This document shows positions 1 through 64,000 of a DNA stretch of 64,000 nucleotides, one piece after another. Numbering within the stretch: position 1 is the first letter of the stretch; each line of letters starts with the position of its first letter. The stretch lies in contig NZ_FOJM01000001.1 in NCBI RefSeq assembly GCF_900111825.1, positions 452,989-516,988 of the forward strand, written 5' to 3'. A program made the translations under genes and the position numbers. The notes under the pieces are model-generated. The model was not told the origin of the DNA and searched no databases. It worked only from the letters and a program-made list of their open reading frames with translations. The stretch comes from Pedobacter suwonensis. Its GTDB lineage: Bacteria > Bacteroidota > Bacteroidia > Sphingobacteriales > Sphingobacteriaceae.

Positions 1-60
1 AGCAAGTAATACTTGACATTGCAAATATTAAATCCCTTAATTTGCACAAAACTTCAACCT

Positions 61-480
61 TTGGAAAAGAATCAATACAGTATATTTGAAAGCGAATTAC
101 GTGTCCGTCCGGATGATATAGACATGTTTAACCATGTACATAACAGCAAATACCTGGATTATGTACTGGCTGCCCGTTATGAGCAGATGGAAAAGTTTTA
201 CGGCATGCCCTGGGAGCATTTTACCCAGCAAGGTTTGGGCTGGGTGGTCAGCCATGTGGATATCAATTTCAAGCGCCCCTTATTAATGAACGATTTAATG
301 TTGATCCGGACAGGCATTTTAATGATGCACGATAAAGGCTGCTCGGTTCAATTCGAAATCATCAACAAAAAAACTGGCAAGGTAGCTTCGGATGGGATTT
401 TTGATTATGTACTTATCGATTTAAATACAGGCAGAGGAACCAAAGTTAGCGAAGAAATGATTGTAGCATATAGCATATAA
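61..480 (+). CDS. acyl-CoA thioesterase, hotdog fold (YbgC/FadM type)
   Basis: Predicted cytoplasmic thioesterase of the 4-hydroxybenzoyl-CoA thioesterase group, hydrolysing acyl-CoA or acyl-ACP thioesters. The family signature is clear: an RPDDIDMFNHVHNSKYLDY segment near the N-terminus (D, N and H of the hotdog active site), then FKRPLLMNDLM in the central strand. I chose the TTG at 61, giving about 139 residues, the usual family length. An in-frame TAA at 7-9 rules out anything further upstream, and TTG codons at 13 and 19 lie in what looks like the promoter (TTAATTTG at 37-44). There is no in-frame ATG before the hotdog motif. The substrate cannot be told from sequence. The next plus-strand gene is 300 bases away with its own promoter, so this is probably monocistronic. 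Confidence 0.85.
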   Translation: MEKNQYSIFESELRVRPDDIDMFNHVHNSKYLDYVLAARYEQMEKFYGMPWEHFTQQGLGWVVSHVDINFKRPLLMNDLMLIRTGILMMHDKGCSVQFEIINKKTGKVASDGIFDYVLIDLNTGRGTKVSEEMIVAYSI

Positions 481-490
481 CTTTATTAAG

Positions 491-550
491 CCGTCCCTTC
501 AAGCTAAGCCGGAAAATCTTTATTCGGGACTGCGCTTCAGTCGAAAGGAT
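491..550. repeat. dispersed intergenic repeat, short copy
   Basis: A GC-richer segment downstream of the thioesterase shares 'gactgcgcttcagtcgaaa' with the spacers at 6273-6358 and, in part, 21203-21309. It belongs to the dispersed palindromic family found after genes throughout this window. This copy lacks a full second arm and may be a remnant. Confidence 0.5.
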
Positions 551-605
551 AAAATTCGCGAGTTCTGTGTTTCTAGTGCAAGAATCTGAAAATCAATGCT
601 CAAAA

Positions 606-635
606 TTTGATAATAAAAATTTTTACTTATCTTTG
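606..635 (+). promoter_or_regulatory. Bacteroidota-type promoter for the MATE gene
   Basis: TTTG at 606-609, then 18 bases, then TATCTTTG at 628-635, matching the TTTG-N18/21-TAnnTTTG consensus of the Bacteroidota primary sigma factor. Transcription would begin near 640, leaving an untranslated leader of about 140 bases before the MATE start codon at 779. That is unusually long for this window. Confidence 0.65.
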
Positions 636-657
636 CCACATCAAAACGACCAGAACC

Positions 658-690
658 ATGATAGTATCTGCAATCCGTTTGAGGTTCTAA
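658..690 (+). CDS. candidate leader peptide upstream of MATE gene (10 aa)
   Basis: A complete ten-codon reading frame, MIVSAIRLRF then TAA, lies between the predicted promoter (606-635) and the MATE gene. It would be the first ORF met by a ribosome, about 18 bases after the expected transcription start. Directly after it, GAGG occurs at 681-684 and again around 697-700, and both can pair with the CCTC inside CCCTCCC (704-710). Two mutually exclusive hairpins are therefore possible. That is the arrangement expected if ribosome stalling on the peptide controls a drug exporter, but no known arrest motif is recognised. It could equally be a chance ORF. Confidence 0.35.
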   Translation: MIVSAIRLRF

Positions 691-778
691 GCAACCGAGG
701 ATTCCCTCCCATTTTAATTTAGATATGTACGCTTAATGGCGTATCATTGGTTTATACACTATTCATTATTATAATTAT

Positions 779-2203
779 ATGTCACAGTCTACAAAGACAC
801 AGGGCAAACTATCGGCTTTTTTCGATATTCTCGTTCAGTCTTTAAAAGGTCATGAGGTTGACTTAACTTCAATCAGTATTAAACGCGCCATTATTTTACT
901 GGCCATTCCAATGATGTTGGAAATGGCTATGGAATCGGTTTTTGCTTTGGTTGATCTTTATTTTGTTGGCCACCTGGAAAACAGTAGTCATGCTATCCAA
1001 ACAGTGGGATTAACAGAATCGGTTTTAACCATTATCTATTCATTAGCCATTGGTTTAAGTATGGCTGCAACTGCGGTAGTTGCACGGAGAATCGGCGAGA
1101 AGAATCCGGAAGCGGCATCGAAAGCTGGTATTCAGACCATTTTAATAGCCATTTTTGTCAACATTATCATCAGTATCCTTGGTTTAATTTACGCCAAAGA
1201 TATCCTGTTGCTTATGGGAGCTTCAACAGAAACAGCCGGGCAAGGTGTTGCATTCGTTCGTATTATGATGGGTGGAAGCATTATTATCGTCCTGCTATTC
1301 TTAATTAACGGGATTTTCCGTGGCGCAGGTAATGCGGCTATTGCTATGCGCAGTTTATGGATCGCCAACATTGCTAACATTGCCCTCTGCCCTGTTTTGA
1401 TCAATGGTTTAGGCCCGATACCTGCATTGGGTTTAACAGGCGCAGCCATTGCCACTACCATTGGCCGTGGTTTAGGTGTTACCTATCAGGTATATCATCT
1501 GTTTAATGGTAAAAATGCTTTAAAAATCCGCCTTAGCCACTTTATTCCTGATTTGGAACAGGTTAAAGCCATTATAAAAATTGCTGCTCCAGCTATTTTT
1601 CAATTCGTTATTGCCAGCTGCAGCTGGGTATTTCTGGCCGAACTGGTTGCTACCACAGGTGGAGATACCGGCTCGGCAGGTTATCAAACTGCACTGCGCC
1701 TGATGATGTTTTTTATGCTACCGGCATGGGGTTTAAGTAATGCCGCTGCCACTTTGGTTGGGCAGAATTTAGGTGCGGGCCACGTAGACCGCGCAGAAAA
1801 ATCGGTATTTCAGACCTTAAAATACATCGTGATTTTTATGGGTGTGGTAACTGTATTGTTCTTAACCTGCGGACATTTGTTCGCAGCATTTTTTACTGCA
1901 GATGAAAATGTGATTGCCGTTGCAGGTGAGGCTTTGAAAATTTTAAGTATCGGCTTTGTGATTTATGGATCCGCAATGGTATTTAATAGCGCATTTAACG
2001 GTGCCGGAGATACCTGGACGCCTACCAAAATTAATGTATTCGCCTTTTGGCTCTTCCAGATTCCATTGGCATATTTTCTAGCAAAGTATTTAGAAATGGG
2101 TCCAACAGGCGTTTTCATTGCCATCCCTGCAGCCGAAGCAGGTATTGCGGTAGCTGCATTTATTTTGTTTAAAAAAGGAAAGTGGAAGAAAACGGTTGTG
2201 TAG
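779..2203 (+). CDS. MATE family efflux transporter
   Basis: Integral membrane antiporter of the multidrug and toxic compound extrusion family, exporting cationic drugs or metabolites in exchange for Na+ or H+. At 474 residues it has the standard length. The N-terminal cytoplasmic segment of about 35 residues is followed by roughly twelve hydrophobic helices in two homologous halves. Typical elements are PMMLEMAMESVFALVDLYFVGHL in pieces near residues 43-65 (the first MatE repeat) and FNGAGDTWTPT in the second half. The substrate is not predictable. The long leader carrying a possible peptide ORF suggests post-initiation control. The gene is followed by 300 bases without genes, so it is probably transcribed alone. 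Confidence 0.93.
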   Translation: MSQSTKTQGKLSAFFDILVQSLKGHEVDLTSISIKRAIILLAIPMMLEMAMESVFALVDLYFVGHLENSSHAIQTVGLTESVLTIIYSLAIGLSMAATAVVARRIGEKNPEAASKAGIQTILIAIFVNIIISILGLIYAKDILLLMGASTETAGQGVAFVRIMMGGSIIIVLLFLINGIFRGAGNAAIAMRSLWIANIANIALCPVLINGLGPIPALGLTGAAIATTIGRGLGVTYQVYHLFNGKNALKIRLSHFIPDLEQVKAIIKIAAPAIFQFVIASCSWVFLAELVATTGGDTGSAGYQTALRLMMFFMLPAWGLSNAAATLVGQNLGAGHVDRAEKSVFQTLKYIVIFMGVVTVLFLTCGHLFAAFFTADENVIAVAGEALKILSIGFVIYGSAMVFNSAFNGAGDTWTPTKINVFAFWLFQIPLAYFLAKYLEMGPTGVFIAIPAAEAGIAVAAFILFKKGKWKKTVV

Positions 2204-2492
2204 ACAGTGAAAGAGTATTCGGAGATCAGATTTTGTTTTCGCAGGGAAACCGACCTAAGAACCACTGCCTGCTGTTTAATAAACCTGACTACAGCGACAT
2301 CCTTTTTGGCCAGGCAATTTTGATAACTTTGATCTCATTTTACCAAAAAGATACAGCGAAAGGCAGGACTGACTGATGCGAAAAGCAGCTGCCATTGTTT
2401 TTCGGATCAAACAAAAACATCTCCGCTTTAAACCGTATAAAAATTCAGGAATATCACTTTCAGTAACAACTTACAATTTCCATTAAAAAACA
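2204..2492. other. intergenic region between MATE and lepA
   Basis: No ORF with coding character. Frames that continue through here are extensions of shadows. There is no convincing T-tailed terminator for the MATE gene. The region ends at the lepA promoter. Confidence 0.6.
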
Positions 2493-2509
2493 TATCTTTG
2501 CGCAAAGAT
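2493..2509 (+). promoter_or_regulatory. lepA -7 element within a perfect palindrome
   Basis: TATCTTTG at 2493-2500 matches TAnnTTTG. It is part of the 16-base perfect palindrome ATCTTTGCGCAAAGAT at 2494-2509, which runs into the lepA start codon at 2508. Transcription would start within a few bases of the ATG, so the leader is absent or nearly so. The palindrome could be an operator or coincidental. No matching TTTG -33 element is evident. Confidence 0.55.
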
Positions 2510-4295
2510 GAAGCATATACGTAATTTTTGCATTATTGCACATATTGACCATGGTAAAAGTACCCTGGCTGATAGGTTATTAGAATATACAGCGACGATT
2601 TCGCAGCGTGAAGCGCAGGCGCAATTGCTCGATAATATGGATTTGGAGCGCGAGCGGGGCATTACCATTAAAAGTCATGCCATACAAATGAACTATAAAG
2701 TTGGTGGTGAAGAATATGTTTTTAACTTAATTGACACTCCTGGACACGTAGATTTTTCGTACGAGGTTTCGCGATCAATTGCAGCCTGCGAGGGTGCTTT
2801 ACTCATTGTAGATGCTTCGCAAGGTATTCAGGCACAAACCATTTCGAATTTATACCTGGCTTTAGAACACGACCTGGAGATTATCCCGATCCTGAATAAA
2901 ATGGACCTGCCAGGCGCCATGCCGGAGGAAGTTAAAGACCAGATTATTGATTTAATCGGCTGTGACCGTGACGATATTATTCCCGCTTCAGGTAAAACAG
3001 GAATGGGCATACCCGATATTTTACAGGCGATTGTTGATCGGGTTCCGGCTCCGGTTGGCGACACCGAAGCGCCATTACAGGCATTGATTTTCGACTCAGT
3101 TTTTAATTCATTCAGGGGCATTATTGCTTATTTCAAAGTGGTAAATGGCGAAATTAAAAAGGGAGACAAAGTAAAATTCATCAATACCGGCAAGGAATAC
3201 CTGGCTGACGAAGTTGGTATTTTAAAACTGGATATGGCTCCGCGCAACGTGGTTAAAACCGGTGATGTAGGCTATATTATTTCAGGAATTAAGGAAGCAC
3301 GCGAGGTAAAGGTTGGTGATACCATCACAACCGTTGGCAGGCCGGCAGACAGTGCAATTCAAGGTTTTGAAGAGGTTAAGCCAATGGTATTTGCCGGTAT
3401 TTACCCGGTTGATACAGAGGATTTCGAAGAATTACGCGAAGCCATGCACAAGTTGCAGTTAAATGATGCCTCTATCGTTTTTGAACCAGAAAGTTCTGCT
3501 GCTTTAGGCTTCGGTTTCCGTTGCGGTTTCCTGGGCATGTTGCACATGGAAATTATTCAGGAGCGTTTGGAACGCGAATTCGACATGACTGTAATTACGA
3601 CGGTACCCAACGTATCGTATGTTGCACACACCACCAAAGGTGTCGAAATTACGGTAAACAATCCGTCTGATTTACCAGATCCAAGTAAACTGGATTCGGT
3701 TGAAGAGCCTTTTATCAAAGCCAATATTATTACCAAAGCAGAATTTGTTGGTCCGGTAATGTCACTTTGTATTCAAAAAAGGGGAATTATTGTCAATCAA
3801 TCCTATCTGACCTCTGATCGGGTTGAACTGGTTTTTGAAATGCCAATGGGCGAAATTGTATTTGATTTTTATGATAAATTAAAAACCATTTCTAAAGGTT
3901 ATGCCTCTTTCGATTACCATCAGGTTGGTTACCGTAAATCGGATTTGGTTCGTTTAGATATGCTTATTAATGAAGAACCTGTTGATGCCTTATCTTCATT
4001 GATTCACCGCAGTAACGCTTACGATTTCGGCAAGAAAATTTGCGAGAAGTTAAAAGAACTGATCCCGCGTCAGCAATTTGAAATAAAAATTCAGGCTTCG
4101 ATCGGTGCTAAAGTTATTGCCCGCGAAACATTGAGTGCCCTACGTAAAGATGTAACCGCTAAATGTTATGGTGGTGATATTTCCCGTAAACGTAAGTTGT
4201 TGGAGAAACAGAAAAAAGGTAAAAAACGCATGCGCCAGGTGGGTAACGTAGAAATTCCACAATCTGCATTTATGGCGGTTTTGAAATTAGATTAA
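2508..4295 (+). CDS. lepA: elongation factor 4 (LepA), translational GTPase
   Basis: Ribosome-associated GTPase EF4, which acts during 30S biogenesis and initiation and can back-translocate stalled ribosomes. The 595-residue length is standard. The G domain opens with AHIDHGKST (residues 11-19), followed by DTPGHVDF and NKMDLPG. Domain II, the EF-G III/V-like domains and the LepA-specific C-terminal domain (ending with [18 protein letters not shown]) are all present. folD follows after 83 bases that contain a long inverted repeat rather than a promoter, so the two may be cotranscribed. The ATG sits seven bases after a -7 element. Confidence 0.98.
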
Positions 4296-4304
4296 TATAG
4301 ATTT

Positions 4305-4359
4305 GAGATGTTAGATTTGAGATTTGAGACAAAACCGTTAATCTCAGATCTAACATCTC
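4305..4359. repeat. 20-bp inverted repeat between lepA and folD
   Basis: The arm at 4305-4324 (gagatgttagatttgagatt) pairs with 4340-4359 with 19 of 20 complementary, around a 15-base loop. More ATCTCACATCTC units follow to about 4373. There is no T-tract, so it is not a classical intrinsic terminator. It resembles short AGATGTGAGAT-type repeats common in Bacteroidota spacers and may act as an RNA-stabilising or attenuating hairpin. Confidence 0.7.
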
Positions 4360-4378
4360 GTATCTCACATCTCATAAT

Positions 4379-5260
4379 ATGAAATTATTAGACGGTAAAT
4401 ACGTATCAGAAAAAGTTAAAGTTCAGATTGCTGAAGAGGCAGCTGAGTTTTTGAATAAAACCGGTCGCAAACCACACCTTGTAGCCATTTTGGTTGGTAA
4501 CGATGGTGGCAGTGAAACTTATGTGGCCAGTAAGATGAAAAACTGCGAAAAAGTTGGTTTTAAGTCTTCACTACACCGTTATGATAACTCGGTTACCGAG
4601 GCCGAATTACTGGCGAAAATAGAGGAAATTAATCAGGATGCTGATGTAGATGGTTTAATTGTACAATTGCCGTTACCTAAACACATTGATCCCGAAAAAG
4701 TGACCGAAAAGATTGATTATCGCAAGGACGTAGATGGTTTCCATCCGGTAAACCTGGGAAGGATGATGCGTAACCTGCCTTGCTTTATTCCCGCAACTCC
4801 TTACGGCATCTTGCTAATGTTGCAGGAATACAATATCGATACGACAGGAAAACATTGTGTGGTAGTAGGCCGAAGTAATATTGTGGGTAGTCCGATGAGT
4901 ATTTTAATGGCTCGTAATGCCAATCCGGGCAACTGTACGGTAACACTCACCCACTCACGCACAAAAGATTTAAAAGAACAGGTTTTGCAGGGAGATATTG
5001 TAATAGCAGCAATTGGTAAAAAGAACTTTGTTACCGCTGATATGGTTAAACCTGGTGCCATTATCATTGATGTAGGCATTAACCGTGAAAATTCTACCGA
5101 AACCAAATCGGGTTTTAAATTGTATGGAGATGTAGATTTTGAAAATGTTGCACCAATATCATCGTACATTACTCCGGTACCAGGTGGTGTGGGTTTAATG
5201 ACGATAGTTGGTTTATTGAAGAATACACTGGCTTCTGCAAGGAAAGAAATATACGCTTAA
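4379..5260 (+). CDS. folD: bifunctional methylenetetrahydrofolate dehydrogenase / methenyltetrahydrofolate cyclohydrolase
   Basis: FolD interconverts 5,10-methylene-, 5,10-methenyl- and 10-formyl-tetrahydrofolate with NADP+, supplying one-carbon units for purines and formyl-Met. At 293 residues it has normal length. The catalytic domain shows [16 protein letters not shown] (residue 49 onward, with the active-site Tyr and Lys) and [12 protein letters not shown]. The NAD(P)-binding domain shows [13 protein letters not shown], and the C-terminal signature [11 protein letters not shown] is intact. It lies just downstream of lepA in the same direction without an obvious promoter of its own. An intrinsic terminator follows at 5332-5360. 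Confidence 0.98.
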
Positions 5261-5280
5261 AGGTAGAGGGTGGTACGGCG

Positions 5281-5430
5281 AAGGTAGAAAGGCGGAAGGT
5301 TAAAGGTAAACCCCACAACTGAAAATTATAGAAAGCAATTCCTTTTTGGATTGCTTTTTTATTTCAAGACATAAAGGGTAGAAGGTAGGAAGGCGGAAGG
5401 TTAAGTAAATACCACAACTGAAAAATATAG
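5281..5430. repeat. 100-base-spaced direct repeat around the folD terminator
   Basis: Two imperfect copies of about 50 bases, 5281-5330 and 5381-5430, share 'aggcggaaggttaa' and 'ccacaactgaaaa'. The folD terminator lies between them. They look like a small segmental duplication of an intergenic repeat. No coding potential. Confidence 0.7.
5332..5360 (+). terminator. intrinsic terminator of folD
   Basis: AAAGCAAT-T-CC pairs with GGATTGCTTT (one bulged T) around a TTTTT loop and is followed by a run of T. It lies 70 bases after the folD stop. Confidence 0.8.
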
Positions 5431-5518
5431 TCAAACGTAGGGCGCTTTAAGATTAGATCAGCAAATTGGTACTGTTATTCAATGCATTAGCTTGCTTTTA
5501 TTAAGTATAAAATTTAAA

Positions 5519-5543
5519 ATTTACACGTAAATATGTAATTTTG
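5519..5543 (+). promoter_or_regulatory. promoter and possible autoregulatory operator of the DUF6364/PIN pair
   Basis: TAATTTTG at 5536-5543 fits the -7 consensus. Directly upstream, ATTTACACGTAAAT at 5519-5532 is a dyad with six-base arms and a two-base centre. Type II antitoxins usually bind dyads at their own promoter, so this is the natural candidate operator. The assignment is inferential. Confidence 0.5.
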
Positions 5544-5562
5544 TTTTTATAACGATAAGATA

Positions 5563-5823
5563 ATGGATGCGAAACTCACCTTAAGCTTTAATCAGGATGT
5601 TGTTGCCAAAGCGAAAAAGTATGCAGCAGACAATAACATTAGTTTATCACGTTTAGTAGAACACCTGTTAACTCAGGTTACCGCTAAAAAATATAAATCT
5701 TTAGAAGATTTCCCGGTTGCTGATTGGGTAAGCATGGTGGCTGAAGGTGAGGTAACATATAAAAAAACTTCAAAAAAAACGGCTAAGCAATCCAAAGAAG
5801 AATTTTTTAATGCTCAGAAATAA
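5563..5823 (+). CDS. DUF6364 family protein, probable antitoxin
   Basis: An 86-residue protein starting MDAKLTLSF, with a ribbon-helix-helix-like first half (beta strand, then VVAKAKKYAADNNISLSRLVEHLL at about 12-35, read in two parts). The basic, flexible tail (KKTSKKTAKQSKEE) is typical of DUF6364. Members sit directly upstream of PIN-domain genes and are taken to be antitoxins that bind DNA with the N-terminus and block the toxin with the tail. Only three bases separate it from the PIN gene, supporting translational coupling. Function is inferred from family and context. Confidence 0.8.
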   Translation: MDAKLTLSFNQDVVAKAKKYAADNNISLSRLVEHLLTQVTAKKYKSLEDFPVADWVSMVAEGEVTYKKTSKKTAKQSKEEFFNAQK

Positions 5824-5826
5824 TTA

Positions 5827-6246
5827 ATGAGGGTATTTTTGGATGCAAATGTGTTGGTTTCTGTATTAAATAAGGAATATCCTGTTTTCACTTACTCTTC
5901 GAGGATTTTAAGCCTGGCAACACATCCAAAATTTGAAATTTATACTTCACCAATGTGTCTGGCAATAGCTTTTTATTTTGCTGAGAAAAAACATAAAACA
6001 CAGTTGGCCAAACAAAAAATCGATTTGCTTTGCCAATATCTGAAGATCGCCGGCAATTCATCAGAAGGTGTATTGGATACATTATCGAATGAGAAAATAC
6101 ACGACTTAGAAGATGGTCTGGAATACTATGCTGCACAATCTGTTGATTGTAAATGCATCATTACACAAGATGTGGAAGATTTTTATTTCTCTGACATTGA
6201 GGTATTAAGCTGTCAGGAGTTTTTTAAAAGACATTTGCTTAGTTAA
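5827..6246 (+). CDS. PIN-domain ribonuclease toxin (VapC-like)
   Basis: A 139-residue PIN-domain protein, predicted Mg2+-dependent endoribonuclease of a type II toxin-antitoxin pair. Acidic active-site residues are in the expected places: D6 in VFLDANVL, D93 and D96 in HDLEDGLEYYAA, and D115 in ITQDVEDF. Length and motif order match the PIN families paired with DUF6364. The start follows the antitoxin stop by three bases. The catalytic set looks intact, so the toxin should be active if expressed. A dispersed palindrome follows, separating it from the convergent Rieske gene. Confidence 0.85.
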   Translation: MRVFLDANVLVSVLNKEYPVFTYSSRILSLATHPKFEIYTSPMCLAIAFYFAEKKHKTQLAKQKIDLLCQYLKIAGNSSEGVLDTLSNEKIHDLEDGLEYYAAQSVDCKCIITQDVEDFYFSDIEVLSCQEFFKRHLLS

Positions 6247-6272
6247 TATAATCATAAGTATTTACCAGAATT

Positions 6273-6358
6273 GTCATCCTGAATGCAATGAAGGATCTTT
6301 ATAGATGATAGATTTCTCTCCCGAACGTTCGGGACTGCGCTTCAGTCGAAAGGACGAG
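6273..6358. repeat. dispersed palindromic element between convergent genes
   Basis: Begins 'gtcatcctgaatg' and ends 'cagtcgaaaggacga'. It contains the perfect 14-base palindrome CCCGAACGTTCGGG at 6320-6333. It fills the spacer between the PIN gene (plus) and the Rieske gene (minus) and may end transcription in both directions. Related copies occur elsewhere in the window. Confidence 0.7.
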
Positions 6359-6462
6359 TTTTCTTTCTCCATAAAAGTACGAAGGCACAAAATTTATTTT
6401 TACATCTGCTAAGAAGACCTAATTTCCCTGTATACCGATGACAAATGAACTGATGAACCTAA

Positions 6463-6798
6463 CTATCCCCATAATTTACTCCACCAGCTTTCCTCAAAGC
6501 CAATATACAGGCCATCTTCACGTAATGCTGTTGGATAGATATTGATATAATCGCCCTGCCCTTCTGCTCCCCTTCCTGTTTTCAAATTGTATTCGTAACG
6601 ATGAATCGGGCAAACCAGGTTTCCGTTTTTACACCAGCCACCACTAAAGTGGCCACCCGCGTGCGGACAATGTGACTGCGTAGCGATAATTTTATCCTCA
6701 TGATGAAGTACACAAATCTGTTTGCCATTAACGAAAATGGTTTTAATGTCACCAGGATTTGGAATTTGATTGTTGTTCAAGGCTTTAAACCACTTCAT
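6463..6798 (-). CDS. Rieske [2Fe-2S] domain protein
   Basis: A single-domain Rieske ferredoxin-like protein of 111 residues with ligands C44-x-H46 and C63-x-x-H66 (CPH then CPIH, spacing 16), the standard Rieske pair. Small soluble forms usually act as electron carriers for oxygenases or as nitrite-reductase-NirD-like subunits; no partner lies nearby. I chose the ATG at 6798 (MKWFKAL) over the one at 6819 because the latter adds residues outside the domain. There is no signal peptide, so it is probably cytoplasmic. It is divergent from queE, whose start is about 107 bases away. The biological partner is unknown. Confidence 0.88.
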   Translation of the reverse strand: MKWFKALNNNQIPNPGDIKTIFVNGKQICVLHHEDKIIATQSHCPHAGGHFSGGWCKNGNLVCPIHRYEYNLKTGRGAEGQGDYINIYPTALREDGLYIGFEESWWSKLWG

Positions 6799-6904
6799 AC
6801 AGCTAAATAAGGGAAACAAATATCAGTATTATTTCATCTTTCTGCTAAATTTAGAAATAGAAACTGCTTCCCCATATTTTTTTAGGATATTTGCATCCTC
6901 AAAA

Positions 6905-7528
6905 ATGAAACAGGCAATACCAGAAGACGGCACATTACTTCCTTTGATGGAAGAATTTTACACCATACAGGGGGAAGGATTTAACACAGGTAAAGCAGCC
7001 TATTTTATCCGCTTGGGCGGTTGCGATGTGGGTTGCCACTGGTGTGATGTTAAAGAAAGCTGGGATGCCGAAATGCATCCGCTTACTGCTTCGGATGTTA
7101 TTGTGGAAAATGCGAGTCAATTTCCTGGTAAGGCTGTTGTAATTACCGGTGGTGAACCTTTAATTTATAACCTTGATTACCTGACCAATAAACTTAAAGA
7201 AAGAGGAATACTCACGTTTATTGAAACATCAGGTGCCTACCCCCTTTCAGGCAACTGGGATTGGATCTGCCTATCACCTAAAAAGTTTAAAGCACCAAGG
7301 CCTGATATCACGCCTTTCGCTAACGAGTTAAAAGTAATTGTTTTTAATAAAAGTGATTTTAAGTGGGCTGAGGAATATGCGGCAATGGTATCTCCAAATT
7401 GTAAACTATATCTTCAACCTGAATGGTCCAAATCAAAAGAAATTACACCGTTGATTATTGAGTATGTAATGGCTAACCCTAAATGGGAGATTTCTTTACA
7501 AACACACAAATTTTTAAATATTCCTTAA
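6905..7528 (+). CDS. queE: 7-carboxy-7-deazaguanine synthase
   Basis: Radical SAM enzyme of the queuosine pathway, converting 6-carboxy-tetrahydropterin to 7-carboxy-7-deazaguanine, the ring contraction that leads to preQ0. The cluster ligands are C40-x3-C44-x2-C47 (CDVGCHWC), preceded by EEFYTIQGEG, the family opening. VVITGGEPL supplies the SAM-binding GGE motif. The start at 6905 (MKQAIPEDG, about 207 aa) is preferred because the upstream extension overlaps the divergent Rieske promoter and is non-conserved in character. A TTTG-containing -7-like sequence (GATATTTG) precedes it. No other queuosine genes are in view. Confidence 0.95.
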   Translation: MKQAIPEDGTLLPLMEEFYTIQGEGFNTGKAAYFIRLGGCDVGCHWCDVKESWDAEMHPLTASDVIVENASQFPGKAVVITGGEPLIYNLDYLTNKLKERGILTFIETSGAYPLSGNWDWICLSPKKFKAPRPDITPFANELKVIVFNKSDFKWAEEYAAMVSPNCKLYLQPEWSKSKEITPLIIEYVMANPKWEISLQTHKFLNIP

Positions 7529-7565
7529 ATTAGTTTACATTAGCTTTGATACCAATGTTAATGTA

Positions 7566-9452
7566 ATGAAATTTTGTTTAATCCTCTCCTTTAGCATACT
7601 AAGCTTTTATTGTTTTGGACAAAGTTCTCCAAATAAAAAAGCGCAGGTCTATTTTGAAAAAGCAGGTCCGTTTATTGATAAATTTGATTACTCCTCTGCT
7701 GAGCAGCTATTAAAGAATGCGGTAGAATCAGACCCGCTATTCCAGAACGCCTATATCTTACTTGCTGGTGTTTATAGAGCTCAAAAAAAATACCAGGAAG
7801 CCAGAATGGCTTACGAAAAGGCGATATTAATTAATAAAACGGTTGCTCCCGACGTAATTTATGGACTCGCAGAAACTGTATTTGCTACGCAGGATTATAT
7901 AAAAGCAAAACAACATTTTACTGAGTTTTTGGTACTGGATTCTTCATCTGAAAAAGCGAGAAGAGCAAAGAAATACCTCCTGGATTGCGATTTTGCCTAT
8001 TTGGCAATAAAGAAGCCTGTAAAGTATAACCCCATAAATTTAGGTGAAGGCGTGAATACGCCTGATGCTGAATACTTTCCTGCAATAACTGCTGATGGTG
8101 AGACATTGGTTTTTACCCGCCAGGTAAATGGTAATGAAGACTTTTGGACAGCCCAGTTTAAAAATAACGCGTGGGGCCTTGCTATACCATTATCCAACAA
8201 GATAAATACAGAAAAATATAATGAAGGTGCACAAACCATTTCTCCTGATGGAAAGTATTTGTTTTTTACCGGATGTAACCGACCTGATGGCTTAGGCAGA
8301 TGTGATATTTATGTTTCTCACCGTGAAGGAAAAGATTGGGGTGAACCCTATAATGTTGGTCAGCCCGTTAATTCGGAGTTCTGGGAATCGCAGCCGGCTA
8401 TAAGTCCTGATGGGCGTACATTGTATTTTATCAGCAACAGACCTGGCGGGTTCGGGGGGTATGATATCTGGAAAAGCACCATTACCGATGATGCAAAATG
8501 GGGACCAGCCATTAATCTGGGACCTGAGATCAACACCCCTTTTGATGAAAATACTCCTTTTCTGCATGTAGATGGTAAAACACTATATTTTTCATCAAAT
8601 GGCTGGCCAGGGTTTGGGAATAAAGATATTTATTTTAGCAGACTGGGTAATGATGGCCAATGGCAAAGGCCAGTCAATATTGGCTATCCGATCAATTCTT
8701 TTGAAGATGAAAGCGGCTTAATAGTAAGTGCTGATGGAAATTTGGGACTGTTCTCTTCAAATTTAAAAGGTGGTTACGGCATGCAGGACATTTATAGCTT
8801 TGGCATTCCAGAAACGGCCAGACCTTTAAGGGTTTCTTACGTAAAAGGAATTGTAAGAGACCGTGATACCAAAAAAACAATCGAAAGCAATGTGCAGGTA
8901 ATAGATCTGAAAACCAATAAAACTGTTTTTGATGATTACACCGATCCCGAAACCGGTCAATTTTTGGCAGTAATGCCCATAGGAAGTAACTATCTGTTTA
9001 ATGTAAATGCCGAAGGTTATTTATTTTACTCGGAAAACTTCGAACTTAAAAGTGGCGATATTAATAAACCTTACCAAATTGAAGTCTACATTGAAAAAAT
9101 AAAACAAGGCGGAAACGTAACCTTAAAAAATATTTTCTTCGACACCAATAAATTTAATCTTTTACCTGCTTCCATCCGCGAACTCGACCTGCTTATCGAC
9201 TTTTTGCATCAAAATGAACACGTACAGATTGAGATTCAAGGCCATACAGATAATGTCGGCGATGATCAGTTGAATGAAAAATTATCTTTTAATCGGGCCA
9301 ATGCTGTTTACGAATACCTGGTTAAAAACAGTATAGATTCAAAACGGCTTACTTTTAAAGGCTTTGGAGCCAGTAAACCCATTGCAGATAATAAAACTGA
9401 AGCAGGGAGAAAGATCAACAGAAGAACATCATTTGTAATTACGAAAATATAG
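7566..9452 (+). CDS. OmpA family protein with TPR, PD40 propeller and carboxypeptidase-regulatory-like domain
   Basis: A 628-residue envelope protein. A signal peptide (residues 1-19, ending CFG-Q) is followed by TPR repeats (about 25-135) and repeated PD40/WD-like strands with ISPDGKYLFF and ISPDGRTLYFISNRPGG (about 155-400). A CarboxypepD_reg-like beta-sandwich follows (about 420-500), then a C-terminal OmpA peptidoglycan-binding domain with IQGHTDNVGDD and RANAVYEYL. This architecture is typical of Bacteroidota and resembles proteins linked to outer membrane integrity and to PorE of the type IX secretion system. It stands alone here, away from other type IX genes, so a secretion role is only a possibility. 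Confidence 0.92.
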   Translation: MKFCLILSFSILSFYCFGQSSPNKKAQVYFEKAGPFIDKFDYSSAEQLLKNAVESDPLFQNAYILLAGVYRAQKKYQEARMAYEKAILINKTVAPDVIYGLAETVFATQDYIKAKQHFTEFLVLDSSSEKARRAKKYLLDCDFAYLAIKKPVKYNPINLGEGVNTPDAEYFPAITADGETLVFTRQVNGNEDFWTAQFKNNAWGLAIPLSNKINTEKYNEGAQTISPDGKYLFFTGCNRPDGLGRCDIYVSHREGKDWGEPYNVGQPVNSEFWESQPAISPDGRTLYFISNRPGGFGGYDIWKSTITDDAKWGPAINLGPEINTPFDENTPFLHVDGKTLYFSSNGWPGFGNKDIYFSRLGNDGQWQRPVNIGYPINSFEDESGLIVSADGNLGLFSSNLKGGYGMQDIYSFGIPETARPLRVSYVKGIVRDRDTKKTIESNVQVIDLKTNKTVFDDYTDPETGQFLAVMPIGSNYLFNVNAEGYLFYSENFELKSGDINKPYQIEVYIEKIKQGGNVTLKNIFFDTNKFNLLPASIRELDLLIDFLHQNEHVQIEIQGHTDNVGDDQLNEKLSFNRANAVYEYLVKNSIDSKRLTFKGFGASKPIADNKTEAGRKINRRTSFVITKI

Positions 9453-9599
9453 CGTACTGTAAAAGGCTATTAAATTAAATGCAGGTGACCAGTAAGTAAA
9501 CCGGTGTGAAAATATTCAAAGTGCAGCAGTTGCAAGGAACTTTAAAAATGGGCTTAATTTCAAAAAACAAAAAGAAGTAATAAAATTTAATCATTAAAT

Positions 9600-10016
9600 A
9601 TGTCTCAAAACTACGAAAACCATAAAAGATTTTATCCGCCGTTCCATTTCTTCGCGGTACCGCTAACAGTTATAGGACTGTGTTTTTCCATATATTCCTG
9701 TATTGCCATCCCTAATATCATTACGGGCTTGTTGGTACTTGCATTTTTCCTGATTGCGATTATAGCCGTAATGGCCAGGATGTTTGCACTTAAAGCCCAG
9801 GACAGAGCAGCAAGGGCTGAAGAGAATCTGCGTTATTATATGCTGGCCGGCAGTGCACTTCCAAATGAACTAAGCATCAGCCAGATCCTCGCTTTACGTT
9901 TTGCAGGAGATGAAGAATTTTTACCTTTGGTTGATCAAGCTGTGAACAATAAATTATCTCCAACTGAGATCAAAAAAAGCATAAAAAACTGGCGGGGTGA
10001 TTTTCACCGGATATAA
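9600..10016 (+). CDS. DUF6526 family membrane protein
   Basis: 138 residues with two adjacent hydrophobic helices (about 15-37 and 40-60) and a charged cytoplasmic half (KAQDRAARAEENLRYYML). I match it to the Bacteroidota family DUF6526 by the N-terminal NYENHKRFYPPFHF pattern. Function unknown. No partner gene is evident: it lies between the OmpA-type gene and the YceH-like gene with about 150-200 bases of spacer on each side. Confidence 0.75.
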   Translation: MSQNYENHKRFYPPFHFFAVPLTVIGLCFSIYSCIAIPNIITGLLVLAFFLIAIIAVMARMFALKAQDRAARAEENLRYYMLAGSALPNELSISQILALRFAGDEEFLPLVDQAVNNKLSPTEIKKSIKNWRGDFHRI

Positions 10017-10224
10017 TTACCCACCTGCGATCATTAACTACCGAAACTTCGCTTCTGATACCTTCGATATCTGATAAAAACTGCTTTTGGATTAGCTTAC
10101 TGAAATCTTATTTCAATAGGTGATTTTACTCCTCTACATCAACATTTTTTACCATTAAAAGCATGGCAAACAGCTTCTTACAAAATAATTTTCAAAATGT
10201 TCCGCCAATTGATACTTTTATAAT

Positions 10225-10869
10225 ATGGATAATGTAAAACCCCTACCCGATTTATCAGCAGAAGAACAACGAGTTTTAGGCGCCCTAATAGAAAAAAGCC
10301 GCACAACACCTGATTATTACCCAATGACATTGAATAGTTTAACTGCAGCGTGCAACCAAAAAAGTTCAAGAAATCCGGTAGTAAATTACGATGAGGAAAC
10401 CGTAACCTTAACATTAAACCAACTTAAAATTAAAGGTTTAATCGCTACAGCTACAGGCGGATCAAGCCGGGCAACTAAATACAAACATAATTTAGCAATC
10501 GTTTATCCGCTATTGCCTTCAGAGTTAGCAATAATCTGCCTTTTGCTGCTACGCGGCCCTTTAACGCCCGGGGAAATTAACAGCAATTCAGGAAGGTTAT
10601 ATGAATTTGAAAGTATAGAAGAGGTTTTAGAACAACTCCAAAAACTATCGAATGATGAACCTGCCTTTGTAAAACAATTGACAAAGAAAGCAGGTCAGAA
10701 AGAGGCCCGTTTTATCCATCTTTTAGGCGAACAGGCTGAAATCACCGTCGAAACTGAAACATTTACAGCACCACAAATCGATACCACTGCATTGGAAAAT
10801 CGCATTGAAAAGCTGGAGTTGGAAGTGGAAGAACTTAAAGAACTGGTAAATTTGTTGATGGACAAGTAG
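10225..10869 (+). CDS. YceH family protein (DUF480)
   Basis: A 214-residue member of the DUF480/YceH family: two winged-helix domains followed by a C-terminal coiled coil (LENRIEKLELEVEELKELVNLL). The family opening LSAEEQRVLGALIEKSRTTPDYYP is recognisable around residues 10-33, with NQKSSRNPVV in the first winged helix. The molecular role is not established; a DNA- or RNA-binding function is inferred from the fold. Full length. It stands alone on the plus strand, converging with fabF, whose terminator hairpin sits in the 180-base gap. Confidence 0.9.
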   Translation: MDNVKPLPDLSAEEQRVLGALIEKSRTTPDYYPMTLNSLTAACNQKSSRNPVVNYDEETVTLTLNQLKIKGLIATATGGSSRATKYKHNLAIVYPLLPSELAIICLLLLRGPLTPGEINSNSGRLYEFESIEEVLEQLQKLSNDEPAFVKQLTKKAGQKEARFIHLLGEQAEITVETETFTAPQIDTTALENRIEKLELEVEELKELVNLLMDK

Positions 10870-11002
10870 ATTAGCCTGTTCATTTGCATTAGTTTAATGG
10901 TTTTCGACCATTAGCTTTAACTAAAGTGCTTGCAGATCTTCGCGTAATCGAAGAACCTAAAAATTAATTTTCCGTGCTTCTATATTTCTTTGGCAAAAAT
11001 TA

Positions 11003-11025
11003 GGTCTTAGCGAGACGCTAAGACC
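11003..11025 (-). terminator. intrinsic terminator of the fabF-type gene
   Basis: GGTCTTAGCG-AGA-CGCTAAGACC is a perfect ten-base-pair stem with a three-base loop, 24 bases past the stop. On the minus strand it is followed by TAATTTTTG. On the plus strand a T7 tract begins about 10 bases after it, so it may also serve the YceH gene. Confidence 0.8.
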
Positions 11026-11048
11026 AGCATCAGATTTTTTTGAGACAA

Positions 11049-12299
11049 TTAAGCTTCGTACTTTTTAAAAATAGTACTCGCCGTGTGACCACCGAAACCA
11101 AAAGTATTGTTTAATACATAATTGATTTCCTTTTTAATCGGCTCACCCAAAACAATATTTAATCCCTTTGGAATATTTTCGTCCAGATTTTTGGTATTAA
11201 TGGTAGGTGGAATGATATTATCTCTGATCGCAAGGATACTGATTACACTTTCAATTGCACCTGCCGCCCCCAATAAATGCCCGGTCATCGATTTGGTAGC
11301 CCCAATAATTACGGGCAAACCATTAAAAACAGTATGAATACCCTGCAACTCACTTAAATCACCTAATCCGGTTGAAGTAGCGTGTGCATTAATATAATCA
11401 ATTTTATCCGCAGCTATTCCGGCATCTTTCAATGCTTTCGTCATACCTAAGGCCGCACCAATCCCATCGGGAGGTGTTCCGGTAAGGTGATAGGCATCTG
11501 CAGCCATTCCACCACCAACAATTTCCGCATAAATATTTGCGCCGCGCGCTAAAGCATGTTCCAACTCTTCCAAAACCAAAGCACCTGCGCCTTCGCTCAT
11601 CACAAAACCATCCCTATCTTTATCAAAAGGTCTAGATGCACCCTTAGGATCATCGTTGTTTTTTGATAAAGCCTGAGCGGCATTAAATCCGCCGACAGAT
11701 GACTTTGTTAGCGCTGCTTCTGAACCGCCTGCTATCATGATGTTTGCTTTGCCTAAACGGATGGTATCAAAAGCATTTACGATTGCCGTATTGGACGACG
11801 CACAGGCCGAAACCGTACAGTAATTTGGCCCACGCAACTTATGACGGATGGAAATGGCACCGGCAGCAATATCAACAATCATTTTTGGAATAAAATAAGG
11901 GTTAAATCTCGGCGTTCCGTCGCCGGCATGAAACTCTTCCAACTGTGCTTCGAAAGTGCCAATACCACCATTTCCAGTTGCCCAGATAACGCCGACTTCT
12001 GCCAATTCCACATCATTCATTGTTGTGAAATTCAATTCTGCATCTTTTATCGCCTGATCGCTCGAAGCAATAGCATACTGCGTAAAAAAGTCGTATTTTT
12101 TTATTTCCTTTTTCTCCAGGTATTCTTCCGGATTAAAATCTTTTACTTCACCTGCAAACTGCGTTTTAAATTTACCGGAATCAAATTTGGTAATGGGTCC
12201 AATTCCACTTTTTCCGGCCAATATCTGTTGCCAAAACTGTTCAACCGTATTACCAAGAGGGGTTATCGCACCTAAACCAGTTACTACTACTCTTTTCAT
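11049..12299 (-). CDS. fabF: beta-ketoacyl-ACP synthase II (FabF type)
   Basis: Condensing enzyme elongating acyl-ACP with malonyl-ACP. 416 residues. The thiolase-fold triad is complete: the nucleophile Cys in TVSACASSNT, the His in INAHATSTGLGD (usually NAHGTST, so one Gly is Ala), and the His in TKSMTGHLLGAAGA. The C-terminal FGFGGHTAS loop is present. No acpP, rnc or other fab gene adjoins it, unlike the usual primary fabF locus, so it may be an additional paralogue with a narrower role. It is monocistronic, with a strong terminator at 11003-11025. Confidence 0.93.
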   Translation of the reverse strand: MKRVVVTGLGAITPLGNTVEQFWQQILAGKSGIGPITKFDSGKFKTQFAGEVKDFNPEEYLEKKEIKKYDFFTQYAIASSDQAIKDAELNFTTMNDVELAEVGVIWATGNGGIGTFEAQLEEFHAGDGTPRFNPYFIPKMIVDIAAGAISIRHKLRGPNYCTVSACASSNTAIVNAFDTIRLGKANIMIAGGSEAALTKSSVGGFNAAQALSKNNDDPKGASRPFDKDRDGFVMSEGAGALVLEELEHALARGANIYAEIVGGGMAADAYHLTGTPPDGIGAALGMTKALKDAGIAADKIDYINAHATSTGLGDLSELQGIHTVFNGLPVIIGATKSMTGHLLGAAGAIESVISILAIRDNIIPPTINTKNLDENIPKGLNIVLGEPIKKEINYVLNNTFGFGGHTASTIFKKYEA

Positions 12300-12516
12300 T
12301 TTTAATATTTTTTAGTCAATTCCCTTGGATAAATCAACTGTTAATTATCCAAGAGATATTTAATATAGCTGGAAGAGCTAAACACAACCTATCGTTTTAT
12401 TAAAGTTGATGTAAACCCAGGATTTACACTTAATGCCGCGAAAGTAACAATTCCAACATGGAAATCTGTCATCTAAATGGAAACAACAAGTTCTTTTGTT
12501 TTTCAACTATATCATT

Positions 12517-13287
12517 TTAGTGCTCAACAGCATCTATCCAGGCTTTTCGATTGGCGTTCATTACGTTTAAAGCATCAACTGGCGACTGTCTGAACAATTC
12601 GTAAATCTTGGCGGTATCACCTACCCTGATTTCAAACTCATCATTGGCTAAAGCCGCCAGGAGCTCATCGGCCACAACTGATGGTTTAATTCCATTATGG
12701 CCACCGATTTCTTTAGAAAATTCAGTATCAACCAATGGAGGCATTAATTCAAAAACCTTAACAGCAGTTTCTTCCAGACTCAATCTTAACGATGTGCTGT
12801 ATGAGTGTAATGCTGCCTTACTAGCTGCGTAAGTAGGCAATGTAATACCTGGAACATAAGCTACTATAGATGAAACGTTTACGATAGCTGATGTTTCCTG
12901 TTGTTTTAACACAGGCAATAACTTTTGATTAATCCTGACGATAGACAGGTAATTGGTCAGCATTTCATCTGCTGCATTTGTAAATGCATCATGGTTTGGA
13001 TCGGCTAAATTATAAAGCAATGCTCTTCCAGCGTTGTTGATCACCATGTTTAATTCAGGAAACTCTGATTTAATTTTCTCTACCAAAAGATCTACATCAT
13101 CAGCCTTACTCACGTCAGACACCACAGCGGTTACATTAGGTAATGATGCAGCTGCTGCATTTAGCCTTTCCTCGTTCCTACCTGTAATAATTACGTGGTT
13201 ATCCAAAGCGGTTAACTGTTTTGCGATTTCTAAACCGATACCAGCTGTTCCGCCGATCAATAAAACGGTATTTTTTGAAGTTTTCAT
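12517..13287 (-). CDS. short-chain dehydrogenase, TetR-regulated
   Basis: Classical SDR oxidoreductase, 256 residues, with Rossmann motif GGTAGIG (12-18), NNAG (about 86-89), a catalytic Ser in VNVSSIV and YAASK (catalytic Tyr and Lys). DltE/YdfG-like subgroup; the substrate is unknown. It lies 84 bases downstream of the TetR gene in the same direction. The gap contains a perfect 14-base palindrome (13339-13352) matching the site at the regulator's own promoter, so expression is very likely repressed by that TetR protein until an inducer, perhaps a reactive carbonyl, appears. Confidence 0.9.
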   Translation of the reverse strand: MKTSKNTVLLIGGTAGIGLEIAKQLTALDNHVIITGRNEERLNAAAASLPNVTAVVSDVSKADDVDLLVEKIKSEFPELNMVINNAGRALLYNLADPNHDAFTNAADEMLTNYLSIVRINQKLLPVLKQQETSAIVNVSSIVAYVPGITLPTYAASKAALHSYSTSLRLSLEETAVKVFELMPPLVDTEFSKEIGGHNGIKPSVVADELLAALANDEFEIRVGDTAKIYELFRQSPVDALNVMNANRKAWIDAVEH

Positions 13288-13338
13288 TTTTTATATTATT
13301 TAAATTTTAAGATTAACAATCGCTATCTAACCTGATAA

Positions 13339-13352
13339 ATACCGATCGGTAT
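13339..13352. promoter_or_regulatory. TetR operator upstream of the SDR gene
   Basis: ATACCGATCGGTAT, a perfect palindrome, lies between the TetR gene stop and the SDR start (52 bases upstream of the ATG). It shares the core ACCRATYGGT with the site at 13983-14000, consistent with one regulator binding both. Confidence 0.75.
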
Positions 13353-13370
13353 ATTTTAGCTCAAAAATTT

Positions 13371-13958
13371 TTAGCCGAGGCTATTGACGTATTTTTTTAA
13401 TGAATCCATGATTAAATTCCAATATGCAGGTTTCGCAGTCAATCTGGAGATCATAATTCCTCCCTCTATCATGGCAATAATGGTAAGTGCAATCTGCTCC
13501 GGATTGTGGTCTGTGTTAATTTCTTTGGAAGCAATACCAGCTTCAACCAGCTGCATAATCCTGTTCTTCCAACCAGACACCGCTTTCAGCGCCCGTGCCT
13601 TCAATTCAGGGTGGGTGTCATCCGCATCAATGGCCGTATTTAAAATCGGACACCCCCCTTCTGCTACCACACCGCTAAGAAGATGTTGGTAAATATTAAC
13701 GTAAACCAATAATTTACCCTTTACCTCTTTTTGTCTGTTTATTTCCTTTTCTACTCTGGAAACAATATTATGTAGGTTATAATCGAAAGCAGCTAATGCT
13801 ACTTCATCTTTATTGGAAAAGTTGCCATAAATACTGCCTTTGGTTAAACCTGTAGCGGCAGTAATATCATTTAAAGAAGTACCTGCATAACCCTTCATAT
13901 TGAAAATGGGTGCTGTTTTCTCTAAGATAAAATTTCTTGTCTTCTCTGCCTTGGTCAT
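13371..13958 (-). CDS. TetR/AcrR family transcriptional regulator
   Basis: 196 residues from the ATG at 13958 (MTKAEKTRNFILEKTAP). The N-terminal helix-turn-helix is well formed: GYAGTSLNDITAATGLTKGSIYGNFSNKDEVA, within about residues 21-53. The C-terminal ligand domain resembles that of YcdC/AcrR relatives and contains GGCPILNTAIDADD. The longer frame to 14009 would run through the -7 element and operator, so it is rejected. Operators at 13983-14000 and 13339-13352 predict autorepression and control of the downstream SDR gene. Inducer unknown. Confidence 0.92.
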   Translation of the reverse strand: MTKAEKTRNFILEKTAPIFNMKGYAGTSLNDITAATGLTKGSIYGNFSNKDEVALAAFDYNLHNIVSRVEKEINRQKEVKGKLLVYVNIYQHLLSGVVAEGGCPILNTAIDADDTHPELKARALKAVSGWKNRIMQLVEAGIASKEINTDHNPEQIALTIIAMIEGGIMISRLTAKPAYWNLIMDSLKKYVNSLG

Positions 13959-13977
13959 ACGCTTTAAATTGCCGATA

Positions 13978-14010
13978 CAAATATATACCAATCGGTATAT
14001 TAATGACAAA
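13978..14010 (-). promoter_or_regulatory. TetR gene promoter with overlapping operator
   Basis: Read on the minus strand: TTTG at 14010-14007, 21 bases, then TATATTTG at 13985-13978, a good Bacteroidota promoter. The near-perfect palindrome ATATACCAATCGGTATAT (13983-14000) lies between the two elements and touches the -7 box, so a bound repressor would block sigma contact. Confidence 0.75.
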
Positions 14011-14070
14011 TATTTTTATCATAGCAATCTCCTTTTAATTTTTCAGAAGCTTTCCTTCAGTTTTCATTAA

Positions 14071-14100
14071 TTTGCTTTAAGTTTGAATTTTGTAACTTTG
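14071..14100 (+). promoter_or_regulatory. promoter of the AraC-type gene
   Basis: TTTG at 14071-14074, 18 bases, TAACTTTG at 14093-14100. The start codon at 14105 follows after four bases, so the transcript should be leaderless. Confidence 0.7.
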
Positions 14101-14104
14101 ACTT

Positions 14105-15016
14105 ATGAACAAGCCAGAAACCATTGAAGATTTTTACCAAAACAAATTCAAGTTCCTACCCGATAACCTCCAGAATGGCGTAGGCCATTTTAACGTTTTC
14201 AAACTGGAAGATTGTTTAAGGGATGATCACAAACCAATGAGTTACAACCGCAGGGATTATTACAAAATCTGCCTGACGCGTGGCCATAACGTTTACCACT
14301 ATGCGGACAGGAGTATTGAGATTAATGGTACGGCTTTAATCTTTTTTAATCCGCTCGTACCTTATACCTGGGAACTGGGCAGTGGCAAGCAAAATGAGGT
14401 AACGGGTTATTTTTGCATTTTTACGGAAGCCTTTTTTACCGAAAAGATTCGTGGAAACATTGGCGATCTACCTATGTTTACCCATGGAGGAAAACCAGCA
14501 TATATTTTAAATGAACAGCAAGACAGGCATATCGAAGCTATTTTTGCTAAAATGTTTGAAGAAATCAATTCAGATTATGTTTACAAATATGATCTACTTC
14601 GCAATTACATTACAGAAATTACTCATTTCGCTTTGAAAACCGAGCCTTCCGAAAATTTATTCAAGCATACGGATGCCAATGCCAGGATTACTGCTGTTTT
14701 TACGGAGTTATTAGAGCGGCAGTTTCCCATTGAAACCACTACCCAAAGGTTTACCATGCGCTCCGCAAAAGACTATGCATCACAACTTTCGGTACATGTA
14801 AACCATTTAAACCGTGCGATAAAGGAAACTACGGGTAAAACCACCACCCACTACATTACAGAGCGTTTATTGAGAGAAGCTAAAGCTTTATTAAAACATA
14901 CAGACTGGAATATCTCAGAAATTGGTTATTGCCTGGGATTTGAAGAACCTACCCATTTCAACAATTTTTTTAAAAAATTAACCAACCATACCCCAACTTC
15001 TTACCGGATTGTTTGA
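14105..15016 (+). CDS. AraC family transcriptional regulator
   Basis: 303 residues with an N-terminal cupin-like sensor domain (about 20-160; DRSIEINGTALIFFNP is typical) and a C-terminal double helix-turn-helix (about 215-300). The HTH region contains YASQLSVHVNHLNRAIKE and WNISEIGYCLGFEEPTHFNNFFKK, the AraC signature, ending TPTSYR. It lies 82 bases upstream of the first of two paralogous SDR genes, which it probably activates. It is divergent from the TetR gene and has its own consensus promoter. The effector is unknown. Confidence 0.93.
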   Translation: MNKPETIEDFYQNKFKFLPDNLQNGVGHFNVFKLEDCLRDDHKPMSYNRRDYYKICLTRGHNVYHYADRSIEINGTALIFFNPLVPYTWELGSGKQNEVTGYFCIFTEAFFTEKIRGNIGDLPMFTHGGKPAYILNEQQDRHIEAIFAKMFEEINSDYVYKYDLLRNYITEITHFALKTEPSENLFKHTDANARITAVFTELLERQFPIETTTQRFTMRSAKDYASQLSVHVNHLNRAIKETTGKTTTHYITERLLREAKALLKHTDWNISEIGYCLGFEEPTHFNNFFKKLTNHTPTSYRIV

Positions 15017-15068
15017 ATTTCGTAATAATCAGTTTGATTAACGTAACAGCTTAAATTCATTTGCATCG

Positions 15069-15076
15069 TAATTTTG
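15069..15076 (+). promoter_or_regulatory. -7 element upstream of the first AraC-linked SDR
   Basis: TAATTTTG matches TAnnTTTG, 22 bases before the start codon at 15099. No TTTG stands at the right -33 spacing, which fits a promoter that needs an activator such as the adjacent AraC protein. Confidence 0.5.
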
Positions 15077-15098
15077 TCTTAACAAAAAAGATAAAACT

Positions 15099-15938
15099 AT
15101 GGGCATGAAAAAAGTTTGGTTTATTACCGGAGCCTCAAAGGGCCTGGGATTAAGTTTAGTTCATCAACTATTGAAAGCTGGCCAATCCGTTGCGGCCACT
15201 TCACGAAATATAAATGAACTTAAAAAAGCAGTAAATAACAATACGGAAAAATTTCTTCCACTGGCCGTTAATCTGGCCGATGAAAAAAGTGTGGAGGATG
15301 CGATACAAGCAACGATTGCAAAATTTGAAAGAGTTGATGTGGTGATCAATAATGCTGGTTATGGAATTGGGGGCAGCATAGAGGAACTGACTGATGCGGA
15401 AACAAGAAACAGTTTTGACGTAAATGTTTTCGGAACAATAAATGTCATCAGAGCCGTTTCACCTCATTTAAGAGCTCAACGGGCTGGCCACATCATCAAT
15501 ATCGCATCAATTGCAGGCATTGCCGGCGCAACTGGCTGGGCGGTATATTCAGCAGCAAAAGCGGCAGTGATTGCGTTGTCTGAGGTTTCGGCAGACGACC
15601 TTAAGGAATTCGGGGTAAAGGTGACCGTGGTTGCTCCTGGTGCATTCAGAACAAGTTTTTTAACCCCCGATTCATTGATTTTGGCAACCAATCCAATTGC
15701 CGAATATGAAGAAGTGCGGGCAATACACCAAAAATATCTTAAAATGGACGGTCAGCAGATCGGCGACCCTGAAAAGGCCGCAGCAGCCATGATCTCATTG
15801 GCCAGTATGCCCAATCCACCTGTTCATTTACTCCTGGGAAAAGATGCTTTTCAAAGAGCCAACAGCAAAATTGACGCATTAACAAAAGAGTTTAACGACT
15901 GGAAAGCCATTACGATTTCTACAGATCTCGACAATTAA
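15099..15938 (+). CDS. short-chain dehydrogenase (AraC-linked, copy 1)
   Basis: 279 residues, classical SDR: TGASKGLG at the N-terminus for NAD(P), NNAGYG, catalytic Ser in NIASIAG and YSAAK (Tyr and Lys). An ATG lies at 15099 and a second two codons on; either is possible. The protein is clearly paralogous to the SDR at 16433 (same KVWF.TGASKGLGL opening and FLPLAVNL segment), pointing to a tandem duplication later separated by repeat-rich DNA. In Bacteroidota such AraC-SDR pairs are common but the substrates are not known. Confidence 0.92.
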   Translation: MGMKKVWFITGASKGLGLSLVHQLLKAGQSVAATSRNINELKKAVNNNTEKFLPLAVNLADEKSVEDAIQATIAKFERVDVVINNAGYGIGGSIEELTDAETRNSFDVNVFGTINVIRAVSPHLRAQRAGHIINIASIAGIAGATGWAVYSAAKAAVIALSEVSADDLKEFGVKVTVVAPGAFRTSFLTPDSLILATNPIAEYEEVRAIHQKYLKMDGQQIGDPEKAAAAMISLASMPNPPVHLLLGKDAFQRANSKIDALTKEFNDWKAITISTDLDN

Positions 15939-16005
15939 TCAAATGTTAATGGCGAATTAGCAATTCAAAAAGAGGCTGTATGATAACAAAATTTCTCTAG
16001 AATTT

Positions 16006-16074
16006 GTCACGTTGAGCCTGTCGAAATGCCTTAAAAAATCTTACGGATGGTCATTCGACAGGCTACCATTGACG
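16006..16074. repeat. dispersed palindromic element
   Basis: 'gtcacgttgagcctgtcga' opens the element and 'cgacaggctaccattgac' closes it. The arms are inverted copies with minor mismatch. The GAGCCTGTCGAA core recurs at 17319-17389. It lies downstream of the first SDR gene. Confidence 0.75.
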
Positions 16075-16205
16075 TTATTTTATAATTGATTATTAATGAG
16101 CAGATTGTAGCATCATGCATTTCCGTATAGCTAGGCCATAGCACCGTATTACCGTTCTACTTAAAACCGGCCTAATAAATTTTTCGGACTGCACTGTTCT
16201 AGCCA

Positions 16206-16315
16206 TAACACTGCCTTTGAAAGAAAAATTTTCAGCCGGCATTTTTTGTTACTTTTTGATGCCAAAAAGTAAGAGCCCTTCGGTGGCGGCGAGCCGAGGC
16301 AAGACTGGGCTGTAT
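16206..16315. repeat. dispersed element with TTACTTTTTG dyad
   Basis: The centre is TTACTTTTTG-ATGC-CAAAAAGTAA at 16249-16272, a perfect ten-base stem with a four-base loop. It is flanked on the left by 'gaaaaattttcagccggc' and on the right by a GC-rich 'cttcggtggcggcgagccg'. Such units recur in Sphingobacteriaceae spacers as I recall them; this is not checked here. Confidence 0.6.
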
Positions 16316-16432
16316 GACAAAGGAAATCTGTTACGTCATTTATACTGATTTTTATACAATAAATTATCCCTCAGGATGACAATGTTATCATAATAAAACC
16401 CAATTAATTTATTTCATTCTAAAAACAATATC

Positions 16433-17278
16433 ATGGAAAATCAAAAAGTTTGGTTTGTAACAGGCGCGTCCAAGGGTCTGGGATTAACCTTAGTAAAAAC
16501 ATTATTAAACAACGGCCTTAATGTTGCCGCCACTTCAAGAAATTTAAGCGATTTAACAAAAGCCGTAGGTGAACGCGAGAACTTTTTGCCTTTGGCAGTT
16601 AACCTGACCGACGAAAGCAGTGTGGAAACTGCAGTTAGCCAAACAATCAGCAAATTTGGCCGGGTAGATGTTGTGGTAAACAATGCAGGCTATGGGATGC
16701 TCGGCGCACTGGAAGAGTTAAGCGATAAGGAGTCGCGCCAAAACTTCGATGTGAATGTTTTTGGTTCTTTAAATGTGATCAGAAAGGTACTGCCACAGTT
16801 GCGGAAACAACAATCGGGACATATTTTTAATATTTCTTCCATAGGGGGTTTTTCTGGTAACTTCCCGGGCTTTGGGATTTATTGTGCCACCAAATTTGCA
16901 GTAGTCGGCTTTACCGAATCATTGGCTGCAGAAGTAAAATCGATGGGCATAAAAGCAACAGTTATAGAACCGGGCTATTTTAGAACTGAATTTCTTACCA
17001 CAGGTTCTTTAGCAGTACCAGGTTCTCCTATCGATGCCTATAAAGAGGTACGTGATTCGCAAGCGGCACACCAGAACGACATCAACAACCAACAGCCAGG
17101 GGATCCGGCCAAGGCAGTTGAGGTAATTATTGAAGCTTCGAAAAGCGAAAATCCACCACTTCATTTGTTCTTAGGTCCTGATGCTTATCAAATAGCTGAT
17201 GCAAAAATCGCAGATGTACAGAGGGATATGGCCAACTGGAAATACTTAGCCACAGCTACCAATTTTGATCAGGAATGA
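16433..17278 (+). CDS. short-chain dehydrogenase (AraC-linked, copy 2)
   Basis: 281 residues, classical SDR with TGASKGLG, NNAGYG, NISSIGG and YCATK. It is paralogous to the SDR at 15099; both share the C-terminal PPLHLFLG/PPVHLLLG segment seen in many AraC-linked SDRs. No consensus -7 element stands before its start, and almost 500 bases of repeats separate it from the first copy. It may therefore depend on read-through or a weak promoter. Substrate unknown. Confidence 0.92.
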   Translation: MENQKVWFVTGASKGLGLTLVKTLLNNGLNVAATSRNLSDLTKAVGERENFLPLAVNLTDESSVETAVSQTISKFGRVDVVVNNAGYGMLGALEELSDKESRQNFDVNVFGSLNVIRKVLPQLRKQQSGHIFNISSIGGFSGNFPGFGIYCATKFAVVGFTESLAAEVKSMGIKATVIEPGYFRTEFLTTGSLAVPGSPIDAYKEVRDSQAAHQNDINNQQPGDPAKAVEVIIEASKSENPPLHLFLGPDAYQIADAKIADVQRDMANWKYLATATNFDQE

Positions 17279-17318
17279 TTGAGAGTAGCACCTCACTGAA
17301 ACAAACCTCACCTAGGAT

Positions 17319-17389
17319 CGTCAATCCTGAACCTGTCGAAGCATCCCTTTGGAAAGTCCCAAGGGCGTTTCGACAGGCTCATCTTGACA
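17319..17389. repeat. dispersed palindromic element between convergent genes
   Basis: 'cgtcaatcctgaacctgtcg' at the left pairs with 'cgacaggctcatcttgac' at the right, with an inner dyad CCCTTTGG/CCAAGGG. It sits between SDR copy 2 (plus) and the GH92 gene (minus) and is a likely bidirectional transcription barrier. The reading frame across it (17275-17463) is not a gene. Confidence 0.75.
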
Positions 17390-17445
17390 CTGGAGATGAA
17401 AGACAGCCTATGCTACAGACCGTCTTTATACCGGATGATAAAAAA

Positions 17446-19731
17446 TTATTTTTTAGGTTTTGAGCTCATGTAAAAAGTAAGCTTTCCACCGTTGGTAATA
17501 TCAGCATGTTTAATCTTATGATCGGTAATCTCTTTACCGTTCAATAAAACTTTTTCTACGTATACATTTTTCTCACTTTGTTTAATGGCCTCAACCGTAA
17601 AGCTTTTACCATTCTCCAGATTGATTACCGCCTGGTTTACCAATGGACTACCTAAGGAATATACATCGGAACCTGGTGCTACCGGGTAAAAGCCTAGCGA
17701 AGAAAACATGTACCAGGCGCTCATCTGCCCGCAATCATCATTTCCACCTAAACCATCAGCAGTGGGTTTGTATTGCATATTCAGGATGTGACGAACCTGT
17801 GCCTGTGTTTTCCATGGCTGATCGGCCCAGTTATAAAGGTATACAATATGATGCGCCGGCTCGTTTCCGTGCACATAGCCTCCAATAATACCCTCGCGGG
17901 TAATATCTTCTGTGTGTGCAAAGAACTCATCAGGCAGATGCATGGTAAACAAAGTATCTAAACGGGTAGCAAATTTCTTTTTACCGCCCATCATTTCAAT
18001 TAATGTAGCAGGATCCTGTGGCACAAAAAAGCTATAGTTCCAGCTATTGCCTTCAATAAAACCTTGTCCTTCGGTATCTTTTGGATCAAATTCTTTCTTA
18101 AAGGTTCCATCGGCCAATTTCGGACGCATAAAACCCGTTGCACTATCGTAATTATTTTTCCAGTTGTTAGAACGTTTGATAAACTCATTATAAACATCCA
18201 TTCTATTCAATTTTTTAGCCAATTGTGCAATCGACCAGTCATCGTAAGAATACTCTAAATTATTGGAAACCGAAATGCCGGATTTTTCTGCCGGGATATA
18301 ACCTTTATCCATATAATAGCCAATCCCTTCATAATCGCGGTGTTTCGCTGTGGCCACACAGGCATCTAAAGCTTTGTTTGCATCTCCGCTGTAAGTACCT
18401 TTAATAATGGCATCAGCAATTACCGAAACACTATGGTAACCACTCATACACCAGTTATCATTGGCATAATGCGACCAGATCGGCAACATATGTAAACTGC
18501 TCTGATCGTAATGTGCCAACATCGATTTTACCATATCGTTACTTCGCGCAGGCTGGGTAATATTAAAAAATGGATGTAAAGCACGGTATGTATCCCAAAG
18601 AGAAAAGGTGGTATAATTGGTGAACCCATCTGCTTTGTGCACGCCCTGATCTAAACCTTTATATTCTCCATTTATATCAGTATAAGTGGTCGGGTTGATA
18701 TAAGCATGATACAAAGCAGTATAGAAGTTAATTTTATTGTCGCTGGATGTATTTACCTGGATTTTGTTTAGCTCCTTATTCCAGGCGGCTTGTGCCTGTG
18801 CTTTTACTTTTTCAAAATCCCAGCCCGAAATTTCTGCACGCATATTTTGCAGGGCATTTTCCTGACTAACCGGTGATAAAGCGAATTTAATTTTAATCTT
18901 CTCTCCTTCCCTGGTATCGAAATCGAAAAACATTTTTAACTTTTTGCCTGCAATTTCAGGGAAATTTTGTTCCTGGTTGAACTTGCCCCAGAACCCCCTG
19001 TAAGCCTGTTTAGCATCATAACTTTTACGTCCGTAACTTTTAAAAGGCTTAGAAAAGCTCATGGCAAAATAAACAGTCCTGGTTCTGGCCCACCCATTGG
19101 TTTGACGGTAACCGGTAACCAGCGTATCGTTTACCACACGAACATAGGTCCACACCGTTTTTTCATCATAATTATAAATACCAGCCATCAGATCCAAAAT
19201 AATATGCGATTGATCCGATTTTGGAAAAGTATACTGGTGCATCCCTACCCTGGTGGTTGAGGTGAGTTCTGCCATAATGTTATCATCATCGAGTTTTACT
19301 TTGTAGTAACCCGCTTCAGCGACCTCATTATTATGTGAATAGGCAGAACGGTAACCACCTTTAGGATTTGAAGCCACACCCGGGTTTAACTGCAGCTTCC
19401 CTTGTGTAGGCATAATGAGAAAATCGCCCAGATCAGAGTGACCGGTACCGCTAAAATGGGTATGACTAAATCCCGTGATGGTTTTATCTTCATACTTGTA
19501 GCCTGCACAATATTTGTACACATCGCCATTGTATTTTCCGTTTACTTCATAGGATAGGGTATCTGTTTCAGGACTTAACTGCACCGCTCCAAAGGGAACA
19601 GTTGCCCCGGGATACGTATGTCCCATTTTTGAAGTGCCTATAATGGGTTTAACATACTGCACCAGGTTCTGCTGTGCCGATGCCATCATTGATGAAAGCA
19701 AGAAACAAGACAGGATAACGCTTTTAGTCAT
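17446..19731 (-). CDS. GH92 family alpha-mannosidase, secreted
   Basis: 761 residues with a signal peptide (MTKSVILSCFLLSSMMASAQQ region). Family 92 exo-alpha-mannosidases are Ca2+-dependent and trim mannose from N-glycans or yeast mannan. Family hallmarks: VKPIIGTSKMGHTYPGATVPF near the N-terminus, TGFSHTHFSGTG, NYTTFSLWDTYRALHP, HGNEPAHHIVYLYNW and GNDDCGQMSAWY. Length is normal. There is no SusC/D pair nearby, so it is not in an evident polysaccharide utilisation locus. It probably acts in the periplasm or at the cell surface. Exact linkage specificity cannot be read from sequence. Confidence 0.95.
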   Translation of the reverse strand: MTKSVILSCFLLSSMMASAQQNLVQYVKPIIGTSKMGHTYPGATVPFGAVQLSPETDTLSYEVNGKYNGDVYKYCAGYKYEDKTITGFSHTHFSGTGHSDLGDFLIMPTQGKLQLNPGVASNPKGGYRSAYSHNNEVAEAGYYKVKLDDDNIMAELTSTTRVGMHQYTFPKSDQSHIILDLMAGIYNYDEKTVWTYVRVVNDTLVTGYRQTNGWARTRTVYFAMSFSKPFKSYGRKSYDAKQAYRGFWGKFNQEQNFPEIAGKKLKMFFDFDTREGEKIKIKFALSPVSQENALQNMRAEISGWDFEKVKAQAQAAWNKELNKIQVNTSSDNKINFYTALYHAYINPTTYTDINGEYKGLDQGVHKADGFTNYTTFSLWDTYRALHPFFNITQPARSNDMVKSMLAHYDQSSLHMLPIWSHYANDNWCMSGYHSVSVIADAIIKGTYSGDANKALDACVATAKHRDYEGIGYYMDKGYIPAEKSGISVSNNLEYSYDDWSIAQLAKKLNRMDVYNEFIKRSNNWKNNYDSATGFMRPKLADGTFKKEFDPKDTEGQGFIEGNSWNYSFFVPQDPATLIEMMGGKKKFATRLDTLFTMHLPDEFFAHTEDITREGIIGGYVHGNEPAHHIVYLYNWADQPWKTQAQVRHILNMQYKPTADGLGGNDDCGQMSAWYMFSSLGFYPVAPGSDVYSLGSPLVNQAVINLENGKSFTVEAIKQSEKNVYVEKVLLNGKEITDHKIKHADITNGGKLTFYMSSKPKK

Positions 19732-20022
19732 ATCTTTTTAAGATTAGCTTGTTGATTAAAATTCTAAGGTATAAATTTATCTCCAAATATGCATAAAGCA
19801 GACACTAAAACGTTTAAGTAAATAAAAAAATACAATCTAAGCCGAGGAAATAACCTATCCTGGCCTTAAACATGATATCCGTAAGTTGCGCAGGTTTAAT
19901 GTTGAGCGAGCAGACGCTATATATAAAAGTGATAAAAGGGAAAGCACGTGGCGAGGAAATGTTTAGTCGCCGCTTTTTACAAGTAACTGACTTCCTCTAA
20001 ATAATTTCAGCTAAATAAACCT
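19732..20022. other. divergent intergenic region between GH92 and mnmA
   Basis: No ORF of coding character and no strong hairpin. AT-rich near the GH92 start. It presumably holds the GH92 promoter, but no TAnnTTTG is evident near that start codon. Confidence 0.5.
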
Positions 20023-20030
20023 TATTTTTG
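20023..20030 (+). promoter_or_regulatory. mnmA -7 element
   Basis: TATTTTTG matches TAnnTTTG, 19 bases upstream of the mnmA start codon. No clear -33 TTTG at the consensus spacing. Confidence 0.55.
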
Positions 20031-20049
20031 CATCCTTATATTTTTTAAG

Positions 20050-21141
20050 ATGAGTAAACACGGTAGAATTCTGGTGGCCATGAGTGGCGGGGTTGATAGT
20101 TCGGTAGCAGCTGTGATGTTGCATGAACAGGGTTATGAGGTTATTGGATTAACCATGAAGACCTGGGATTATGCCACCTCTGGCGGGAGCAGCAAGGAAA
20201 CTGGTTGTTGTTCATTAGATAGTATTAATGATGCCCGTACGCTTGCCGTAAATTATGGATTCCCACATTATATTCTGGATATAAGGGATGAATTTGGCGA
20301 TTATGTGATTGATAACTTTGTGGACGAATATCTTGCCGGAAGAACCCCAAATCCTTGCGTTTTATGTAATACGCATATTAAATGGGAAGCACTTTTAAAA
20401 CGCGCTAACAAACTGGATTGTGAATTTATTGCAACGGGGCATTACGCCAATATCCGCCAGCAGGATAGTGGTCGTTATGTGATTTCGAAAGGTAAAGACG
20501 AAAATAAAGATCAATCTTATGTACTCTGGGGGGTGTCTCAAGAGAACCTTTCGCGTACTAAATTCCCATTGGGCAGTTTTGCAAAGTCTGAAATCAGGCA
20601 GATGGCGCTGGATATGGGACAGGAAGAACTGGCCAAAAAATCAGAAAGTTATGAAATCTGTTTCGTACCCGATAACGATTATCGATCTTTCTTAAGGCAT
20701 AAAGTAGCCGATTTAGAAGACCGGGTGGCTGGCGGTAATTTCATTTTAAGTAATGGAATGGTTGTTGGCCAACATAAAGGTTATCCTTTTTATACTATTG
20801 GTCAGCGTAAGGGATTAGGGGTTGCCTTTGGAGAGCCTATGTTTGTAACACAGATCCTGCCGGAAAGCAATACAGTGGTTTTAGGTAAAGCCCATGAGCT
20901 TGAACGTGGTGAAGCTATGGTACGCAATATTAATTTAATTAAATATGCAAGCATTGAAGAACCAATGAGTGATGTGATTACCAAAATCCGTTACAAAGAT
21001 GCGGGCATGTTGAGTACAATTGTTCAGGAAAAAGACAAAATGCGTGTCGTGTTCGATCATCATGTGTCGGCAATTGCCCCTGGTCAATCTGCTGTATTTT
21101 ATGAAGGCAATGACTTATTGGGTGGAGGTTTTTTAGTTTAA
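20050..21141 (+). CDS. mnmA: tRNA 2-thiouridine(34) synthase
   Basis: MnmA adenylates and thiolates U34 of tRNA-Glu, -Gln and -Lys to form s2U. 363 residues. The PP-loop AMSGGVDSSVAAVML is at about residues 9-23. The two catalytic cysteines are in NPCVLCNTHIKW and YEICFVPDNDY, and the TGHYAN and YTIGQRKGLG motifs are present. The ETGCCSLDSINDAR insertion is usual in Bacteroidota. Full length and apparently monocistronic. A long dispersed palindrome follows between it and the convergent small gene. Confidence 0.98.
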   Translation: MSKHGRILVAMSGGVDSSVAAVMLHEQGYEVIGLTMKTWDYATSGGSSKETGCCSLDSINDARTLAVNYGFPHYILDIRDEFGDYVIDNFVDEYLAGRTPNPCVLCNTHIKWEALLKRANKLDCEFIATGHYANIRQQDSGRYVISKGKDENKDQSYVLWGVSQENLSRTKFPLGSFAKSEIRQMALDMGQEELAKKSESYEICFVPDNDYRSFLRHKVADLEDRVAGGNFILSNGMVVGQHKGYPFYTIGQRKGLGVAFGEPMFVTQILPESNTVVLGKAHELERGEAMVRNINLIKYASIEEPMSDVITKIRYKDAGMLSTIVQEKDKMRVVFDHHVSAIAPGQSAVFYEGNDLLGGGFLV

Positions 21142-21202
21142 TAGGTTGTCAGTTCTTCTTATTGAGCATTAATATAATAAAGTTACTCCACATCTAAACG
21201 GT

Positions 21203-21309
21203 CGTCATTTCGAGCGGAGTGCAACGTAGTCGAAAACCCGAAGGCTCAGTGAAGCTAAATCTGCCTAAATAGATCTCTTTATTCCGCTGCGCTTCAGTCG
21301 AGATGACGA
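21203..21309. repeat. long dispersed inverted repeat between convergent genes
   Basis: 'cgtcatttcgagcggagtgc' at the left is answered by 'gcgcttcagtcgagatgacg' at the right, forming imperfect arms of about 20 bases around a 65-base interior. It is the largest copy of the dispersed family here and lies between mnmA (plus) and a hypothetical gene (minus). Confidence 0.8.
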
Positions 21310-21333
21310 TCTTTTCTATAAAGTATTTCATCA

Positions 21334-21648
21334 CTATTCACTTCCCTTAAAAATATTAATCGATGCAGTTTTCCAGTGAATGTAACCTAAATTTCCACAG
21401 GTTTGGGCTACAAAGTTTTCTACGTCTTCCGGCACGTCATTAACTACACGCCACCTGATTTTATATTTTGGATTATAACTGATATAAACCACTAAATCAT
21501 CACTGCGTTGCCCAACGGTATGCAAAGGTTGTAAATGAATATCCTGCAGATCTGCAGCAGCATTCCTCAGTCTTTCATTCATAATTCTACCTAATGAAAG
21601 ATCCGGTTTAAAATCTGTTTCGAGTATGGCTAAAACGGTAACGGTCAT
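21334..21648 (-). CDS. hypothetical protein, 104 aa
   Basis: I do not recognise this protein. It starts MTVTVLAILETDF and contains LVVYISYNPKYKIRWRVVND and a single Cys in VAQTCGNLGYIHW. The mixed alpha/beta composition, absence of signal peptide and good codon character suggest a real soluble protein. It is convergent with mnmA across a palindromic spacer. The 700 bases upstream have no gene, so it is transcribed alone. Function unknown. Confidence 0.6.
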   Translation of the reverse strand: MTVTVLAILETDFKPDLSLGRIMNERLRNAAADLQDIHLQPLHTVGQRSDDLVVYISYNPKYKIRWRVVNDVPEDVENFVAQTCGNLGYIHWKTASINIFKGSE

Positions 21649-22352
21649 AGAAAAAATAAATATATCAGCAAACTAACCAAGAAAGAAGCCTTTTGTTTAA
21701 AATCATCCATTATACATCGAATAATTTCGATGATTTTCTCTTTATTGTGTCTCTCCAAAAGCAAATCTATACTAAAAAAATTAGTATCAAAATTTATTTT
21801 TAACTTTTTTTTAGCCAATATAATAATTATAGAAACTCATGACATGAATTAAATCGCGGTTAGTCAGTCATAGACTGCATAAAACGACTTAAACACCTGA
21901 CAACTAGAGTTCTTACCACATACCAAGATTAAGTACATAAAAATTGCATCTATGCAACGGGAAGACCTGATCAAATAGAAGAGAATTCATAGCGTTTTAT
22001 TTAATTGAAGACTCTTGCCTAACTTGCTGCATTTCCTGACGGAAACGTGCTCGGAATCTTTAATGCGTTAAAACGAAATATTAAAACATGTCTGTCAATG
22101 CTGATATTGGCTAATAGTGCGATGCGGAAGGTTTCATTACCAAACCTGCTGACCTGAACGCTTTCGCCAGCAGGTAATTAGATATCTGGCAGCTCAGTTC
22201 AATAAAAAGTCATTAGTCCACAAATTAGTCTTAAGTCCTAAAATATACAGCCCCAAGTTAAAGTTTTCATTAGCATGAAAGACTTCTATTTAATGGCGGT
22301 GAAAGTAGTGGCAATAGACCAATGATCAGTGAACTAATGACTAATGCACTAT
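21649..22352. other. 700-base region without recognisable genes
   Basis: Both strands lack ORFs of coding character. Small structures: a dyad CATCGAA-TAAT-TTCGATG near 21715-21732, and 'cctgctgacc...gccagcagg' near 22145-22173, which could fold as a weak hairpin. AT-rich upstream half, more balanced downstream half. It could hold decayed genes or an unrecognised RNA; I cannot support either. Confidence 0.5.
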
Positions 22353-22949
22353 CTAAATGGCTATACTTTCAATTGCTTTATCTAAAGCTAAATCCTTTAG
22401 ACCGGGAACGCTTACGCCTTCTGCACGATATACGGTTACATCAGTCATACCCATAAAACCCAGAACCGCCCTAAGATAAGATTCTGTAAAATCATAAGGT
22501 TTCATCGGTCCTTCTGAATAAACACCACCAGAAGAAATAGCCAAATACACTTTTTTGTTTTTCACCAAGCCTTTAGGGCCATTTTCGGAGTATCTGAATG
22601 TTTTACCAGCACGTGCAATATGATCGATCCATGCTTTTAGCGTTGATGCAATACCAAAATTATACATTGGGACACCGATTACAATCACATCTGAATCTTC
22701 AAGTTCGGCAATAGCCTCGTCAGAATGTTTTATAGCTGCTGTTAATTCTGCAGTATGATTTTCTTTAGGTGTAAAAAAAGAATTGATGTGCACCTCTTCC
22801 AAATGTGGAAACGGGGTATTGGTAAGATCGTGTACGGTTAAAGTGTTTCCGGGATTTGCTTCCTGTAACTTTTCTACAATGGCATTTCCCAATTTAATAC
22901 TGAAAGATGCTTCGCCCCTGGGGCTGGATATTAGATGTAATATTTTCAT
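22353..22949 (-). CDS. azoR: FMN-dependent NADH-azoreductase / quinone reductase
   Basis: 198-residue flavodoxin-like oxidoreductase reducing azo dyes and quinones with NADH by ping-pong two-electron transfer; physiologically a quinone-detoxifying enzyme. Motifs: LHLISSPRGEASFSIKLG (FMN phosphate loop), VIGVPMYNFGIASTLKAWIDHIARAGKTF in pieces at about 90-117, and AISSGGVYS. A consensus -7 element (22974-22981) and a 34-base palindrome (23009-23042) lie upstream, suggesting regulation by an electrophile- or quinone-sensing repressor. Monocistronic. Confidence 0.95.
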   Translation of the reverse strand: MKILHLISSPRGEASFSIKLGNAIVEKLQEANPGNTLTVHDLTNTPFPHLEEVHINSFFTPKENHTAELTAAIKHSDEAIAELEDSDVIVIGVPMYNFGIASTLKAWIDHIARAGKTFRYSENGPKGLVKNKKVYLAISSGGVYSEGPMKPYDFTESYLRAVLGFMGMTDVTVYRAEGVSVPGLKDLALDKAIESIAI

Positions 22950-22973
22950 TTTTTTTGCCTTTTAAATGTCTGG

Positions 22974-22981
22974 CAAAATTA
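22974..22981 (-). promoter_or_regulatory. azoR -7 element
   Basis: Minus-strand TAATTTTG fits TAnnTTTG exactly, 24 bases before the azoR start. A TTTTG at 23000-22996 is too close for a standard -33 element. Confidence 0.55.
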
Positions 22982-23008
22982 TAGATACACCGTATCAAAA
23001 AGCTATTA

Positions 23009-23042
23009 CTATACTAAAGGATAGTGCTATCCTTTAGTATAG
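23009..23042. promoter_or_regulatory. 34-base near-perfect palindrome upstream of azoR
   Basis: ctatactaaaggatag-TG-ctatcctttagtatag: sixteen-base arms with no mismatch around two bases. It ends about 28 bases upstream of the azoR -7 box. It includes ACTA...TAGT half-sites of the kind bound by HxlR/DUF24 regulators such as YodB, which control azoreductases in Firmicutes. An alternative reading is a terminator for the upstream DUF4142 gene, since the minus strand carries CTTTTTG eight bases beyond it. The two-base centre makes DNA binding the more attractive reading. Confidence 0.6.
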
Positions 23043-23070
23043 CTGCTTATTTTTTTTTAGAAAATAAAAC

Positions 23071-23760
23071 CTATTTACCCAGTTTACCAGATAAGGCATT
23101 GACCTGCTTTAAATGTTTTTTAAGGATGGGTAAATACTTTCCTGCATATTTTTTAACATCAATATCAGATGATTGAGCAGCTCTTTCAAACAATGCAACA
23201 GCTTGTTGATGATCGGAAACCATCATCTCTGCATAAGCTTTATCAAATGCACCTCCACTCAGGCTGTTCAACCGGCTGATCGCATGGGTCACTCCCGCTT
23301 CCGCGTTACCTGTTTTTGGGGCTAAGCCTGTGTTACCTGCTTCGCCTCCGGCGTTCCTGGTACGGGAAGTGTCTTTCAAGTTTTCAGGAGCAGAGTCAAC
23401 TCTGCCATCAGGTCTTAAACCACCTTCCGGAGTGCTCATCGGCAAGGTTACTTTTTTAAGTTTCGCCAATGCCCTCAATTCCTCATTGGCCTGGTTATGG
23501 TCATCAACCATCATCTGTCCAAATGCCTTAATTTTTTTGTCAGTTGCTTTATCTGCAGCAAGCTTGCCGGTTAAAACTTCCTTCATTCCTGCAATTGCAG
23601 CCTGCTGCAAAAATTGCTCGGTAGAAATGGTGTCTTGCTGACGACTGTAGCCAGTTGCAGCTGCGTAATGCCAATTGGCATTTGCAATTGCATTAAATGA
23701 AGTAGCTGAAATGATCATTCCCACTACGGCAATTTCCCGGGTTTTAAAACGTTTTTTCAT
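23071..23760 (-). CDS. DUF4142 domain protein, exported
   Basis: 229 residues with an N-terminal hydrophobic segment (VVGMIISATSFNAIANA), probably a cleaved signal. The DUF4142 domain is a ferritin-like four-helix protein of unknown function, often stress-linked. Family features: QFLQQAAIAGMKEVLTGKLA, IKAFGQMMVDDHNQANEEL and a second AYAEMMVSDHQQAVALFE, both with the M-x-x-D-H motif. The middle (about 115-160) is a low-complexity, Gly/Asn-rich insert separating the two helical pairs. A second, lipoprotein form of the family lies at 28784. Confidence 0.88.
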   Translation of the reverse strand: MKKRFKTREIAVVGMIISATSFNAIANANWHYAAATGYSRQQDTISTEQFLQQAAIAGMKEVLTGKLAADKATDKKIKAFGQMMVDDHNQANEELRALAKLKKVTLPMSTPEGGLRPDGRVDSAPENLKDTSRTRNAGGEAGNTGLAPKTGNAEAGVTHAISRLNSLSGGAFDKAYAEMMVSDHQQAVALFERAAQSSDIDVKKYAGKYLPILKKHLKQVNALSGKLGK

Positions 23761-23921
23761 AATAGATCAGTTAAGGTATAACGCACTAATAGAACCATAC
23801 CGGTAATTAAAAAGTTTGAACAACCTATCATTTAAAACCCTACAACAATATGGTTTAAGATTTTAAATTTCTACTAAACTTAATCCATTTTTATCCTGTT
23901 CTATTATAAAAAACATAAACT

Positions 23922-24224
23922 ATGGAAAATCAAGAAAACAACCAACCCGAAGAAGAAATTCAAAATATCGAGCAGTTCCAGATTAACCGTTCGCAGGGAA
24001 ATGCATCTGAAGGACATGCTACGCCCCAGCCAGATGGCGATAATGACTACACAGAAGATGAGATACCATTTGCGGATGGTGAAGGGACACAATTAGATGA
24101 AGAAATTGAGGATCCCGAAGATGATGAAGGGCTGGAAGAAAAGGATGACTACAATGAATCTGACATAGAAGAATTGGATAACGATCCTAATGCCTATGAT
24201 GAGGAAGATAGCGAAATGCTATAA
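23922..24224 (+). CDS. small acidic hypothetical protein
   Basis: 100 residues, extremely acidic (long D/E runs such as EEIEDPEDDEGLEEKDDYN in the second half), with no hydrophobic core and so probably disordered. I do not recognise a named family. Real-gene support is the intact frame, an ATG in a clean context and a strong terminator just after the stop. It lies between a DUF4142 gene and a stress-type SDR gene, which hints at, but does not show, a stress role. Confidence 0.65.
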   Translation: MENQENNQPEEEIQNIEQFQINRSQGNASEGHATPQPDGDNDYTEDEIPFADGEGTQLDEEIEDPEDDEGLEEKDDYNESDIEELDNDPNAYDEEDSEML

Positions 24225-24238
24225 CACGTTATTATTCT

Positions 24239-24277
24239 AAAAAAATGCCAGACTTGCAATAGCCTGGCATTTTTTTA
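24239..24277. terminator. bidirectional intrinsic terminator
   Basis: AAAAAATGCCAG pairs with CCTGGCATTTTTT around an 11-base loop, with T-runs on both strands. It is placed 15 bases after the acidic protein gene and 65 bases beyond the stop of the convergent SDR gene, so it can serve both. Confidence 0.88.
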
Positions 24278-24342
24278 TTTAACTATACGGCAAAATACCT
24301 ATTTCATAGGGGATTAATATGATGACCGTTATGTTCAAATAA

Positions 24343-25194
24343 TTATCCATTCACCACTTCTCCGCCATTAACATGAATCACCTGTCCGGTAATAAATGAG
24401 GCATCATCTGAAGCCAGGAATACGTAAGACGGACCAAGCTCCGACGGCTGCCCTGCTCTTTCCATTGCGGTTTCAGACCCGAATGACTTAATCTTTTCCT
24501 CATCAAAGGTAGATACAATGAGCGGTGTCCAAACCGGGCCAGGTGCCACGGCATTTACACGGATACCGGTTTTGGCTAAATTTGTTGCCAGTGAACGGGT
24601 AAAAGATGTTATTGCTCCTTTCGTTGATGAATAATCGATCAGGTTTGGAGAAGAACGGTAGGCGGTCACCGAGGTCGTATTGATAATGGTATCACCCGCC
24701 TTCAAATGGTTCAATGCTTCGTGGGCGAAATAGAAATAACCAAATATATTGGTCCGGAAAGTATCTTCTAATTGCTTGTCATCAATCCCTTTCGGATCTT
24801 TCTGCGGAACCTGCATTCCAGCATTATTTACTAAAACATTAATCTTTCCAAATTTTTTAACTGTTGTTTCCACAGCTTTTTTACAAAAAGCAGGTTTTTT
24901 GACATCGCCTTTAATCAACAGGCAGACTTTCCCTTCAGCTTCAACCATTTTCCGGGTTTCTTTTGCATCTATATCTTCATCCAGGTAAACAATGGCTACA
25001 TCGGCTCCTTCTCTGGCAAAATGAACAGCCACTGAACGACCGATTCCACTATCTCCACCGGTAATCAATGCAACCTTATCGGCTAGTTTGCCCGATCCTT
25101 TATAATTTGCTTTAATCACTTCCGGCCTCGGATCCATTTCTGCCTCGATACCAGGCTGCTTGTTTTGTTTAGCAGGTGTTTTCTGTGTTTTCAT
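24343..25194 (-). CDS. short-chain dehydrogenase, general-stress type (YghA/YdaD-like)
   Basis: 283 residues. An N-terminal extension (KTQKTPAKQNKQPGIEAEMDPRP, read in two parts) precedes the Rossmann fold, a feature of the YghA/YdaD/YhdF group of stress-induced SDRs often annotated as glucose-1-dehydrogenase-like. Motifs: TGGDSGIGR, NNAGMQ, NTTSVTAY, DYSSTKGA (Tyr and Lys), and C-terminal ITGQVIHVNGG. NADP(H) use is likely. It shares a bidirectional terminator with the acidic protein gene. The true substrate is unknown. Confidence 0.92.
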   Translation of the reverse strand: MKTQKTPAKQNKQPGIEAEMDPRPEVIKANYKGSGKLADKVALITGGDSGIGRSVAVHFAREGADVAIVYLDEDIDAKETRKMVEAEGKVCLLIKGDVKKPAFCKKAVETTVKKFGKINVLVNNAGMQVPQKDPKGIDDKQLEDTFRTNIFGYFYFAHEALNHLKAGDTIINTTSVTAYRSSPNLIDYSSTKGAITSFTRSLATNLAKTGIRVNAVAPGPVWTPLIVSTFDEEKIKSFGSETAMERAGQPSELGPSYVFLASDDASFITGQVIHVNGGEVVNG

Positions 25195-25376
25195 CGCTTC
25201 TTATCTGATTAAATTTCACTTTAACCATTAAACAAGAACATCTTCTGCAAAGTTTTGAGAAACTCTCCCCTGGCATTAAAACTAATTTAACTTAATATAT
25301 TGCTCATATTGAACTATTTTTAAAGGATATACTGCAGTAAATTGGCGTATTAAATACTAACCAAAAGAAACCGAAA

Positions 25377-26726
25377 ATGAGAAAAACTATTTTATCAGCG
25401 CTATTTATACTATGCTTAATCTTTCCTGGCCTTGCCCAAAAAAGACTGGGCAACGAAACGGCTGCCCAAAAGACAAAAAGAATGGAATGGTGGACGGATG
25501 CACGTTTCGGCATGTTTATCCACTGGGGCTTATACGCACTGCCTGCCCGCCACGAATGGGTTAAAAGCTATGAACACATCACCAACGAAAACTACCAGAA
25601 GTACTTTGATCAATTTAACCCTGATTTATTTGATCCTAAAAAATGGGCCATGGAAGCTAAGGCCGCAGGAATGAAATACGCTGTACTCACCACTAAACAT
25701 CACGAAGGGTTTACCTTGTTTGACAGTAAATACACCAATTATAAAGCAACAAATACGCAGGCAAAAAGAGATTTAGTAAAAGAATTTGTTGATGCTTTTC
25801 GCGCAGAGGGCATTAAAGTAGGCTTTTATTATTCACTTATTGATTGGCACCATCCCGATTTTACAGTGGATAGGTATCATCCCTTAAAACCCAAAAATGA
25901 CAACGAAGCTGAATACGCAGGGTTAAACAAAAACAGGGATATGACCAGGTATCGTAAATATTTATACGACCAGGTAACAGAACTGTTAACCAAATACGGC
26001 AAAATTGATATTCTCTGGGCAGACTTCTCCTATCCTGGCAAAAATGGCAAAGGTCGCGACGACTGGGGTTCGGTAGCTTTACTTAAGCAGATTAGAAAAC
26101 TGCAGCCAGAAATTATCGTAGATAACCGTTTGGACCTGAACGATTATGAAGACGGAACCGACTTTGAAACACCTGAACAGGTTAGTGCGAAAGAATTGGA
26201 AAAATACCATGGTAAAGTTTGGGAAACATGCCAAACCTTTTCAGGATCATGGGGATACCATCGGGATGAAAACACCTGGAAGAATAACAGAACATTATTG
26301 GATCTTTTAATTACTTCGGTAGCCAACGGAGGAAATCTACTATTAAATGTTGGCCCTACCGCACGAGGTGAGTTTGACAACAGGGCAAATGTTGCGTTAG
26401 ACAGCCTTGCCATTTGGATGCATGCCAATTCAAAATCTATATACCATTGTACATTTGCACCTGAAGAATTTAAAGCAGCTCAAGGAACAAAACTGACCTA
26501 CAATAAAGATGCTAAAAAATTGTATATGCATCTTTTCGAGTATCCAAATACCGGATATATTACGTTGGATGGCTATAAAGATAGGGTGAAGTACATACAA
26601 TTTTTACATGACAACTCTGAAATACTGATTGATACAGAAAAATCTACCGGAAACACACTTGTATTAAAACTACCTAAGAAAAAACCTGATTACGAAGTTC
26701 CTGTAATTGAATTGGCATTAAAATAA
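25377..26726 (+). CDS. GH29 alpha-L-fucosidase, secreted
   Basis: 449 residues with a signal peptide (about 1-20, ending GLAQ). GH29 retaining fucosidases remove alpha-L-fucose from glycans. Landmarks: WWTDARFGMFIHWGLYALPA, YAVLTTKHHEGFTLF, GFYYSLIDWHHPD, and ILWADFSYPG, whose Asp is the expected nucleophile. NGGNLLLNVGP is also conserved. The short C-terminal beta-sandwich fits the family length. A T-tailed hairpin follows at 26750-26779. No SusC/D or other fucose genes are adjacent. Confidence 0.96.
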   Translation: MRKTILSALFILCLIFPGLAQKRLGNETAAQKTKRMEWWTDARFGMFIHWGLYALPARHEWVKSYEHITNENYQKYFDQFNPDLFDPKKWAMEAKAAGMKYAVLTTKHHEGFTLFDSKYTNYKATNTQAKRDLVKEFVDAFRAEGIKVGFYYSLIDWHHPDFTVDRYHPLKPKNDNEAEYAGLNKNRDMTRYRKYLYDQVTELLTKYGKIDILWADFSYPGKNGKGRDDWGSVALLKQIRKLQPEIIVDNRLDLNDYEDGTDFETPEQVSAKELEKYHGKVWETCQTFSGSWGYHRDENTWKNNRTLLDLLITSVANGGNLLLNVGPTARGEFDNRANVALDSLAIWMHANSKSIYHCTFAPEEFKAAQGTKLTYNKDAKKLYMHLFEYPNTGYITLDGYKDRVKYIQFLHDNSEILIDTEKSTGNTLVLKLPKKKPDYEVPVIELALK

Positions 26727-26749
26727 TGTTATCTTCAATCATCAGCAAG

Positions 26750-26779
26750 TGCCTGCGAGTTAACTACTGCAGGCATTTT
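26750..26779 (+). terminator. intrinsic terminator of the GH29 gene
   Basis: TGCCTGC (26750-26756) pairs with GCAGGCA (26769-26775), then TTTTG. 24 bases after the stop codon. Confidence 0.7.
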
Positions 26780-26854
26780 GTTGAAACAGTTTTTATAGTC
26801 ACCCTTAATTAAATACCAGCTAAACATAATGATGGCCTGAAATGTTAAGCTCAT

Positions 26855-27574
26855 ATGAAGTTTATTGCATTACCCTTTTGTTTTTTCCTTTGCTATCTCA
26901 AATCATATGCTCAATATACCGACAGCGTAAATTACCACGTATTGCTTACTTCAACCGGATCCATTAACAGAACAAATGAAGACCGAGCCTACCTATTAAA
27001 TAATGCACTTAATTTTGGACTAAAAAAGAAGAATTTTGTATTAAATTCCACTTCCGCGTGGCTTTACGGAAAACAAAACAGCAATTTAACCAACAATGAT
27101 TTTTCGACCACGTTAAACTTTAACCTCTATAAAACCTTTCCGCATTTTTATTATTAGGGTTTAGTGAATTATAATACCAGTTATTCCTTAAAGTTAAAAA
27201 ATCAATTGCTTGCCGGCGGCGGCATTGCCTACAGCATATTAGACAAACCAAACGCATACATCAACCTGAGCGACGGCGTATTATTTGACCAAAGTAGCCT
27301 GATTGTGGGCGATAGCTATCATACTTATCGGAATTCGCTCAGAATGCAGTATCATTTTGCTATAAAAGAACTCATTACGATTGACGGAAATCATTTCCTG
27401 CAGAACTCGTTTGACAGAAACGGGGATTATATTATCCGCTCTACCACCACACTCGGCTTGAAATTACGCAAATGGATTAGCCTCACCACCGCTTTGAATT
27501 ATAACAGACTCAATATTACCCGCAGCGAAAACCTGAACCTGACCTACGGGTTAACGTTAGACAAGTATTTTTAA
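26855..27574 (+). pseudogene. outer-membrane beta-barrel protein (DUF481-like) interrupted by one in-frame stop
   Basis: The frame opens with a signal peptide (MKFIALPFCFFLCYLKSYAQ), runs 100 codons, meets TAG at 27155-27157, then continues in the same frame for 139 more codons to TAA at 27574. The two parts read as one 240-residue barrel: alternating aromatic strands and a C-terminal 'DKYF' ending in Phe, as outer-membrane barrels do. The stop falls in 'HFYY-stop-GLVNYNTSY', where Trp (TGG) is the likely ancestral codon, so a single G-to-A change is enough. Either a recent nonsense mutation, a base-call error or read-through. No frameshift is needed. Confidence 0.75.
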
Positions 27575-27897
27575 ATCGCTTTCAGTGGAGCAGCCAGTAA
27601 TAAATCTTGATTCTTAGTTTTTAATTATTCTCTTTTATTGTCATCCTTGGATGCAAGGAGGATCTTTATCTATTCGTAAAACTGCTTTAGCAAGCACATC
27701 AAATCATCAATTAATAGGCCTGGGGTTGAGTGTTTACCGTGTTAATTAACAGCTAAATTAAATGTAGGCATAACAAATTCTTAGATACTTAACCATTGTT
27801 GATAATTTTATAAAAATAAAACCCACTGAAATAGAACACTTAGCATTTTTTATGGTTAGAAGCGACAAAATAAGTTCGAAGATATGCCATCAAATGA
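27575..27897. other. intergenic region with a repeat remnant
   Basis: Contains 'tgtcatccttggatgcaagg' with 'aggatcttt' at 27639-27670, a short member of the gtcatcct/aggatcttt dispersed family also seen at 6273. No gene. Confidence 0.5.
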
Positions 27898-27905
27898 TAA
27901 TTTTG
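27898..27905 (+). promoter_or_regulatory. -7 element four bases before a start codon
   Basis: TAATTTTG, consensus, with ATG at 27910. Predicts a leaderless transcript for the 66-residue gene and supports that gene being real. Confidence 0.6.
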
Positions 27906-27909
27906 TGTT

Positions 27910-28110
27910 ATGGCAAATATGAACGTTAGAAAATCGATCCAAAATAAAATCGAATCATTAGCTAAGGAAATTGAAACCTTACAGGCAGAACTAAAAAGGT
28001 GGGAAAAAATTGCAGCCGATTATGAGATCAATTCAGAGAGTATTGATTTGATTTTATCGATCCAATTACCTGAAAAACCTGAACCCAAAACTAAAAAGGT
28101 AAAATCTTAG
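27910..28110 (+). CDS. small coiled-coil hypothetical protein, 66 aa
   Basis: MANMNVRKSIQNKIESLAK begins a helix continuing through IETLQAELKRWEKIAADYEI, with heptad-like spacing that predicts a coiled coil. A short SIDLILSIQLPEKPE segment and a lysine-rich tail follow. No family recognised. The perfect -7 element four bases upstream is the best evidence that it is expressed. It has no operon partner. Confidence 0.6.
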   Translation: MANMNVRKSIQNKIESLAKEIETLQAELKRWEKIAADYEINSESIDLILSIQLPEKPEPKTKKVKS

Positions 28111-28783
28111 AACATTTAGATCATTGACTGTATCGTAATTGGTAATTTCACCAAATAATTCGTCGGTTTAAGCAACCTGCTAAGCTTGAAGAAGTATCAA
28201 AACGATCCTGTCACAGAAATGATTTTGGAGATTTTTGGCAGAATAATATTTCGAGAGGGAGTCATTCCCTTGAAAACGGGTATCTTAATGCGATAGAAAG
28301 GCAACTAAATAAGTCCATATCAAAGCATTAAGATGCCCATCGATAGATCAAGTTGCGCATGACAAACGTCGCCAAATTTAATGTTCTCGCCATTACTGAA
28401 TCTGTTATTTTGAGACAGACTTTCTTCAATAAACTCAGCATAACAAGTGCTGCTTAATATATTCCCTGAATTTCGGTTCCTTCGCTCACGGTTTGTTTCG
28501 ATAGCTATCAAAACGATATTGAAAAATTTCAGCATGATGGTTAAAAAAGATATTGCATTACCACCTCTTCTACCCTTTCAACGGAATTCTGGCATATGGT
28601 TTAAAATTACTCCATCGCTTTTCAGTTAAAACAGTTACTTTCTTCGCTGTTCCATCGTAAACTTCCCGACTTAAGAAAGATAGTTTTCTAAACAGCTGCT
28701 TGTTATACGATTTAGTTATTCTCAAAAGCTCAAAACCCTTTCCTGCCGGATCGTGTTATGCATATACAACAAAAACAATGTAT
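28111..28783. other. 670-base spacer with repeat fragments
   Basis: No supported gene. 'gtcattcccttgaaaacggg' with 'tatcttaatgcg' near 28261-28293 resembles the sequence near 59721-59755 and looks like one dispersed element. 'ctgttattttgag...ctcagcataacaag' (about 28401-28447) forms an imperfect inverted repeat. ORFs crossing this area have no coding character. Confidence 0.55.
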
Positions 28784-29365
28784 ATGAAAAAGTTTATTTA
28801 TGTTATGGCTATTTCCGCCCTCGCCTTTCAGGCCTGTAATGGCGGGAACAAAGATGCCAAAGAAAGTGCTGATAGTTTAAATATGGCAAAAGACACGACT
28901 ACCAATGCTGCCGCTACCGGAGGAATTGCAGTAGAAGAAGCTGATGCCAAATTTACCACAGAGGCAGCTGTTGGCGGAATGGCAGAAGTAGAATTGGGAA
29001 AAATGGCCCTCGAAAAAAGCAGTAATCCGCAAGTTAAAGAATTTGCAACAATGATGGTTAAAGATCATGGTATGGCAAATACAGAGTTAATGGCGATTGC
29101 AAAACAAAAAAACATTACCCTTCCTAGTACTGTAGATGATGAGCATAAGAAAAAAATGGAAGACCTGAGCAAAAAGACAGGTACTGATTTTGATAAAGCT
29201 TATGTAAGCGCCATGGTTGATGGACACAAGTCTACCTTAAAATTAATGGAAGATGAATCAAAAGATGGTAAAGACGCAGATCTTAAAGCTTTTGCAACTA
29301 AGACCGCACCAATTGTTCAAAGCCACTTACAAATGATCAATAAAATTAATGATAGCATGAAATAA
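28784..29365 (+). CDS. DUF4142 lipoprotein
   Basis: 194 residues from the ATG at 28784 (MKKFIYVMAISALAFQAC). The lipobox AFQAC predicts lipidation at Cys18. A Ser/Thr/Ala-rich linker (about 20-45) leads to the DUF4142 helical domain with VKEFATMMVKDHGMANTEL and AYVSAMVDGHKSTLKLME, which correspond to the M-x-x-D-H motifs of the family (the second reads MVDGH). A longer frame from 28700 is rejected because it would hide the signal peptide. It is related to the exported protein at 23071. The role is unknown. Confidence 0.9.
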   Translation: MKKFIYVMAISALAFQACNGGNKDAKESADSLNMAKDTTTNAAATGGIAVEEADAKFTTEAAVGGMAEVELGKMALEKSSNPQVKEFATMMVKDHGMANTELMAIAKQKNITLPSTVDDEHKKKMEDLSKKTGTDFDKAYVSAMVDGHKSTLKLMEDESKDGKDADLKAFATKTAPIVQSHLQMINKINDSMK

Positions 29366-29601
29366 CATGCTTTAAAAGTTATCATGGGAGAAGGAACGGT
29401 ATATCGCACCTTCTCTGCATGATGATTTCTTTGAAAAGCCTTCTAAACCGGCTGTAGTAAATTACTTAAAACCAATACTCTATCCCCCAACTCATTTCTA
29501 ATTTTCGTTACATCTTTCCAGTTTTATTAAAATTATTAATAGCCTGAGTTCGATCCATAATGTGCTTTAATTTGGGTTCATTGGTACTTTGTATGAACGT
29601 T
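29366..29601. other. spacer after the DUF4142 lipoprotein
   Basis: No gene. 'gagaaggaacggtatatcgc' with 'accttctct' just after the stop (about 29390-29419) can form a short GAGAAGG/CCTTCTC hairpin that may end the transcript. Confidence 0.45.
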
Positions 29602-29813
29602 CGTCACCCTGAACTTGTTTCAGGGTCTTTATAGCAAGGCGTTTTAACGGAAAAGATGCTGAAATAAATTCAGCACGACGAAACGGCTAGCAATTTGTTC
29701 TAATAAAGCTTATTAATTTTTAAATATTAATCGAACTTAGGTTAATAGGCCCATTTGTACGCTATTCTAATTTAGAAGATTTCTCGACTTCACTTCGTTT
29801 CGCTCGAAATGAC
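29602..29813. repeat. pair of dispersed palindromes between convergent genes
   Basis: The first unit, 29602-29680, begins 'cgtcaccctgaacttgtttc' with 'agggtcttt' and ends 'ttcagcacgacg'. The second, 29776-29813, reads 'agatttctcgacttcacttc' then 'gctcgaaatgacg', one arm of the element seen whole at 21203-21309. They fill the space between the DUF4142 lipoprotein gene and the convergent CoiA-like gene. Confidence 0.7.
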
Positions 29814-29863
29814 GTCCTTTACATCCTTGAAAAGAATAATTTCACCACTACATCTACAAATTT

Positions 29864-30547
29864 CTAAAGCTCTGGTGGCGTATGCCAATCAATAAACGAT
29901 TTTCTGCTCATCATTTTCAAATAAGGATAATCTCCATTCAATTGTTTTCGCTGTTTGAGCTCATATAAAAAATGTCCACCTAAATCAACAATGATTCTCG
30001 CAGTAGCAGCATACCATACACTATGAGGCTGTTTCCAACAAAAAGAATATAAATCGGAAGTGAGTTTAATTCCTTTCAGTTCGGGATGATAAAAGTTAAG
30101 TATTTTTGGATTGGCTAATCCCTGCATAACCTCCACTTTCCGAACCATTGAAAGGTGATCGGAATGACAAAACTCATATTCTGATAACTTGGGATCATCC
30201 ACATCAGGAAGGTGCTTCAATATTTTAAAGCCCTTAAATTTCTTACCATTCAATACCCATATCAAATTTGGATAAAAAGACTCCCTGCTGTTCAGTTCTG
30301 CAAGTGTTAGCGGCGAATTTTGAAACTCGATGGTATAACCAGATGGAGTAAATATATCTGCCCGGTGAAGATCGGAATTGGCAGCATCATAAAAGGCAAC
30401 TTCTCTAAATGATGGTGGAAAAGCCAGCTTCCAATCGCGGTGCCAGGCCGTTTCCTTTCTGTAATGTTCCTTTTTAATTAATGGAATACCCGGAACTACT
30501 TCATCACCAGAAACATCTCTTCTGACTGCATTATCCATTCTCTGCAT
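29864..30547 (-). CDS. competence protein CoiA-like nuclease-fold protein
   Basis: 227 residues resembling the CoiA family: HRADI at about 61-65 and IEFQNSPL at about 73-80 make up the D...E-x-Q core of a restriction-endonuclease-like fold, followed by SRESFYPNLIWVLNG, another CoiA landmark. KKEHYRKETAWHRDWK at the N-terminus matches the family's His-rich entry segment. CoiA acts in processing incoming DNA in Gram-positive competence; the role of Bacteroidota members is not settled. No com genes are adjacent. It is preceded by the 104-base tandem repeats. Confidence 0.75.
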   Translation of the reverse strand: MQRMDNAVRRDVSGDEVVPGIPLIKKEHYRKETAWHRDWKLAFPPSFREVAFYDAANSDLHRADIFTPSGYTIEFQNSPLTLAELNSRESFYPNLIWVLNGKKFKGFKILKHLPDVDDPKLSEYEFCHSDHLSMVRKVEVMQGLANPKILNFYHPELKGIKLTSDLYSFCWKQPHSVWYAATARIIVDLGGHFLYELKQRKQLNGDYPYLKMMSRKSFIDWHTPPEL

Positions 30548-30694
30548 TTACAATAAAAAATCAATTAGGGAAACACAAAGCTAAACTAAAATTTTTAGTA
30601 CAACAAGCCTCATTTACGCTTTATTAAACCACAACTTACAACGCGTAAGGGACCAAGCACACAGGCTTGAGCATTCGGAATCTGTCTTTTGTTA

Positions 30695-31113
30695 AACCGC
30701 GAAGTACGCAAAGTAATACGCCGAGCGCACAAAGAGTTGGATGCATATCTTTAAAAACTTTGATCTTCGGACCTCCGGCATCAGACTTCGGACTTTCACT
30801 AACCACAAAGGACACAAAGTAAAGGCACAAAGCACACAAAGTTAGGTGCCTATTATCTGAAACCCTTTCTTCTGACCTCCGACACTCGACTTCGGACTTT
30901 TATCAACTACAAAGGACACACAGTAAGGGCACCGAGCACACAAAGTTGGGCGACTATTATCTAAAACCCTATCTTCGGACCTCCGACACCAGACTTCGGA
31001 CTTTTATTAACCACAAAGAATACAAAGTAAAGGCACCGAGCACGCAAAGTTGGGCAGCCATTATCTGAAACCCTATCCCCGGACCTCCGGCATCGGACTT
31101 CTGACTTTTAGAC
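30695..31113. repeat. four tandem copies of a 104-106 base unit
   Basis: Copies start at 30695, 30801, 30905 and 31009, each opening 'aaccacaaag'-like, passing 'gcacacaaagttgg' and 'cggacctccg', and closing 'gacttcggacttttat'. The first copy is the most diverged, which suggests growth from the right. Small minus-strand frames here (30636-30839, 30969-31151) are by-products of the repeat. The array lies between the CoiA-like gene and the DUF6965-like gene. Confidence 0.85.
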
Positions 31114-31127
31114 TCCAAACTATTCGT

Positions 31128-31135
31128 TAACTTTG
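31128..31135 (+). promoter_or_regulatory. -7 element four bases before a start codon
   Basis: TAACTTTG, consensus, ATG at 31140. Predicts a leaderless transcript. Confidence 0.65.
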
Positions 31136-31139
31136 CAGT

Positions 31140-31358
31140 ATGACTATCCAAGAAATACAGCAGTTAGAAGATTTTTTTGCCCAGGCCGGTAAACAGCAGG
31201 TTCCAATTTATCTTAATGAGGCCACAGTAATTACCGATTATGATCATTTTTTGGAAAGCCATCTTATGCCGCTAAAGCTCAATCCTGATGCAAAAGTAAA
31301 CCAACCGCTTATTCACAGACTGAAAATGCTAAAGTTGCTGATTGAATCAAATGTTTAG
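31140..31358 (+). CDS. DUF6965-like small protein
   Basis: 72 residues: MTIQEIQQLEDFFAQAG, then FLESHLMPLKLNPDAKVNQ and LIHRLKMLKLLIESN. I match this pattern to DUF6965, a small Bacteroidota family without known function; the family number is from memory. Soluble, helical, no signal peptide. The consensus -7 element ends four bases before the ATG, which supports the start and the gene. No operon partner. Confidence 0.75.
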   Translation: MTIQEIQQLEDFFAQAGKQQVPIYLNEATVITDYDHFLESHLMPLKLNPDAKVNQPLIHRLKMLKLLIESNV

Positions 31359-31545
31359 GGTAGTAAAACTAAAGTAAATCACTCAACAGAATTGTTAATC
31401 CTAATCCGCTTTTGGAACCTGTAACGGACGCCCGGCAGTCCAACGCATACGGAACAATAAATAACTTCACCTACTTAGTTTTTAAATAAATATTTCCAAC
31501 TATATTGGGCATAATTCGTTATTGATATGCATTTGCGCCTTTATT

Positions 31546-33633
31546 ATGACTAAAAATATATTCATTGCTTCAGCCGAACCCTATACAGGCAAATCAGTAA
31601 TTGCTTTCGGCATGATTAACATGTTGCTGGCTAAAACCCAAAAAGTGGGTTATTTTAAACCCATTATTGCCCAGGATGATCCTAATAAAAAGGACGAGCA
31701 TGTAAAAGCCATGTTAGATTATTTTTCACTCCCGGTAAACTATGAAGATGCTTTTGCTTTTACCCGCCAGGAAATGCTCCACCAAGCAGAAGACAGTGGA
31801 GGAATTATCAATACCATCATCAGTAAATATAAAAAGCTTGAAGATAATTACGATTTTACCGTAATTGAAGGAAGCGACTTTTTAGGTGAAGGTATGGCTT
31901 TTGAGTTTGAATCGAATGCGTTAATGGCCAAAAACTTAGGTGCGCCTGTTTTAATAGTCGTGTCTGGTAAAAATAAAACGGCAAGTCAACTTTTTAAATC
32001 AGCCATCAATATCTACCGTAACTTTTTATTGCGCGATGTGCAGGTATTAGGCGTCGTGGCGAATATGGTAAATCCCGAAGAGGCTGACCGTATTAAGCAA
32101 GCTTTAAGCAATCAATTACCGGCTGAATTATTGATTGCAGTAATTCCAACCGAAACAGGCCTGCAAAGTCCGACCATGAATGAAATTACAGCTGCATTAG
32201 GTGGCGAGGTACTTTTCGGCACAGAACTGCTGGATAATCAGGTTGATAATTTTGTGACCGGTGCCATGATGTTACCTAATTTTTTACGGCATATTAAAGA
32301 CAATTTGCTTATTGTGACGCCTGGTGATCGTGGTGATATCATTATCGGGGCACTTCAGGCGAATTTGTCAGCCAATTACCCTAAAATTGCCGGTATTGTG
32401 CTAACCGCAGGAAGTTTGCCGGATGAACCAATTATTAAACTCATTGAAGGTTTACAGACCATTATCCCCATTATAGCCGTACAAAAAGGAACTTTTGAAA
32501 CCACGACCACTATTGGGGGAATCCATTCAAAAATTACTATTGAAAACAAGAAAAAAATTGCGCTGGCCATAGAGCTTTTTGAAAAATATGTAGATATCAA
32601 AGCATTAGATGATAAAATCATCACTTTTAGCTACCACGGCATCACCCCACACATGTTTCAATATCAACTCGTTAAATGGGCCAAACGCGATAAAAAACAC
32701 ATCGTTTTACCCGAAGGTAACGATGATCGGATTTTAAAAGCCGTAGAAAAACTCATCACGCAGGATATTGTAGACATTATCCTTTTAGGGGATCCTGTCG
32801 AAATAACCAACAACATCAAAAGGCTTGGATTAAACCTTGACATCAATAGCTTAAAGATACATAACCCTGCCCATTCAGTTCATTATGCCGATTATGTAAA
32901 TACCTTACATGAATTGCGTAAAAACAAAAATGTAAATCTGGAAATGGCCAGAGACATGATGACCGATGTTTCTTATTTCGGAACCATGATGGTATACAAA
33001 GGTGATGCGGATGGAATGGTCTCCGGTGCCGTTCATACCACTCAGCATACCATCAGGCCCGCTTTACAATTTGTTAAAACAAAGCCAGGTGTATCCGTAG
33101 TTTCTTCTATTTTCTTTATGTGCCTGCCAGAACGCGTAGCCATATTCGGTGATTGCGCGGTTAATCCCAATCCTTCAGCGCAACAACTGGCAGAGATAGC
33201 CATCTCATCAGCAGAAAGCAGTGCCAAATTCGGTATTGAGCCACGTATTGCCATGTTATCTTATTCTTCAGGCACATCGGGCGAAGGTGAAGATGTAGAA
33301 CGCGTAAGAGAAGCTACCGCTATAGTTAAAGCGAGGCATCCTGAATTAAAAATTGAAGGGCCAATACAATATGATGCTGCTGTAGACCCGCTTGTGGGTA
33401 AACAAAAACTCCCTGGATCTGAAGTAGCAGGCAGAGCCAGTGTATTGATTTTCCCTGATTTAAACACAGGGAATAATACCTATAAAGCCGTGCAACGCGA
33501 AACCGGCGCATTGGCCATAGGCCCAATGTTACAGGGCTTAAACAAACCGATAAACGATCTGAGTCGCGGTTGTACCGTAGACGATATCTTTAATACTGTT
33601 GTGATTACAGCAATTCAATGTCAAGACATTTAA
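31546..33633 (+). CDS. pta: phosphate acetyltransferase (long, DRTGG-containing form)
   Basis: About 695 residues from the ATG at 31546 (MTKNIFIASAEPYTGKS). Pta interconverts acetyl-CoA and acetyl phosphate. The N-terminal dethiobiotin-synthetase-like P-loop region is followed by a DRTGG domain (about 215-330) and a C-terminal PTA_PTB catalytic domain with IVLPEGNDDRI, GDADGMVSGAVHTT and YSSGTSGEG. The long form is usual for Gram-negative Pta. Two bases separate its stop from the acetate kinase start, so the pair is translationally coupled and makes ATP from acetyl-CoA. Confidence 0.97.
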   Translation: MTKNIFIASAEPYTGKSVIAFGMINMLLAKTQKVGYFKPIIAQDDPNKKDEHVKAMLDYFSLPVNYEDAFAFTRQEMLHQAEDSGGIINTIISKYKKLEDNYDFTVIEGSDFLGEGMAFEFESNALMAKNLGAPVLIVVSGKNKTASQLFKSAINIYRNFLLRDVQVLGVVANMVNPEEADRIKQALSNQLPAELLIAVIPTETGLQSPTMNEITAALGGEVLFGTELLDNQVDNFVTGAMMLPNFLRHIKDNLLIVTPGDRGDIIIGALQANLSANYPKIAGIVLTAGSLPDEPIIKLIEGLQTIIPIIAVQKGTFETTTTIGGIHSKITIENKKKIALAIELFEKYVDIKALDDKIITFSYHGITPHMFQYQLVKWAKRDKKHIVLPEGNDDRILKAVEKLITQDIVDIILLGDPVEITNNIKRLGLNLDINSLKIHNPAHSVHYADYVNTLHELRKNKNVNLEMARDMMTDVSYFGTMMVYKGDADGMVSGAVHTTQHTIRPALQFVKTKPGVSVVSSIFFMCLPERVAIFGDCAVNPNPSAQQLAEIAISSAESSAKFGIEPRIAMLSYSSGTSGEGEDVERVREATAIVKARHPELKIEGPIQYDAAVDPLVGKQKLPGSEVAGRASVLIFPDLNTGNNTYKAVQRETGALAIGPMLQGLNKPINDLSRGCTVDDIFNTVVITAIQCQDI

Positions 33634-33635
33634 AT

Positions 33636-34832
33636 ATGAACATTTTAGTCATCAACTCAGGAAGTAGTTCCTTAAAATACCAGCTCTTTAAAATGCCTGA
33701 AAAAGCGCCCGTTTGCAGTGGGCTGGCAGAACGTATTGGCATTGAGGGTTCTTTTATCAAACATACCGTTTACAACAAAGGCGAAAAACAAAGCATCGAA
33801 GCGCCTGGTTTTGTTGCTGATCATGGCGAAGCCTTAAAGCAGGTTTTAGCTTTATTAACCGAGGGAGATTATGCCGTAATTGCAAGTCCTGATGATATTG
33901 CAGCTGTGGGCCACCGGGTAGTACATGGCGGTGAACATTTTTCCGGCCCGACAATAATTACAGAAGAGGTAAAGCATCAGATCAAAAAACTTTTTTCCCT
34001 TGCGCCATTGCACAACCCTGTGAACTATAAATGTATTGAAGTAGCAGAACAGACTTTTGTAAACGCAAAACAGATCGCGGTATTTGATACAGCTTTTCAC
34101 CAAACTATACCCGAACAAGCCTACCGTTACGCCATTCCGGAATCGTATTACAAAGAAGATGGCATTAGGGTATATGGGTTTCATGGCACGAGCCATAAAT
34201 ATGTAAGTGAGCAGGCGGTTAATTGGCTGGGGCAAAAAGAAAGTAAAATCATCAGTGTTCATTTAGGTAATGGTTGCAGCATCACAGCTATTAAAAATGG
34301 CAAATCAGTAGACACCAGTATGGGTTTTGGCCCTTTAAGCGGGTTAATGATGGGTACGCGGTCCGGAGATATTGATCCATCTGTTATTTTCCATTTAATG
34401 GAACATTCGGGATATACATTGTCACAATTGAGTACGCTGGTCAACAAACAGTCTGGCCTTCTGGGCGTGGGCGGCTCAAGCGATATGCGCGACATTAGAA
34501 AAATGGTAAATGAAGGCGAAAAAGCTGCTGTTTTAGCCATCAAACTATATGCCTACCGGATTAAGAAATTTATCGGGGCTTATGCTGCTGTATTGAATGG
34601 CATAGATGCTATCGTATTTACTGCAGGTGTTGGTGAAAATGACAGCCAGATGCGGGAAGCGGTATGCTCGGAACTCGAATATTTGGGCATTGAATTAGAT
34701 CAGGAACTTAATGCCACTTATAAAGGCGAATTAAAAGAGATTAGCGCCGTAACCGCCAAGGTAAAGATATTGGTAATTCCAACTAATGAAGAATATGAAA
34801 TTGCCCATCAATGTTTTGGGCTCGCGGGCTAA
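33636..34832 (+). CDS. ackA: acetate kinase
   Basis: 398 residues from the ATG at 33636 (MNILVINSGSSSLKYQLF), which starts at the ASKHA phosphate-1 loop; the longer in-frame start overlaps pta. It phosphorylates ADP with acetyl phosphate. Family marks: GHRVVHGG, AVFDTAFHQTIPEQAYRYAIP in pieces, YGFHGTSHKYV, HLGNGCSITA, GFGPLSGLMMGTRSGD and FTAGVGEND. It is the second gene of the pta-ackA operon. A perfect 12-base inverted repeat follows and separates it from the convergent VOC gene. Confidence 0.98.
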   Translation: MNILVINSGSSSLKYQLFKMPEKAPVCSGLAERIGIEGSFIKHTVYNKGEKQSIEAPGFVADHGEALKQVLALLTEGDYAVIASPDDIAAVGHRVVHGGEHFSGPTIITEEVKHQIKKLFSLAPLHNPVNYKCIEVAEQTFVNAKQIAVFDTAFHQTIPEQAYRYAIPESYYKEDGIRVYGFHGTSHKYVSEQAVNWLGQKESKIISVHLGNGCSITAIKNGKSVDTSMGFGPLSGLMMGTRSGDIDPSVIFHLMEHSGYTLSQLSTLVNKQSGLLGVGGSSDMRDIRKMVNEGEKAAVLAIKLYAYRIKKFIGAYAAVLNGIDAIVFTAGVGENDSQMREAVCSELEYLGIELDQELNATYKGELKEISAVTAKVKILVIPTNEEYEIAHQCFGLAG

Positions 34833-34837
34833 ATACA

Positions 34838-34890
34838 AGACTTCCGAAGCTTATGCAATCGTTTTACGCTTTGCCAAACTTCGGAAGTCT
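34838..34890. terminator. inverted repeat between ackA and the VOC gene
   Basis: AGACTTCCGAAG (34838-34849) and CTTCGGAAGTCT (34879-34890) are perfect complements around a 29-base loop. It lies in the 65-base gap between convergent genes, so termination or mRNA-end protection on both strands is likely, though no T-tract follows. Confidence 0.65.
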
Positions 34891-34897
34891 GGCTAAC

Positions 34898-35281
34898 TCA
34901 GGCGTTTTGCAAAACAGACAAGATGTTACCTGACGGATCTCTGAACCAGGCAATAGCCGGGCCGCCATTTCCACGAGAAATACCTTTTTGATCGGTTTTG
35001 ATCGATTCCTGATGGTAAATCTCAAACTTAACTCCTTTGGCAATCAATTCGTCAACAGCCTGATCTATATTTTCGACCGGAAAGTTGAGTACTGTAAAAG
35101 TTGCCGGAACATGATTCGGTTTTGGATAAAGCAAGATATTTGAGGAACCGGAAACCACCACTTCAATCACTCCCATTGGGTTATCTTTAACTTCAAGGCC
35201 CAATACGTCCTGATAAAATTCTTTTGCTTTCTGTATATCATCTACAGAAAAGGAACTGAATGCTTTTGAGTTTTGTAACAT
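34898..35281 (-). CDS. VOC (glyoxalase/bleomycin resistance) family protein
   Basis: 127 residues with two beta-alpha-beta-beta-beta units: [23 protein letters not shown] at the start and [20 protein letters not shown] at the end, both standard VOC signatures. The metal-ligand Glu in the C-terminal motif is replaced (GNILSV), so it may not be a metalloenzyme. The role cannot be named; relatives range from glyoxalase-like enzymes to antibiotic-binding proteins. It is followed on the same strand by its own short spacer and the ackA inverted repeat. Confidence 0.88.
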
Positions 35282-35372
35282 AACTTAATTGTTTAATTAT
35301 TTGAAGAACGGACGGATTATTTTGTCAGATTAGCATATTCATATCAACTGATATAGCATACATTTCACTATA

Positions 35373-35849
35373 TTAATTTTTCCATGCTCCCAACAGGCGC
35401 CTGATGATGACGATTTCAGCAATATGGTAAGCATTATGATCAGCAATCTGCAAAGCTTCAGTCAAAATACGCTGCCCATCACCATGTGGTATATGGCTGT
35501 ATAGGTCTGACGAATCCAAAAGCGCTATAAATGCCTGCAGATCATCATCTATTTGACTTAATGCGTTACTCCAGGTTGCTTCATCTTTTGGCGCAAGTTC
35601 TTTTGGCCAATATCCATCAGGCCATTTTGGCGATTGATGGCTTCCGTCTCTGCTAAATTCCAGCATATCCCACTGGGCAATTCTAATATGTTCTACCAAT
35701 TGCCAGATGCTGTATGGCAAATGATCGGGCTTTTCACCTAAAAGATCAAAAGGCAGACCGGCTACAGCATCCTTAAACCCTACATGCGCTCCGCCCCCTT
35801 GTAAAAGTTTTTTTAATTCAGTAATCAATATTGCGGTTTCATTTTCCAT
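35373..35849 (-). CDS. DinB/YfiT-like four-helix protein
   Basis: 159 residues from the ATG at 35849 (MENETAILITELKKLL). Four-helix DinB-like fold with the metal-site histidines in SIWQLVEHIRIAQWD and IADHNAYHIAEIVIIRRLLG. Members include thiol-dependent S-transferases and many of unknown function. The upstream extension to 35891 (MRMRIVLF) is rejected as a non-conserved hydrophobic leader. It may be relevant that EgtB, 2 kb away, also contains a DinB domain and that the family includes thiol (bacillithiol, mycothiol) transferases, but this is only proximity. Confidence 0.85.
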   Translation of the reverse strand: MENETAILITELKKLLQGGGAHVGFKDAVAGLPFDLLGEKPDHLPYSIWQLVEHIRIAQWDMLEFSRDGSHQSPKWPDGYWPKELAPKDEATWSNALSQIDDDLQAFIALLDSSDLYSHIPHGDGQRILTEALQIADHNAYHIAEIVIIRRLLGAWKN

Positions 35850-35949
35850 CATAATGTACTTCTTTAGAAAAAGAACAATTCTCATTCTCATAGGTTTGTA
35901 TAAAAATTGATTTTGGATAACAGCATTTACTTTTTAATGCATAATTCCT

Positions 35950-35957
35950 TTAATTTG
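35950..35957 (+). promoter_or_regulatory. -7-like element four bases before the PLP enzyme gene
   Basis: TTAATTTG (TAnnTTTG with one change) ends four bases before the ATG at 35962, the same spacing as at 14105, 27910 and 31140. Confidence 0.45.
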
Positions 35958-35961
35958 GGTC

Positions 35962-37035
35962 ATGAAGCGATCATTCCCCATTTTACAAAAGTACACTTAT
36001 CTGAACACCGCCAATTCTGGTATTTTATCGGAAAGCTTAGCAGAATGGCGGGTAAAGCACGACGAAGCATTTATGGCTGATGGGAGCATTTTCAGAATGA
36101 AAAATCTTACTCTTATCGCTAACCTCAAAAATAACATCGCTACACTTTTTGGATCAAAGCCCGAAAACACCTATCTCGTTCAAAATTTTTCAATAGGCTT
36201 CAATATTTTATTGAATGGGTTGGATAGCCATCATCGTTTTTTACTGTTAGCGGAAGAATATCCCTCGGTGAGTTTCCCCATAATGAGTATGGGTTTTGAT
36301 TATCATCAGGTAACCATTAATGAAAAATTAGAAGGGAATATCGTAAATGCCATTGAAAAATTTAAACCAACCATTCTGGCTTTTAGCATGGTACAATACA
36401 TCAGCGGTTTAAGAATGGATGAAGACTTTATCAAAAAAATAAAAACTGCCTATCCTGATCTGTTATTGGTCGGAGATGGTACTCAGTTTTTAGGCACTAC
36501 TGCCTTCAACTTTGAGAAATCGGGTTTAGATGCGTTGATTGGCAGTGGATACAAATGGCTTCTGGCCGGATATGGAAATGGTTATGTCATGTTATCCGAT
36601 CAGATGAAAGATGTAATCTATATAAAAAATAAGGCAGTTAGCATACCCTCAATGCCGTTTTTAAATGAAAAAGATCCTTTATCAATGTATTTTGAGCCTG
36701 GACACCTGGATACCTTAAACTTCGGCTCCTTAAATGAGAGTTTAAATGACCTGGGTGCAGTGGGTTTCGACGCCATTGAAAAGAATACGCAAGCGCTCAG
36801 TAATCAGGCAAGATTAGCATTAAATTCCAGAGGCTTAGTTCCCGATTGGATGCTTGACCGAAAGTATCAGTCTGCTATCATGAGTATGCCCCTGGATCAG
36901 GAAGTGGTAGATAAATTGATGTCAGCTAAAATCATTTGCTCTGCAAGGGGCGCCGGCACCAGAATTTCTTTCCATTATTATAATACGGAAGAAGATTTAA
37001 ACCGGCTGCTTGAGGTTTTAGATGACTGGCGTTAA
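35962..37035 (+). CDS. class V aminotransferase-fold PLP enzyme, candidate hercynylcysteine sulfoxide lyase
   Basis: 357 residues, fold type I, class V. The PLP lysine is in SGYKWLLAGYGNGY. The upstream Asp is in LLVGDGTQFLGT, and the N-terminal YLNTANSGI loop is typical. Relatives include cysteine desulfurases, isopenicillin N epimerase-like enzymes and EgtE, the C-S lyase that releases ergothioneine from hercynylcysteine sulfoxide. Its stop codon overlaps that of the convergent egtD (shared TTAA at 37032-37035). The egt operon otherwise lacks a lyase, so EgtE function is a good hypothesis. It is not proven: class V enzymes are functionally diverse and this gene is on the opposite strand. 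Confidence 0.85.
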   Translation: MKRSFPILQKYTYLNTANSGILSESLAEWRVKHDEAFMADGSIFRMKNLTLIANLKNNIATLFGSKPENTYLVQNFSIGFNILLNGLDSHHRFLLLAEEYPSVSFPIMSMGFDYHQVTINEKLEGNIVNAIEKFKPTILAFSMVQYISGLRMDEDFIKKIKTAYPDLLLVGDGTQFLGTTAFNFEKSGLDALIGSGYKWLLAGYGNGYVMLSDQMKDVIYIKNKAVSIPSMPFLNEKDPLSMYFEPGHLDTLNFGSLNESLNDLGAVGFDAIEKNTQALSNQARLALNSRGLVPDWMLDRKYQSAIMSMPLDQEVVDKLMSAKIICSARGAGTRISFHYYNTEEDLNRLLEVLDDWR

Positions 37036-38006
37036 TCTACCCTCCAAATGGCATCCACAAAATAATGCTTCTGATCAAAAAAGCTTTGAAGCGGCTTAAA
37101 ACCCGTTTTTGCTGCCAATTTATTAATGTCTTCCAAGGAATACTTTTGTGAAATTTCCATATGTATGTATTCATTTTCCGAAAAATGAATCACCTGCCGA
37201 CCTATATTCACGATCTGATTTTGCAAACTGATCAGATAACTTTTACAGGCTCCTGATGCCGGATCGTAACTGGCGTAATGCTCGAATTGATCGATGTTAA
37301 AATCACCATCGAGTTCTTTATTGATGCGACGAAGCAGATTAAGATTGAAAGACCTGGTAATTCCACCTTTATCATTATAGGCCGCAAGGATCTGCTGTGG
37401 ATTTTTTTTAAGGTCAAAGCCGATAATGACGAGGTCGTTTGGAGAAAGCAATTGCTTTAGCGAAAGACAGAAACTTTCAGCATCAGCAACAGTCATATTA
37501 CCAATATTTGCCCCCATAAACAATACTACTTTTCTACGATGGGAAAGTTCGGCGGCCTTTTGCAGCATGTCAAAATAATCGCCATTTAATCCCGTGATAT
37601 CCAACGAAGGCAGTTTTTTGGGTAGGTTTTCTTCCAGATCAGAAATAACGTGTTCAGAAATATCAATAGGAAAATAGCTAAATTCCATTTTGGCATCCAA
37701 CAGGGACTTTAATAGATGAATAGACTTGGTAGCATCGCCGGCGCCCAATTCGATCAGATCGAAAGCCGTCCCGTCTGCAGATATGGCCTGTGAAAGCTGT
37801 GCAGACTGATTTTGGAGAATCTCCATTTCGGCATTGGTTAGATAATACTCTTCCATTTCCATAATCTGCTGAAATATGCGGTCTCCGGTAGCATCATAAA
37901 AATACTTGGAAAGCATGAATTTAGGTTCAGATTGTAGCCCCGCCAGGGTTTCATGAAGAAATTGCGTTTTGTTGCTGGTTGATATTTCAATGGTAGTTGT
38001 GCTCAT
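37032..38006 (-). CDS. egtD: L-histidine N-alpha-methyltransferase
   Basis: 324 residues, the standard length for EgtD, which trimethylates histidine with three SAM to give hercynine, the first step of ergothioneine synthesis. Features: MEMEEYYLTNAEMEIL (the EYYLT-x-AE segment that holds the active-site Tyr), FDLIELGAGDATKS (SAM motif I), YFPIDIS, and FMGANIGNM. It is the last gene of the five-gene minus-strand operon, starting seven bases after the egtB stop. Its stop overlaps that of the convergent PLP enzyme gene, leaving no room for a terminator between them. Confidence 0.97.
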   Translation of the reverse strand: MSTTTIEISTSNKTQFLHETLAGLQSEPKFMLSKYFYDATGDRIFQQIMEMEEYYLTNAEMEILQNQSAQLSQAISADGTAFDLIELGAGDATKSIHLLKSLLDAKMEFSYFPIDISEHVISDLEENLPKKLPSLDITGLNGDYFDMLQKAAELSHRRKVVLFMGANIGNMTVADAESFCLSLKQLLSPNDLVIIGFDLKKNPQQILAAYNDKGGITRSFNLNLLRRINKELDGDFNIDQFEHYASYDPASGACKSYLISLQNQIVNIGRQVIHFSENEYIHMEISQKYSLEDINKLAAKTGFKPLQSFFDQKHYFVDAIWRVD

Positions 38007-38013
38007 AACATTT

Positions 38014-39162
38014 TTATTTTACCAGGCGTATGCCTGTATATTGCCATCTTAAATGGGGATGAAAAAAGTTTCTATACGTAATGCGTGAATGATTTTGAGG
38101 TGTAGCGATGGAAGCGCCACGAAGTACTTTTTGATTGACCATAAACTTGCCATTATATTCACCAATGGCACCTGGCGCCTTGCTGAAACCAGGATAAGCG
38201 AGGTAAGCGCTTTCGGTCCATTCCCACCTTTCACCCCAATTAAAATGTTTCGCCGCCACTTCCCAATCAAATTCGGTGGGCAAACGCATGCCTTTCCAAC
38301 TGGCATAAGCATAAGACTCATAATAGCTGATATGGCTAACCGGCGCATTTAAATCAACGGGCAAAAGTCCGCCTAGCGTATAATTAAACCATTCGCCATC
38401 CATCAGATGCCAATACATGGGTGAGGCGATGTGGTTACTTTTCACCCAATCCCAACCCTCTGAATGCCAATAGTTAAAATTTTCATAACCACCTGCATGG
38501 ATAAATTCCAAAAATTCTGCATTGGTTACCAATGTTTTACTGATGGCAAAATCGTGCAGATAAACCTGATGCCTGTTTAATTCATTATCGAAACTGAAAC
38601 CTGTCCCATCATAACCGATTTCGTAAACCCCTGCCGGAATGTCAATCCAGCCCGGCTCATTTTGGATCACTGAAACTTCTTTTTTATCTTTAACATAAAC
38701 CGGGAATAAAGGATTATTGCCCAAAATATATTTAATATCGGTTAACAGTAATTCCTGGTGCTGTTGCTCATGATTAAAACCTAAAACCAATAATTCTCTA
38801 ACCTCGTCATTTAACGCGTTAGCTAGAAAATTTACCATGGCTTCATCTACATAAGCCCGGTATTGATAAATTTCATTCACACCAGGGCGGCTTAAATTGC
38901 CACGATCGGTACGGATTACCCTATTGCCAACGGTTTCATAATAACTGTTGAAAACAAAATTATAATCATCATTATATACCTGATAATTAGACGAAAACGG
39001 TTTTAATATAAAGGTTTCGAAGAACCAGGTAGTGTGACCTAAATGCCATTTTGGCGGACTCACATCTACAACAGGTTGTACTACATAATCTTCAGTTTGT
39101 AAGGGTTCACAAACCTGTTCGGAATATTTCCTAATCTGTAAGTATTCTTCTACTAGTGTCAT
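38014..39162 (-). CDS. egtB: ergothioneine biosynthesis sulfoxide synthase EgtB
   Basis: 382 residues. An N-terminal DinB-like domain supplies the non-haem iron site: WHLGHTTWFFE (H43 likely ligand) and NHEQQHQEL (H131 and H135). The C-terminal formylglycine-generating-enzyme/sulfatase-modifying domain runs from about 170 to 382 and ends RNFFHPHLRWQYTGIRL. EgtB joins hercynine to a thiol donor with O2 and forms the sulfoxide. It is shorter than mycobacterial EgtB and there is no egtA or egtC here, so the donor is more likely cysteine itself than gamma-glutamylcysteine, as in type II EgtBs. The start codon shares a base with the upstream stop (TAATG). Confidence 0.95.
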   Translation of the reverse strand: MTLVEEYLQIRKYSEQVCEPLQTEDYVVQPVVDVSPPKWHLGHTTWFFETFILKPFSSNYQVYNDDYNFVFNSYYETVGNRVIRTDRGNLSRPGVNEIYQYRAYVDEAMVNFLANALNDEVRELLVLGFNHEQQHQELLLTDIKYILGNNPLFPVYVKDKKEVSVIQNEPGWIDIPAGVYEIGYDGTGFSFDNELNRHQVYLHDFAISKTLVTNAEFLEFIHAGGYENFNYWHSEGWDWVKSNHIASPMYWHLMDGEWFNYTLGGLLPVDLNAPVSHISYYESYAYASWKGMRLPTEFDWEVAAKHFNWGERWEWTESAYLAYPGFSKAPGAIGEYNGKFMVNQKVLRGASIATPQNHSRITYRNFFHPHLRWQYTGIRLVK

Positions 39163-40733
39163 TAATTTTTATCCAGGTAGTTTTTAAGGTCTGTGATGGT
39201 ATTAACATTCAGCGCTGTGGATTGTTTTCTCCGCATCATTAAAGCGTAAGAATTATTGAAACCAATGGGCTTGAGCCATTTGATTTTAAACCTTTTTTCA
39301 AATTCTGCACTTACATAACGGTAAGTTTTCTCTTTATCACGGGCCATTTCCTTTGCAATTATCGGATCTGGCTGCAATAACACCAACAAGCCTGTACCGG
39401 TGTATTCTGGATAAAAATCGATTTGATTATTCACAAGTGCGTCGAAACAGATCTTCGTTCCGCCCAGACCGGTTTTGGTGGAAACATTGTAATCCGTATA
39501 GCCTTTAATCAGCATGCTGTATATTTCAGCAAGAATATATTGCTCACCGAAAATCTTCGAACCGATCCGCACAGTGCCCCTATTTCCATTTTTAGATGTT
39601 TTATATAAGCCCTTGCTGATCAGGAAGTCTTTAGCTACCTGCTCAGGCTGTTGATGAAGATAATCAGTTCTATAGTTCAGATCGGTCATGACCGAATCGG
39701 TAATTTTACCGGAGAGCAGATTCAAAGTTTTTTCCAGTTCCGGAAATTGTTTTAACGCTTCATTCCTGACAATGGGCGCAGCAAAATAAGGCGGAAAAAT
39801 GTTTTTGTCATCCTTTAAGATCCTCAGGTCAAATGCCTTTAAACGTCCGTCAGTAGAATAACCGCTGATGACATCCAGTTCTTTCGCGTAAGCCGCCTTA
39901 TACATCACGGCATCGCTGATCACAATGGTATGGATTTTTAAGCCATAAGTTGATTTCAATCCGAGGTCTCCATCCTGCCTGCCCATAAATTCGGGTGTAA
40001 ACCCAGCTGTTAAAGTTGATCCATAAGCTGAGGGTAACGCATAAAATGCGCCTAATGCCAAAATCACCACAGGAAAAATGTACAAAGCTTTTCTCAATTT
40101 TCTGACATCCATTTTTTGAACAAGCGAAAGTAAAGCATCAAGTACAATCGCCAATAGGGCGGCCGGAATGGCTCCGCCCAAAATCATGTTCGTGTTATTG
40201 AGTGAGATGCCGCCAAAAATAAATTCACCCAGGCCTCCTGCAGCAATAAATGAAGCCAATGTAGCCACTCCTACATTAATTACAGTCGCGGTACGGATGC
40301 CTGCTAAAATAACGGGCATGGCGAGGGGTAACTCCACTTTTAACAAAACCTGGCTTTTACTCATCCCCATGGCCCTGGCTGCCTCTTTAACATGTAAATC
40401 GATACCGATAATGCCCGTATAAGTATTTCTGATGATCGGTAGCAAAGCATAAATCAGCAGGGCCACAATCGCTGGTTTGGCACCGATGCCCAAAACAGGA
40501 ATCATAAACCCCAGAAGAGCAATACTCGGAATGGTTTGTAATATACCGGCAACACCCAAAACCATTCCTGAAAGTTTCCGCTTTCTCGCGATGAGTATGC
40601 CTAATGGTAAACCGACGGCAATAGCAAGGGTTAAAGAAATAAAAGTTAGCCCTACATGTTGTAAGGTTTGGCTGAACAATTTATCAGACTGCCCAGACAT
40701 AAACTGCCATAAGGTCTGCTGTTGCTCATTCAT
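39162..40733 (-). CDS. egtU: fused ABC permease and circularly permuted substrate-binding domain, EgtU/OpuC type
   Basis: 523 residues. Residues 1 to about 215 form a binding-protein-dependent permease with the EAA loop (EAARAMGMSKSQVLLK, 117-132). A further helix at about 222-240 leads to an external OpuAC-like substrate-binding domain. That domain is in swapped order. Residues 251-385 (GFTPEFMGRQDG, YSTDGRLKAFDLRILKDDK, FPPYFAAP) are the second half of the usual fold. Residues 396-523 (TVRIGSKIFGEQYILAEI, GLGGTK, YPEYTGTG, GFNNSYAL) are the usual first half. Family transporters carry betaines, choline or, for EgtUV, ergothioneine. Sharing an operon with egtB and egtD makes ergothioneine or hercynine the likely cargo. 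The gene symbol is context-based. Confidence 0.9.
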   Translation of the reverse strand: MNEQQQTLWQFMSGQSDKLFSQTLQHVGLTFISLTLAIAVGLPLGILIARKRKLSGMVLGVAGILQTIPSIALLGFMIPVLGIGAKPAIVALLIYALLPIIRNTYTGIIGIDLHVKEAARAMGMSKSQVLLKVELPLAMPVILAGIRTATVINVGVATLASFIAAGGLGEFIFGGISLNNTNMILGGAIPAALLAIVLDALLSLVQKMDVRKLRKALYIFPVVILALGAFYALPSAYGSTLTAGFTPEFMGRQDGDLGLKSTYGLKIHTIVISDAVMYKAAYAKELDVISGYSTDGRLKAFDLRILKDDKNIFPPYFAAPIVRNEALKQFPELEKTLNLLSGKITDSVMTDLNYRTDYLHQQPEQVAKDFLISKGLYKTSKNGNRGTVRIGSKIFGEQYILAEIYSMLIKGYTDYNVSTKTGLGGTKICFDALVNNQIDFYPEYTGTGLLVLLQPDPIIAKEMARDKEKTYRYVSAEFEKRFKIKWLKPIGFNNSYALMMRRKQSTALNVNTITDLKNYLDKN

Positions 40734-41685
40734 GCTGTTGTGCGTTTCGATATTGGTTGAATGCCGTTGTTAACTGCCCGAAATTGACGGACTTGACCGT
40801 ATTGCTCGCGTCTGATACAAACAGCTCATCCCCATCCTTTTTCCGTAATGATTCCATAGCTTCCCAGATACTTAAACCAGCGGTTTCACTTTTTCCCTCG
40901 TAATTTATTTCTTCAGGTAGATAACACCAAATATCCTGTATATTAACCACTTTAAATTCTAACACCAATCTTTGTCCGGCAAGAAAATTCTTTGCGATAT
41001 CATTTATTGGCTGAAATAATAATTCTTTGGGCGTACCGATCTGAACCACCTCACCCTTATCCAACAAACAGATCCGGTCTGCAAGCTCAAAAGCTTCCAG
41101 TACATCATGTGTCACCATCACAATCGTTTTCCTTCTCAACTCTTCTAAAGCTTTAAATTCTTTTTGGATACTGGTTCGGGTAAGATTATCTAAGGCTCCA
41201 AATGGCTCATCCATCAACAATACCGGTGGATCGGCAATCAGCGCACGTGCCAGACCTACACGTTGTTGCTGTCCGCCACTTAATTCATGCGGATACATTG
41301 CTAAGGTACTTTCCGGAAGATGAAGTTTTTCAATAAGCGCTTTTGTGTGGCTTTTAGTTTTTGCCTTATCCCATTTCAACATATCCGGTATAAGTGCAAT
41401 ATTTTCAGCTATGGTATAATGTGGAAAAAGCCCGATATTCTGCATCACGTAACCGATTCCTTTTCGCAACACATCGGGATCCTGGTCGGTTACATTTTTA
41501 CCATTGATCAGAATCTGTCCTGCGTCGGGTTCAATTAAACGATTGATCATTTTTAAAGTGGTGGTTTTACCACAGCCGCTGGTACCCAGCAATACCAGGG
41601 TTTCTCCGCTGGCTACATTAAAAGAGACTTGCTTTACCGCCTGGGTATTGCCAAATTTCTTGCTTATCTCTTTTAATTCAATCAT
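40726..41685 (-). CDS. egtV: ABC transporter ATP-binding protein, EgtV/OpuCA type
   Basis: 319 residues. The ATPase domain has Walker A LLGTSGCGKTTT, a Q-loop in GYVMQNIGLFPH, signature LSGGQQQRVGLARAL, Walker B VLLMDEPFGALD and switch His in MVTHD. The C-terminal 90 residues (from about 225, FLAGQRLVLEFKVVN onward) form a single degenerate CBS-like regulatory segment rather than the usual pair, so osmotic gating as in OpuA is doubtful. It overlaps the permease gene by eight bases and starts one base after the reductase stop, so its stoichiometry is tied to both. It powers uptake through the neighbouring fused protein. Confidence 0.93.
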   Translation of the reverse strand: MIELKEISKKFGNTQAVKQVSFNVASGETLVLLGTSGCGKTTTLKMINRLIEPDAGQILINGKNVTDQDPDVLRKGIGYVMQNIGLFPHYTIAENIALIPDMLKWDKAKTKSHTKALIEKLHLPESTLAMYPHELSGGQQQRVGLARALIADPPVLLMDEPFGALDNLTRTSIQKEFKALEELRRKTIVMVTHDVLEAFELADRICLLDKGEVVQIGTPKELLFQPINDIAKNFLAGQRLVLEFKVVNIQDIWCYLPEEINYEGKSETAGLSIWEAMESLRKKDGDELFVSDASNTVKSVNFGQLTTAFNQYRNAQQHE

Positions 41686-41686
41686 A

Positions 41687-43069
41687 TTATCTATCGAGTT
41701 TCATAAATAGGTTATTCAGCGATTCGGTATACGTAGGATGAGCAAGAACGCAGTACCTGATCCTGTCATAAGTGATATCTCCTTCCATGGCCATCTGCAA
41801 AACAGACATGATTTCACCGCCTTCCGAAGCCAGAATAGCTGCTCCTAAAATCTTTTTCGTCTCCGGATCTACAACCGCTTTCATCAAGCCCAGTGTCTCG
41901 TTGGTTTCTATCCCGCGTGCCACCTGCGACATTGGAATCACCGCTATTTCGTAATTTAATTTCTTTTCTTTTGCTTCCTTTTCCGAAATGCCGATTCTAC
42001 CCAATTGCGGGTCGGTGAACATGCAATAAGGTACCGGGCGATCCTGAATAGAATATTTAGTCCCTTCAATCAGGTTACGGTAAACAATTGTGTAATCGTT
42101 ATAGGCAATATGCGTAAAGGCAGGCCCACCTTTTACGTCTCCTAATGCGTAAATTCCTTTAATATTGGTTTCCAGTTTTTCATTCACCATTACATGGCCT
42201 TTATCATCCAATTTAACACCACAATTTTCGAGTCCCAGATCAGCGGTTTGAGGTACGCGTCCGGCTGCAACGAGCAAATGACTTGCCGTTATATCCTTTT
42301 TAGTTTTACCGGAACGGACTGTTATATGAAGCTGTTTTTTATCCTGATCGATTTTTTCAACCTTTACATCCGTAATAATTTCGATCTTCTCATCAGTTAA
42401 AATCTCTGTTAACGCTGAAGAGATGTCTTCATCTTCTTTTGCCAGTATACCCGCTGACTTTTCCAGAATGGTAACTCTACTACCAAAACGGCTAAACATT
42501 TGCCCAAACTCCAAACCAATATAATTACCACCAATTACAACTAAATGCTCCGGAACCGTTTCCAAATCAAGGATTGTTGTTGAGGTAAGATAATCAATTT
42601 GATCCAATCCTGCTATATCGGGTATAGCTGTTTTTGCACCGGTATTGATAAAAATCCAATCTGCAGTTACCTTTTCTTCTCCGCCATCATTAAGGGTAAT
42701 GGTTAATTCCTGTTCTGCACTGAATTTTGCCGTTCCGAAAATAAGCTTGAGTCCATTTGTTTCAGTAATTCCTTTTTCTGATGAAGACCTGAATTGTTCT
42801 ACAATATCATTTTTTCGTTGGACAATCTTCTTAAAGTCTATTTTAACAGATCCAATATCAACGCCTAAAGCTGAAGCTTTTTTAGCCTGGTGTACAGCCT
42901 TTGCAGAGGCAATCATTGCTTTGGTCGGTGTACAGCCATCATTGATACAGGTACCGCCAACCAATCTTTTTTCAATAAGAGCTGTTCTTTTACCGGCTTC
43001 GGCTAGTTTTTTAGCCAATGGTACACCGGCTTGCCCCGCCCCAATAATTATTGCGTCGTAATGTTTCAT
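41687..43069 (-). CDS. pyridine nucleotide-disulfide oxidoreductase (FAD), possible ergothioneine-disulfide reductase
   Basis: 460 residues, the size of glutathione/mercuric reductase-type flavoenzymes. FAD motif IIIGAGQAG (8-16), redox pair C41 and C46 in GGTCINDGCTPTK, NAD(P) motif VIGGNYIGLEFG, second FAD motif GIYALGDVKGG, and a C-terminal dimer domain with the His-Glu dyad HPTYTE (H444, E449). No MerA-type vicinal Cys pair at the end. It is annotated in relatives as mercuric-reductase-like. It is the first gene of the operon and is coupled to egtV by a one-base gap. A dedicated reductant for oxidised ergothioneine is my inference; mycothiol or other low-molecular-weight disulfides are alternatives. 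Confidence 0.92.
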   Translation of the reverse strand: MKHYDAIIIGAGQAGVPLAKKLAEAGKRTALIEKRLVGGTCINDGCTPTKAMIASAKAVHQAKKASALGVDIGSVKIDFKKIVQRKNDIVEQFRSSSEKGITETNGLKLIFGTAKFSAEQELTITLNDGGEEKVTADWIFINTGAKTAIPDIAGLDQIDYLTSTTILDLETVPEHLVVIGGNYIGLEFGQMFSRFGSRVTILEKSAGILAKEDEDISSALTEILTDEKIEIITDVKVEKIDQDKKQLHITVRSGKTKKDITASHLLVAAGRVPQTADLGLENCGVKLDDKGHVMVNEKLETNIKGIYALGDVKGGPAFTHIAYNDYTIVYRNLIEGTKYSIQDRPVPYCMFTDPQLGRIGISEKEAKEKKLNYEIAVIPMSQVARGIETNETLGLMKAVVDPETKKILGAAILASEGGEIMSVLQMAMEGDITYDRIRYCVLAHPTYTESLNNLFMKLDR

Positions 43070-43244
43070 TGATGGAATTTGTTTTGTCGTAATAATAAAC
43101 TACATAAACCAATCAATGTTTGCTAATTAATGATTTATTGTTGATTAACTATTGTAGATTATTTAAAAAAGTTACAAACTATCTTCGAAAATTAGCGTTA
43201 AATGAGGTAGGTAATTAAATTGACAAACGTAAAATCCCTAACTC

Positions 43245-43379
43245 ATGCAAACGCAAACAGCAGAAAATACAAACCTTACCGTTTTTATTCAGGATGATAC
43301 TTCTATTGAAGATAAAAGAGAAATTTTATTGAATGGTTTATTGGAAGATCTGAATAGCCAGACGGAATCTTTTAATTAA
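43245..43379 (+). CDS. possible small protein, 44 aa
   Basis: An intact frame in a gene-free stretch divergent from the egt operon: MQTQTAENTNLTVFIQDD at the start and LLNGLLEDLNSQTESFN at the end. Codon use and the amphipathic middle helix look coding-like. No family recognised, no clear -7 element, no SD. It is too short for most gene finders. Confidence 0.35.
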   Translation: MQTQTAENTNLTVFIQDDTSIEDKREILLNGLLEDLNSQTESFN

Positions 43380-43752
43380 ATTAGAAATAGCAGCCTGTGC
43401 TGTATTCCTTAAAATAGTCTTTCATATTAATTATGGATTTATATCAAATATTGAAATAACACATTTATTTCAGTAATCCTGAAACAAATGTGATTATTTC
43501 AGGATTAATAAAGCAGTTTTATTTTTCAAAAGAGTATTTGGAAATATTGTTTTCGGCAAATTAATTAAATAATGAAAAATAAAATGAAAAGATCTTTAAT
43601 GATAGAATTGAGATTAAAATAACCATTAAAAAAGAAAAGGGCAAACAAATGAATGCTTACCCTTTTCAAATCTAAATTAACGCTCTCGCCACAAAGGTAT
43701 AAAATCTTTTCGAATCTGTATACAACAAATTTAATTACAGAAAGCCTTAAGA
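43380..43752. other. intergenic region with two hairpins
   Basis: AATCCTGAAA (43475-43484) pairs perfectly with TTTCAGGATT (43497-43506). A second stem, GAAAAGGG with CCCTTTTC (43634-43667), lies about 85 bases beyond the M1 aminopeptidase stop and may end that operon. No gene otherwise. Confidence 0.6.
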
Positions 43753-46314
43753 TTATTTCACGATCTGTTGTGCCCGCCGAAGGTTATCGGTTGCTTGCAA
43801 AATCTTATCTTTTAGATTTGGATTGTAAGCGGGATGAGATTTTAAGAAATCATTTACCACTTGGTTTGCTTCTTTACTGTTATAAGCAGAAAATGATGCT
43901 GCTAACCAGGATTGCGGAAAAAAGATGTCTCCTGTTTTCTGTATTTCGGCCAATAAATCCAAACTTTCTTTCAGGTAACGAATAGATGTTTTTTGCCTGA
44001 TGGGATGATGCAAATAGGATAAAGCGGTGGTTACCCAGGCTTCTTTCTGGCGGTTTTTTCTATCTTTTAAGCCATTAAAAAAAAGATCCCTTTCATTAAC
44101 ATCCAAAGATAATGCAGGCATTAAATACATTAGCCTGTTTTTTCTGTCTTCGTTTTTAGTACGTGCCAACTGTTCTTTTAAGATGGTGTTTGCCGTATCT
44201 GTTTTAAGCGCCAGCGTTAAAGCAAGTGCGCTATAATCATCTTCTAACAATTTAACGCCATCTGGCGCTGTTTGCTTCTGCCAGATAGCATACATTCTTT
44301 TTCCAGCCTCAGCACTTAAATAAATATTTTGATAAGCATTAAACAAAATCTTCTTATTGTTCGGCATTTGCTGTTGCTCCATTGCGCTCCATATGTTACC
44401 TTCCATACTTTCGTACATGGTATTCCGTACTTCACCATTAAGAAAAACCCAATAAATATTCGTAAGATATCCGGTGATCAACCTTAGGTTCATTTCATTT
44501 TTCTCAACCGCTAATCCCTGCAGTAATAAGCCTAACAGTTCGTTTGGTTTATTGTCTTTGCCCGAAAGCATATTTTCATAGGCGTTGATATAAGCCGAGG
44601 CCCGTTCTAAAGGATCTTTGATGTGAAAAAGATTTGCCATCATCTCTTTCTCAATCGGGAAAAGGCCATATCCCGCGCCATTTGCATTAAATAAAATATA
44701 TTGGGGTTTATGTAAACCTTTTGCCTCCACTAAATCTGTTTTAGCAGTTTTGGCATTTACCACAAGAATCTTATCACCAGTTGGGTAAACCAGCTTTACC
44801 GTAAAAGATTGCGGCCATACCCTCGGCTGTCCCATCTCAGTGTTTTGGCTCAGGCTAAAATGGCTTATTTTATCTTTCTCGTATTCAATATGATAACTAA
44901 AAACCGGTCTGCCAGGTTCATTTACCCAAACTTTATTCCAACTCAAGAGATCACTTTTACTGTGTTTGCTTAAAATGGCAATCAGATCGTTCCACGTAGC
45001 ATTGCCATAACTATATTTTTTCAAATACTCCCTTATTCCCTTTTGAAAATCGTCTTTACCCATCAATAATTCCAACTGGCGCATCATAATCGGGGCTTTA
45101 TGGTAAATGATATTTCCATACATGGATCCGGCTTCCTGTAAGTTATCCAGTTGCTGCCGAATGGGATTAGCCCCCAAAGTCCTGTCTACCCCATAAGCTG
45201 CAGGATAGTGATCCTGCAAAAACTTAAGGTCGAAGGTATTTTTTCCCATTAACTTTTCAGTAACCTTATCAGCCATAAAATTGGCAAAAACCTCTTTCAT
45301 CCATACATCATTAAACCATTTCATGGTAACCAGATCGCCAAACCACATATGCGCTGTTTCATGCGAAATAAGATTAGAACGCGAAATAAACTGATCTTTA
45401 GTCGCACCTTGATCTAAAAACAATGAAGATGCTTTATATTGCACCTCACCCGGATGCTCCATTCCTCCAAACTGAAAATCAGGAATGCTTACAAAGCCAA
45501 TTTTCTGAAAAGGATATTTAATTGCTGTCCAGTCTTCCAAAAAGTCAAGGGCATCACGGTGCGCAACGAAAACAGAATCTACACTAAATTTAATCTTTGT
45601 TGAATCGGTTTCACGGTGTAGAAATTCCATGTTGTGATTTTTCATTTTCCGATTGATGAGTGTGTATTTACCGGCTGTAAATGAAAACAAATAGGTGGGC
45701 AGTTTATCAGAACGATCAAAATGGTAAGTAATTGCTTTTTCCTGTACCACAGAATCTTTTTTGACCGCATTAGCCATTACTTTCCAATCTGTTGGAACGG
45801 TTAATGAGAGTAAAAAATCAGCCTTTAAATCGGGTTGATCGAAACAAGGAAAGACCGTCCTCGCATGATCAGGTACAAAAAGGGCGTACAAAAAATCTTT
45901 GTTTCTATTTAATGATTCATTGCCAGCTATGAATGCGGTTTCAATACGGTTGTTCCCAATCTTTAAATACTCCTTTTTAATTAAGATATGTTCTGCCTTA
46001 AAATCGATTGCGATGTTTTTTCCATTCACTGTTACCCGCTTGATATGATCTTCATTTGGCTTAAAGTCAACTTGCAGATGGAGTAACTTATTTAATTTAA
46101 AATCAATATTTTCAACTGCTTCAATTGAAGCTTTTTGTTCAGCTGGTATCGTAAAATGAAGCTTATAGCTAATGTTACTGATTGCAGCACTTCTGGCATT
46201 TGCCAATGCAAGCGATACCCCTGGTTCTACTATTACTGATTTTGGCTGTTGCTGCGCAAAACAGGTTGCAACCAGCAATGGTAAAGCACAAAAATATTTG
46301 ACTATTGTATTCAT
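43753..46314 (-). CDS. M1 family aminopeptidase, exported
   Basis: 853 residues from the ATG at 46314, which opens a signal peptide (MNTIVKYFCALPLLVATCFA); the longer frame upstream lies in the NRAMP gene. Zinc metallopeptidase motif HETAHMWFGDLV with the third ligand in WMKEVFANF (HExxH-x18-E). The exopeptidase loop reads FGGMEHPGE, a variant of GAMEN. A long C-terminal helical domain follows, as in PepN/ERAP. It removes N-terminal residues from peptides in the periplasm. Only 11 bases separate it from the NRAMP gene, so it is the last member of the oxoprolinase operon, an unusual partner. Confidence 0.93.
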   Translation of the reverse strand: MNTIVKYFCALPLLVATCFAQQQPKSVIVEPGVSLALANARSAAISNISYKLHFTIPAEQKASIEAVENIDFKLNKLLHLQVDFKPNEDHIKRVTVNGKNIAIDFKAEHILIKKEYLKIGNNRIETAFIAGNESLNRNKDFLYALFVPDHARTVFPCFDQPDLKADFLLSLTVPTDWKVMANAVKKDSVVQEKAITYHFDRSDKLPTYLFSFTAGKYTLINRKMKNHNMEFLHRETDSTKIKFSVDSVFVAHRDALDFLEDWTAIKYPFQKIGFVSIPDFQFGGMEHPGEVQYKASSLFLDQGATKDQFISRSNLISHETAHMWFGDLVTMKWFNDVWMKEVFANFMADKVTEKLMGKNTFDLKFLQDHYPAAYGVDRTLGANPIRQQLDNLQEAGSMYGNIIYHKAPIMMRQLELLMGKDDFQKGIREYLKKYSYGNATWNDLIAILSKHSKSDLLSWNKVWVNEPGRPVFSYHIEYEKDKISHFSLSQNTEMGQPRVWPQSFTVKLVYPTGDKILVVNAKTAKTDLVEAKGLHKPQYILFNANGAGYGLFPIEKEMMANLFHIKDPLERASAYINAYENMLSGKDNKPNELLGLLLQGLAVEKNEMNLRLITGYLTNIYWVFLNGEVRNTMYESMEGNIWSAMEQQQMPNNKKILFNAYQNIYLSAEAGKRMYAIWQKQTAPDGVKLLEDDYSALALTLALKTDTANTILKEQLARTKNEDRKNRLMYLMPALSLDVNERDLFFNGLKDRKNRQKEAWVTTALSYLHHPIRQKTSIRYLKESLDLLAEIQKTGDIFFPQSWLAASFSAYNSKEANQVVNDFLKSHPAYNPNLKDKILQATDNLRRAQQIVK

Positions 46315-46325
46315 TTTATAAAAAT

Positions 46326-47510
46326 TTATTCTCCATTTATCATTTGTATAATCGTACCATAACTCATCCAAACCATGGTTAATACCACGGCCAGACCAGC
46401 CAAAGTTAACCATAACGGCTGCTTGTAACTTGCAATAATCCTGGTTTTGTAAGCTGCAATAAGCGTAATTCCCAATGCGATGGGTAAAATAAAGCCATTT
46501 ATGGCTCCTACGGTAAGCAGCGTTTTAACCGGTTTTCCAACAAGGAGAAAAATAATGCAGGAGATGGATATGAAGATGGTGATAATTTCCCTGTTAAACT
46601 TTAATATCAGCGGGTGAAAACTCTTGATAAAAGAAATGGAGGTATAGGCAGACCCTACCACAGAGGAAATCCCCGCAGCCCAGATAACCACACCAAAAAT
46701 TTTATATCCTATCTGGCCACTGGCCAGTTTGAAAACTGAAGCGGCCGGATTGGCCGGATCAAGCGTAAAACCTTTGCTTACTACGCCCAAAGCGGCAATA
46801 AACAATAACAAGCGCATAATTGAGGCGATGCCGATGGCACTTAACGCTCCTTTATTTACAGCATCCAAATTTTCAATACCGGTTTGCCTGGCATCAAGTA
46901 GACGGTGAGCGCCCGAAAAAGTAATGTAGCCGCCAACAGTTCCACCAACGATGGTTAATACAGCAGCAAAACTAAACTGTGTAGGGTTTACAGCCCTTAA
47001 TGCAGCTTCTGCCAATGGTGGTGAGCTGGTGTAAGCTATAATCAAAGCCAGTATAATTTTAATCAGTCCCATGGTTTTGGCAAAAACATCCATCGCTTTA
47101 CCAGCTTCCTTGTAAATAAAGATTCCTATGGCCATAATTGCACTAATGACAGCGCCCTGCCCTACACTAATGCCGAATAGCACATTTAGTCCTAAGCCAG
47201 CGCCGGCAATATTGCCAATGTTAAAGGCCAAACCGCCTAAAAAAACCAGGAAAGAAATAAAATAGCCTAAACCCGGAAATACCTTGTTGGCGATATCCTG
47301 TGCGGGTTTATCGGCTACGGCAATAATCCGCCAAATGTTTAATTGTGCAATAGCATCTAAAATAATGGATAGCAGGATAACAAAGGCAAAACTTGCACCC
47401 AACTGCTGGGTAAAAACGGCGGTTTGTGTTAGAAATCCGGGGCCTATGGCAGATGAAGCCATTAAAAAAGCGGCACCTAAAAGTACACTCCAATTGTATC
47501 TTGGCTTCAT
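46326..47510 (-). CDS. NRAMP-fold transporter, YcsG-like
   Basis: 394 residues with about eleven hydrophobic helices. It is related to the NRAMP divalent-metal family, but the helix-1 metal motif DPGN is absent: the site reads SSAIGPGFLTQT. This matches YcsG-type proteins encoded beside pxpA (ycsF) in Bacillus. The loss of the Asp/Asn ligands argues against Mn2+/Fe2+ transport. Its place between pxpA (four-base overlap) and an aminopeptidase suggests import of 5-oxoproline, a related amino acid or a peptide. That substrate is inferred from context only. Confidence 0.88.
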   Translation of the reverse strand: MKPRYNWSVLLGAAFLMASSAIGPGFLTQTAVFTQQLGASFAFVILLSIILDAIAQLNIWRIIAVADKPAQDIANKVFPGLGYFISFLVFLGGLAFNIGNIAGAGLGLNVLFGISVGQGAVISAIMAIGIFIYKEAGKAMDVFAKTMGLIKIILALIIAYTSSPPLAEAALRAVNPTQFSFAAVLTIVGGTVGGYITFSGAHRLLDARQTGIENLDAVNKGALSAIGIASIMRLLLFIAALGVVSKGFTLDPANPAASVFKLASGQIGYKIFGVVIWAAGISSVVGSAYTSISFIKSFHPLILKFNREIITIFISISCIIFLLVGKPVKTLLTVGAINGFILPIALGITLIAAYKTRIIASYKQPLWLTLAGLAVVLTMVWMSYGTIIQMINGE

Positions 47511-48268
47511 ATTAGTGGCGCTTTAATCATAATTCCTTCTTTTTTTAGCATTCCGACTATCAAGCTGGCAAACGCTACCGCATGTTCACCATCGCCATGC
47601 AAACAAACCGTTTCTGCCTTAACGGTAATCAGGTTTCCATTTACACTACTTACTTGCTGTTTTAAAGCAAATCCTAACACCTGTTTAACAGCATCTTCAT
47701 CATTGGTAATTAAAGCATGATCTGCACCGCGCGGGGTAAGTAAACCATTGTCCTGATAGCTACGATCAGCAAAAACCTCTGATGCGGTTGCAATCCCAAC
47801 TTTTTCCGCTTCTTCAACCATCTTGCTTCCTGCTAAGGCATATAGCATTAAACCCGGGTCGAAATCCAAGATGGCCTGTACAATTGCTTTTGCCAAAGCA
47901 GTATCCTTTGCGGCCATGTTATATAATGCCCCATGTACTTTAACATGATGCAATTTACTGCCTGCAGCTTTTACAAAACCAGCCAATGCACCCATTTGGT
48001 ATAAAGTAAGCTGATAGACCTCATCTGGCGTAATTTTCATTTCTCTGCGACCAAAACCCTGCAAATCCGGCAAACCAGGATGCGCACCTATGGCTACCCC
48101 GTTTTTTATGGCTAAACTTACGGTTTGCTGCATTACCGCCGGATCGCCTGCATGGAAACCGCAGGCTATATTTGCAGATGAAATATATTCCATCAGCTTT
48201 TCATCATTTGGCATGACATAACTTCCAAATGCTTCCCCCATATCACAATTAAGATCAATCGTTTTCAT
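47507..48268 (-). CDS. pxpA: 5-oxoprolinase subunit A (LamB/YcsF family)
   Basis: 253 residues, opening with the family signature MKTIDLNCDMGEAFG and continuing ANIACGFHAGDP, GAHPGLPDLQGFGRREM in pieces, and VKVHGALYNMA. With PxpB and PxpC it cleaves 5-oxoproline to glutamate using ATP, clearing a spontaneous breakdown product of glutamine and of gamma-glutamyl peptides. All three subunits are present. It overlaps pxpC and the NRAMP gene by four bases each, so the operon is translationally coupled. Confidence 0.97.
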   Translation of the reverse strand: MKTIDLNCDMGEAFGSYVMPNDEKLMEYISSANIACGFHAGDPAVMQQTVSLAIKNGVAIGAHPGLPDLQGFGRREMKITPDEVYQLTLYQMGALAGFVKAAGSKLHHVKVHGALYNMAAKDTALAKAIVQAILDFDPGLMLYALAGSKMVEEAEKVGIATASEVFADRSYQDNGLLTPRGADHALITNDEDAVKQVLGFALKQQVSSVNGNLITVKAETVCLHGDGEHAVAFASLIVGMLKKEGIMIKAPLI

Positions 48269-49263
48269 ATTTGAGTATATTTAAGGTTTATGACCTTGGT
48301 AATCAATAACAAATCATGCTCACGTTCAAGGTAAAGTTCTTCTGCTTCATCTCTTGAAATTTCAGCAAACTCAATGGTATCACCCGGCTTAAGCTGTGCA
48401 CATAAAGGCAAATCGACCGCTGCAACCTGCGCAATGCGCGGATAACCACCTGTTGTCTGGCAATCGGCCATAAGCATAACCAGATCGCCACTTCCGGTTA
48501 CCTGGATAGTCCCCGGAGTTACTGCCGTACTGAGCAATTCTTTCGTAACTTTCCTTACCAATGGCTTTCCGGTTAACTGGTAGCCCATACGGTTACTTCT
48601 TAAGTTTACAGTATAAGCGTTCGTTAAAAATGAAAGAATAGATGTTGCATCGAACCAACAGATTTCATTGGCCAGCACAACCCTGATTTCTCGCTTTTTC
48701 ACAGGTAGTAAACTATTGCGCGAAATGCACCAATTCGGATATATTAACGATCTTTCAACCAATTGCTTTAAAATTTTATTGGATATTTCGTTCAGGTTAG
48801 GTCCGCCGACCAAAACATCTGCTTTTTGCAATGCCCTTCCTTTATAACCTCCAAAACCTGCCGTAAGATACGTGCTTTTGCTTTCCATTACATCAGGCAC
48901 ATTCCATCCACCGGCAACAGCCAGATAAGTACGTGCCCCAATTGGATTACTGATCAATTTGATTACCGAGCCTGCTGAAAAAAACAATGGCTTTTCTGCT
49001 GGCATTAATTCACCTTGATAAACTAAAAATGCACCATCGCCGGAGTAAGAAATGAGAATGGACGTTTCAGCTTTAAATGATGCATCAGCATAGGTAAACT
49101 CAATGGTAGCACAATGATCATCATTGCCAACAGCTTTGTTGGCTAAACGATGTGCCAGCTCATCCATGGCACCAGAAACAGGTACAGCCTGCGAAAGATA
49201 CCGGTACCTCCCCATGTCCTGAACGGTACTTAGCAGGCCGGGTTTAATGATAGTGATTTTCAT
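48265..49263 (-). CDS. pxpC: 5-oxoprolinase subunit C (KipA / biotin-dependent carboxyltransferase family)
   Basis: 332 residues, usual length. Family features: IIKPGLLSTVQDMGRYRYLSQAVPVSGAMD in pieces at the N-terminus, YLAVAGGW, NRMGYQLTG, TPGTIQVTGSGDLVMLMADCQTTGGYPRIAQV in pieces near the C-terminus. It forms the heteromeric kinase/lactamase part of PxpABC together with PxpB. It overlaps pxpB by 20 bases. In Bacillus the homologue KipA antagonises the kinase inhibitor KipI; the enzymatic role is the better-supported one. Confidence 0.96.
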   Translation of the reverse strand: MKITIIKPGLLSTVQDMGRYRYLSQAVPVSGAMDELAHRLANKAVGNDDHCATIEFTYADASFKAETSILISYSGDGAFLVYQGELMPAEKPLFFSAGSVIKLISNPIGARTYLAVAGGWNVPDVMESKSTYLTAGFGGYKGRALQKADVLVGGPNLNEISNKILKQLVERSLIYPNWCISRNSLLPVKKREIRVVLANEICWFDATSILSFLTNAYTVNLRSNRMGYQLTGKPLVRKVTKELLSTAVTPGTIQVTGSGDLVMLMADCQTTGGYPRIAQVAAVDLPLCAQLKPGDTIEFAEISRDEAEELYLEREHDLLLITKVINLKYTQI

Positions 49264-50005
49264 ATTCTTGTTTCAACATCGCATTAAACTCTTCCTGATC
49301 AACAGCTTTAAAACTCACGCGATCTCCACTCTTTAAAAGAGATGGCTGTTTACGGTTTACATCAAACATCTTTAAGGGTGTTTGGCCGATAATCTGCCAT
49401 CCGCCGGGGGTTTCCATAGGATATATACCAGTTTGATTACCTGCGATACCAACAGATCCCGCTGGAATTTTAGCAGCAGGCAACTCTTTTCTCGGTGTTG
49501 ACAATCTGTTATCCATCCCCCCCATATAAGCAAAACCCGGCACAAAGCCGATCATAAAGACAGTATATTGGCCAGCGGTGTGAATGTCGATCACCTCGGT
49601 TTCAGTAAGGTTATTGGTTTTGGCTACAGTTAATAGATCCTGCCCAAAATTACCTCCATAACATACCGGAATAACCAGGTGATGGGCTATTACATTTGAT
49701 TTTTCTATTATTATCGCAGCAATTTTATTTAGATGTTCAGATACCTTTTCGAAACAATTCTCGCCGGGAAGATCGGATAATTTTACTGTTAATGGATCAT
49801 AAAAAACAGTTAAGGTAGTATAAGCCGGAACAGTGGTAATCAGACCAGAAAAAGGATTTTCTAAGAGTAACTGGTTAAAACCGGTAATCAGATCCAGCAA
49901 ATCATTATCGATTGATGTCCCAAATGTTACGGTTAGCGATTTTTCGCTCAATCCATAAATTTTCAGGGGAATGTTTGTCCCAGAATATCTTTCCTCCTTA
50001 ATCAT
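49244..50005 (-). CDS. pxpB: 5-oxoprolinase subunit B (KipI family)
   Basis: 253 residues, slightly longer than the Bacillus protein because of an N-terminal extension (MIKEERYSGTNIPLKIYGL). Conserved parts: VIPVCYGGNFGQDL, FMIGFVPGFAYMGG and GSVGIAGNQTGIYPMETPGGWQIIG in pieces. It is the first gene of pxpB-pxpC-pxpA-NRAMP-aminopeptidase. The promoter must lie within 50006-50170; no consensus -7 element is obvious (TCCGTTTTG directly before the ATG is the nearest). Confidence 0.96.
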   Translation of the reverse strand: MIKEERYSGTNIPLKIYGLSEKSLTVTFGTSIDNDLLDLITGFNQLLLENPFSGLITTVPAYTTLTVFYDPLTVKLSDLPGENCFEKVSEHLNKIAAIIIEKSNVIAHHLVIPVCYGGNFGQDLLTVAKTNNLTETEVIDIHTAGQYTVFMIGFVPGFAYMGGMDNRLSTPRKELPAAKIPAGSVGIAGNQTGIYPMETPGGWQIIGQTPLKMFDVNRKQPSLLKSGDRVSFKAVDQEEFNAMLKQEYENHYH

Positions 50006-50174
50006 GCAAAACGGAAAGATCTATTCATTAATCATCTTCATCATACCGGTAAAATAATTAAACTACCGCTATAAAAATGGCTATATATTATCAAAATCAC
50101 AAGAATTTCGGCAATGAGATCGCTAAAAATTGGCTGTTTGCAAAAAAAAATAATGGATAAAGCCTAATATTAGC

Positions 50175-51458
50175 TCATTTTTCTGTCGGTGCAAGGCCTT
50201 TTATCAACTGCAAGAGCTCCTGCTGCTCCTCAGCTTCCAATTCAATCACATTATTAAACATTTCAAAAATTTCATCGTGGAGATTAGCACGCATTAAGAG
50301 ATCAATCAGGCGTACAATGGTTTTCTTTTGATCGGTATTTAAGCTGCCAAATAATTTAGGTTCCAGTTCATACAAAGCTTTAATGAAATCAACCAATGCG
50401 GGCTTTCTTAATTCCTTTTCTCTTTCGCTGCTATAAACCGGAAATATTCCATCCTGCTCATAACCTTGAATCAAGTTGTTGGCATATTCTTTTAAAAATG
50501 GTTTACGCTTGCTTTTGAGATACTCTGTTAGTGCCTTAACCAAAAACCTGTACTCCGGCGAAGATTTGGCAGCACCAAATATGGCTACCTGCCCTTCATT
50601 TTCGAAACTCTTAAAATCGAAATCAAGAAAAAAATCACTTTCGATATATACACTGTGAAAATAATCGTCGCTCTTTTTGTTTAGGGTGGTGTAATCTTTG
50701 TAAATTTCTTCTCCACCGGCCAAAAAGTAGTATTTAGACAGTTCTTTATGAAGATTTTCTTTCCAGTGCACATATTTGATCTTAAAAGTAACAGAAGTAT
50801 CAGGATAAAAAAGCTTGAATTCTTCTATGCTTTTAATATTGCTGCTAAAATTCAATGCTTCGCCATTTACAATAATCGAATAATTTTTGTGTTTATTCAA
50901 TTCGATAAACCAGCAGAATTCGTTGATTAGAAATGGAAGTACAATGGTTTCCAGGTCTTGCTGGCTGATCTTTAAATTGGAGAAAGATACTGTGGTACCA
51001 GTTGCTCCAACCTGGCTGGTAGCGGGAGAAAAATCGGAGCTGTAACTGTTTAAGCCACCTGTATTAATGCGGATCTCGCCATCGCGAAAGCCTTGTTCTG
51101 ATTGATAGGTGGTATGCCAAACGGCGTCGTGCGCAAAGGTAAAAAAGGTTAGCCTACCTACCCCATTACGCCCATGCATTTTGGAAGTATGCTTTGGTGC
51201 TACAATCTGAACGGCTTTTTCTGATTCGAAAAAAGGATCGAATTTTTGTTGTAGGCGGTCGAAATTAATTCCATAACCATTATCAGCTATGGTTAAATGA
51301 GTTAAAAGACCTAACGGATTGGCCTCATAATCTAAACGGATGGTATTTGCATTGGCATCAAAACCATTCCAAATATATTCGGCAATCGCCTGTCTTTCAT
51401 TATAATTTTTAAGTACCTTTTGTATTCCCTTTGAAGTGATATTAACTTTTACCGACAT
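50175..51458 (-). CDS. GHKL/Hsp90-like ATPase domain protein
   Basis: 427 residues from the ATG at 51458 (MSVKVNITSKGIQKVL). Bergerat-fold ATP site: AEYIWNGFDANA (26-37, N-box with Glu, Asn and Asp), IADNGYGI (57-64) and HGRNGVGRLTF (95-105). The layout resembles MutL/MORC/Hsp90-type GHL ATPases, with a following transducer-like region and a helical C-terminus rich in Glu/Leu (FNNVIELEAEEQQELLQLI in pieces). No nuclease or kinase domain is seen. Such lone proteins are annotated only as ATP-binding protein. It sits alone between the pxp operon and a tandem hairpin repeat. A defence or DNA-repair role is possible but unsupported. Confidence 0.88.
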   Translation of the reverse strand: MSVKVNITSKGIQKVLKNYNERQAIAEYIWNGFDANANTIRLDYEANPLGLLTHLTIADNGYGINFDRLQQKFDPFFESEKAVQIVAPKHTSKMHGRNGVGRLTFFTFAHDAVWHTTYQSEQGFRDGEIRINTGGLNSYSSDFSPATSQVGATGTTVSFSNLKISQQDLETIVLPFLINEFCWFIELNKHKNYSIIVNGEALNFSSNIKSIEEFKLFYPDTSVTFKIKYVHWKENLHKELSKYYFLAGGEEIYKDYTTLNKKSDDYFHSVYIESDFFLDFDFKSFENEGQVAIFGAAKSSPEYRFLVKALTEYLKSKRKPFLKEYANNLIQGYEQDGIFPVYSSEREKELRKPALVDFIKALYELEPKLFGSLNTDQKKTIVRLIDLLMRANLHDEIFEMFNNVIELEAEEQQELLQLIKGLAPTEK

Positions 51459-51504
51459 ATTTACTAATGTAATTAGCAAATATATTATAAAATCTGATCA
51501 TTAG

Positions 51505-51836
51505 CCTTATAATTTGTAAAGCACCATGGAAATTGCTTTCAAGCCATGTGTTAAATAATGGCCACGGAAACACAGAAATCACGGATGAGATTAAAGTTTT
51601 TCTGTGTTTTTCGTGCCTCCGTGGCAAACATAATGCTCAGGCATGCGTAGAAAAATTAAGATGATTTAAAAACCTTATAATTTTTGAAAGCCCCAGGGAG
51701 ATTGCTTTTAAAGCATGTGTAGATAATTGGCCACGGAAACACAGAAATCACGGAGGAGATTAAAGTTTTTCCGTGTTTTTCGTGCCTCCGTGGCAAACAT
51801 AATGCTCAGGCATGCTTAGAAAATGAAGATGATTTG
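51505..51836. repeat. two tandem copies of a 167-base hairpin element
   Basis: Copy A is 51505-51671, copy B 51672 to about 51836. Each contains GCCACGGAAACACAG ... CTGTGTTTTTCGTGCC and a second CCGTGGC, folding into a long imperfect hairpin, followed by 'atgctcaggcatgc'. The copies differ at a few positions scattered through the unit. No coding potential. The element lies upstream of the GHKL gene and downstream of cysM. Confidence 0.85.
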
Positions 51837-51948
51837 GAAAAAGTTAAAGGGCATTTCTCCGTGGAAAGGGCACCTTTTAGCTGTTCAAATTATTCAAAGG
51901 TGCTGCATGCTTGTGTCAAAATAGTCCGGCAAGCTCAACGGATTATGT

Positions 51949-52821
51949 TCAACCAAATAGGTCGCTGCTTAAGTAGCGGTCTCCCCGATCGCAGGCGATA
52001 AAAACAATAGTACCCTGATCTAATTCACCGGCAAGCTTCAGCGCAGCTGCGCACGCACCGCCAGAACTCATTCCCGCAAACAAACCTTCTTCTTTAGCCA
52101 TTCTCCTGGCCATTCGGGTTGCTTCTTCCTGCGCAATATCCATTACCCGGTCTACCCTTTTGGGATCAAATATTTTGGGCAGATATTCTTCAGGCCAACG
52201 CCTGATACCCGGAATGGATGAGCCCTCTGTAGGTTGGCAGCCGACAATCTGAATATCAGCATTTTTTTCCTTGAAAAATCTCGAACAGCCCATAATCGTT
52301 CCGGTTGTTCCCATAGAACTAACAAAATGCGTAATCTGTCCCTCAGTATCCCTCCATATCTCCGGTCCGGTTGTTTTGTAATGGGCCAGGTAATTATCCT
52401 GATTGGCAAATTGATTTAACAGATAATATCCTTTTGAAACCCCTTTTTCTTCTGCATAATCCCTGCAGGCTTCTATACTCTCCAACAAGGTTACTTTTGC
52501 ACCAAAGGCCTCCATGGTTACCTTTCTTTCGCGTGTAGAGTTGGCCGGCATAACCAATTCAATATCTAAATTGTACAAACTTGCAATCATGGCCAAGGCA
52601 ATTCCGGTATTGCCACTTGTAGCCTCCACCAATTTAGTATCAGGAGTAACTTCGCCACGTTCAATTGCACTTCTGATCATATTGAGCGAAGCCCTGTCTT
52701 TAACGCTACCACCTGGATTGTTGCCTTCCAGTTTGGCAAATACGCGAACGCCGGGGTTTACATTCAACTTTTGAAGTTCGGCCATTGGCGTGTTTCCGAT
52801 CAAATCGATTATTCCTGCCAT
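51949..52821 (-). CDS. cysM: cysteine synthase B (O-acetylserine sulfhydrylase)
   Basis: 290 residues, PLP fold type II. The PLP lysine is in GGSVKDRAS, the substrate loop is TSGNTGIALA, and the phosphate loop is SSMGTTGTIMG. The short length and the sequence IRRWPEEYLPKIFDPKRVD are characteristic of CysM rather than CysK. It makes cysteine from O-acetylserine and sulfide or thiosulfate. It is encoded 11 bases after cysE in the same operon, so the two steps from serine to cysteine are made together. Cysteine is also the probable sulfur donor for EgtB 13 kb away. Confidence 0.96.
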   Translation of the reverse strand: MAGIIDLIGNTPMAELQKLNVNPGVRVFAKLEGNNPGGSVKDRASLNMIRSAIERGEVTPDTKLVEATSGNTGIALAMIASLYNLDIELVMPANSTRERKVTMEAFGAKVTLLESIEACRDYAEEKGVSKGYYLLNQFANQDNYLAHYKTTGPEIWRDTEGQITHFVSSMGTTGTIMGCSRFFKEKNADIQIVGCQPTEGSSIPGIRRWPEEYLPKIFDPKRVDRVMDIAQEEATRMARRMAKEEGLFAGMSSGGACAAALKLAGELDQGTIVFIACDRGDRYLSSDLFG

Positions 52822-52832
52822 ATTGTACTGTA

Positions 52833-53645
52833 TTAATGGGTTTCTTTATAATTTCTTATGGTTATGATGGGCGAATGATAAGCGGTGGAAAATGCCGGGA
52901 TACTCTCGGTAAGCCATACGTTTCCTCCGATGATACTATCGTGCCCGATGACGGTTTCGCCACCTAATATGGTTGCTCCGGAATAGATCACCACCCTGTC
53001 TTCTACCGTAGGATGGCGCTTACTGCCCGCCAGTGTTTTTTTAACACTCAACGCACCAAGGGTTACCCCCTGGTAAAGTTTAACATAACGACCAATGGTG
53101 CTGGTTTCTCCGATAACAATCCCTGTTCCGTGGTCGATATAAAAATACTCGCCTATACTGGCAGCCGGATGAATATCAATACCTGTTTTAGAATGTGCAT
53201 ACTCTGTGAGTATCCTTGGCACAAGCGGTATCCCAAAATTGTAAAGCATATGGGCAATCCTGTAGAAACAAATGGCATAAAAACCAGGATAGGTCCTGAT
53301 TACCTCGAACCTGCTCTGTGCCGCAGGATCGCCATCGTAAATGGCCATGATGTCGGTATTTAGAATGCGATAAAGTTCCGGTAAACTTTTGAAAAACTGG
53401 CCTGCTGCATCTTTGCATGCGCTATTTTTAAGCTGACAGCTCGCTGATATGATGTCATAAAGCTCAAGCTCCAAAGCAGCCACGTAAACCTTTAGTTCGG
53501 CAATGGTTGAAAATACCTCAGCAGAATTTTCCGGAAAAAGTACCTGAATAAGCTTTTCTGCCCAAAGCGATATGACTTCATTGGGTGGAATGTTTTGTTG
53601 TTCAAGAGGATTCTTGAAAATTTGTTCAAAAAAATGGTCTTCCAT
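52833..53645 (-). CDS. cysE: serine O-acetyltransferase
   Basis: 270 residues. A helical N-terminal domain (about 1-125) precedes the left-handed parallel beta-helix with hexapeptide repeats (about 150-260): [30 protein letters not shown] in pieces, then [27 protein letters not shown] and [13 protein letters not shown]. The catalytic Asp-His pair lies in IDHGTG. It acetylates serine with acetyl-CoA. First gene of cysE-cysM. Upstream are a dispersed palindrome and the cytochrome gene. Confidence 0.95.
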
Positions 53646-53889
53646 AACTGCTGGCCGATCTGCTCATCGACTAAATATATAGATTTAATGGCTAAATGTA
53701 AGTTTTGTTTTTTTAAACTGAAACTACAGCCCGGAGTTTATGGATAAATATGGCGGGAAAATAACAAATTAGTCTGAAGTCCTTCGTCTGGAGTCCAGAG
53801 TATTTTATCGGTTAATGCTTAGGTAGAGTCAGGTCAATCATGTTGTTATTTTTACGGAATGCTCATGAAAGGGATTTAATCGAGATAAA
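53646..53889. other. spacer upstream of cysE
   Basis: No gene. Contains 'gtctgaagtccttcgtctgg' with 'agtccagagt' (about 53774-53803), one of the short AGTC-rich repeats also found at 60684-60765. Confidence 0.45.
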
Positions 53890-53916
53890 AGACCCTGAAA
53901 CAAGTTCAGGGTGACG
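53890..53916. repeat. dispersed palindrome (single hairpin)
   Basis: CCCTGAA and TTCAGGG form the stem inside 'gaccctgaaacaagttcagg', followed by 'gtgacga'. It is the same half-element as the start of the unit at 29602, in the opposite orientation. Confidence 0.7.
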
Positions 53917-53990
53917 ACTTCCCCGGAATAAGAAAAACGTACTGTTGAAATAAGAAACTTTACTATTGGACTGAATCTTCCCTAAAGACA

Positions 53991-54030
53991 CATAGCGGAG
54001 ATTTCTATAAAAACAGAAAGCTCCGCTATG
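53991..54030 (-). terminator. hairpin downstream of the cytochrome c gene
   Basis: CATAGCGGAG ... CTCCGCTATG with an inner TTTCT/AGAAA extension gives a stem of about 15 pairs with one mismatch and an eight-base loop. It lies 22 bases past the stop. No T-tract follows on the minus strand, so it may protect the mRNA end rather than act as a classical terminator. Confidence 0.6.
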
Positions 54031-54052
54031 GCAGAAAAAGTTATTTAGATTG

Positions 54053-56659
54053 CTATTGCTTCTGTTCAGATAAGAAAGAAACTAAGGAAGCCAGCTCTTC
54101 ATATGACAGCGAATTTGCCAAACCTTCTGGCATCATCGAAGTTTCCATTTCTTTTCTCGACAGGATATCGCCCGTTTTAATGGTAAAAACTTCACCGGCA
54201 ATGTTACGTATTACCACTTTAGCAGCAGTTTCTTCTGTAATAAAGCCCATATAGGTGCGGTCGCCTTTGGCCGTAATCATTACCGAGGCAAAGCCTTGGG
54301 AAATGGAAGCATTGGGTTTTAATATCGATTCTGCAATTTGCTCACGATTCATAATAGAACCGATCTGTCCCATAAACGGACCTTTCATTTTTTCGCTTTT
54401 GCTTAAGCTATGGCAGGCCACGCAACCCTGGCTATTGAAAATATTTTTTCCTTTTAGCGGATCGCCCGGTAGTTTATTGATGGCCAACAATACATCTTCA
54501 ATAGACGATTTACCCACCTGGCCTTTTTTGTTTTTGATTTTATTCAGATCAATTTTTGGTTCTTCAACTGCTGCAACCTTTTCTTCTACGTTGAATTCAG
54601 GAATATCCATCCTTTGGCGCTCATTTAAATCAACATAAAATTGTTTACCCTTCGCTCCTGCTTTGGTAGCCTCTTCCTTTATAAATTTCTCGATGATTGG
54701 AGAACCTTCCCAGGAAACGGCTTTAAAATATGGCCCGTGAGAATCGGGACGTGTACCCCACCACCAACTGGCGTCATAAGCAATTTCCTTTTTATACAAG
54801 CGGCCTAAGGTAACCAAAATCTGCTCTTTTAACTTTTCATCTGTGGCTTGTTTATAGTTCTCAATCAGCCCATTAACCGCTTTTTCGGTGTGTATATAAC
54901 GTAAAGCCCAGAGTGCAAGAGTAGAATTTTCAGTTTTAACCGCAGCAAGCAGTGCATCTTCTGCCTGAAGATCAACCAATGCCCTAACCGCTAAATGCGG
55001 TAAAATGATCGCTGAGTTTGGTGTTGCATGAGGTCCTTCAGTACCTTTTGCAGGTGCGGTAAATGAAGCGGGAACTTTGGTTTGTAAAAGTACGTTGGCT
55101 ACTTCAGCTCTGCCCAAACGGTTTAAGCCAATGATAGAAGCTGCCTGAACGCGAAGATCGGCATCTTTTAAACCCTCTAAAAAAGGTTCAACTGGTACTT
55201 TATCTATATAAATTTTACGATCAGCCAACGCCTTTAAAGCAAACTCTTTCATTGCTTTATCTTTGGTAAATTCAATCAGCTTTGCAATACCATTTTCTTT
55301 GGTCAGCTGTGCATAGGTGTACATAGCTGCTATACGTACATCAAGTGCTAAACCCTGATCAGAAGCAACTTTTAAAGCTGATGAAACGGCTTGTTTATTG
55401 TTACGCGAAATCAATTCTTGCGAAGCTGCCAATCGGCCTACTGCACTATTCGATTTAAGTAGCTCCGTTAGTTTTTTAACAGAAGCCTTTTTAACATCCG
55501 GAAAAGCTTTGTAAGTCCAGTTGTTGGGTACTGCGCGAACAACATAACCTTTATTCGGACTACCGGAATAACCTGCGCCATCCCAGGCCGAAAGGTATAA
55601 CCTTCCTGATCCGTCTACGTCAAGATCTGTAATTTGCGGTAGTTTGATAAATTCTTCATCTTTCTGTGTAAAGGTTGGTCCGTCAGCAGTAACTCTATGA
55701 ATATAAAGCATACTTCTGCCCCAATCTGCCATCATGGGCACATGGTTATATTGTTCAGGCCAGTTGGGTTCGTCCATAAATAAAGCTCCGGTACCCGATC
55801 CTCCACCTAAATCGGCAAGTGCCGGAATAATTTCTTCGGTAAAATTCTGAAATAAAACCGGGTAACCGTATTCGCCAGATTGTATATGGTGCGAGAAACG
55901 AACATTCCAGCCTCCGCCATCATTGGTATTTTCCCTGGTAAAAACATTCATATAAGGATCAATAGCCACATCATAAACATTACGTGTACCGTGGGTATAT
56001 ACTTCCATTTCGGTTCCATCCGGACGAACGCGCAAAATTCCTCCACCCAGCATGGTTAGTTTTTTACCTGAACGGTCTACCGCATCGTGGAATCCAAAAT
56101 CTCCTACAGAGATATAAATCCAACCGTCAATCCCAATCCTGATGCCATTGGTGGCATGATCAGTACCACGCTCGCGGATGTATTTGGCGTTACTGATATG
56201 CTCGATGAGCGGTTTTTCGGGGCCATCAGCCTTTCCGTCGCCATCTTTATCTTCAAAAACAACCAGATTCATGCCGGTAGCCTGTTTTGTTTCTTTCGAA
56301 AAAGTGGTATGCAATACATAAACCTGGCTACCCTGTACAATAATTCCGCGTGGATTATCCACTTCGGCAAAATCCACGTGTTCGTCCATTTTGCCATCAT
56401 TGTCTTTGTCAATTAATTTAAGGATATGGCCTTTGCCAGGATCTTTACCTAAAGATCCGATCATATCAACACCCACGTACACTTCGCCGGTTGGCGCTAC
56501 CGCTAAACAGGCCGGGCTTGGTGTAACATCTGGTCCTGCGAAATTTGTAATGGTTAATTCAGGGGGTGATACGTGCTGTATCTTTGGTTCACTAAAGAAG
56601 TTTCTTAATCCAAAAAAAACTAGTGTAAAAGAAATTAAGCTTAAAGAAAATTTAATCAT
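54053..56659 (-). CDS. beta-propeller, HEAT-repeat and cytochrome c fusion protein (PVC-type haem-binding family)
   Basis: 868 residues. An N-terminal hydrophobic segment (about 1-18) exports it. Residues about 30-390 form a sugar-dehydrogenase-like propeller (DKDNDGKMDE, DHATNGIRIGIDGWIYISVGDFG in pieces, LGGGILRVRPDG). HEAT-like repeats follow (about 395-640), and a C-terminal cytochrome c domain has haem motif CVACH at 746-750 and a likely axial Met in MMPEG (about 843). This architecture is often called a membrane-bound dehydrogenase in Planctomycetes and Bacteroidota. It is thought to oxidise sugars or polyols and pass electrons to c-type cytochromes; the substrate is not known. Monocistronic. 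Confidence 0.9.
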   Translation of the reverse strand: MIKFSLSLISFTLVFFGLRNFFSEPKIQHVSPPELTITNFAGPDVTPSPACLAVAPTGEVYVGVDMIGSLGKDPGKGHILKLIDKDNDGKMDEHVDFAEVDNPRGIIVQGSQVYVLHTTFSKETKQATGMNLVVFEDKDGDGKADGPEKPLIEHISNAKYIRERGTDHATNGIRIGIDGWIYISVGDFGFHDAVDRSGKKLTMLGGGILRVRPDGTEMEVYTHGTRNVYDVAIDPYMNVFTRENTNDGGGWNVRFSHHIQSGEYGYPVLFQNFTEEIIPALADLGGGSGTGALFMDEPNWPEQYNHVPMMADWGRSMLYIHRVTADGPTFTQKDEEFIKLPQITDLDVDGSGRLYLSAWDGAGYSGSPNKGYVVRAVPNNWTYKAFPDVKKASVKKLTELLKSNSAVGRLAASQELISRNNKQAVSSALKVASDQGLALDVRIAAMYTYAQLTKENGIAKLIEFTKDKAMKEFALKALADRKIYIDKVPVEPFLEGLKDADLRVQAASIIGLNRLGRAEVANVLLQTKVPASFTAPAKGTEGPHATPNSAIILPHLAVRALVDLQAEDALLAAVKTENSTLALWALRYIHTEKAVNGLIENYKQATDEKLKEQILVTLGRLYKKEIAYDASWWWGTRPDSHGPYFKAVSWEGSPIIEKFIKEEATKAGAKGKQFYVDLNERQRMDIPEFNVEEKVAAVEEPKIDLNKIKNKKGQVGKSSIEDVLLAINKLPGDPLKGKNIFNSQGCVACHSLSKSEKMKGPFMGQIGSIMNREQIAESILKPNASISQGFASVMITAKGDRTYMGFITEETAAKVVIRNIAGEVFTIKTGDILSRKEMETSMMPEGLANSLSYEELASLVSFLSEQKQ

Positions 56660-57016
56660 TTGTGTGTGTTATTAATTCTGGTTAGTTTGTGCCAGGTAAA
56701 CTTACATAAAATATAAATTCCTTATTGCCACATTTTTGTGCTGTTTTGAGATATTTAATTACCTGTGTGGTTAAAATGTAGGTAATTTCTCCATAGAAAT
56801 CCCAAAGTGAACTTTTTTAACAGCAAAACCCTCTTAAATGCCTGAGATCATAAGATAAATCTATAGAAAAACTGCCAAGCTAAGTAAGCTATGGACTATT
56901 TCAAACAAACTATGAGCATTAACATCATGTTCCGGTAAATTATTTCTAAAATAATTCGTTTTTAACAAAAATTTCGTTATATTTACTCAATTCAACATTC
57001 ATAAAATCAGTACGTT
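56660..57016. other. divergent intergenic region, cytochrome protein and small membrane protein
   Basis: AT-rich, no gene. 'attatttctaaaataattcg' near 56939-56958 is a short dyad. Both promoters should lie here, but no perfect TAnnTTTG stands at a convincing distance from either start. Confidence 0.45.
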
Positions 57017-57187
57017 ATGAAAAATATCCTTTATTTCTTCCTGACTGCCCTGATCTCCTCCATTGCGTTGTTAACGACAAGGGATTCTTTTGAACCCGAA
57101 CTGGTGTATAGCACGGTGGTGTTAATATGGATTCTGTACATCTGGTACCATGTTTATGCTGCTGATAAGAGGAATTACAGTGAGTAG
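57017..57187 (+). CDS. small membrane protein, 56 aa
   Basis: MKNILYFFLTALISSIALL is a first hydrophobic helix. A short charged loop (TTRDSFEPE) and a second helix (YSTVVLIWILYIWYHVY) follow, with a charged tail ADKRNYSE. The two-helix hairpin design, clean ATG and strongly non-random composition suggest a genuine small membrane protein. No family recognised. It is below the length cut of usual gene callers. Confidence 0.6.
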   Translation: MKNILYFFLTALISSIALLTTRDSFEPELVYSTVVLIWILYIWYHVYAADKRNYSE

Positions 57188-57589
57188 TCTTTAACTAGTC
57201 AATTTTAAAATCCCTGCTTTAAATGGTTCGGGACGCAGACTCCTTGTGTTTAATTTTGCGATACATAAAGCCACCTGAGCCATTACAATTAGTCTATTTA
57301 AACAATTACCAGCTAAGCAGTTAAAATCTTCTAACTAAACGATCCACACCAAGTGACAATTTTATAGAAATTTACGATGAACAACCTGCTCGGGTATAAC
57401 ATGGAAATAGCAAAGATATTCCCTTATGATAGTGGAGTGGCTGGAGAAAGAAATTAAAACACTAAGTTTTGGCTTTTTCGGCACTGTGAATAAACAAACC
57501 ACTAATGAACTGATAAACCGGTACCTGATAACACAAACTTAACACACCACACATTTCTTCAAGAAGCAGATCTTTATATCTTTAGCGAT
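57188..57589. other. intergenic region before the SGNH gene
   Basis: No gene of coding character on either strand. TATCTTTA at about 57577-57584 is close to the -7 consensus, five bases before the SGNH start. Confidence 0.45.
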
Positions 57590-58177
57590 ATGTACTGGTA
57601 CGAAGAAGAAGTTAAACAACTGGAAAGAGCGCATCGCCTGGACCTTGAAAATCCCGGCGTTATTTTTTATGGCAGCTCATCTATCCGGTTATGGAATAGC
57701 CTGGAAGATGATTTCGATTACATGAAGGTAACTAATTTAGGCTTTGGAGGCGCTACCTTAGCGGCCTGCGTATGGTTTTTTGAGCGGATTATGACAGATT
57801 ATAAGCCAAAGGCACTGGTGGTGTATGCAGGTGATAACGACCTTGGCGATGGCAGAAACCCAGAAGAAATATTTATATTTTTCCAGCAGCTGATGGTTAA
57901 AGTGAACCAAAGGTTTGGCATATTGCCCTGTTATTTTATTTCCTTGAAACCCAGTATTACCCGCTGGCAAATGGCCGATCAGTTCAGGTACACCAATAAT
58001 CTTATTGAGAGCGAAATTATTAAACTGAACAGCCATTGGAAATTTATCGATGTTTTTAAGAAAATGCTGAATAAAGATGGACAGCCAAATCCTGCACTTT
58101 ATGATCACGACGGTCTTCATCTAAGTGAAGAAGGTTATCGGCTGTGGGCCAGTACTGTTAAAGAGAAATTAGGTTAA
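57590..58177 (+). CDS. SGNH/GDSL family hydrolase
   Basis: 195 residues, no signal peptide. The blocks are in order: GSSSIRLW (block I, nucleophile Ser), NLGFGGATL (block II Gly), YAGDNDL (block III Asn) and DHDGLHLSEEGY (block V Asp-x-x-His). Such enzymes deacetylate sugars or cleave lysophospholipids; specificity is not visible. It is probably followed in the same transcript by the esterase gene 65 bases downstream. Confidence 0.92.
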   Translation: MYWYEEEVKQLERAHRLDLENPGVIFYGSSSIRLWNSLEDDFDYMKVTNLGFGGATLAACVWFFERIMTDYKPKALVVYAGDNDLGDGRNPEEIFIFFQQLMVKVNQRFGILPCYFISLKPSITRWQMADQFRYTNNLIESEIIKLNSHWKFIDVFKKMLNKDGQPNPALYDHDGLHLSEEGYRLWASTVKEKLG

Positions 58178-58242
58178 TTATCACGCTTAATTAATATTGC
58201 AATAACATAGACGCATTAATTTTCCCAAAAAGAATTAACGCG

Positions 58243-58971
58243 ATGAAAAGGGAATATCACAAATGGTTCAGTCAAAATCTTCAGCGGGATATGGAGCTTC
58301 TCATTTTCGGCCATGCGGGAAGGGCAGTGATCTTTTTCCCCACTCGTATGGCGAGGTTTTATGATTACGAAAACTGGGGAATTATAGCCTCCCTAAATGC
58401 GCAGATTGAACATGGTGAACTTCAGGTTTTCTGTGTGGATAGTATAGATGGAGAGAGTTTTTATAACGCTGATGTATTTCCCTCTGTACGGATAGACAGG
58501 CATTTACAATATGAAAAATACATCCTTGAAGAAGTATTACCGCTTATCTATCAAAAAAACAATGGCGATTATGTTGAAACCGCCGGCTGCAGTATGGGCG
58601 CCTACCATGCCATAAATCTGGCCATGAAATATCCCTGGTTGTTTAAAAAGGCCGTTGGCATTAGTGGAAGGTACGACCTCACCTATAACATCGGCGATTT
58701 TAGAGACCTCCTGAACGGATTTCACAGTAATGAAGTTTATTTTAATATGCCCGCGCAATACATCGCGAACTTAAACGATGCCCGGTTGTTATCAGCAGTT
58801 AGAGAAATGGAAATTATTCTTGCTGTAGGAGAAACTGATCCTTTTTTAAGGGAAAATCAACACCTGAGCAATTTACTATGGCAGAAAAATATCCCCAACC
58901 AGTTTCATACCTGGGAAAGCAACGCACACAGGCCCCATTACTGGCGAAAAATGGTACCGATGTACATTTAG
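58243..58971 (+). CDS. esterase family alpha/beta hydrolase
   Basis: 242 residues of the esterase D / putative esterase family. The nucleophile elbow is GCSMGAYHA (Ser about 119). The acid is probably the Asp in VGETDPFL, and the His is in NAHRPHYWRKM. HEW-type opening REYHKWFSQNLQRDMELL is characteristic of this group, which includes polyhydroxybutyrate-depolymerase-like and mycolyltransferase-like proteins. Cytoplasmic, as there is no signal. It probably forms a two-gene unit with the SGNH hydrolase. The substrate is unknown. Confidence 0.88.
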   Translation: MKREYHKWFSQNLQRDMELLIFGHAGRAVIFFPTRMARFYDYENWGIIASLNAQIEHGELQVFCVDSIDGESFYNADVFPSVRIDRHLQYEKYILEEVLPLIYQKNNGDYVETAGCSMGAYHAINLAMKYPWLFKKAVGISGRYDLTYNIGDFRDLLNGFHSNEVYFNMPAQYIANLNDARLLSAVREMEIILAVGETDPFLRENQHLSNLLWQKNIPNQFHTWESNAHRPHYWRKMVPMYI

Positions 58972-58990
58972 CGGTTTTATATGCGCCTAA

Positions 58991-59518
58991 CTATTTTACT
59001 GCCAGGCTAAAATACTGTTTAATATGGATCGTATCTACCGGCGTTTTCGATTTTTCGGCTGCTAAAACAAGGTGGGCATCCAAAAGCCACTTTTCTGCCG
59101 AGTTATTGAGATCTGCAATCTTAATACCTTTAACAGTACCTGCGATAGGCAGTAAATTGAAATAGTCGCATGAAGGGCATGAAAAGAGATATTTCACCTT
59201 TCCGCCCTGAATATCAGCATCTGTTAGCAGAAACCTATCATCATCCTGCATTGGCACCTGCATGTAAATGCGCGTTGTACTGAAGCTATTACTCTTCGTA
59301 ACTGAGAAAATCCGGTATTGCCCGGTCTTAATCGTGCCTCGCTCATCGGGCATTTCCGAATAATTCACATACTCAAACCGACAGTTTCCTTCTGTACAAG
59401 GGGTTAAATTTTGCGCATCAATAGAAAATTCCACCGGGTTGTTGGTTTTCTTTTTGCATGCACTCGCAATTGCTAATCCGATCAAAAAGATCGCGGTTAA
59501 TTTAAAAGCGTTTCTCAT
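58991..59518 (-). CDS. hypothetical lipoprotein
   Basis: 175 residues: signal peptide II MRNAFKLTAIFLIGLAIASAC with lipobox IASAC and a KKK after the Cys. A soluble beta-rich domain with four cysteines in two clusters (CTEGNC and CPSC) could form disulfides or bind metal. I do not recognise a family. It is convergent with the esterase gene, with only about 20 bases between the stops. Location: outer membrane or periplasmic face. Confidence 0.7.
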   Translation of the reverse strand: MRNAFKLTAIFLIGLAIASACKKKTNNPVEFSIDAQNLTPCTEGNCRFEYVNYSEMPDERGTIKTGQYRIFSVTKSNSFSTTRIYMQVPMQDDDRFLLTDADIQGGKVKYLFSCPSCDYFNLLPIAGTVKGIKIADLNNSAEKWLLDAHLVLAAEKSKTPVDTIHIKQYFSLAVK

Positions 59519-59866
59519 TATCTATTTTTTCTACCAATACGATGAAAATCTGGCATACGCTACAGTTAGAAGATTATTTTCTAAATAAAATCAGAAACAA
59601 ATACTATTTAGACATAATGAACAAGCTCATTGAATTTAGCATTGTTAGTCTTGGAAAATTTGTTCTACAATTTAATATAATTGAAGGCTTTTTCTCAGAA
59701 CGTTAAACCATGAGCAACCGTTATTCCCAAAGGGATTGGGAATCTTAATGCAAGCGCTTTAGGTTTCCTGTGTGCACGAGAACGGTCTTCGATTACATCA
59801 GGCTAAGTTTAGATCAAAACTGGTTGTATAAAAACTGGCCTTAACATTAATTGAACAAGAAAATAT
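59519..59866. other. divergent intergenic region
   Basis: No gene. Contains ATTCCCAA...TTGGGAAT followed by 'tcttaatgc' (about 59729-59755), matching the element near 28261-28293. Confidence 0.5.
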
Positions 59867-59874
59867 TAAGTTTG
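59867..59874 (+). promoter_or_regulatory. -7 element of the HAD phosphatase gene
   Basis: TAAGTTTG matches TAnnTTTG, 26 bases upstream of the ATG at 59901. No -33 TTTG at consensus spacing. Confidence 0.5.
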
Positions 59875-59900
59875 CAGATAAACGGATTAACTTTTAGCAC

Positions 59901-60683
59901 ATGAAACAAGGATTATTAATCGATATGGATGGGGTGATCTATAGTGGGGAGGCACTCATCACCGGAGCAGACAAATTCATTAAAAAACTGATCGACGAAG
60001 CGATCCCCTTCGCGTTTATGACAAACAATAGCCAAAGAACCCCTTTGGAAGTGGTACGCAAATTAAAGGGTTTGGGAATAAAGGTTGAAGAAAGTCATGT
60101 ATACACCAGCGCAATGGCTACAGGAAAATTTCTTTCCGATCAAAATCCGAATGGTACCGCTTATGTATTGGGTGAAGGCGGTTTATTAAGCAGTTTGCAC
60201 GATCATGGCATTACTTTGGTGAATACCGACCCTGAATTTGTTGTATTGGGAGAAGGCAGAAACTTTACACTCGAAATGGTTCAGCGTGCGGTTGATATGA
60301 TTTTGGCGGGCGCTAAATTTATCACCACCAACAGAGATCCATCGCCGAAAAAACCAGGATGGAATAACCTTGGGATTGCAGCCACCACCGCCATGATTGA
60401 AGAAGCAACGGGCAGAAAAGCCTTTGTTACCGGTAAACCGAGTCCGGTGATGATGCGTTCGGCACGTAAATTCTTGGGCTTGGAAACCAGTGAAACCACT
60501 GTTATCGGCGATACCATGGAAACTGATATACAGGGCGGCGTACAGATGGGTTACAAAACCATTCTGGTGCTCTCTGGCATATCAAGCAAGGATACCCTGG
60601 GACATTATGCCTTTAAGCCTGATATGATTGCAAGTTCAGTTGATGAGATAACATTTCCGCTAAACTGGTGGGAGAATAAATAG
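59901..60683 (+). CDS. HAD superfamily IIA phosphatase (NagD-like)
   Basis: 260 residues. Motif I DMDGVIYSG (8-16, nucleophile Asp and acid Asp), motif II in FMTNNSQRTP, a C2-type cap between about 60 and 175, the lysine in VTGKPSPVMM, and motif IV GDTMETDIQGG. NagD-like enzymes dephosphorylate nucleoside monophosphates and sugar or glycolytic phosphates such as phosphoglycolate; the exact substrate is not predictable. Stands alone, followed by a short AGTC-rich repeat. Confidence 0.94.
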   Translation: MKQGLLIDMDGVIYSGEALITGADKFIKKLIDEAIPFAFMTNNSQRTPLEVVRKLKGLGIKVEESHVYTSAMATGKFLSDQNPNGTAYVLGEGGLLSSLHDHGITLVNTDPEFVVLGEGRNFTLEMVQRAVDMILAGAKFITTNRDPSPKKPGWNNLGIAATTAMIEEATGRKAFVTGKPSPVMMRSARKFLGLETSETTVIGDTMETDIQGGVQMGYKTILVLSGISSKDTLGHYAFKPDMIASSVDEITFPLNWWENK

Positions 60684-60765
60684 TTTGGAGTTGGGAGTTT
60701 GGAGTCGAGAGTCTTTAGTCCAGAGTCCTCAGTCAAGAGTCTTTAGTCCAGAGTCTTTAGTCTTA
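60684..60765. repeat. short AGTC-rich tandem repeat
   Basis: Repeats of 'gagtctttagtccagagtc' and shorter variants fill the gap between the HAD gene and the convergent small gene. Simple, degenerate, non-coding. Confidence 0.7.
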
Positions 60766-60767
60766 AA

Positions 60768-61037
60768 CTATTTGGTAGTGGAAAAAAATGAAGGGGAACT
60801 GGGATTTACAGGCTTAAAAAAACTTAACCGATAGTCTGTTGAAGATACAAAAGGCGTCAGGTCAAACTTAGCAACTGCATCAGCCCGATCAAACCAATGT
60901 GATTGGGCTGAATCAATTGCAACCTGCTTATGCACCGGTATGGCCGGCGTTTTTTTATCGTTAAATTTATTTGAATTGATTAACAGCCCGGTTGCTGGTA
61001 TAACCATCAATAGCGCTACGCAGGAAATCAGTCTCAT
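60768..61037 (-). CDS. small exported hypothetical protein
   Basis: 89 residues. A hydrophobic N-terminus (MRLISCVALLMVIPATGLLI) could be a signal anchor, or a lipoprotein signal if Cys6 is ignored. The rest is polar and ends FFSTTK. No family recognised. The frame is intact and opens 220 bases upstream of the GH36 stop side. Moderate support only. Confidence 0.5.
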   Translation of the reverse strand: MRLISCVALLMVIPATGLLINSNKFNDKKTPAIPVHKQVAIDSAQSHWFDRADAVAKFDLTPFVSSTDYRLSFFKPVNPSSPSFFSTTK

Positions 61038-61261
61038 ATCATTTTGCTTAAATCATCATATTACTTGGTTCGCTCTGTTAAACAAATATGATATGATGTT
61101 ATTAGCTGGATGATTAGCCAGCATTATGAAATTGTTAAAGTTACAATGCAGTTTTAATTCATTATTAAGTATTTAAGTTTTATAAGGTGAGATAATAATG
61201 GTTTTATAAAATGGTTCGTGTTGACACGAACCATTGCGATACGAACCAGGCGATTGTTTTA

Positions 61262-63472
61262 TTATTTTACTTCCTCAAACTTCAGTACTACGCTCGTTCT
61301 GCTGGCAGTTAAAACCGGGTTGAACCCGATATTCATCAAAAAATCTCCTGTATAAATTCTGTTGGCATCAATTGACGATTTGGTGTCTGGAAATAAGTTA
61401 ATTTCTCTGATCTGATATTTCTTTGCGGCATCTAATCCATTCAATTTAATGGGATATTTACTGCTTTCACCATAACGGTAATTTACCAGATAGTTAAAAA
61501 TCACACCTTCCGTTTTTTGCTCATTTACATACAACATCGAAGCGACGCTGCCGGTACGCGGATCTGCCAACCGGTATTGTTCGCCATGCCAGATAATCTC
61601 CTTTACTTCGTTATAGTTTTTAATAGCCTCCTGGCAAAATTGAAGTTCTTTCTCAGGTAATTTGCTAACCACAATATCAAAGCCCAATTTACCCATCATG
61701 GCTACATCCGTACGGAATTTTATCGGTTGTTTACCCCAATCGGTTACATGATTGGAGGTACTGATTGCCGGATAGAAATAAGAGTATTCCCATTGCATAA
61801 ATATCCTTTCCAATGGGTCGGTATTATCGCTGGGCCAAAATTCGGTAAAATACTGTAGCGCAGCATAATCTACCCTACCGCCACCGCCAGAGCATAACAT
61901 CATAGGTACAGTTGGATATTTTGCACGGATGCGTTGTAATACATTGTACAAACCTTTTACATAATCAATGTAAAAATGCGACTGATTTTTCTGGTGAGCG
62001 GAATAGGCATTGTAAACTACTGCATTGCAATCCCATTTAATGTTAGCCAGTTTTGGATTTCTGGTAAATAACCCATCAACTACCCCAAATACAAAATCCT
62101 GTACCTTTGGGTTCGAAAGATCAAGTTCCAGCTGGTTCCTGAAATAATATTCAGGACGACCTGGCTGTTTCACCACCCAATCCGGATGTTTTTCATATAG
62201 TTCACTTTTCGGACTCACCATTTCAGGTTCAATCCAGATCCCAAACCGGGTACCGGCATTATCGGCTTCCTTTACCAATGAGGCAATCCCATTAGGAAGT
62301 TTCTTTTTGTTTTCCTGCCAGTCGCCGAGTGCTGCATTGTCGCTGTTACGCGGATATTTATTGCCAAACCAACCATCATCCAGTAAAAAAAAATCGACAC
62401 CCAGTTTTTTGGTATCTTTAAGCAATTCAGCAAGTTTCTGTTCGTTAAAATCGAAATAAGTAGCTTCCCAATTATTTAAAAGCGTTAGGCGGTTACCTTT
62501 ACCATCCAATATTTTATAGTTGCGTGCCCAGTTCTGCAGTTTTCTGCTCGCATCGCCCTTCCCCTGGTCAGAGAAAGTATATAAAAACGCCGGCGTGGTA
62601 AAAATTTCACCTGGTTTTAAGCTGTAAGGAGATGCATAATTATTCATCCCTGCAATAATGCGCAGGTTATCCTGATAATCGAGTTCCAGGTCAATCTTAA
62701 AATTACCACTCCACTCTAAAGCACCGTATAAAACATTGCCTGCATTCTCTTCGGCAGGTTTACCCATCGAAATCATAAAAACGGAAGGCTGAAAAAGATT
62801 GGTCCTTGTACCCAATTTGCTATCCAGGGTTTTAATGCCATGGGTAATTTCACTTTGCTCAGGCTGCATTTCCTTCGCCCAATCGCCATGAAATTGGTTA
62901 AGCCAAAAATGTGGTGATTTTAAGTGCAGGTTTGCCGAAGCATATTTATTTAATATCACCGTTCCTTTTTCGTTATGCTTAATTTCCGTCCACTGCTCTA
63001 CCACATCCTGCTTATAAAACGATTTGTAAAACAGGGTTACTTCAAAATTGTATATCGGGTCTTTTAACCTGATTTTCAGCAGACTTACATTATCATCTAT
63101 TTTAATAACAGTATGATCCACGTACTTCAGATCAAGTGAATTATTTCCATCGGCATGGGTAACGCTAATGGCCGGTTCAACCAGGTTTCTCGAACCTGAT
63201 GGTGTATAAGCCGAATTTAACTGTCCGGTATAATCTTCTGTCTGTTTGTACTGGCTACTGATCTGTTCATATTCCTGTTTATCAGCCAGTTTTTTTCCAA
63301 AAAATATTGTGTTTACATCTTTTTTAGCATCTGCTTGCAAAACCAGCGCATTATGAGCCGTTTCGATAGGTATTATGGCTTGTGCATTAAGCTTGGTTAG
63401 CGCAAAAAGGGAAAGCGAAATCGCCAGCACCCCGTGCCTCATATAACCTTGAAATTGATCTGATCTGTTCAT
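61262..63472 (-). CDS. GH36 alpha-galactosidase, secreted
   Basis: 736 residues with an N-terminal hydrophobic segment (LAISLSLFALTKLNAQ) as export signal. GH36 retaining enzymes release alpha-1,6-linked galactose from raffinose-type sugars or galactomannan. Order of parts: N-terminal beta-supersandwich (about 30-310), the (beta/alpha)8 barrel with NNWEATYFDF, FFLLDDGWFG, GIWIEPEMVSP, the nucleophile Asp in IKWDCN and the acid/base Asp in WPSDNTDP, and a C-terminal beta domain. It lies 44 bases downstream of a second carbohydrate-active gene on the same strand, so the two are probably cotranscribed. Confidence 0.96.
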   Translation of the reverse strand: MNRSDQFQGYMRHGVLAISLSLFALTKLNAQAIIPIETAHNALVLQADAKKDVNTIFFGKKLADKQEYEQISSQYKQTEDYTGQLNSAYTPSGSRNLVEPAISVTHADGNNSLDLKYVDHTVIKIDDNVSLLKIRLKDPIYNFEVTLFYKSFYKQDVVEQWTEIKHNEKGTVILNKYASANLHLKSPHFWLNQFHGDWAKEMQPEQSEITHGIKTLDSKLGTRTNLFQPSVFMISMGKPAEENAGNVLYGALEWSGNFKIDLELDYQDNLRIIAGMNNYASPYSLKPGEIFTTPAFLYTFSDQGKGDASRKLQNWARNYKILDGKGNRLTLLNNWEATYFDFNEQKLAELLKDTKKLGVDFFLLDDGWFGNKYPRNSDNAALGDWQENKKKLPNGIASLVKEADNAGTRFGIWIEPEMVSPKSELYEKHPDWVVKQPGRPEYYFRNQLELDLSNPKVQDFVFGVVDGLFTRNPKLANIKWDCNAVVYNAYSAHQKNQSHFYIDYVKGLYNVLQRIRAKYPTVPMMLCSGGGGRVDYAALQYFTEFWPSDNTDPLERIFMQWEYSYFYPAISTSNHVTDWGKQPIKFRTDVAMMGKLGFDIVVSKLPEKELQFCQEAIKNYNEVKEIIWHGEQYRLADPRTGSVASMLYVNEQKTEGVIFNYLVNYRYGESSKYPIKLNGLDAAKKYQIREINLFPDTKSSIDANRIYTGDFLMNIGFNPVLTASRTSVVLKFEEVK

Positions 63473-63516
63473 TTGTGTTAAATAGTAATTACTGATTTTT
63501 ATAGATAGAGGATTGG

Positions 63517-64000
63517 TTAGTTGTTAGGGTTTGAGGGTAATTTAAAGATAAGAGCATCTTTTCCGCCCAGATTGATCGTTTGGTTGTGATGAAGAGACTC
63601 CACTTTTCGGGTGATCAGGTTTTCGGCTATATAAGTATCGGTTGGCTTCAAACCAATTCCGGTAAAGTCGATATGAAAAGCTTTTGTAGCATCGCTATAA
63701 TTAAATATGGCCAGGTATTTTATATTACCAGCCTGTTTTACAAATAATTGCGATGCCGATTTACCCCTGTTGCCTTCTACCGGAACAAATGCCTTTCCAT
63801 CCTGCAAAACCTTCAATATTTCAGTATTGTTCAATAATCGCTTTGCGGTACCTGCCCATTTGCCGTAAATTGAAAAATCATCGCCGGTAATGCAGGTACC
63901 CGTAACAATTGCCGATAAAAACCTGGCAGCATTCTCGCCATCTGACTGATCAGAAAAAACAACATGATCGGCGTCGATATAATCATAGAGGTAAGTTTGC
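63517..64000 (-). CDS. glycoside hydrolase, C-terminal part, cut by window edge
   Basis: The frame is open to the right edge of the window, so the N-terminus is missing; an apparent TTG start at 63834 is internal. About 160 residues are visible: YLYDYIDADHVVFSD, NAARFLSAIVTGTCITGDDFS in pieces, then a beta-sandwich domain (from about ASQLFVKQAGNIKYLAIFN) as found at the end of alpha-galactosidase-type enzymes of families 27/36. Catalytic residues are outside the window or not identifiable. It probably heads a galactoside-degrading operon with the GH36 gene. Confidence 0.7.
   Translation of the reverse strand, partial: QTYLYDYIDADHVVFSDQSDGENAARFLSAIVTGTCITGDDFSIYGKWAGTAKRLLNNTEILKVLQDGKAFVPVEGNRGKSASQLFVKQAGNIKYLAIFNYSDATKAFHIDFTGIGLKPTDTYIAENLITRKVESLHHNQTINLGGKDALIFKLPSNPNN

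Follow-up and report, generated by a model that had tools for sequence, protein, structure and literature searches.

A class V PLP enzyme convergent with egtD as a candidate ergothioneine C-S lyase in Pedobacter

The egtD gene of Pedobacter suwonensis overlaps, tail-to-tail, a gene on the opposite strand that encodes a class V PLP enzyme, and this arrangement is conserved in many relatives. We propose, with a probability of roughly one half, that the enzyme is a C-S β-lyase which acts on hercynylcysteine sulfoxide, is non-orthologous to the recognised EgtE and is probably not dedicated to this step. The proposal draws on gene order and its conservation, the fold, a set of invariant residues, the want of a conserved desulfurase cysteine and the lack of an EgtC match in the genome, observations from which we infer the substrate and the reaction.

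Many bacteria carry egtB and egtD without a recognisable EgtE. In the literature we found no work joining ergothioneine, Bacteroidetes, EgtB and EgtD, and the papers on ergothioneine and Pedobacter that we found are, by title, not about a candidate lyase. A candidate that is conserved among soil bacteria which can be cultured renders the last step of ergothioneine synthesis testable; if the assignment is true, annotation could call complete ergothioneine pathways in Bacteroidota.

The egt locus and the need for a lyase

The window, the whole 64,000-nucleotide stretch of DNA that was analysed, contains the PLP gene at 35962–37035 on the plus strand (357 aa; Aminotran_5, E 1.9e-14). Directly against it on the minus strand, as a sequence-only reading of this DNA had noted, lies egtD, which encodes the histidine N-alpha-methyltransferase (37032–38006; Methyltransf_33, E 2.8e-97; TIGR03438, 285.7 bits with a cut-off of 290.9). 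On the same strand lie egtB, encoding the sulfoxide synthase (38014–39162; TIGR03440, 545.6 bits, cut-off 360), a gene for a permease fused to an OpuAC substrate-binding domain (39162–40733; BPD_transp_1 and OpuAC), one for an ABC ATPase (40726–41685; ABC_tran; proV-type, 316.4 bits, cut-off 326.6) and one for a flavin disulfide oxidoreductase, FADox (41687–43069; Pyr_redox_2 and dimerisation domain; PRK06370-type, 524 bits, cut-off 629). The upstream neighbours of the PLP gene, both on the minus strand, encode a DinB-superfamily protein (35373–35891; DinB_2, E 1e-7) and a glyoxalase/VOC-family protein (34898–35281; Glyoxalase, E 7.3e-11). Profile matches reveal no lyase within the FADox-egtV-egtU-egtB-egtD run, in agreement with the same reading.

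We use EgtU and EgtV as putative names for the permease-OpuAC protein and the ABC ATPase; the available portion of the EgtUV paper's text contains no occurrence of EgtB, EgtD or an oxidoreductase (PMC9732360). The operon of these two genes with egtBD is conserved in relatives, with the complete five-gene set present in 19 of the 39 egtD-bearing loci from a draw of genomes across the family. At 37032–43069 of the window, synthesis genes are grouped with genes for what is likely an ABC importer of the ergothioneine type and for a flavin disulfide reductase.

A search of the whole genome with the EgtC model gave no match. By analogy with known pathways, this suggests that EgtB should use cysteine directly and leave hercynylcysteine sulfoxide, so that a lyase would be needed. 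The earlier claim that the product of EgtB and EgtD requires one is borne out to this extent, EgtB scoring above its model cut-off and EgtD just under. In Mycobacterium smegmatis, hercynylcysteine sulfoxide is cleaved by the PLP enzyme EgtE, which releases pyruvate and ammonia along with a sulfenic acid; a reductant is also required, according to the accessible part of the report (PMC4493562). By our proposal, EgtD followed by a cysteine-using EgtB would produce hercynylcysteine sulfoxide; in Pedobacter and some Flavobacteriaceae the PLP enzyme would cleave it, releasing pyruvate and ammonia and leaving ergothioneine sulfenic acid; and reduction of the sulfenic acid would yield ergothioneine. 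FADox could serve as a reductase here, with the sulfenic or a disulfide form as its possible target.

Conservation of the convergent pair in Pedobacter

The two stop codons share bases 37033–37034, as previously described: the TAA of the PLP gene occupies 37033–37035 on the plus strand, and that of egtD is read from 37034 to 37032 on the minus strand, giving a convergent 4-nt overlap, TTAA, at 37032–37035. Among the eight convergent pairs in the window (ORFs of at least 120 aa), this is the only one that overlaps. Such overlap is nevertheless not exceptional: in the loci of relatives we counted 181 further convergent pairs, of which 20 overlap, five of them by exactly 4 nt (simple ORF calls). 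We detected neither a terminator-like site nor an inverted repeat at 36990–37080. The accompanying claim that palindromes separate the other convergent pairs of the window failed, since the pairs at 34832/34898 and 58971/58991 are also without an inverted repeat of at least 8 bp. The 4-nt overlap between the PLP gene and egtD recurs in 22 of the 24 loci read, the window among them. Of 35 named Pedobacter loci, 23 show it, and the spacing lies between -13 and +21 nt in 34 of the 35; some genomes are common to the two sets. Convergent overlap as such is ordinary, and its conservation between the PLP gene and egtD is not. From the arrangement of the genes, their transcripts may be expected to overlap, which would bring them into antisense contact.

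Of 145 genomes in the genus, 79 encode the enzyme and 88 encode EgtD; 70 have both, nine the enzyme only, 18 EgtD only and 48 neither (Fisher p 1.7e-14, a value without phylogenetic correction). Where both are present, 43 of the 70 genomes have the PLP gene and egtD side by side and convergent, with at most 41 bases between match ends in 42 and 400 in the remaining one. Within Pedobacter the tail-to-tail arrangement is retained at 53–81% protein identity, with flanks that differ in some loci, and the VOC-DinB-PLP-egtDBUV-FADox block occurs in different surroundings depending on the genome (G000 and G061 vs G013 and G035), indicating that its integrity does not merely reflect shared chromosomal order. 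In one large EgtD clade, 40 of 41 genomes carry the enzyme, including those where the two genes are unlinked.

These observations bear on the main rival explanation, in which the enzyme is a general β-lyase for cyst(e)ine or cysteine S-conjugates in sulfur metabolism or detoxification, its proximity to the egt genes is inherited, and EgtE activity comes from other PLP lyases. We regard this as possible, if on balance doubtful. It is favoured by five Pedobacter genomes (G181, G195, G088, G150 and G201; 97–99% complete) that keep the enzyme with no EgtD anywhere, a state corresponding to three to four changes on trees of 26 loci. In these genomes the PLP gene lies between ackA and k2, the egt, DinB and VOC genes being gone from the site, and pairwise dN/dS values, where dS could be estimated, are 0.05–0.10. 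Its retention under such purifying selection means that the enzyme is useful without egtBD, and we consider it probably not dedicated to the EgtE step, with another function in cells that lack these genes. A further genome, G204, is EgtD-less in the genus table and was excluded as evidence of retention (78% complete, with a contig that ends just past the gene). The P. suwonensis genome also has, on contig C36, a match at 83% to the cystathionine-lyase-like c2 described below, together with matches to other PLP lyases, which could supply EgtE activity under this explanation. The persistence of the tail-to-tail pair despite sequence divergence and differing flanks argues against inherited proximity, as does the near-constant presence of the enzyme in the large EgtD clade, even where it is unlinked.

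A role in another ergothioneine or low-molecular-weight thiol step, namely turnover of S-conjugates with DinB and VOC instead of synthesis, appears unlikely to us. In its favour, VOC and/or DinB genes flank the enzyme and remain by the egt operon in several genomes whose PLP gene is located away from it (G094, G143, G189 and G164); the five egt-less genomes, however, keep the enzyme at a site from which both are missing. Taken together, these patterns make VOC and DinB look more closely tied to the egt genes than the PLP gene is.

Other PLP enzymes also occur near the egt genes. Some Pedobacter that lack the enzyme carry another class V protein, which we call k17; it lies beside the egt operon, at its FADox end, in 11 loci (for example L136:3238-4407). 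EgtE-like by profile, k17 scores 140 bits with TIGR04343 and 155 bits with SufS. We considered whether it might be the usual EgtE of the group and rejected this: the family is broad, with relatives on many plasmids, and shows no enrichment with EgtD in the genus (22 of 88 genomes with EgtD vs 8 of 57 without, p 0.14; matches of at least 34% identity kept, those at 24–30% left out). In a draw of genomes across the class, 13 of 18 full-length k17 carriers have EgtD, none adjacent (identity of at least 36%, three weak matches at 28–29% left out). Of the 88 EgtD-bearing genomes of the genus, 84 have the enzyme or k17, compared with 17 of the 57 EgtD-less ones; the complementarity of the two is at the level of clades and fails an independent-pairs test, with a median p of 1 from six pairs on starred branches. 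A cystathionine-lyase-like gene, c2, stands head-to-head with egtB in eight of the 39 egtD-bearing loci (L097, L101, L104, L105, L108, L112, L114 and L117); it is a possible lyase, and shared chromosomal order could explain its placement too.

Distribution outside the genus

In the draw across the family (121 genomes), the enzyme is found in 25 genomes, EgtD in 56 and both in 14, where about 11.6 would be expected from the margins. This first suggested that the enzyme and EgtD are not associated, a view that changed with the full genus of 145 genomes and the class draw. Within the family of P. suwonensis but outside its genus, eight of 17 carriers have EgtD and in none of the eight are the genes adjacent. 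The carriers in genus g16 lend further weight to a general lyase, seven of nine having no EgtD; in them the gene lies in a putatively rbfA/aat-like context.

The class draw of 395 genomes contains the enzyme in 14, EgtD in 69 and both in seven, so that the enzyme is absent from 62 of the 69 EgtD-bearing genomes. Eight of the carriers lie outside the family of P. suwonensis; three of these have EgtD (G412, G529 and G613), and in each the PLP gene converges on a neighbouring egtD, across gaps of 86, 405 and 577. In a flavobacterial clade among the named loci, comprising Aquimarina, Pareuzebyella and MAGs at 42–44% identity, egtD is convergent within at most 8 kb in eight of nine rows, the ninth contig ending first. 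A DUF427-like gene mostly lies between the two, and in L284 egtD is 6.9 kb off. Linked homologues in other families have 30–44% identity overall, and recurrence of the egtD neighbourhood at this distance again speaks against a general lyase that owes its position to inheritance. In a PLP tree of 97 rows, unlinked rows fall between the two linked groups.

The expectation that homologues accompany egtB and egtD in other genomes was therefore confirmed in part: it holds for the linked Pedobacter genomes, the distant class members and the flavobacterial clade, and egt association is lacking in the family outside the genus and in the five EgtD-less Pedobacter genomes. We tentatively suggest, with a little less than even confidence, that these proteins are ergothioneine C-S lyases of Bacteroidota which form a non-orthologous family not recognised before. 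Their genes, tail-to-tail with egtD across Pedobacter, recur close to egtDB in Flavobacteriaceae and in a single instance in one more family. In these lineages they would complete a minimal cysteine-using egtBD pathway, and different class V or other PLP lyases would take this place elsewhere.

Three further observations were made during these comparisons. A putatively DUF427-like protein of 93 aa recurs by the egt genes of Sphingobacteriaceae as well as those of Flavobacteriaceae (L087:3761-4042 and L274:9535-9816). The PLP protein of the window has a branch of 0.17–0.22 compared with 0.03–0.08 for its nearest relatives, a lengthening that its egtD does not share, and its dN/dS is still about 0.1. 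Finally, a PLP homologue from a record titled Flavobacteriaceae bacterium PS02337 (L233) falls inside the Pedobacter clade, through transfer, mislabelling or contamination.

Fold, active site and relation to known lyases

The AlphaFold model of the enzyme has a pLDDT of 93.6. Its best solved fold among the matches listed is the cyst(e)ine C-S lyase C-DES, with a Z-score of 38.8, followed by cysteine desulfurases at up to 37.6; C-DES as the closest solved fold is also what a general lyase would lead one to expect. The class V PLP fold and the Schiff-base Lys, Asp and Gln of EgtE- and Egt2-type enzymes are present (Aminotran_5; Lys198, Asp172 and Gln175), and neither these three residues nor Tyr100 and Arg334 vary across 44 sequences. 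At the position of Tyr100, both C-DES and SufS have a His in the alignments. In M. smegmatis EgtE and Neurospora crassa Egt2, Tyr106 and Tyr134, respectively, stack on PLP, and Arg348 and Arg438 serve the substrate carboxylate, as given in the available part of PMC10805701. Tyr100 and Arg334 may be the counterparts of these residues. The PLP and carboxylate-type residues are equally invariant in EgtD-less carriers, so that they indicate the chemistry and not the substrate. A signature of residues 176, 253, 254, 327 and 336, chosen post hoc to distinguish linked from distant EgtD-less carriers, was dropped, as it is kept in the EgtD-less G088 and G150 and lost in some genomes with EgtD.

A cysteine desulfurase or kynureninase-type enzyme would share the class V fold, and among the matches listed the best ones, by sequence and by fold, are to SufS and C-DES. 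Even so, we think such an activity very improbable. The SufS model scores 22.5 bits on the enzyme against a cut-off of 475.1, Tyr100 replaces the His, and no Cys is found among the invariant or nearly invariant columns of the 44 sequences, Cys326 in the C-terminal loop of the window protein being Ala or Val in some relatives. The lack of a conserved cysteine argues against a desulfurase, an activity that the sequence-only reading had named as counter-evidence, and the sequence fits a C-S lyase.

The EgtE model itself, TIGR04343 (cut-off 400 bits), gave no match to the enzyme by hmmscan at E 0.001, and in a search of the genome it matched three other places, all under the cut-off and none at the PLP gene. 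The original suggestion of a missing EgtE is supported in part, with the conserved egtD neighbourhood and the C-S-lyase residues in its favour, and the position outside the EgtE model and the egt-less carriers against it.

Among characterised enzymes, C-DES (1ELQ, 1N31) is a class V C-S lyase that superimposes on the enzyme over 349 residues at 2.7 Å, with 20% identity and a His at the position of Tyr100. We know of no link between C-DES and ergothioneine genes. Egt2 of N. crassa represents a separate class V answer to the same step, with Tyr134 on PLP in the part of PMC10805701 available; it is not among the matches listed in the fold searches, nor is M. smegmatis EgtE among those listed in the Z-scored search, which excludes neither. 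Like the enzyme, k17 is a class V PLP protein beside the egt operon, but the two belong to different families and k17 sits at the far, FADox end. M. smegmatis EgtE (8IRY, 8IRZ and 8IS0; TIGR04343) has the same class V PLP fold as our candidate, with a Foldseek TM of 0.81–0.82, and the Lys, Asp and Gln in common with it. The two would also share an Arg of the C-terminal motif and a Tyr where desulfurases have His, judging from the C-DES/SufS alignment and the accessible text of PMC10805701. In contrast, the two proteins have only about 15% identity, the candidate falls outside the EgtE profile, and its gene, unlike that of M. smegmatis EgtE, stands convergent with egtD and outside the operon.
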